A stretch of 25,592 nt of DNA from a virus. The notes below the pieces were generated by a model. It was not told where the DNA came from, made no database searches, and worked only from the letters and a program-made list of their open reading frames with translations. The stretch spans positions 1-25,592 of IMG/VR virus record IMGVR_UViG_3300023192_001927; one strand, written 5' to 3'. Made by a program: the position numbers and the translations under genes. Position 1 is the stretch's first letter; each line of letters opens with the position of its first letter. Below, in pieces: positions 1 to 25,592 of this stretch.

Positions 1-704
1 GAAAAGAGATAGATGCTACCGGGGGCTGGGGTGTGATAATGCAAATCAACGATCCAGAACTAAGGAAAGCCTATAAAAAAGGAGAGTGGGATGGAATCTC
101 ACTATTTTCCTATGCTGGTGATTATGAAATAGAGGATCACAGTGATCCTGTTTCGAAAGCGTTGGAGGAGTTCCAGCGTAAACTTACTAAACCCGAGAAT
201 CTTATCATGGAAAAGAAAGAAATGTTGGAACTCCTTAAGGAGAACAACGAATCTCTGATTGAAACTATCGTTGGCGCACTCAAGCCAGTCGAAGAAGAAG
301 TCGAAGAGATCAAGAAAGAAGAGGGAGCACCTGTTTTTAAAGGTAGCCATTCCAATATGGAAGAGCTAAAAGCCTTTGAGAAAGAGTTGACTCTCTACAA
401 CCTGCAAAAGGAATACGACTTCAGCGATCCCGCGCAAATTGCAAAGTATCGTGAAGCAGTCGAAAGCCTTGAAAAGACGGTTGAAACCGAGAAACCTGAG
501 AGCGACGACGAGGAATCAGAACTCCTCAAGCAGCAAATCAGCGAACTCGAAAAAGAATTGAACTCCAGAAAGCGCAAAGCTAAAGTTCTCCCCGAGAGTA
601 CCCAAGTTGAAGCGATGAACGGACTTACCAAAGAAGAGCAAGATGCCTTCGAAATCGGAAACCAAATCGCAGAAACTGCTAACAACTGGCGAGGCTACAA
701 CTAA
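1..704 (+). CDS. XkdF-like prohead protease C-terminus fused to scaffold-like region (5' partial)
   Basis: The frame is open to the left edge (first full codon at base 3), so the gene begins outside the window; the GTG at 33 is an internal codon. About 233 residues are visible. The first 45 include GGWGV, then INDPELRKAY and GEWDGISLF. This resembles the end of the XkdF-type phage serine protease domain, where a lysine/glycine-rich turn precedes a G-x-S strand. The rest (about residues 60-233) is Glu/Lys-rich, has no cysteine, looks like a coiled coil and ends near a basic SRKRKAK segment, as expected for a scaffold that is cleaved and lost on maturation. The stop overlaps the next start (TAATG). 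Protease-scaffold fusions just before the decoration and capsid genes are common in phages. The protease call rests on a short stretch; catalytic residues would lie upstream. Confidence 0.7.
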   Translation, partial: KEIDATGGWGVIMQINDPELRKAYKKGEWDGISLFSYAGDYEIEDHSDPVSKALEEFQRKLTKPENLIMEKKEMLELLKENNESLIETIVGALKPVEEEVEEIKKEEGAPVFKGSHSNMEELKAFEKELTLYNLQKEYDFSDPAQIAKYREAVESLEKTVETEKPESDDEESELLKQQISELEKELNSRKRKAKVLPESTQVEAMNGLTKEEQDAFEIGNQIAETANNWRGYN

Positions 705-1114
705 TGGCTACCAAAGCAAACGAACTATTTACTAAATCAACCTCTGCCGCTAAAATTCGAATGGAAGCGCGGTATGTAGGTCGTCACAAATTCTTGAAGG
801 GCGCGGGCACTTTCGTTGCCGGGGCCGCTGTTTCCCACAACACGACCACTGGACTATGGACCGTCTGGGACGGCAATGGTAGTGGCGCACTTGCAATCAT
901 AGACGGCTTTGTCTACGGTGACGATGTTGTTCTTGATGCTGACGACGAAGTTCTTGCAACTGTGATGACCCAGGGATCTATTCACTACGATGATCTTCTT
1001 GAGATCAATGTAACTGAATACGGCACTGCGGGTGAACTACAGGCAGAGATCAGGTCTGACGCTTTCCGTCAGAAAAACCTTACCGTTATCGGCTACTCTG
1101 GCGCAGCCGAGTAA
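704..1114 (+). CDS. Head decoration (capsid-stabilising) protein, lambda gpD-like
   Basis: A 136-residue protein with the size, order and composition of lambda gpD-type decoration proteins, which bind as trimers on the outside of the expanded capsid. Visible features are a flexible Ala/Ser/Thr-rich N-terminus, a beta-rich core with AIIDGFVYGDDVVLDADDE (the usual 'becomes a DG.. at a set position' region), and a C-terminal DAFRQKNLTVIGYSG resembling the gpD ending in which a short helix precedes a 'GI' strand. It overlaps the scaffold gene by one base (TAATG), indicating translational coupling, and lies 19 bases before the major capsid gene, the standard scaffold-decoration-capsid order. No catalytic motifs are present. 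Confidence 0.8.
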   Translation: MATKANELFTKSTSAAKIRMEARYVGRHKFLKGAGTFVAGAAVSHNTTTGLWTVWDGNGSGALAIIDGFVYGDDVVLDADDEVLATVMTQGSIHYDDLLEINVTEYGTAGELQAEIRSDAFRQKNLTVIGYSGAAE

Positions 1115-1133
1115 TCTGGAGACCTAAACTACT

Positions 1134-2177
1134 ATGAGCATTATTACTGAACTCAGTTGGGCCTCCATGACTGGGGCCATTAACAAAATCAAGTCACCTA
1201 ACCAGTTCTTGATGAAACTTCTCTATTCAGATCACCGTCCCCAATCCACTGAAGTCATTGAAATTGACTCTTGGGTGAAAGGACGGCAGATGGCACCGTT
1301 CGTCAAGAAGAATAGTAACGCTATTCCTGTTGAAGGACCGAGCCAAGAAAGGGTGATGGTCGAGGCTCCGAACATTCGGATCTCTCGTAATGTCAAGCCT
1401 CACGAACTTATGTTCGGACGCACCCCTGGAAGTGTGATTTTCCCGAGCAGCGGCAATCAACGATCCGCTATTCAGGAACACATGGCTAAGGAACTTCAAC
1501 CCCTTGCCGACGACATTGCTAACACTGAAGAGTGGATGGCATCGCAAACTCTTACTGGTGTTCTCACATACGCTGTGGATTCTGGTGACAACTTTACCAT
1601 TACCTATCAGCGTCCTGCCGATCCCGCTGCCCTAACAGGCGACAACGCATGGACTAATGGTGCTTCGGATCCGCTGGGTGACATACACGCTGCTAAGAGA
1701 ACCATGAGCGAAGAAGGTTTTATGCCTACTGATGCTATCTTGGGTGCTGGTGCCGCTGATGCGTTCTTGGCGAACACAGACCTCAGGGCCGTCATGGATG
1801 TTCGCAACATGTCTGCTGGTAGTATGACCTTCGTTGAGCAATTCAGCGACGATGGAGTCATTTTCCTGGGCAGTGTTGCTGGTGTGCGCTTCTGGGAATA
1901 CAACCGTAGCGTTACGGACTTGACTGGCACCTCTGTCAAGCTAATCCGCAACGAGTATGCTGAATTCATAGACACTAGTGCGTCTTCCGAATTCGTCATG
2001 TACTACGGTGCAATCCCCGACATGGATGCACTTAACGGTCGTAGCTGGGTTGGTGAGCGTTTCTCGAAATCGAAAGTCACTTTCGACCCGAGTAGCATTA
2101 CTGCCCTTGTCCACAGTCGTCCACTTCCTGTGGTTCGTCGTCCTGAGGCGACTTACTCCTTGAAAGTGATTGCCTGA
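1134..2177 (+). CDS. Major capsid protein, lambda gpE-like family
   Basis: This 347-residue protein matches the lambda E-type major capsid family in length and in several segments: N-terminal NQFLMKLLYSD, the long E-loop-like stretch with WVKGRQMAPFV, ISRNVKPHELM, a central region with ILGAGAADAFL and the terminal SWVGERFSKSK ... LVHSRPLPVV, which is characteristic of the family's C-terminus. It should form the icosahedral shell. GGAG at 1118-1121 is a usable but distant ribosome site. Arginine codons here are 16 CGN against 3 AGA/AGG by my count, unlike the minor tail genes, which fits selection for high expression. A strong GC stem-loop follows 18 bases after the stop. Confidence 0.92.
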   Translation: MSIITELSWASMTGAINKIKSPNQFLMKLLYSDHRPQSTEVIEIDSWVKGRQMAPFVKKNSNAIPVEGPSQERVMVEAPNIRISRNVKPHELMFGRTPGSVIFPSSGNQRSAIQEHMAKELQPLADDIANTEEWMASQTLTGVLTYAVDSGDNFTITYQRPADPAALTGDNAWTNGASDPLGDIHAAKRTMSEEGFMPTDAILGAGAADAFLANTDLRAVMDVRNMSAGSMTFVEQFSDDGVIFLGSVAGVRFWEYNRSVTDLTGTSVKLIRNEYAEFIDTSASSEFVMYYGAIPDMDALNGRSWVGERFSKSKVTFDPSSITALVHSRPLPVVRRPEATYSLKVIA

Positions 2178-2194
2178 TAGGGCAAGCTTTAGTA

Positions 2195-2221
2195 GGGGAG
2201 GGGGTATTTTGCCCCCTCCCC
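2195..2221 (+). terminator. GC stem-loop after the capsid gene (terminator, attenuator or mRNA stabiliser)
   Basis: A perfect 10-base-pair stem (GGGGAGGGGG with CCCCCTCCCC) closes a 7-base loop. No T-tract follows, so it is not a textbook intrinsic terminator. Its position just after the most highly expressed gene suggests partial termination or protection of the upstream mRNA 3' end. The stem itself is certain; the function is inferred. Confidence 0.7.
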
Positions 2222-2257
2222 GAACACCAATTAGATAGCAAAGGATATGTGGTTATA

Positions 2258-2530
2258 ATGAAGAAGTATAAAATCAGTGAAAAACGCGCACTAGCTACTG
2301 GAAGCGGAGCAAAACCCGCTGGGACGGTTGTTACAAAAGAACAACTAAATAATTGGGGCCTGTCAGACGAACAGATAGAAGACTATGTTAAGGGCGGTCG
2401 TCTTTCAGAGTGTGAACACAATCTAGTTCCTATTGATCCAACCGAGCCAGAGGAAGAACCCGAGGAAGAACCCGAGGGAACCGACTTTGATGAGGTCAAA
2501 CAAACAAAATATTGGCTAGGTAAGGACTAA
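2258..2530 (+). CDS. Small head-tail zone protein, first of two tandem paralogs
   Basis: About 90 residues from the ATG at 2258. A GTG in the same frame at 2249 would add three residues, but the ATG gives MKKYKISE, which lines up with MKQYYVND of the next gene, and an AAAGGA lies upstream. The N-terminal half shares with its neighbour an aromatic start, a Gly-Lys-x-x-x-Gly turn (SGAKPAGTVV), a KEQLNNWGLSDEQ helix and GGRLSE. This looks like the small beta-rich domain often found in short genes between capsid and connector. The C-terminal half is acidic, with a short EEEPEEEPE repeat. The function is unknown; a head-completion or structural role is inferred only from position. Confidence 0.65.
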   Translation: MKKYKISEKRALATGSGAKPAGTVVTKEQLNNWGLSDEQIEDYVKGGRLSECEHNLVPIDPTEPEEEPEEEPEGTDFDEVKQTKYWLGKD

Positions 2531-2531
2531 A

Positions 2532-2903
2532 ATGAAACAGTATTATGTTAATGACGGTAAAAGCTTAAAGACCAACGCAGGTAAGAAATCTGCTGGTACT
2601 ATTGCCTCAGAAGAAAAGCTTCGGAAAGAATGGGGCATTTATGGAGAAGAGCTTACTAAACTGTTGGCTTGTGGTTTCCTTGTGGAGCTAGAAGATCTAG
2701 AACCATTTATACAGCCAGAGCCAGAGAAGCCCAAACAACCTACATACCTAACTCCTTGGGTAATCAATCCAGAGATGCTAGTATCCAAAGATCTAGAATC
2801 TTTAAATGTTATGGTTGTTGAAAGAGACCCCAGCCCAACATGCCCAACATTCGACACAATAGAAGAAGCTGTAGCATGGCTATCTCAGGACTATAAAGGA
2901 TAA
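2532..2903 (+). CDS. Small head-tail zone protein, second of two tandem paralogs
   Basis: A 123-residue protein starting one base after the upstream stop, with AAGGA a few bases before the ATG. Its first 55 residues parallel the preceding protein: NAGKKSAGTIASEEKLRKEW corresponds to GAKPAGTVVTKEQLNNW there, and ACGFLVE to KGGRLSE. The C-terminal half is unrelated to its neighbour: it is proline-rich (QPEPEKPKQP) and ends in a short acidic helix with EEAVAWLSQDY. The pair therefore arose by tandem duplication followed by divergence or exchange of the tails. No family function is recognised. Confidence 0.65.
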   Translation: MKQYYVNDGKSLKTNAGKKSAGTIASEEKLRKEWGIYGEELTKLLACGFLVELEDLEPFIQPEPEKPKQPTYLTPWVINPEMLVSKDLESLNVMVVERDPSPTCPTFDTIEEAVAWLSQDYKG

Positions 2904-2905
2904 CA

Positions 2906-3439
2906 ATGGCAGCAATTCCCGTCTTTGTAGCAGACAACACAACCCTGCTTTCGAAGCTTAGGTTGTCTAGTTTGCAGACTACATCTGATGCCTACGAGAT
3001 CTATGAAGAGGCACTTCTAGAAACCAGGGTTGGATTCATACGAAGACTTGGCAACTCCAGGGTGGCTACTATTCAAGGGTATTCTTTCTCTGAAACACCG
3101 ACAACGGAAAATGAAAACATTCGCTTGATCGCAAATGTGTCTGAAGTAAAATGGGTTCGTTCTGTTTTGATGAGAACCCTATCAACCAGATTCCTCGATA
3201 GCTCTGGTGGAGAGTTGCATGATATGCAACTAGAGGCTGCTTTCAGGTCTACTGGTGGATTCGAAAGAGAGCAAGAACTAAAACGACTGAAAGAAGAACT
3301 TGAACAGATGCTGCAATTGCTTGAAGGACACGAAAGCGTAGCAGCAGAAACCACTTACCACATTACAACCCTAGAACCCAACACTACGGATAACACCTTG
3401 ATTCGCCCAGGCGAATCTGTATTTGATTACGGAACATAA
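2906..3439 (+). CDS. Putative head-tail connector or head-completion protein
   Basis: A 177-residue, mainly helical protein with AAAGGA before the start. Recognisable pieces are DAYEIYEEALLETRVGFIRR followed by LGNSRVATI, then a stretch with KWVRSVLMRTL and a C-terminal Glu/Lys/Leu-rich coiled-coil segment (about residues 115-145) containing EREQELKRLKEELEQ. A helical adaptor with a 'DA...AL' opening, placed between capsid and tail genes, suits the connector proteins that plug the portal, but I cannot name a specific family. The gene is packed 2 bases after its upstream neighbour and 2 before the next, so it belongs to the same transcript. Confidence 0.55.
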   Translation: MAAIPVFVADNTTLLSKLRLSSLQTTSDAYEIYEEALLETRVGFIRRLGNSRVATIQGYSFSETPTTENENIRLIANVSEVKWVRSVLMRTLSTRFLDSSGGELHDMQLEAAFRSTGGFEREQELKRLKEELEQMLQLLEGHESVAAETTYHITTLEPNTTDNTLIRPGESVFDYGT

Positions 3440-3441
3440 CA

Positions 3442-3840
3442 ATGGCAGATCTATCTGATTATCTTGAAGCAGCATATATTGACCATCTTTTCAATAAAGG
3501 GGCACTTACTGCCCTAACCAATGTGTATGTTGCTTTGTTTACCGCTGCACCTAGCGATTCTGGTGGCGGTACTGAAGTCACTACTAGCGGCACGGCCTAC
3601 GCTAGGGCAGTCGATGCAACTGCTGATTGGACTCGCAGCGGCAGCACCATAGACAACGACGACGACATAGACTTCGTAGAAGCAACCGCAACATTTGGAA
3701 CAGTCACTCATATTGCTCTGTTCGACGCTTTAACATCTGGAAACATGCTTTGCTGGAAGGCACTTAGTGCTTCTAAAGTAGTAAACACCGGGGACACTGC
3801 AAGATTTAAGGCTGGAGATCTTGATTTCACGCTCGATTAA
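3442..3840 (+). CDS. Small phage structural protein of the 'YVALFTAAP' type
   Basis: A 132-residue beta-rich protein with the recurrent phage-structural pattern: an N-terminal helix (YLEAAYIDHLF), VYVALFTAAPSDSGGGTEV, YARAVD, a W near the middle, then FGTVTHIALFDA and a C-terminal GDTARFKAGDLDFTLD. Proteins of this pattern are widespread in siphoviruses and are usually annotated as tail or tail-fibre structural proteins; their exact place in the virion is not settled. The stop overlaps the start of the next gene by one base (TAATG), so the two proteins are probably translationally coupled and may be assembled together. Confidence 0.65.
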   Translation: MADLSDYLEAAYIDHLFNKGALTALTNVYVALFTAAPSDSGGGTEVTTSGTAYARAVDATADWTRSGSTIDNDDDIDFVEATATFGTVTHIALFDALTSGNMLCWKALSASKVVNTGDTARFKAGDLDFTLD

Positions 3841-6080
3841 TGAGCCTAAAGATACAGCATGTAACTGGCTCTAACCCCACAACTGCTACCGACCAGACTT
3901 TAGACATATCTGGATTTGGGCAGCCAGGGGCAGCCATTTATGTGTACTCGCGCAACAGTGCGGAATATGATTCCAAAACATCGAGAAGTAACTTCTCGAT
4001 AGGGTTCACTGACGGCACAAACCAGTACTCGTCTTCTGGTGTTGCGAGGAACAATAGGACAACATCTAACTCTTCTCGTAGGCAAGCAGAGGATGAAGTA
4101 CAGTTAAGGCTTGTTGCAACAGGAACAGGCGGGATAAACGCAGAAGCAAACTTCAAGGAATGGAATACTGACGGTTCCACAATCACTTGGGGAGATGCAG
4201 ATACTACAGCCAGATACCTGTCTGCTATTTATTTCAGGCAGAACAACTCTGACTACACAGCCAACTACGAAGTTGGGACATTTTCACACAATACTGCTGC
4301 TGACACAATAATAAATGTGACAGGACTCGGCGCGAGTGCCGATATAGTATTCGTATCGTCCATCCAATCCACATCCGATGATACGGGTGTGACTACTTGG
4401 ATCCAAAGCATAGGTGTGTATTTAAAGGGAACCTATCAGGGAAGCGTCAACTACTACAACGAAGATAATGTCTCTACCACAGTGCTTGAAGGGTACTTGT
4501 CTGACTCTCGCGCACTAGTAGAAATGAGCGGTGGGTCTGTTGGTGCCAGTCTTGAAATACTGGACAACGCAAGCGGATTCTCTGTAAAGAAATACGACGA
4601 TGCAACAACTATAAACTGTGGCTACTTGGCTATAAGTTCAGGCCAAGACATGCAGCTTTGGGGAGGAGACTTTGTAGTGGCATCATTAGTTGGTACAACA
4701 AATGTTACTGACATAGATTTTGCACTTAAATATCTGTTCTCTCTCATATCGCAAGTTGGTTCTCTTTCTACTCTATCAACTACTGACGCTGCTGGCTCTC
4801 TAGGTCTTGGGTTCGCAAGCGGAACAGGAGAGACAGAACAAGTAGCATACGGGGTTATATCAGACGACAACGCAGCCACCACAGATGAGGATGGTGTTGT
4901 ATCACGGGGGATATGGACAGGTGGAAACAACGACACAAGCAGCCTACTAAATGGAACCCTGAGTGCAATCTCAGACAGTCAGTTCTCTATTGATTGGTCT
5001 TCTTCTGCACTAGATGCACCAGGACTCTCACTAGCGTTTGCAGTAGGGACTTCTTATGTAGACTTTTCTGCTGCTTTCTCAGGATCTGGAACTGTTACGG
5101 CATCGCTTAATGTAATAATTCCACTTGCAGCAACTGCCTTTTCTGGTGCTGGCACTTTTGCTCCTATTGCTTTCCTTTATAAAGACTTCGACTTAAGTGC
5201 AACTGCGTTTACTGGTGCTGGAACTTTTTCTGGAAGCATGGAGGTGGACTCTCCTGTACTGTTAGATGCTGCCTTCTCTGGTTCTGGTGATTTCGATGCG
5301 GTTCTGACAGGTATAGTTCCCATACCACAGGCTATTTTCTCTGGCTCAGGAACGCTGTCGCCCGTACTGACTAAAATAGTTCCCATCCCCCAGGCTATAT
5401 TTTCTGGTGCTGGAACTCTTAGTGCTGTTTTCAGTGACATAATTATACTCTCCCCCACAGCATTTAGTGCCACATCTAGCTTTTCTGTTGGGCCTCTTGT
5501 ATCTACAATAGGATTGAATATATCATTTATTGGTGCTGGATCTTTTGCTCCCAGTATGTCAAGATATGTTGGATTGATTATGCCCCCCTTTACTGGTCTG
5601 GGTACTTTCAATGTAGCCCCGGAATTGGGGTTTGGTCTTACCGTGCCCTACACACAATACGAAAGAATACAAAGAGGACTGGTTGACGCAGCTACAACTG
5701 GAACTTTCTATTCTGTAGTGTATGATGCAGCCACAGATAGAGTAACAGTATCAGATACAACAGCAGCACCAACATCTGTGTTGGCACAAGAAACAAATTC
5801 ATCGTTCGGTATACCTCTAAAAAACAGACAAACTTATAGGTTTGAAAGACAAGAGTGGCCCTGGACTTTGAAATTACATTTTAACGAACCTGTAGTCATA
5901 GAGGCTTTTGAAGAAGCATTGGCTGCAAGTCCCATAGTACTTGCCCGAGATACACCTAACGGTCTTCAACAGGTAATACTTGAAATTCTCGACAGTTCTT
6001 ATGAACACCCACCCCATAATCAACCCTCTACGGGTACACGGGCAGTCATTCGACTTCTCGCCCGACTCAGCCCTATCTAA
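3840..6080 (+). CDS. Modular tail-associated protein: beta-domains, nine 21-residue repeats, tail-terminator-like C-terminus
   Basis: The 746-residue protein has three parts. Residues 1-400 hold about three diverged beta-sandwich-like units (ISGFGQPGAAIYVYS, VTGLGASADIVFVSS and a third around 290-400), rich in Ser/Thr/Gly. Residues 412-603 are nine tandem repeats of about 21 residues with consensus close to AFSGAGTFSPVL...I.P. Residues 604-746 look like a separate globular domain with EWPWTLKLHF, AFEEALAASPIVLARD and PSTGTRAVIRLLARL. That last pattern, directly before the tube gene, suits a tail-terminator (gpU-like) or tail-completion domain. The terminator assignment is an inference from position and partial resemblance. 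The repeats resemble those of surface-exposed phage decorations. Confidence 0.65.
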   Translation: MSLKIQHVTGSNPTTATDQTLDISGFGQPGAAIYVYSRNSAEYDSKTSRSNFSIGFTDGTNQYSSSGVARNNRTTSNSSRRQAEDEVQLRLVATGTGGINAEANFKEWNTDGSTITWGDADTTARYLSAIYFRQNNSDYTANYEVGTFSHNTAADTIINVTGLGASADIVFVSSIQSTSDDTGVTTWIQSIGVYLKGTYQGSVNYYNEDNVSTTVLEGYLSDSRALVEMSGGSVGASLEILDNASGFSVKKYDDATTINCGYLAISSGQDMQLWGGDFVVASLVGTTNVTDIDFALKYLFSLISQVGSLSTLSTTDAAGSLGLGFASGTGETEQVAYGVISDDNAATTDEDGVVSRGIWTGGNNDTSSLLNGTLSAISDSQFSIDWSSSALDAPGLSLAFAVGTSYVDFSAAFSGSGTVTASLNVIIPLAATAFSGAGTFAPIAFLYKDFDLSATAFTGAGTFSGSMEVDSPVLLDAAFSGSGDFDAVLTGIVPIPQAIFSGSGTLSPVLTKIVPIPQAIFSGAGTLSAVFSDIIILSPTAFSATSSFSVGPLVSTIGLNISFIGAGSFAPSMSRYVGLIMPPFTGLGTFNVAPELGFGLTVPYTQYERIQRGLVDAATTGTFYSVVYDAATDRVTVSDTTAAPTSVLAQETNSSFGIPLKNRQTYRFERQEWPWTLKLHFNEPVVIEAFEEALAASPIVLARDTPNGLQQVILEILDSSYEHPPHNQPSTGTRAVIRLLARLSPI
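5073..5648 (+). repeat. Nine tandem 63-base coding repeats
   Basis: Nine consecutive units of about 63 bases encode AFSGSGT, AFSGAGT, AFTGAGT, AFSGSGD, IFSGSGT, IFSGAGT, AFSATSS, SFIGAGS and PFTGLGT at their starts. Two neighbouring units are nearly identical at DNA level: the stretch beginning ATAGTTCCCAT at 5313 recurs at 5376, exactly 63 bases later, which shows recent in-frame duplication. Confidence 0.85.
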
Positions 6081-6094
6081 TAAGGAGATAACCA

Positions 6095-6940
6095 ATGGCT
6101 GGTTCTAACACAACCGGGCAGCCGAACACTGCCGACTATAACCTCGGAAGAGGTGCGCTCTATTTCGCAAACAACGATTCTAGTACTGGACTTCCTGGGG
6201 CATACCGACACCTCGGTAACGCACCAGAATTCACTATTAGTGTTGAAGTTGAAACTCTTGAACACCAGAGTTCTCTGACTGGACTTAAACAAACAGACAA
6301 AGAAGTTATCATCTCTCAATCCATTGGACTAAGCATGTCCTTGGATGAAATCAACTTCGAAAATGTTGCTTTGTTCATGTCTGGTACTTACGACGACTAC
6401 ACCAATGTCAAAGGTATTTCTGGTATTTCTCAAGAAACAGCAGTACTTGTTGGAGGTAGGTGGTACGACCTTAGAGACGCTAACGGAAGTCGTCTTTACG
6501 ACATTGACGAAGCTAATGCAACAGTCGAACTTACAGACACTGCTGGCGCAGGAGTTGGGTCTGAAGACACTGACTACACTGTAGATTATGTCATGGGTCG
6601 TATTTTCATCATTGATGGTCTTACAGCAGATGGAAAAACTGGCCTTAAAGCTACTGTCACTGGCAACAGTGCTGCATCTACCAATCTTGCACAGGTAGAC
6701 ACACTTACGCAGACCACTATTGCTGGTTCTGTTAAGTTCATTTCTGAAAACCCTGTGGATGGCGACCATCCCACAGAGTACCAGTTCCACCAAGTTTCTC
6801 TTAAAGCCGAAGGCGACTTCTCTCTCATCGGTGACGACTTCACGGTCATGCAACTGACTGGTAAAGCCGAAAAGAACACTGGAACAGCTGCTGGCGTATA
6901 TAACAAGACGCTTACTATCACTACTGACGCTACTTGGTAG
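6095..6940 (+). CDS. Major tail tube protein
   Basis: A 281-residue protein with a strong ribosome site (AAGGAGAT, 8 bases before ATG). The N-terminus has YNLGRGALYFA, then RHLGNAPEFTIS, VETLEHQSS and SLDEINFENVAL. This order is typical of siphovirus tail-tube subunits that stack as hexameric rings on the tape measure. The middle carries an extra beta segment (about residues 115-210; VLVGGRWYDLRD to KATVTG) and the C-terminus has EYQFHQVSLKAEGDFSLIG, the closing strands of the tube fold. It is followed by a GC stem-loop and then the tail-assembly chaperone gene, the standard order tube-chaperones-tape measure. Confidence 0.87.
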   Translation: MAGSNTTGQPNTADYNLGRGALYFANNDSSTGLPGAYRHLGNAPEFTISVEVETLEHQSSLTGLKQTDKEVIISQSIGLSMSLDEINFENVALFMSGTYDDYTNVKGISGISQETAVLVGGRWYDLRDANGSRLYDIDEANATVELTDTAGAGVGSEDTDYTVDYVMGRIFIIDGLTADGKTGLKATVTGNSAASTNLAQVDTLTQTTIAGSVKFISENPVDGDHPTEYQFHQVSLKAEGDFSLIGDDFTVMQLTGKAEKNTGTAAGVYNKTLTITTDATW

Positions 6941-6961
6941 TCTAGAATCTGTTAATTGACA

Positions 6962-6985
6962 GGGGGTGTCCGTAAGGGCACCCCC
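6962..6985 (+). terminator. GC stem-loop with GTAA tetraloop after the tail tube gene
   Basis: GGGGGTGTCC pairs with GGGCACCCCC (one G-T pair) around the tetraloop GTAA, a GNRA-type loop that stabilises RNA hairpins. No T-tract follows. It is the second such hairpin; both follow abundant structural genes. It may end part of the transcription so that chaperones and tape measure are made in smaller amounts, or protect the tube mRNA. The role is inferred. Confidence 0.7.
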
Positions 6986-7029
6986 CTAACTTGATACCCC
7001 CTTTAAAACTTAAATAAGAATTTACTAAA

Positions 7030-7662
7030 ATGGAAAAATCGTTTCTTAAGCCCAAGTGTATAGAGCATGAAGTTAATGAAGAACTGTTGAAGTTCTACCC
7101 TGTAAGCCTGGGAGTTATCTTTCAACTGAAAGAAGTCCTCAAGCCGCTGGCTTTCGGTCTTGCGTCTATCTTCACAGACAAGGGATCAGACCGTGGATAC
7201 ACCAGCACATCCGATAAGGATGGGTTTGAGCAGACTATTGTTAACCCTATTGGGGTTGACCTAGCCCGACTGAGGGCAGAGGAAAAGCAGAAGGCAATCC
7301 TCGACTTCCTTGAAGCTTTTTCTGATATCAAATCCAGAAACGCTATGGGTCGTCTTGTTATGGACAGTCTTCGTGAAGAATTCGGTCGTCGCCTAGAGCA
7401 TAAAGATGTGACAGACTTTATTGAGTCTGTAGATGCCGATTCACTTGTTCAACTTCTGACAGGAGTTGTGAGGGCAAACAAAGGAGTTTTTGGCCCGTTC
7501 GGGGACATGATCGGAAAGATGTTCTCGAAAAACATAGAACGAATGAAAAACCAAACAGAGATGGAGATGGAGATGGAGACGGAGACAGCAGAAAAGAAAA
7601 ACAGTCCAGTGGATCACTCATTGATGACGAAGATTACTGGGGAAGAATCTGCTCTTTCGTAG
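7030..7662 (+). CDS. Tail assembly chaperone, G-like product
   Basis: A 210-residue protein between the tail tube and tape measure genes, the conserved position of the G/GT chaperones, which coat the hydrophobic tape measure before tube assembly and are not in the finished virion. The N-terminal 170 residues are mostly helical, with VSLGVIFQLKEVLKPLA, ARLRAEEKQKAILDFLEAF and DADSLVQLLTGVVRAN. A low-complexity Met/Glu linker (three ATGGAG repeats plus ACGGAG at 7561-7584) and a Lys/Asn stretch follow, where slippage into the -1 frame is expected. The ribosome site is weak (AATAAGAA). The second open frame immediately downstream supports the assignment strongly. Confidence 0.8.
   Translation: MEKSFLKPKCIEHEVNEELLKFYPVSLGVIFQLKEVLKPLAFGLASIFTDKGSDRGYTSTSDKDGFEQTIVNPIGVDLARLRAEEKQKAILDFLEAFSDIKSRNAMGRLVMDSLREEFGRRLEHKDVTDFIESVDADSLVQLLTGVVRANKGVFGPFGDMIGKMFSKNIERMKNQTEMEMEMETETAEKKNSPVDHSLMTKITGEESALS
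7596..7602 (+). promoter_or_regulatory. Candidate -1 slippery heptamer G AAA AAC
   Basis: In the zero frame the codons are AAG AAA AAC with G before AAA. The overlapping A AAG AAA (7593-7599) is an alternative. The same in-frame heptamer also occurs at 7527-7533 and 7545-7551. It departs from the ideal XXXYYYZ form by one base, so it is a candidate only. Confidence 0.5.
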
Positions 7663-7928
7663 ACTCACTAGTAGAAAGAGGGTACGGAATAGAATATATT
7701 CTTGATCTAGACCTTGTTTCGTTTAACGAACTTATTGTAACTGCTACTAAGAATAAATACAGAGAAAGAATACAACTAGCCTGGGAAAACTTTGCTGCCT
7801 CTCAGTGTGCAAGTCAAAAAGACTTCAAGAAAGCCATTATAGCACCCTACGAAAAAATAGTAGGAATTGAAATGAACAAACAGGACGACTCAAGAGCTTT
7901 TATACAAAAGTTTAGAGGGGGGATGTAG
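7596..7928 (+). CDS. T-like extension of the tail chaperone, reached by -1 ribosomal frameshift
   Basis: The -1 frame relative to the G-like gene is open from 7425 to the TAG at 7926-7928 and has convincing coding content past the G stop: DYWGRICSFVDSLVERGYG, then NKYRERIQLAWENFAA and KKAIIAPYEKIVG. It has no ribosome site or sensible start codon of its own. A slip at the last GAAAAAC (7596-7602; read G AAA AAC in the zero frame) would give a fusion of about 299 residues, close to the size ratio of lambda G and GT. The T part would contact the tape measure protein, whose gene starts 8 bases after the TAG. The exact slip site is inferred; the extension frame itself is well supported. Confidence 0.8.
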   Translation, partial: EKQSSGSLIDDEDYWGRICSFVDSLVERGYGIEYILDLDLVSFNELIVTATKNKYRERIQLAWENFAASQCASQKDFKKAIIAPYEKIVGIEMNKQDDSRAFIQKFRGGM

Positions 7929-7936
7929 GTACTAAC

Positions 7937-10900
7937 ATGGTTGATCCTGGCTTATCAGTAGGGGACAAGATTCGACTAGATCTAGAGGTAGCTGTAAAAG
8001 ACGCACAGAGCCTATTAGATCTAACAAAAAGTCTAAAAGATCTTGCTAAGACTTTTCGGTTCGTTAAAGACAAAGGAAAAGAACTAGCAGAAACAAACAA
8101 GCGGTTAAAAAAAGCTCAGGAGGATTTCAATAAGGTAATAAAAAGGGCTAAAGGACTTAAAAGTGCGCTAGTACAGCAAACAAAAATAGAAGTCCAAGCT
8201 ACAAAAGAACTAGGTAGTGCATTCAAAAAACTACGGGTAGAAGAAGAAAAAGCCCACAAACTTGCCAAAGCAAAATTCAATCTGACGAGGCAACAGATCT
8301 CTGCAAATGTTGCTCTGATGAGGGCAACAAAAAATATACAAAAAGTCGAGAACAGAAGATTAACAACTGCTGCTACTCAAGCAGAGGTAGATAGAAAAAA
8401 GCTAAGACTAAACGCAGAAGAGCTTGCACAACTTGGTCTAAAAGCAACAGCTATAAGCAGAGAAATTGCAGCAAAAGAGCAACTAGCTCTGCAAAACGCT
8501 CTTCTAGGTGAGAAAGAGACAAGAAACATTAGGGCACAGGTTCTTGCTCTAAAAGCAAAGAACGCAGAGCTAGACAAACAAGCTCTGCGTAAAGCAAGAG
8601 CAGCAGCAGGACTCCCTGCAACAGATGGTGTGCCTAGCGCAGATAGAGTAAAGAAGTCCAGGGGCCAAGTAGACAAACTAAACAGATCGCTTAAAACAAC
8701 TCAGTCTATGGGCAACAGGATCTCCTTTACCTTTAGGAGACTGTTCGGGATTCTGGCTGCTTTCACCATTGCCCGTAAACTCGTACAGGGATTTGTTGAG
8801 TCTGTAAAGGCAGCAATTAAATTCAATGCCCAGTTGGAGCAATCCATCTTGGGTATGGCTTCTCTTATTGTGTCGGCAGGTAGAATACACACAGCACTTG
8901 GACCCGCTGTTACAGAGGCTCAAAACCTAGCTCTTGCCACACAAGAAGCCAGAAAACAAATAGAACTATTACGATCAGACGCTCTTCAAACAGCAGCGTC
9001 TTTTGAAGATCTAATAGAAGCTTTCCAAATAGCCATTACCCCTGGTCTGCAAGCTGGGCTGGGCTTGAATGAGATTCGGGAACTGACGGTAAGGATCTCC
9101 CAAGCAGCAGCGGCTATTGCGCTACCTCAGAGACAACTTGCGGAAGAGATCAGGTCTTTGCTGCAAGGAACCATCCGAGTGCGGGACACGCGAATTGCGG
9201 TGTCCCTAGGCATCACCAACGACGATATCCGTCGAGCAAAAGAGCTTGGTGATCTAGGCGGGTTCCTTACTCGCAGGTTCAGGGCTTTCGCACTAGCAGG
9301 AAAACAAGCAGAGCAAAACCTTTCAATTCTGTTCACCAACACCAAAGACGCACTTCTGCTTCTCGCAGGTAGGGCTGGTGTGGATTTCTTTGACTCAGTT
9401 AAGGAAATACTCACAAGCATAAAAGACAGTGTTGTAGAGCTAAATAAAGTTACAGGGGAGATAGAACTTGACCCTGAAGCCATGGCAGTGGCAGATACTT
9501 TCTTCTCTGCGCTTGAATCGGCTGTGCGTGAGGCAATAAAACTAAAAGATAATCTTAGTTCTTTTCAACTAGAACAGATAGGTAGCGCACTTTCCTCCAC
9601 TTTCAGTGCCACCATGACGATACTGAGAGTCGGACTTGAGGTGTTCATTGATGCTATATCTATAATTTCAGTAGGCTTAAATGCTGTCTTTCTTGTAATT
9701 AAAGGAATAGGAAAAATATTCGGGATTTTTGCTCAGGAACCCGCAATTAACAAAGCCATAAGTGGTCTTTTGAAACTAATGCTGGCTCTGGGTTTAGCTA
9801 TAAAAATAACCACCGCTGCCTGGGCAATACACAAGATTGTAGTAAAAGGAGTAAAGGCTGTATACTACACAACGCTGGTGGGCGGGAGAGCATTGGTAAC
9901 GATGTTAAAGTTTATGACCTTAGCTGTAGTTGGATCTACAGCGTCCTTTAAAGCTTTAAAAGTAACGCTGGCACCTTTGCTAATACCTATTGCTGCTTTA
10001 CTTGCAAAAATCACAGCAATTGCATTAACCGCTCTAGTTGCAGTAAGCGCAGTGAGACTGATGTTGAGTGCAGATGTAGAAGCAGATGCAATAGAAAAAC
10101 TAGAGGAACTAATACGCCTTAGAGAAGAAGAACTAAAGCTTATTAGGTATGCCAAATCAGACCTGTTAGATTCGGCTGATGCAATAGCGAGTCAAGAAAG
10201 AGAGTTTGGTCTTTTGCAAGATCGAATAAGACGAGTAGTTGCCGATCTAAACAAACTTGGTGTGTCCTCTGAAGAACTAGATCTAGTTCATGCAGGAACA
10301 GACCCAGCCGATGTTAGAAATTTCGTAGATAGAATAGTTAAAGATGCAAAACACCTACTATCAAGTCTTGGCAAAGAAATGGGAGACTTGGCCTCTGGGC
10401 TGTTTGGCGGAAAAGTGGGCCAGTCAGAACTAGAAAAGATATTCGAAAATTTCCCCCAAGCAGTGTCTCCAATAAACAGGGCACTGGATCAGCAAAGAGA
10501 TAAACTAAAAAATCTAGGCGAACAACTTAACGAGCATATAACACTTTCTGGTCTCATAGCGCAGAACATGGGTCTTGGTGGAGAAGCCCTTGAACACAGA
10601 ATAGCGCAAGCTAAAACAGAATTAGATCTAAAGAAGACAACCCTTCAGCTAGAGGCAGAGAGAACAAACGCAGAAAAGGCAACAGATAATGCACTTGAAT
10701 CTAAGCTCAACATACAAAGAAGAATAAACAAACTATCAAAAGAAGATCAGAACATAGTGGCCTTTGGTCTTAACTCACTAAAAGTCAGAAAAGGAATAAC
10801 AAACCAAATTTCGTTATTAGAGCAGAAAATAGCTACACAATATGCACTGAAAGCAAAAGAAAGAGAAGAAACAGAAAGAGATAGAATAGACTTAGTTGTT

Positions 10901-12343
10901 AAAGGTTTAGAAGAAGAAATAAAAAAAGCTGAGAAACTAGCAGAAATAGAAAGGGTTATGGGGGATTCTTTTTTTGACAAAATAGACGATGTAGAGCAAA
11001 GGAAATTCCTTGCAGAAATCGTAGAAGATCAGTTACAGGCAGAAGCAAACCTCAACGCTGCACTATCTGCAAGAGAAGAAATACTAGCAGCCATACTGAC
11101 TATAACAAAAGCTATAAGAGCAGAGGCTGGAGCAGCCTTGGCAAAAGAGGCTAGTACACAAACACAAACACTCAAGCTACAAACAGCAGAACTTGAGCTT
11201 CAGCTTAGGCACCAGAAAGAGCTAACACAGTTTTCAACTGCGTTTACAGAAACCAGAGTGTCAGAAAAGACTCTCGTACAGGCAAGACAAGCAGTAGAAC
11301 TAGAACGGCAAAAGCTGTCAGTAATAGACGCGACGAGGACCATACAAGAAGCTCAATTTTTAAAATCACTTGAAGCCGCAAAAACCGATGTTGAAAGAAA
11401 CGCTATCATCGAAAGAATGGTAGCAGGACAAAAACAATTTAACATTGAGCTTGGCATACAAAATGAAAAGCTCCAACAAACGGTCAACATACTGGATGAC
11501 CTGAAGTTCCAAGAAGACGAACCAATATTCGCTGGTGCGCTTGAAGCTGTAAGGCAAATGTCTGCTGACCTTGGAACAGAATTCACCCGCATGACCGAGG
11601 TTGTCAAATTCGGACTTGAAGGACTAGCAGACGCTATGACAGGTCATATAGTTGGCCTGTTCGATCCAACTGACACTATGACAGCAAAGGAAAGATTAGG
11701 ACGGTTCTTGCTTTCAATGTCTGCGATGATGATACAGATGATAATCAGGGTTGCCATAATCCAGAATATGCTTTTGCCTTGGCTTAATGCTATGGCAGCA
11801 AACAAAGTCCTAGAAGCAACAGCAACCAGCATAGGAACCAAGATAGCAACCTTCGGACTGGCACATGAAGGTGGAACGATCAAACCAGCAGATCACGACA
11901 CCAAACGGGCTTTCGGTCTTAGAAAAGGAGGGGCAACAGGACGACCTGGGAATATCCACCCCAACGATACTGTGCCTATTTGGGCAGAGCCTGGGGAGTG
12001 GATGATGCGCTTGTCTGCTGTGAAGAAGTACGGACTTGGTATTATGAGTTCTATAAACGATGGTCTTGTAGATCCTTCTGCGCTGGCTGCGCTTTCTGGT
12101 GCTAGTAACATTAGTCGAAACATAAGTGCAAACACCTCTCCTTCTTTCGCTAAGGGTGGTATGGTCTCAGACCAACTTGCTTTGCAAGCAGCCTTACCAA
12201 ATGAGTCTGAGTCTGAAATGCCTAATGTGGGTTTCGTGCTTGCATCTGACGATCAAATGGACGCAATGATAAACGGAGGAAGCGGTGCACTGTTGCGCTG
12301 GTTCGCTGACAACTCCAGCGTGATAAAAGGGCTAATAGATTAA
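7937..12343 (+). CDS. Tape measure protein
   Basis: At 1468 residues this is the longest gene. It sets tail length and is threaded through the tail tube. Residues 20-250 are Lys/Glu/Ala-rich coiled coil. A hydrophobic segment at about 265-285 (FGILAAFTIARKLVQGF) and a hydrophobic cluster at about 570-715 (e.g. AALLAKITAIALTALVAVSA) are the membrane-seeking segments typical of tape measures. More coiled coil runs to about 1190. The C-terminus has FLLSMSAMMIQMIIRVAII and NDTVPIWAEPGEWMMRLSAV followed by YGLGIMSSIN, a common tape-measure ending. I see no peptidase motif. It starts 8 bases after the T-like frame and ends one base before the next gene. At about 0.15 nm per residue it predicts a tail near 220 nm. 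Confidence 0.93.
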   Translation: MVDPGLSVGDKIRLDLEVAVKDAQSLLDLTKSLKDLAKTFRFVKDKGKELAETNKRLKKAQEDFNKVIKRAKGLKSALVQQTKIEVQATKELGSAFKKLRVEEEKAHKLAKAKFNLTRQQISANVALMRATKNIQKVENRRLTTAATQAEVDRKKLRLNAEELAQLGLKATAISREIAAKEQLALQNALLGEKETRNIRAQVLALKAKNAELDKQALRKARAAAGLPATDGVPSADRVKKSRGQVDKLNRSLKTTQSMGNRISFTFRRLFGILAAFTIARKLVQGFVESVKAAIKFNAQLEQSILGMASLIVSAGRIHTALGPAVTEAQNLALATQEARKQIELLRSDALQTAASFEDLIEAFQIAITPGLQAGLGLNEIRELTVRISQAAAAIALPQRQLAEEIRSLLQGTIRVRDTRIAVSLGITNDDIRRAKELGDLGGFLTRRFRAFALAGKQAEQNLSILFTNTKDALLLLAGRAGVDFFDSVKEILTSIKDSVVELNKVTGEIELDPEAMAVADTFFSALESAVREAIKLKDNLSSFQLEQIGSALSSTFSATMTILRVGLEVFIDAISIISVGLNAVFLVIKGIGKIFGIFAQEPAINKAISGLLKLMLALGLAIKITTAAWAIHKIVVKGVKAVYYTTLVGGRALVTMLKFMTLAVVGSTASFKALKVTLAPLLIPIAALLAKITAIALTALVAVSAVRLMLSADVEADAIEKLEELIRLREEELKLIRYAKSDLLDSADAIASQEREFGLLQDRIRRVVADLNKLGVSSEELDLVHAGTDPADVRNFVDRIVKDAKHLLSSLGKEMGDLASGLFGGKVGQSELEKIFENFPQAVSPINRALDQQRDKLKNLGEQLNEHITLSGLIAQNMGLGGEALEHRIAQAKTELDLKKTTLQLEAERTNAEKATDNALESKLNIQRRINKLSKEDQNIVAFGLNSLKVRKGITNQISLLEQKIATQYALKAKEREETERDRIDLVVKGLEEEIKKAEKLAEIERVMGDSFFDKIDDVEQRKFLAEIVEDQLQAEANLNAALSAREEILAAILTITKAIRAEAGAALAKEASTQTQTLKLQTAELELQLRHQKELTQFSTAFTETRVSEKTLVQARQAVELERQKLSVIDATRTIQEAQFLKSLEAAKTDVERNAIIERMVAGQKQFNIELGIQNEKLQQTVNILDDLKFQEDEPIFAGALEAVRQMSADLGTEFTRMTEVVKFGLEGLADAMTGHIVGLFDPTDTMTAKERLGRFLLSMSAMMIQMIIRVAIIQNMLLPWLNAMAANKVLEATATSIGTKIATFGLAHEGGTIKPADHDTKRAFGLRKGGATGRPGNIHPNDTVPIWAEPGEWMMRLSAVKKYGLGIMSSINDGLVDPSALAALSGASNISRNISANTSPSFAKGGMVSDQLALQAALPNESESEMPNVGFVLASDDQMDAMINGGSGALLRWFADNSSVIKGLID

Positions 12344-12344
12344 C

Positions 12345-15300
12345 ATGGCTATCATAGCACTAGATGGATTTGATCTAGATAACACAGAGTCTGCACTGGA
12401 ACGCAGATACCCTGGATCAACTATAGCTGGCAGCGGCTCAGTAGTAGACGACGATGGCAGACTTGGAGGTAGGTGCTTAAAATCTACTCTTTCGCAACAG
12501 CATGTCATAGTTATAGATCACAAAAACTACAATCCAGTCGGGGGCACATCACAACTGTACAACTTGGGCATTGCTATAAAACTTAGCACACCCTCATCCA
12601 CATTCTCATACGACATGGTAGAGGTATACGATTCCTCTGGGGATAATGTAGCAGCAAGAATACGATTGATAGCAGACGGCACTTCTACCACAGGATTCAA
12701 CTTACAGTACCACGGGTCGTCCGTTTTCGACCTTAAAACAGATCTAAGCAAGGAACTAGCCTACAATACTTGGTGGTATGTAGAGCTTGAAGTTGAACTT
12801 GGAAGTCCAACATCTCCAAAATCTAGACTGCTTATAAACGATCAAGTTATGTTCAAGTATAGCGGAGGGGGGATAAATGGACTTAAAGGATACAACAAAA
12901 CACAACTGAAACTGGTTTCCGCAAACAACGATGTATTCATAGACGATTTCTACATCAACACTGGTGGAGACCCAGGCATACTAGGTAGCGAGACACGGGT
13001 ATCTAGTTCGGTGCCTGACGGAGACAACTTTATAGAATGGTTTCCGACAGGCGGCAATAGTTCTGGTGACAATTTCGATACAATTGACGAACTCGGAGAA
13101 GCCGATGACTATGACACCTTCGTGACTAACATTATAGATGGAGATAAAGACATATACACAATGTCTAACTTCGACGGCATAGGCGGGGCTGTGTACGGAA
13201 TAGAGTATGCAATAGACACAGTATCCAACGATGAAACGGTACACACAATTTATCCTGTATTGAACTTATCAAACGAAGAAATTCTGGATCCTGTTTATTC
13301 TGGAATGCTTTCAGAGAGTTGGACTAGAATATCAATAAAAAAAACAACAGATCCAACTACAGGAATGGCTATAGGTATAGACAGACTTCTTGATGTAAAA
13401 GCTGGATTCAGAGCAAGTAAATCTCAATATGGTGGCGACTTTCTGCTTATGCCTATCGCATTAAGTGACGACACTTTATTAGGAAATGTATTTCTGGACG
13501 GTGCTGACGACTGGATTATCAATCAACAAATGGTTGGACAGGGCTACAGAGTTGTGGCATCAGACGAGAGCGGTATACCTGTGGAACTATCTGATGGATC
13601 CGCTGTACACATAATTCTGGAAGGTGACGCAGTAAGACCCAGAGCGTCATTTAAGAAAAGTGATCCTATAAGGTATGACGGATTCTACTTCCCAACAGCA
13701 GGAGATCCTAGATACTACCAAATAACACACTATGTATCCTCACTGGATACCAACTCATGGACATACGATGTACAGATAGAGCTTTCGTATCCTGCACCGA
13801 TAGGAGGTGTTAGCATTCCATACTCTGTATCGGGAACAGGCACAACAAACACCTATACAATAACCCCGTGGGAAATAGACTCTGCCTACAATTCTCCTAT
13901 AGTCATACCTGAAGGATCCACAACAGGAACAATAAGGGTAACTGTTCCTGCTCTTGCTATTCCTGACTACAAATTTACCAACACACACAAAGAATATTCT
14001 CTAATATTCAAAATATATCAAGACGAAGAAACAGACTACAGGACACACGGCACTACAGACGAATTTAGACTGTACATGAAACAAGCAGACTATGACTCTC
14101 TTAGCACCAACAACACAGCACAACTAATAGGCAAACAGTTCCCACCGCTTATAAGATCAAAAATAGAAAACTTCTATGCCTTAAGCCCTAGCGTTAACGA
14201 TATTGTTGACATAATGATATTTGAAGGTCACGATACTGTCATTGGTGGCCCCCAAGATGTAAATTTTAACTACCCGTACTCAAACGATCCTGTATATCTT
14301 TACTGGAAAGTAGATGTAAACACGATATTCGAGGGCTGGGGTCGTGACAACGAAGACGAAGTCTCGGGTATGCCAACAACGGGCGTGTTTACAGATATAG
14401 CTGGCAGCAGGTTATGGGCCACAGCAATAAAAGATGATGGGTCGATAGTCTCCTGGGGAGAGGAAAAGTGGGATAATATCCAAGGCACACCTTCGGGGAC
14501 TGGATTCTTACAGGTGGCTGCTGGTGACTATCATGGAGTTGCGCTTAAAACGGACGGATCAATTGTCTGCTGGGGCTTCAATAGTGACGGACAGACAGAC
14601 GGCCCAACTGGGAATGACTTTGTACAGGTAACAGCGGGAGGCCCTTGGCCCGCTGGTGGATCCTCGGCTGCGATCAAAACAAACGGGTCAATTGTCCAAT
14701 GGGGATACCTTGACCAGTCTGGGTCCTGGCATGCTGATCCCCCGGCTGGTTCCGATTTCGTGGAAATATCTATGGGGAATTCTTTTGGTCTAGCGTTAAA
14801 AGACGATGGGACAATTGTAGGCTGGGGAAACGACTCCCAAAATCAACTCGGGAACATCCCCCCGGGAAGCTATGTAAAGATTGCGGCAGGGGGGTATTTC
14901 GGGGTGGCAATCAAAACAGATGGGACATTAGCTGCCTGGGGCCAAGACAACGAGGGCCAAGTAGCCAATGTTCCGAGTGGGTCAGGCTGGGTTGATATAA
15001 CCTGTGGAGGGAGATGGGGTCTCGCCAGGAAAGCAAACGGGTCGCTTGCTCAATGGGGCTACAGCGGGACCGACTTAAACACAGACACCCCACCAGGAAC
15101 GGGGTTCACTCTTATAGCTGCTTCCAACCAGACTGCGTATGCGCTGAAGACTTCTCTAGCAGAGGGCACCAAATGGAAAATGGTGGATCACAACGGTGAC
15201 GATATAACACAAGGATCCTACAACCTCCAAGACTCGTACACAGCACCGCCACTCACATCGCTAAACAGAAATGTCCCCAGGTGTTTCATAAAGCTACTAA

Positions 15301-16415
15301 GCACAGACACAGGCTTTATAAAAGTAAAATTCGACTACGAACAAGTTAAAGTATCTATGAAGTTCACTTCTATAATCGATGCGTGGTTGGAGATAGTAGA
15401 AAGACTAAACGAAAATCTGTGGGCAAAAACGCAGACTTGGTCTCCAATGCGTAGTGGTTGGGGAATAGAATACTTCCCAGATGGGTCTGGTGGTAATGTG
15501 GTATGCAATAGCACACTTTCCCCTGTGTACGACGATGAAGGCATTCTCACATACGCAGGTAATGTAAATCCTTGCTTCACAACTGTTGTAGATTCAACAA
15601 AAGAAGACTCACAAGGAAACAAGCTACCAGTCTTTGAGATAACAGATGACTATACGGACGGCAGTAAGAATATTAATAATGTAAGAAACATACCGTATGT
15701 TCGCATTGACCTTAGTGGGCAATACGATGCAGACGGTTCTGTTGATTACTATCCAGTTAAAAAAGGTACTGGCAACCCAGAACCGCCGAACACTAAAGCA
15801 GGATACACACTGGCGTATGTAAAAATTACAGACCCGTCAGCAGACACTTTAGCTAGTCTAGGTAAATCGGTCTCCCCTTTTGTAAGGCTGGCTCTTAGAG
15901 ATAAAAGTGCCAACATACAAGTACAAAACTGGAATAGAATTACGCACCCAGGCGTGGACAGTCAAGCATTTGCTATGTACATAAGAAACGGATCTAATAA
16001 TTGGTCTGTATATGACACAGGTGAAACACCTACAGATGTAACAAAACCATACGCTGGTGTTATCAACAACACAGACCACAGCATACTTTGGCTTCTTAGA
16101 GAAGATGAAGAGAAAAATATACAAAAATATGCTGGAATTAACTTTCTAATTCGACCCATGTGGCACACAAATTCCGACATACGAGATAACGGTCTGATAG
16201 ATAGATGTGTTTGTTTATACGAACCGTTCTTGCAGACATACGATGTAATACCCCCAACACTGACAGACAACGGGGACGGTTCGCATACTATGACATTGCC
16301 TGATTGGTGGCCCGTACTGGGAAATCACTGGGAACCTAGAGGAAATGCTGTTATGCTAGAAGACAGCGAAAGCGCAAACTTACATTACAACTATTTCATA
16401 CTAACGGTCGGCTAA
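12345..16415 (+). CDS. Large tail-tip or fibre protein with LamG-like, Calx-beta-like and seven-unit RCC1 domains
   Basis: A 1356-residue protein directly downstream of the tape measure. Residues 1-215 resemble a LamG/concanavalin-type sandwich: GFDLDN, then YNTWWYVELEVELG, LLINDQVMF and VFIDDFYINTG. A second beta region spans about 225-420. Residues 470-555 match a Calx-beta pattern: VSIPYSVSGTGTTNTY, then VIPEGSTTGTIRVTV. Residues 662-941 are seven repeats of 34-43 residues, each starting WG and ending near ALKTDGSIV, a complete RCC1-type beta-propeller. The C-terminal 415 residues are beta-rich without a recognised fold; I see no Asp/Glu/His cluster that would show an enzyme. The role is inferred as receptor binding or tail-tip decoration. 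It could instead be a side fibre attached to the distal tail. Confidence 0.7.
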   Translation: MAIIALDGFDLDNTESALERRYPGSTIAGSGSVVDDDGRLGGRCLKSTLSQQHVIVIDHKNYNPVGGTSQLYNLGIAIKLSTPSSTFSYDMVEVYDSSGDNVAARIRLIADGTSTTGFNLQYHGSSVFDLKTDLSKELAYNTWWYVELEVELGSPTSPKSRLLINDQVMFKYSGGGINGLKGYNKTQLKLVSANNDVFIDDFYINTGGDPGILGSETRVSSSVPDGDNFIEWFPTGGNSSGDNFDTIDELGEADDYDTFVTNIIDGDKDIYTMSNFDGIGGAVYGIEYAIDTVSNDETVHTIYPVLNLSNEEILDPVYSGMLSESWTRISIKKTTDPTTGMAIGIDRLLDVKAGFRASKSQYGGDFLLMPIALSDDTLLGNVFLDGADDWIINQQMVGQGYRVVASDESGIPVELSDGSAVHIILEGDAVRPRASFKKSDPIRYDGFYFPTAGDPRYYQITHYVSSLDTNSWTYDVQIELSYPAPIGGVSIPYSVSGTGTTNTYTITPWEIDSAYNSPIVIPEGSTTGTIRVTVPALAIPDYKFTNTHKEYSLIFKIYQDEETDYRTHGTTDEFRLYMKQADYDSLSTNNTAQLIGKQFPPLIRSKIENFYALSPSVNDIVDIMIFEGHDTVIGGPQDVNFNYPYSNDPVYLYWKVDVNTIFEGWGRDNEDEVSGMPTTGVFTDIAGSRLWATAIKDDGSIVSWGEEKWDNIQGTPSGTGFLQVAAGDYHGVALKTDGSIVCWGFNSDGQTDGPTGNDFVQVTAGGPWPAGGSSAAIKTNGSIVQWGYLDQSGSWHADPPAGSDFVEISMGNSFGLALKDDGTIVGWGNDSQNQLGNIPPGSYVKIAAGGYFGVAIKTDGTLAAWGQDNEGQVANVPSGSGWVDITCGGRWGLARKANGSLAQWGYSGTDLNTDTPPGTGFTLIAASNQTAYALKTSLAEGTKWKMVDHNGDDITQGSYNLQDSYTAPPLTSLNRNVPRCFIKLLSTDTGFIKVKFDYEQVKVSMKFTSIIDAWLEIVERLNENLWAKTQTWSPMRSGWGIEYFPDGSGGNVVCNSTLSPVYDDEGILTYAGNVNPCFTTVVDSTKEDSQGNKLPVFEITDDYTDGSKNINNVRNIPYVRIDLSGQYDADGSVDYYPVKKGTGNPEPPNTKAGYTLAYVKITDPSADTLASLGKSVSPFVRLALRDKSANIQVQNWNRITHPGVDSQAFAMYIRNGSNNWSVYDTGETPTDVTKPYAGVINNTDHSILWLLREDEEKNIQKYAGINFLIRPMWHTNSDIRDNGLIDRCVCLYEPFLQTYDVIPPTLTDNGDGSHTMTLPDWWPVLGNHWEPRGNAVMLEDSESANLHYNYFILTVG
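14328..15167 (+). repeat. Seven RCC1-type coding repeats
   Basis: Repeat starts read EGWGRDNEDEV, WGEEKWDNIQG, WGFNSDGQTDG, WGYLDQSGSWH, WGNDSQNQLGN, WGQDNEGQVAN and WGYSGTDLNTD. Each continues to a VxIAAG-like strand and a (A/G)(L/I)K.DG.(I/L) ending. Seven units equal one full RCC1 propeller. Most 60-base lines here count 50-62% GC by hand against about 28-45% in flanking parts of the gene. Confidence 0.85.
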
Positions 16416-16416
16416 A

Positions 16417-17337
16417 ATGGCTACAAAAAGACGATTTCTATACATAGTACAATCTTCTGGTACAGAATATACCACCTCTGAGCAAACAGACAATGATGTT
16501 CTAGAAGGTCATATAGCAGAGGATTTTAATAACGACACACCCCAGATAATAGTTAACGATGCTGCTGGAGCAACTTCTTCTCCCACAATAGGGCCTGACA
16601 AAGTGCTTGGGCAGATAAATGTCGGTGGCACCCAAACCATCCAAGGTCTAGACGGAGCAGCAGTCAAGAACTACATACTTGGTGCCAGCACTATCGGACA
16701 ACTAGAACAGAATGCTGCAAGAAACATGCGCCCAGATTCTCCTGGTGAAATAGGTTTAGTATCAGACCTTGCTGGCCTCGAAAACGGTAGGGATAGTGCA
16801 ACAGACCCAGGCCAAATAGTACTAAAAAACTTAAAAGTTAGCACTCTTGGGAATATGACCATACAAGCCTCTTCTGGTAGTGAGTATGTGCTTCTAGACC
16901 CACTTGTTGTTCCGCACTCGTTCTCCACTGGAAACCAGTACTTCATAGTCGCAACTGCTGGGGCGACATTGATGCCCGTATTTAGAGCCAAACAACCAGT
17001 AACACTAGAATCTGGAAATGTGGTGGTATCTAGAAGCACCGACGACGACGACCCCGGCATTAGACTTCGTCTGTATAAAAGCTCAAGGGTTAGCCTTTCG
17101 TTGCCGCCTCCAACAACGGTAGGAGGCGGAAACCTCTACAACTCATTTGATGGGTTGGACGATTCTGGTTCTGGCATACTTGCAACGCTAAAACTCAATA
17201 GTTCTGTGTCCATTAGGAAACTAGCCGAAGGAGACTGGCTTTTTTTATTCAGCGAAGGCATAGAAGACACAACAGGAGCCACATCTGGATTTACCATCTA
17301 CAATCTACAAATTAGTCTTAACTTCAGCATCACTTAA
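16417..17337 (+). CDS. Hypothetical tail-tip-region structural protein
   Basis: A 306-residue protein starting one base after the previous stop. I do not recognise a family. It is rich in Gly/Ser/Thr/Asp and predicted mostly beta. The N-terminus (RFLYIVQSSGTEY) is followed by VLEGHIAEDFN and a Gly/Asn-rich centre with NMRPDSPGEIGLVSDLAG. The second half carries SGSEYVLLDPLVVPHSF, a DDDDPGIRLRLYKSS segment and a C-terminal beta strand block (DWLFLFSEGIED to YNLQISLNFSIT). No cysteine or catalytic pattern stands out. It lies between the large adhesin-like gene and the distal tail genes and is co-transcribed. A virion location in a tip fibre or collar is plausible but unproven. Confidence 0.6.
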   Translation: MATKRRFLYIVQSSGTEYTTSEQTDNDVLEGHIAEDFNNDTPQIIVNDAAGATSSPTIGPDKVLGQINVGGTQTIQGLDGAAVKNYILGASTIGQLEQNAARNMRPDSPGEIGLVSDLAGLENGRDSATDPGQIVLKNLKVSTLGNMTIQASSGSEYVLLDPLVVPHSFSTGNQYFIVATAGATLMPVFRAKQPVTLESGNVVVSRSTDDDDPGIRLRLYKSSRVSLSLPPPTTVGGGNLYNSFDGLDDSGSGILATLKLNSSVSIRKLAEGDWLFLFSEGIEDTTGATSGFTIYNLQISLNFSIT

Positions 17338-17340
17338 TAT

Positions 17341-19239
17341 ATGCCCATAAACATTACAAGACTGTCTTTAGAGGCTATTGGGGCGCAGTTAGGAACTGTA
17401 GTACCAAGAACTCCAACATCTAGCTATACCCCGTTCATTAGAAACAACTGGGTAGATACTGTCACTATTGATACCACTTGGATGACTGTGCTTGCTAGTG
17501 CAGAGGCAACAGGAGCAGAACAGAGAATACAACGAAGGAAGAGACCTGTTAGGACAATCTCTGCTCGTTGTACTGCTATGACGCAGGAAGATAGCGTCGA
17601 TATGCAGATGGTGATACAAGAAATGCAAAAAAAATCATCTACTGCATTTCCTTTGTACTGCGACAGATCTGAGCTTACAAAGAACTACAACAATGATGAC
17701 ACAGAACTATACTGCGATACTAGACAGAGGAGATTCTACAAAGGGCAAAAAATATTACTAGTAAAGGGAGACTACAGCCGATTCCAAGCAACATCTTCTG
17801 TAAAAGCCGCTGGTGCTTATCTCTTTATAGAAGAAGTTAGGTCAGACAGTCTTGTTGTCGCACCTCTCTCCTACCACTTCCCAGCAGGATCACATGTGTT
17901 TCCTGTTATTGATGTACATCCAGACCTAAAAATGAAAACAGAGCTACTTACTGATAGATATTCTATAGTAAAAATGAAAGCTCTGGAAATAGAAGGAAAA
18001 AGTTGCCTTCCTTCGTCCTGGGCTGGTGCTACACCTCCCCCAGGTAATTTGTATGAGGGGCATCCTATAATGGAAATACGGCCCAACTACGCAACAAAAG
18101 TGGAACAGTCATTCCTTCGAAAAGGATCTAGGTTCAAATCAGGAAAGGGATCGCACACAGCACTACACGCAGATGCTCCTCAGATAGCCTTTAAATACAC
18201 TGACTCCAACTTCTCAAGAGAAGAAGCATGGGATCTGTTGAGGTTCTTCGACTCAAGACAAGGAAGAACAAAGCCTTTCTGGGTGATGCAGCCTCTTACT
18301 TTTTGGGAGCCCTTAGCAATAACCAAAACCTACATAGATGTTCCTGACCATAACTATATTGCAAACATGATAAACCTTGTAAAACATATAGGAATAAAAG
18401 ATAGCTCTGGCACAATTCATATTAAAGCAGTAGACGAGATAATAAATCACCCAGGACAGTTGTTCAAAGACCCCGAGGACTTCATTGATTCGACGTGGTC
18501 CTTTTCTGGCGATGCCGAAGGTGTAGCCAACACACATCTGGCACCTGACGGGGAATTGACTGCGGATTCCATAACGGCCAATGCGGACGATACCGTAGCT
18601 AATGTGATGCAGGATGTTGCGATTACTCCCACGGGTGACGCCCCCTACACCTTTTCGGTCCATGTAAAGGACCGAGATCCCCTCCTAGGCCCTGCCGATA
18701 ATGTTCAGATTATCGTGTACCTGCTCGGTCCCCCAACCCCCCCAGCAGTTACCCGTGAGTACATGTCCTTCAATGTCGATCTAGCGAGCGGATCTATTAC
18801 TTATTTCTCTCAAGATACAAAAGGTGGTTCCGACTACACATTAGATGATATCACGGTTGAATCCGTTGGCGGCTACTGGCGACTTAGCTGCACCCTCATT
18901 GATTATTCTGGCGAGAGTGACAGGTGTCGCATGAGGATCTATCCCAATCCTCAAAATGTCTCAGTTGAACGCACCGTCGTTGTCTGGGGTGCCCAGCTTG
19001 TAAATGCTCCTGGTCCTGCGCCGCCATACGACAAGAAAATAGGAGAATACAGAATAGATTTCTCCTCTGATCCGTTCACAGTCACTCCGACTGGCGTAAA
19101 AGATGTATCTCCAGCGTGGTTGTGTCGCTTCGGATCTGATACACTCAAGCAGACTTGGACAACAGATACAATAAGTAACAGTCAAATAAGCATAGTTCAA
19201 GTCTTGAACGAGAAAACTACTGGTTTGAGTAATATGTAA
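17341..19239 (+). CDS. Distal tail-like protein with inserted carbohydrate-binding-like module
   Basis: A 632-residue protein. Residues 1-375 and 564-632 look like one tail protein: IQRRKRPVRTISARCTAMTQ, EEVRSDSLVVAPLSYHF, DLLRFFDSRQGRTKPFWVMQ, then after the insert SPAWLCRFGSDTLKQTWTTD. The 'RxGRxxPFW' and 'RF.SD.L...W.TD' motifs are typical of a siphovirus tail-tip family found just upstream of the gpL/K-like genes. Residues 378-563 form an added domain with FIDSTWSFSGDAEG, LAPDGELTADSIT, YTFSVHVKD, GGYWRLSCTLI and VVVWGAQLV, the pattern of carbohydrate-binding-module-like sandwiches. Its DNA (about 18470-19030) is richer in GC (50-55% in lines I counted) than the preceding part (32% at 18361-18420). 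The gene begins three bases after the upstream stop. Confidence 0.65.
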   Translation: MPINITRLSLEAIGAQLGTVVPRTPTSSYTPFIRNNWVDTVTIDTTWMTVLASAEATGAEQRIQRRKRPVRTISARCTAMTQEDSVDMQMVIQEMQKKSSTAFPLYCDRSELTKNYNNDDTELYCDTRQRRFYKGQKILLVKGDYSRFQATSSVKAAGAYLFIEEVRSDSLVVAPLSYHFPAGSHVFPVIDVHPDLKMKTELLTDRYSIVKMKALEIEGKSCLPSSWAGATPPPGNLYEGHPIMEIRPNYATKVEQSFLRKGSRFKSGKGSHTALHADAPQIAFKYTDSNFSREEAWDLLRFFDSRQGRTKPFWVMQPLTFWEPLAITKTYIDVPDHNYIANMINLVKHIGIKDSSGTIHIKAVDEIINHPGQLFKDPEDFIDSTWSFSGDAEGVANTHLAPDGELTADSITANADDTVANVMQDVAITPTGDAPYTFSVHVKDRDPLLGPADNVQIIVYLLGPPTPPAVTREYMSFNVDLASGSITYFSQDTKGGSDYTLDDITVESVGGYWRLSCTLIDYSGESDRCRMRIYPNPQNVSVERTVVVWGAQLVNAPGPAPPYDKKIGEYRIDFSSDPFTVTPTGVKDVSPAWLCRFGSDTLKQTWTTDTISNSQISIVQVLNEKTTGLSNM

Positions 19240-19240
19240 A

Positions 19241-20071
19241 ATGGTTAATCCTGAAGCATCTCCGTACATCCAACAAACTACTCTTGTAGAGTTTGAGTAC
19301 AGTATAGTAAAAATCTATATAACAGATGCCGAAGAGGATCTTGTTCTTATAGACGGTACTTATCTATCTGATAGCCTCCTATCAGTTAAGCTGCCTAAGA
19401 ACAGCCTTGGTGGGTTTGAAAAAACCTATGCAACCATAACAATGTCTTTACAGATACATAATTTCGCTTCACAAGCCACATCTGGAAGGGCATTTGCACC
19501 AGCTAAAGTAAAGGTAAAAGAGATAATAGATGGAGAAATAAAAACACTGTATGTTGGCAGAATGTCTTCTGCACATAGAAACACACACAACAAAAAAGAC
19601 ACCATAGAGATAAAAGTAAAGACAGAAAAAAGCGATCTGGATCAGTCTCTTGGTTTCTCCTGCAACGCAACCTGTGGTTGGGTTTTCGGTGACTCAAAAA
19701 CCTGCAAATACAACTTGCAAGCCAAAAAAGAGTCAGGTTTTTTAACAATAAACGACACAAAAACCACTACTGTAGACATAGCACTCACCAGCACCCAACC
19801 GCTAGGATACTGGGACAGCGGTGAAGTGCAAAAGGACAGCATAAGAATAAAAATAAGAGCCTGGGACGGAAACAACCGTTTTTATCTAAACAAACTACCT
19901 CCCCCCACTTGGCACGGGACATATATAGATATTCTTCCAGGCTGCAATAAAACACCAACAGATTGCAGATCTTGGGACAACGAAGAACGCTTCTCAGGAA
20001 TAGGTCTAGCGGCACTGTCCTACAACCCGATTTTCGAAAACCCAAACAACCCGTACCAGGGGAAACCTTAA
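19241..20071 (+). CDS. Tail hub protein, lambda gpL-like / BR0599-type
   Basis: A 276-residue protein with two cysteine-bearing blocks: FSCNATCGWVFGDSKTCKYN near residue 143 and ILPGCNKTPTDCRSWDN near residue 227, followed by RFSGIGLA. The paired 'C.W.FG...C' and 'PGC.....CR......F.G' motifs characterise the gpL/BR0599 group of minor tail proteins; lambda L binds an iron-sulphur cluster with conserved C-terminal cysteines. The N-terminal half (YSIVKIYITDAEEDLVLIDG; ITMSLQIHNFA) is a beta domain that packs around the tail hub. The next gene is an NlpC/P60 peptidase, as in the lambda L-K order. It starts one base after the previous stop and ends one base before the next start. Cluster binding here is inferred, not shown. 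Confidence 0.8.
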   Translation: MVNPEASPYIQQTTLVEFEYSIVKIYITDAEEDLVLIDGTYLSDSLLSVKLPKNSLGGFEKTYATITMSLQIHNFASQATSGRAFAPAKVKVKEIIDGEIKTLYVGRMSSAHRNTHNKKDTIEIKVKTEKSDLDQSLGFSCNATCGWVFGDSKTCKYNLQAKKESGFLTINDTKTTTVDIALTSTQPLGYWDSGEVQKDSIRIKIRAWDGNNRFYLNKLPPPTWHGTYIDILPGCNKTPTDCRSWDNEERFSGIGLAALSYNPIFENPNNPYQGKP

Positions 20072-20072
20072 T

Positions 20073-20555
20073 ATGAAGTGGTCTCCTTCTAACTACGGGT
20101 TTGAAGACAGACTTAGAAAGGTTCTAAAGTCCTGGGAAGGAACTCCATATAAACTAGGGGACCAAAGAAAGGGATTGGGTGTGGACTGCATCAGATTCTG
20201 TTGCGGAGTAGCGGACGAAATGTTTGGCTACATAAGAACAGAGATAGAGCTTCTTCCGCAAGACATGAGCATGAACCAGCCCAGTACAGCTTTTGCTACA
20301 ATGAGGAAGCTAAAGACCATGTACAGTCCAATCGGGTATATAGATATAGATGATCCACTAGAGCCGGGTGATATAATCGTTGCAGGACCCGACAACGGCG
20401 GTCCGGGGCATCTTATGTTTGTTGGTGCAGATAAAAACACACTATGGCATGCCTCAAACCAAAAAGTAGAATGGACAGGCATGAGTGTTCCAGTAGGTAA
20501 TACACATTTTAGGTCTCTAAGATTTAAGGATAAGATGAAATGGCTGAACAGATAG
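20073..20555 (+). CDS. NlpC/P60-family tail peptidase, lambda gpK-like
   Basis: A 160-residue single-domain protein. Residues 22-52 read EGTPYKLGDQRKGLGVDCIR then FCCGVADEMFG, the NlpC/P60 nucleophile region with the catalytic cysteine at C39. The catalytic His is H113 in GPGHLMFVG, and H126 in LWHASN is the likely third residue. Such enzymes cut peptidoglycan stem peptides and, in siphoviruses, act at the tail tip during assembly or DNA entry. In lambda K an N-terminal JAB domain precedes NlpC/P60; here only NlpC/P60 is present. The gene lies between the L-like and J-like genes, and its last 16 bases overlap the start of the J-like gene, implying coupled translation. Confidence 0.88.
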   Translation: MKWSPSNYGFEDRLRKVLKSWEGTPYKLGDQRKGLGVDCIRFCCGVADEMFGYIRTEIELLPQDMSMNQPSTAFATMRKLKTMYSPIGYIDIDDPLEPGDIIVAGPDNGGPGHLMFVGADKNTLWHASNQKVEWTGMSVPVGNTHFRSLRFKDKMKWLNR

Positions 20556-23500
20556 CATATATGATTATTGCCTATGCCATAGGCAGGGTTGCTATGGCAC
20601 TTCTGGAACCAGATCCAGAAACGCCGCTGATTGATGAAAAGCCCACAACAAGATCAACTAGGGGTTCTTTCATACCTACTCTTATAGGCACCAGAAGAAT
20701 AGGTCCGTTTATTGTGTGGTGTGGAGAAAGAAGGACAATAACAGAAACAACAAGTACTGGTGGTAAAGGAGGAGGCGGCTCATCAACAAAACAAACAATA
20801 TACTTCGAAAGCTGTATACACGCTATATGTGTCGGACCAGCCTACGCTCTGCGTAGAATATGGGTTAATGGTGCTATAGCAAAACTGGGAGAGAAAGGAG
20901 TAGGTATAACTTCAGATGACACACCTTCAGGGTCTACTATAACAATAGCTTGGTTACAAGGAGAAGATACAGTAGTCTCAAAGTTCCAAATCTTCTGGGG
21001 CGAAGATGATGGGCCTATAAATTCATTTGCACAGAGCCCCCTCAGACTAGGATTAAAATCAAAGTGGCCCTTTATATGCCACCTAAACTGGATAGATATG
21101 CGTCTAGGTGGTTTCGCTGTATGGCCCACCATAGAATACGAGATGGAAGTTCGACCCTACGGCACTAGTAATGTTGGTCTAACAACATCAAGCTGGATGT
21201 ATGGCCCAGGCTCGACAGGCAATAAGAGACTGATACTAACAGCTCGTAACTCAACAAATGTTGGGGGGTCTGCATCAGATTTCCCTATGATATCCGTTAG
21301 TGGTGCCATGAGGAGTGATGGCAACTTTGTAGAACAGGAATATCAAAACGGGCGTAGAGATAGCATACCGACTAACGGACTAGCCAATCTCCAAGGACAA
21401 CCAGCAACAACAAAAGGTATTTACGGAACAAGCTATCTAAGAACTACTTCCCTACCAACAAACAAACATGAATACATAACAAGGGACTACGATACCGTCC
21501 CCGGCGATCTGTGGGCATCAGAAAAACAACTTGGCAATGTGTCCAAAGACCTAACTACTTGGGATATGGGAGGGTTTCCTAGTAGCGTGACGTATGTAGG
21601 TAATTTGATCTTAGGTAACGGGAAGGGTGGTGGGGGGGGGAACATTACTGCGGACCACGGATCTATATATAGACTAGACGGATCCACTGTAATGGCAGGA
21701 TCAATGAGCGTTTGGAAAGACCAAGGCAGCTTCAATAAGGTGAGCCCAAATTCGTCCGCCCCAGGTGCAGCGCAGTATATTCAATTTTTTGTAAGCAATA
21801 TACTTCCTTGGGGTGATACCACCACTACTGACGGTTCTCACTCCTGTTGGATAGGATTCAAAAATAAAACAACAGGCGCATCCCACACTGTAAAAATATA
21901 CTACGATTCAACACAAACCCTAATCGCAGACCTGACAGACTCTAACGGTGCCTGGTGCGTTGAAATCAAATATCTAGATACCAAAGGCACCCCACCATTT
22001 AACGGCACTGGAAAGTCAGCTTGGTACAACATAAAGGTTGCTTACAAAACCGAAACAGGAGATACCGTAAGTTCGAATCCAGAACTTAGAACTTGGTATG
22101 TTTCCTGTCAAAACACAACCTCATACAACGAGACTCTTGATCTATGCACATTTGACACCTATGGGTCAAGCGTTAAGTCGATAGATGCTATAATAAAAGG
22201 CACCATCATTACGGGGACAACTTCCGTTGAACTCGCTAGCCCGCTTCAGGGTGCTTATGAAGATGTGGGAACAGCAGAGGGCATCGGAGACTACAATCCA
22301 TCCACAGTGGAAGGAGCTATGTTTTATAAGGACGCTGTTGACGGAGCGAACCCTGGTCATGTCCTGTACCAGCTTCTATTTGCTCCCTTCCCGCACGGTG
22401 CTGGACTTTCTACAGATAACTGGGATATCCCTAGTCTGGAAACTATTGCCGCTCTGACAGCATCTGAGGGTGCCAGGACGCATGTACTCGCCCCGAACGG
22501 TAAAATGGCTAAGGGCATAATAATATCAGTTCTCCACGATTCGCATTGCTACATTGCATGGGACCTTGAAAAAGGCAAGTATATATTTGGATCTATCAGG
22601 GATACCGTTACTGACTTACTGCCTGAAATCCCCATAGACGCTGTACTCTCACCAGCCCCAGAACATGACACTGTTCACGAAGTAGGAATACCCAACCAAC
22701 TAGTGTTCAGCTATCCTTCAAGAAAACTAGCATACAGGAATAGTACCAGGGTGGCATACGAAGACACCGTAGCTTCTGAGTTCAACAATAGGATAATAAA
22801 GAAATCAAGTATAACCACAGCTACAGATAGTTTCTATGTGGATGCGATTGCAGAGAGAAAGCAACTAGAAGAACTTATTCCAGTAAACAAGTATAAAATA
22901 GTAGCTAACAGAGATTCAAAATATCTCCACCCCGGACAGGCTTTTACAGTGTTCGACTTCCCGGCAAAAGGAGAAGAAGAGACTCTGAGGGTTATAGAGA
23001 CACAGTACAGCCCTGGCGATAAAAAAGTAACCATCGATGCAGTTACTGATGTTTATTCATTAATAGACACACAGGCCTCAACATCGTTGTCGCCGCCCGA
23101 TCCGGGTTTTGACGAGCCTGGATTTGAAGAGATAACAATTCTGCAAGATGTTGCAACATCTATATGGGAACTTCCTCCCAAGCTTACTTTTGGAACCTTC
23201 TCTTATATGCCTTTGCGTATTAGAGCAAATCAAAAGACAGGACAAACTCCAGCCTACTCCTCCAAGGACGACATTTCATACGCCTTGACTGCAACCGATA
23301 TACCTTACTGCACTGGAGGTACTTTGGAGGTAGCAACAGACTCAACATCGGACGACATAGACACCTTGGTTATAACTGGCCTTGGCGAGGATTTGAAAAC
23401 ATTCCCTAAGACACTCGACGACAATAACTGGATTGCTGGTCAACAACTTTGCGTTATCGACACAGAGGTCTTCTTTCTCCAGTCAGTGACTGGTCTAGGA

Positions 23501-23809
23501 AACAACAGGTATAGCCTAAACGGGCTAAAGAGGGCCAAGCACACTTCGACCGCCGCAGTGCATGCCATTGATTCTGTCGCCTTTATATTCCCTATAGGGA
23601 GCATAATCAGAATCAAAGACCCGTTAGCAGAAGTGGGTCAAGCCATATATGTGAAACTTGTTCCTCTTGGCCTCACCTTGGCAGACATAACAACAGCTAA
23701 GATAACGAAAACACTGACTGGTACTGGTCAAATTGACTATCAAGCCTCGCCCACCGATGCCTCAATCAGGGACGCCCTCACTGCTCTCGGTTTTATGAAG
23801 GAATCCTAG
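20540..23809 (+). CDS. Central tail-tip (host specificity) protein, lambda gpJ-like, with extra inserted domain
   Basis: A 1089-residue protein. It begins with a hydrophobic segment (AYMIIAYAIGRVAMALL), then FIPTLIGTRRIGPFIVWCGE and a Gly/Ser-rich loop, and YALRRIWVNGAIA, the N-terminal hub region. After GFAVWPTIEYEMEVRP comes about 380 residues unlike the hub (roughly 217-600): Gly/Thr/Ser-rich, with a Gly tract. Hub sequence resumes at GANPGHVLYQLLFAPF and continues to NNRIIKKSSI, YKIVANRDSKYLHPGQAFTV and KVTIDAVTDVYSL, the phage-tail-3-like part shared with lambda J and the GTA hub. C-terminal residues about 860-1089 include a 'NRYSLNGLKRAKHTST' segment typical of this group. It should close the tail and bind the receptor. 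The end overlaps the minus-strand zinc-ribbon gene by 48 bases. Confidence 0.8.
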   Translation: MAEQIAYMIIAYAIGRVAMALLEPDPETPLIDEKPTTRSTRGSFIPTLIGTRRIGPFIVWCGERRTITETTSTGGKGGGGSSTKQTIYFESCIHAICVGPAYALRRIWVNGAIAKLGEKGVGITSDDTPSGSTITIAWLQGEDTVVSKFQIFWGEDDGPINSFAQSPLRLGLKSKWPFICHLNWIDMRLGGFAVWPTIEYEMEVRPYGTSNVGLTTSSWMYGPGSTGNKRLILTARNSTNVGGSASDFPMISVSGAMRSDGNFVEQEYQNGRRDSIPTNGLANLQGQPATTKGIYGTSYLRTTSLPTNKHEYITRDYDTVPGDLWASEKQLGNVSKDLTTWDMGGFPSSVTYVGNLILGNGKGGGGGNITADHGSIYRLDGSTVMAGSMSVWKDQGSFNKVSPNSSAPGAAQYIQFFVSNILPWGDTTTTDGSHSCWIGFKNKTTGASHTVKIYYDSTQTLIADLTDSNGAWCVEIKYLDTKGTPPFNGTGKSAWYNIKVAYKTETGDTVSSNPELRTWYVSCQNTTSYNETLDLCTFDTYGSSVKSIDAIIKGTIITGTTSVELASPLQGAYEDVGTAEGIGDYNPSTVEGAMFYKDAVDGANPGHVLYQLLFAPFPHGAGLSTDNWDIPSLETIAALTASEGARTHVLAPNGKMAKGIIISVLHDSHCYIAWDLEKGKYIFGSIRDTVTDLLPEIPIDAVLSPAPEHDTVHEVGIPNQLVFSYPSRKLAYRNSTRVAYEDTVASEFNNRIIKKSSITTATDSFYVDAIAERKQLEELIPVNKYKIVANRDSKYLHPGQAFTVFDFPAKGEEETLRVIETQYSPGDKKVTIDAVTDVYSLIDTQASTSLSPPDPGFDEPGFEEITILQDVATSIWELPPKLTFGTFSYMPLRIRANQKTGQTPAYSSKDDISYALTATDIPYCTGGTLEVATDSTSDDIDTLVITGLGEDLKTFPKTLDDNNWIAGQQLCVIDTEVFFLQSVTGLGNNRYSLNGLKRAKHTSTAAVHAIDSVAFIFPIGSIIRIKDPLAEVGQAIYVKLVPLGLTLADITTAKITKTLTGTGQIDYQASPTDASIRDALTALGFMKES
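21632..21640 (+). repeat. Homopolymer G9 tract inside the J-like gene
   Basis: Nine consecutive G follow GGTGGT within the codons for GKGGGGGN (about residues 361-368). It is the longest single-base run I noticed in the window and lies in the inserted, probably exposed, domain. A one-base slip would truncate the protein. Confidence 0.8.
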
Positions 23810-24007
23810 AGATTCTTCTAGGTCGGCCTTGTCTATTTTTGATAGCCACGCCTTAGCTCCTTTCTTGTTTTTTCCTCCACTAAGCGAGAGAGTTACAAGC
23901 GTGTCTATTGTGTAACAATTATTACATACAGCTTTAGCGGTCTTAGCGTACTCTCCAGTATATGTGTTTGTTATTTTAAGTCGTTCTCCGCAGTTTCTAC
24001 ATTTCAT
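23762..24007 (-). CDS. Small four-cysteine zinc-ribbon protein, possible regulator
   Basis: An 81-residue protein from the ATG at 24007, two bases after the terminase stop; an in-frame TTG at 24019 would add four residues, but the ATG fits better. The N-terminus is MKCRNCGERLKITN and ends a zinc-binding unit at VCNNC: C3, C6, C28 and C31, spacing C-x2-C-x21-C-x2-C. The C-terminal 40 residues are charged (NKKGAKAWLSKIDKADLEES). The layout resembles small phage zinc proteins such as Ogr/Delta late activators or Mu Com, although Ogr has a longer second spacing. DNA or RNA binding is inferred only. It is co-directional with terminase and convergent with the tail operon, overlapping the J-like gene end by 48 bases. 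Confidence 0.65.
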   Translation of the reverse strand: MKCRNCGERLKITNTYTGEYAKTAKAVCNNCYTIDTLVTLSLSGGKNKKGAKAWLSKIDKADLEESLGFLHKTESSEGVPD

Positions 24008-24009
24008 AA

Positions 24010-25521
24010 TTAAGACCAAATATCTGCTCTTCTTGAGTCATGCCCCTTAGAAGCTGCCAAGCCTGGGGCACCTATTTTTGAATAAAAAGCCATAACACAG
24101 GCATCGGCTCTGTCGGGTGATGTTTCTTCCAGTCGTCTAACGAAATCGTCTTTGGATTCAAGTTTTATCTGTCCCTTCTCTGTCGTCTTGTACATGCGTC
24201 CTGCAAGTTGTTGAAGAAGCCTGTTGTCATTGGGCAAATAAACTTCTTGCTCTTTGACCTTGGTAGCCATATCAAACCATGCTTCTGTAATCAGGTTTCC
24301 GTACTGGTCGGCTCTATAGGCTTTTGACCCGTTGTGGAACTCGTACACCTGTTTCCCTGCCTCGTAGAACATGTGCATGACTCCCTGGCCCATCCCTGTG
24401 GCATCGGGGACATACACGCAGTCCCCATCACCCCAGCCAGCCTCCATTTGCATCCTGAAGGCCCTACGGACGGAATCAGCGGGTTCTACATGCGACATGA
24501 CAGCTTGTTCCACTATTGCATTCCCAGATCTGCGATAAATAACGGTCTCGTCGCTTCCGAATCGAGCAAAATCTATGGCTATTACCCGCATAGATAGGTC
24601 TTTTTGAGCGCATTTGACCATGGATCGGGCAGTGCATGGCTCCAAATCCTCCATAGAAATGACGCAATTGGGGTCTGCTGACGGGAATTCACCAAGAACT
24701 CGGACCCTATAAACATCAGAATCCTTCCCATATTGCCTTTCCAAACGCTCATTTCGCTTAACATCAACGATATCTGGTCTATATTCGGCTGTGTCTTCTG
24801 CATTTAGGGTGTAGGTTTGCCACTCATGCCTGTCCCTGTGGAAGCAATCAAAGAACGAACAGTCCCTCAGGTTGGGGTTTCCGATACCAATCAGCATGCA
24901 GTCGTTGTTGGATAGCGTTCCTTGGAACTGTTCAATGATAATTCTGTCGATACCAGACATTTCCTCACAGATAATGGTGAGCCCGTCATCGTGGAATCCT
25001 TGTAGCTTCTTGTCATCAGTAGATGTAATGCAGTAAATAGCCCATCTGCGGTCTTTGGCTATCTCAACCTTCTGTGCCCTTGCGTCGAAGATGTTTTGGA
25101 AATACGGATGCGCCTTGGACAAGACCTTGCTTGCCTCAGACAACCAAACATCCTGGCACTGCCTCATGGTAGGGGCAGTTACCACCGTCTTGCCGTAGCT
25201 TCGGAACCCGCGCCACAGACCTATCTTTGTTGAGGCGTGTGTCTTCCCTGGCCCCTGTCCAGACTTTGCAGCTATCTGCCTGGACGCAGGTATGTCTCCC
25301 GTCCCAGGTCTTGCGCGTTTTGGTTCGTCTGGGAGCCTGGGCAGGGGAGGGGGTAGACCGAATTGTGCTGCCTGTACCATGTCGTACAGGGTATATTGCT
25401 GCCAAGTATCGTTAGGGCTGTTAAGACCGTACTCGACAAAAAAATGTATATCTTCACGGCACTTCTGTATGAAGTCCCGAAGATGTTTTTTGCTATTACT
25501 CCCCGCTGTCTTTATTTCCAC
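24010..25521 (-). CDS. terL: Terminase large subunit (packaging ATPase and nuclease)
   Basis: A 503-residue protein. The ATPase half has the Walker A loop GQGPGKT at residues 88-94, LTIICEEMSG at 181-190 as Walker B with the catalytic Glu pair, and the coupling motif LIGIGNPN near 210-217. The nuclease half begins with VIAIDFARFGSDETV (metal-binding Asp at about 317), continues through YVPDATGMGQGV and ends with TSPDRADACVMAF, a usual terminase closing motif. The start is a GTG with AAGAGG about 7 bases upstream and a stop codon in frame just before, so no longer version is possible. It overlaps the end of the preceding minus-strand frame by 26 bases. Its orientation opposes the head and tail genes. 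Confidence 0.94.
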   Translation of the reverse strand: MEIKTAGSNSKKHLRDFIQKCREDIHFFVEYGLNSPNDTWQQYTLYDMVQAAQFGLPPPLPRLPDEPKRARPGTGDIPASRQIAAKSGQGPGKTHASTKIGLWRGFRSYGKTVVTAPTMRQCQDVWLSEASKVLSKAHPYFQNIFDARAQKVEIAKDRRWAIYCITSTDDKKLQGFHDDGLTIICEEMSGIDRIIIEQFQGTLSNNDCMLIGIGNPNLRDCSFFDCFHRDRHEWQTYTLNAEDTAEYRPDIVDVKRNERLERQYGKDSDVYRVRVLGEFPSADPNCVISMEDLEPCTARSMVKCAQKDLSMRVIAIDFARFGSDETVIYRRSGNAIVEQAVMSHVEPADSVRRAFRMQMEAGWGDGDCVYVPDATGMGQGVMHMFYEAGKQVYEFHNGSKAYRADQYGNLITEAWFDMATKVKEQEVYLPNDNRLLQQLAGRMYKTTEKGQIKLESKDDFVRRLEETSPDRADACVMAFYSKIGAPGLAASKGHDSRRADIWS

Positions 25522-25592
25522 CCATAGCCTCTTCTAGGATTTTTTTCAGCAAGGGCACAGAAGGTTGAGATAGCCAAAGACCGCAGATGGGC
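25496..25592 (-). CDS. C-terminal end of probable terminase small subunit (partial)
   Basis: A minus-strand frame enters from the right edge and stops with TAA at 25498-25496. The visible end reads PICGLWLSQPSVPLLKKILE then EAMGGNKDSGE, about 31 residues. It overlaps the start of the large terminase gene by 26 bases, the usual coupling of small and large subunits, and carries that gene's ribosome site (AAGAGG). The identity as small terminase is inferred only from position; the visible piece is too short for a family match. Confidence 0.5.
   Translation of the reverse strand, partial: PICGLWLSQPSVPLLKKILEEAMGGNKDSGE

Follow-up and report, generated by a model that had tools for sequence, protein, structure and literature searches.

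A short-repeat RCC1_2/BLIP-II-type propeller, predicted to be seven-bladed, within a large protein of a siphophage tail gene cluster

Propellers of the RCC1 class have been met in phages before, usually as genes of their own, and the 1356-aa open reading frame considered here, in which such a propeller appears to be built into a larger protein, raises the question of what kind of propeller it is, how it came to be there and what it does for the virus. The window, by which we mean the whole stretch of DNA that was analysed, corresponds to a 25,592-base virus record in IMG/VR, and the positions of its relevant features are collected in Table 1.

Table 1. Features of the propeller gene and its surroundings (window coordinates)
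Feature	Position	Strand	Basis or remark
Presumed tape measure protein, 1468 aa	7937..12343	+	size and synteny only
Tail-module protein with propeller, 1356 aa	12345..16415	+	ORF; identical copy in IMGVR 3300022693_001976
N-terminal module, residues 1-357, phrog_2448-like	12345..13415	+	BLASTP, PHROG and Pfam matches
Mostly beta region, residues 358-657	13416..14315	+	no Pfam match; low-confidence model
Predicted RCC1_2/BLIP-II-type seven-bladed beta-propeller, residues 658-938	14316..15158	+	RCC1_2 match, AlphaFold2, Foldseek
N-terminal strand predicted to complete the last blade, residues 658-666	14316..14342	+	AlphaFold2 model m1b9725ff85a3, strand E69-77
WG unit 1, residues 665-703	14337..14453	+	
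WG unit 2, residues 704-742	14454..14570	+	
WG unit 3, residues 743-785	14571..14699	+	five-residue loop insertion
WG unit 4, residues 786-826	14700..14822	+	
WG unit 5, residues 827-864	14823..14936	+	
WG unit 6, residues 865-903	14937..15053	+	
WG unit 7, residues 904-938	15054..15158	+	without its own last strand
C-terminal region, residues 939-1356	15159..16412	+	relatives detected only in the near-identical contig
306-aa protein between RCC1 gene and distal tail gene	16417..17337	+	no matches
Distal tail/tail assembly protein, 632 aa	17341..19239	+	phrog_1082; GTA spike-fibre domain, residues 374-560
Baseplate hub-type tail assembly protein	19241..20071	+	phrog_778, phiJL001 Gp84 N-terminal domain
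Tail tip protein	20540..23809	+	phrog_1101, partial GTA megatron match
Terminase large subunit-like ORF	24010-25521	-	phrog_2, phrog_5902; convergent with structural genes

The starting point is a repeat. A first-pass annotation made from the sequence alone had counted seven consecutive units, each beginning with the residues WG, and this count is confirmed: the units start at residues 665, 704, 743, 786, 827, 865 and 904, with a spacing of 38-43 aa, and an eighth WG at residue 891 is out of register. Such regularity is not matched by chance arrangements of the same residues, as the longest regularly spaced run of WG was 4 in 5000 shuffles of the whole protein and 5 in 5000 shuffles of the propeller only, against the 7 observed. 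Nothing points to recent amplification, since pairwise identity among the units is 29-47% and short DNA repeats between units share 61-82% identity with their reference copies.

Profile searches place these units among the short-repeat RCC1 proteins. The Pfam model RCC1_2 (PF13540) matches well above its curated cut-off of 22 bits (83.8 bits for the whole protein and 91.4 bits for the isolated domain; E=2e-26); the long-repeat RCC1 model PF00415 scores 12.4 bits on the whole protein, below its cut-off of 21.7, and its 23.9 bits on the isolated domain come from a partial repeat. A PF00415 search of the whole virus record gave no match, as short repeats like these need the RCC1_2 model. Among solved structures, BLIP-II is nearest in sequence (E 2e-19). 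The propeller and 17 bacterial relatives align unit for unit, seven to seven, and a profile built from that alignment finds BLIP-II over its full length (E 1e-63); UVR8, RCC1, the HERC proteins and phiKZ gp131 are all more distant. Supplied with the same alignment, AlphaFold2 predicts a closed seven-bladed propeller; pLDDT exceeds 90 over most of it and drops below 50 in the flanks. The seventh blade contains two strands of its own, with the N-terminal strand (residues 658-666) completing it; in Foldseek, nearly all of BLIP-II could be aligned to this model (TM 0.86-0.87, rmsd 2.1-2.4 Å).

The RCC1_2 match, the predicted structure and the Foldseek alignment together support the earlier claim of a complete seven-unit RCC1-class propeller in a large protein of the tail cluster, with the closed ring standing as a prediction rather than a solved structure, and the borders first proposed, residues 662-941, prove accurate to about 4 residues when set beside the 658-938 of the model. 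On that model, residues 658-938 are a short-repeat bacterial propeller of the RCC1_2/BLIP-II type. The eukaryotic Ran-GEF type of RCC1 is excluded as far as unit length can tell, since the units are 38-43 aa and ~50 or more would be needed (PF00415), and the original framing of the domain by way of eukaryotic regulators was misleading, its nearest relatives being short-repeat bacterial proteins and BLIP-II.

Judged by its neighbours, which match phrog_1082, phrog_778, phrog_1101 and a GTA spike-fibre domain, the propeller gene lies within a tail cluster, and the order of the genes is that of Casjensviridae such as Erwinia phage pEp_SNUABM_08. The upstream 1468-aa neighbour had been called the tape measure; its size and its synteny with pEp_SNUABM_08 agree with that name, but no family matches this ORF, so the label rests on size and synteny. 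In Marinobacter phage PS6 and Brevundimonas phage Fanboy the two genes preceding phrog_1082 encode phrog_687 structural proteins, and in the window it is the RCC1 protein and the 306-aa protein that occupy this slot. Homology of either the C-terminal part of the RCC1 protein or the 306-aa protein with the proteins in the same slot of PS6 and Fanboy was tested and rejected, and the 306-aa protein matched nothing in the libraries and collections searched, cultured phages included. Weak matches to Pfam Caudo_bapla_RBP and NCBIfam MrdA were regarded as chance, and neither RNA families nor tRNAs were found in the window. In the 632-aa protein downstream, NCBIfam GTA_spike_fiber matches residues 374-560 (window 18460-19020) over its cut-off, at E 4e-15, and this stretch overlaps a second local rise in GC in the tail cluster, to about 51%.

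A second contig, IMGVR 3300022693_001976, is identical to the window across the entire 1356-aa gene, both propeller borders included, which means that the fusion is not a chimera of a single assembly, with the reservation that the two contigs may come from samples that are not independent. All seven differences between them fall inside the presumed tape measure gene (window 10089-11251), where they form a few clusters, some synonymous and some changing amino acids. Beyond this contig, no close relatives turned up when viral contigs were scanned with four queries: the N-terminal part, the C-terminal part, the propeller and the 632-aa neighbour.

The remaining domains of the protein are less sharply defined. 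Residues 1-357 are similar to a Fanboy protein (BLASTP 24% identity, E 6e-14 pairwise) and to phrog_2448 (E 2e-7), and homologues of this module, in Brevundimonas phages and other viral contigs, are stand-alone proteins of ~350 aa encoded next to tail-tip or fibre genes. One of these relatives matches Laminin_G_3 (E 2.5e-4), which suggests a lectin-like jelly roll, and the module is probably a concanavalin A/LamG-like jelly roll plus a second beta domain. The low-confidence model of this part is too poor to confirm the jelly roll: AlphaFold2 gave residues 1-640 a mean pLDDT of 46, and the best result of a fold search with them, PL7 jelly rolls at E 0.013, was not significant. Residues 358-657 have no Pfam match, and a Calx-beta-like stretch within them is suspected by eye. 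The C-terminal ~416-418 aa have no match in cultured phages. One viral contig (1563-5666) carries several consecutive phrog_2448-like genes in tandem just before a 1021-aa gene, an arrangement that suggests an amplified adhesion cassette.

How the propeller entered this gene is a question on which base composition has been made to speak. The first-pass annotation had seen a jump in GC at the edges of the propeller and had taken it for the mark of a module inserted as a unit. The jump is real, at 53.7% in the propeller against 41.9% in the remainder of the gene and 44.7% in the other genes and the remainder taken together, though the 28-45% originally given for the flanks was slightly low (34-48% in 60-codon windows). 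When the propeller is re-coded with the codon usage of the remainder of the gene, its GC becomes 49.4%, and 50.8% results from that of all other coding sequence; amino-acid composition therefore accounts for two thirds to three quarters of the jump. What is left lies at third codon positions, where GC3 is 0.504 and 0.37 (remainder of the gene) or 0.41 (all other coding sequence) would be expected. This excess goes beyond codon sampling, codon usage differs (chi2 p 0.001), and the 0.095 over the other-gene expectation ranks among roughly the highest 4% of 280-codon windows; yet the contig's own head genes have an equal or larger excess, up to 0.118, and that of the propeller continues ~40 codons past its end.

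Propellers elsewhere give the jump a different meaning. In 24 RCC1 regions of other genomes and phages, GC12 averages 0.548, and in the window propeller it is 0.554; the difference between an RCC1 region and its surrounding locus averages +0.009 over the 24 regions and +0.037 in AT-rich loci, and the +0.092 of the window is at the high end among such regions, yet not alone. Since GC at codon positions 1 and 2 of these propellers averages 55% in the genomes sampled, a local rise in GC at an RCC1 domain says little about transfer, and as a sign of insertion as a unit the jump in the window is weak. Nevertheless, the idea that a GC-rich foreign module was recently inserted into a phage gene previously without a propeller, which would be compatible with either of the two main functions considered below, draws some support from the jump itself and from the residual GC3 and codon usage. 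It is opposed by the share of the jump owed to amino-acid composition, by the head genes, by the overrun, by the lack of any donor closer than 39-42% identity and by our finding no relative in which the flanks are joined without the propeller. Because the head genes equal the leftover GC3 excess, such an insertion is possible rather than demonstrated, and on balance we doubt it.

Propellers of this class occur in a range of phages and bacteria. The cultured phages matched by the propeller include PS6, Synechococcus phages and Salicola phage SCTP-2, among others, and the RCC1 protein of PS6, used in turn as a query, matched 20 records. Several RCC1 proteins of Caudovirales, one of them named a tail tubular protein, were matched in a viral structure library. 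Where gene neighbourhoods were read, the RCC1 gene of S-SRM01 stands beside baseplate and long tail fibre genes, that of LIBA6276 beside a tail fibre gene and that of Jenst beside a cell-adhesion gene, and in SP-15 and LIS04 the neighbourhood holds a baseplate gene together with a pectate-lyase or pectin-lyase-fold gene. RCC1 proteins have been detected by mass spectrometry in the virions of W70 (PMC11370258) and GAP32 (PMC5259590). Bacterial relatives of the propeller, from Bacillota, Verrucomicrobiota and other groups, reach 39-42% identity, and many of them are large multi-repeat proteins; we infer that the propeller derives ultimately from a bacterial surface or secreted protein.

Some apparent relatives lie to one side of this survey. 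A match in Aphanizomenon phage Yong-DA (ON073792.1) was not counted, the locus being unconvincing as that of a phage; the stretch read around it holds polysaccharide-synthesis genes and no phage genes, and the record may not be that of a phage. In a 144-kb viral contig, IMGVR_UViG_3300029448_000001, two frames of 4227 and 2277 aa jointly hold ~70 RCC1_2 repeats, far beyond the need of one propeller. Apparent matches to RCC1 in the literature turned out to be Rhodobacter locus tags (rcc1086) and algal strain numbers and were discarded.

With related rings known from the virions of other phages, the propeller probably belongs to a familiar kind of host-binding module, and the receptor or surface binding at a tail tip put forward in the first-pass annotation remains the most likely role, given the tail cluster and the phage analogues. 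We consider it likely that the 1356-aa protein is a virion adhesin of a siphophage tail tip with the propeller as its ligand-binding domain; presence in the virion, exposure at its surface and receptor binding would all follow from that reading. The closed ring would sit within a large virion protein of the tail tip, the surrounding beta domains, the phrog_2448 module among them, would anchor and present it, and its exposed face of loops would attach, during adsorption, to a protein or glycan of the host surface. The propeller fold alone does not specify the ligand.

The main rival to an adhesin is a scaffold, in which the propeller would serve as a protein-protein platform in the tail tip or between fibres and leave receptor binding to other proteins, for instance to the GTA spike-fibre domain encoded in the neighbouring gene. 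Protein binding is common among RCC1 propellers, as in that of BLIP-II with TEM-1, and the gene's position, after the presumed tape measure and ahead of the distal tail gene, is the slot that phrog_687 structural proteins take in PS6 and Fanboy. However, the window's own proteins there, of 1356 and 306 aa, show no match to phrog_687, and the RCC1 genes of other phages lie mostly in variable fibre or depolymerase regions, not in the core tail, so that a scaffold seems to us rather unlikely. That the propeller acts as an inhibitor at the cell surface, where it would bind an enzyme of the host or of a competitor, for example a penicillin-binding protein or a beta-lactamase, has in its favour that BLIP-II is the nearest solved structure by both sequence and fold, but ~31% identity over a repeat scaffold, in the overall alignment, says little about the binding face, and BLIP-II is a secreted Streptomyces protein rather than a virion protein, which makes this highly improbable; a tail-borne, enzyme-inhibiting analogue that would seize a cell-wall enzyme, for instance a penicillin-binding protein, as its receptor or target during infection is, if anything, more improbable still.

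The locus links the poorly understood phrog_2448 module to a likely ligand-binding domain. It also adds a complete short-repeat RCC1 propeller fused into a siphophage tail-cluster protein to a set of phage examples that are, in most cases examined, separate genes. No functional test of a phage RCC1 propeller was found in the literature, and this one, as a soluble domain of 280 residues, should be simple to express and assay.

RCC1 propellers in phages are thus already documented, and this case stands out by its fusion within a protein of 1356 aa and by a gene position preceding the distal tail gene; fusion of such a propeller to a phrog_2448-like N-terminal module was not found in the other phage records examined. 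The closest known structure, BLIP-II (PDB 1JTD, 3QHY, 3QI0), likewise has seven short RCC1_2 units, but it is a stand-alone inhibitor and about 31% identical, whereas the window propeller is a domain of a tail-region protein. Among bacteria, an 1823-aa protein of Paenibacillus flagellatus has seven units of 37-39 aa and 39% identity to the window propeller, and several short-repeat RCC1_2 proteins are similarly embedded in large proteins, though these are cellular and their flanks unrelated. The RCC1 protein of PS6 (ATN93310, Casjensviridae) shares the short RCC1_2 units at 33% identity, and the capsid protein of PS6 is distantly similar (26.5%) to that of the window; its RCC1 gene, however, encodes a stand-alone protein of 298 aa and lies two genes downstream of the phrog_1101 tail protein, whereas that of the window is fused and lies upstream of the distal tail gene. 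GAP_001 of GAP32 and the phrog_4219 protein of W70 also have an RCC1/BLIP-II domain and have been detected in virions; both phages are large myophages of other groups, and phrog_4219 falls below threshold for the window protein. The C-terminal domain of phiKZ gp131 (PDB 4GBF) is a seven-bladed propeller at the baseplate periphery (PMC4901313) of a different, giant myophage, matching the propeller profile weakly and over a short stretch (E 6e-7), and gp131 is a suspected receptor binder. Finally, Gp45 of phi11, a tail receptor-binding protein (PMC4901313), resembles the window protein in carrying a propeller within a multidomain protein, with five blades of a non-RCC1 kind in place of the seven RCC1_2 blades predicted here.
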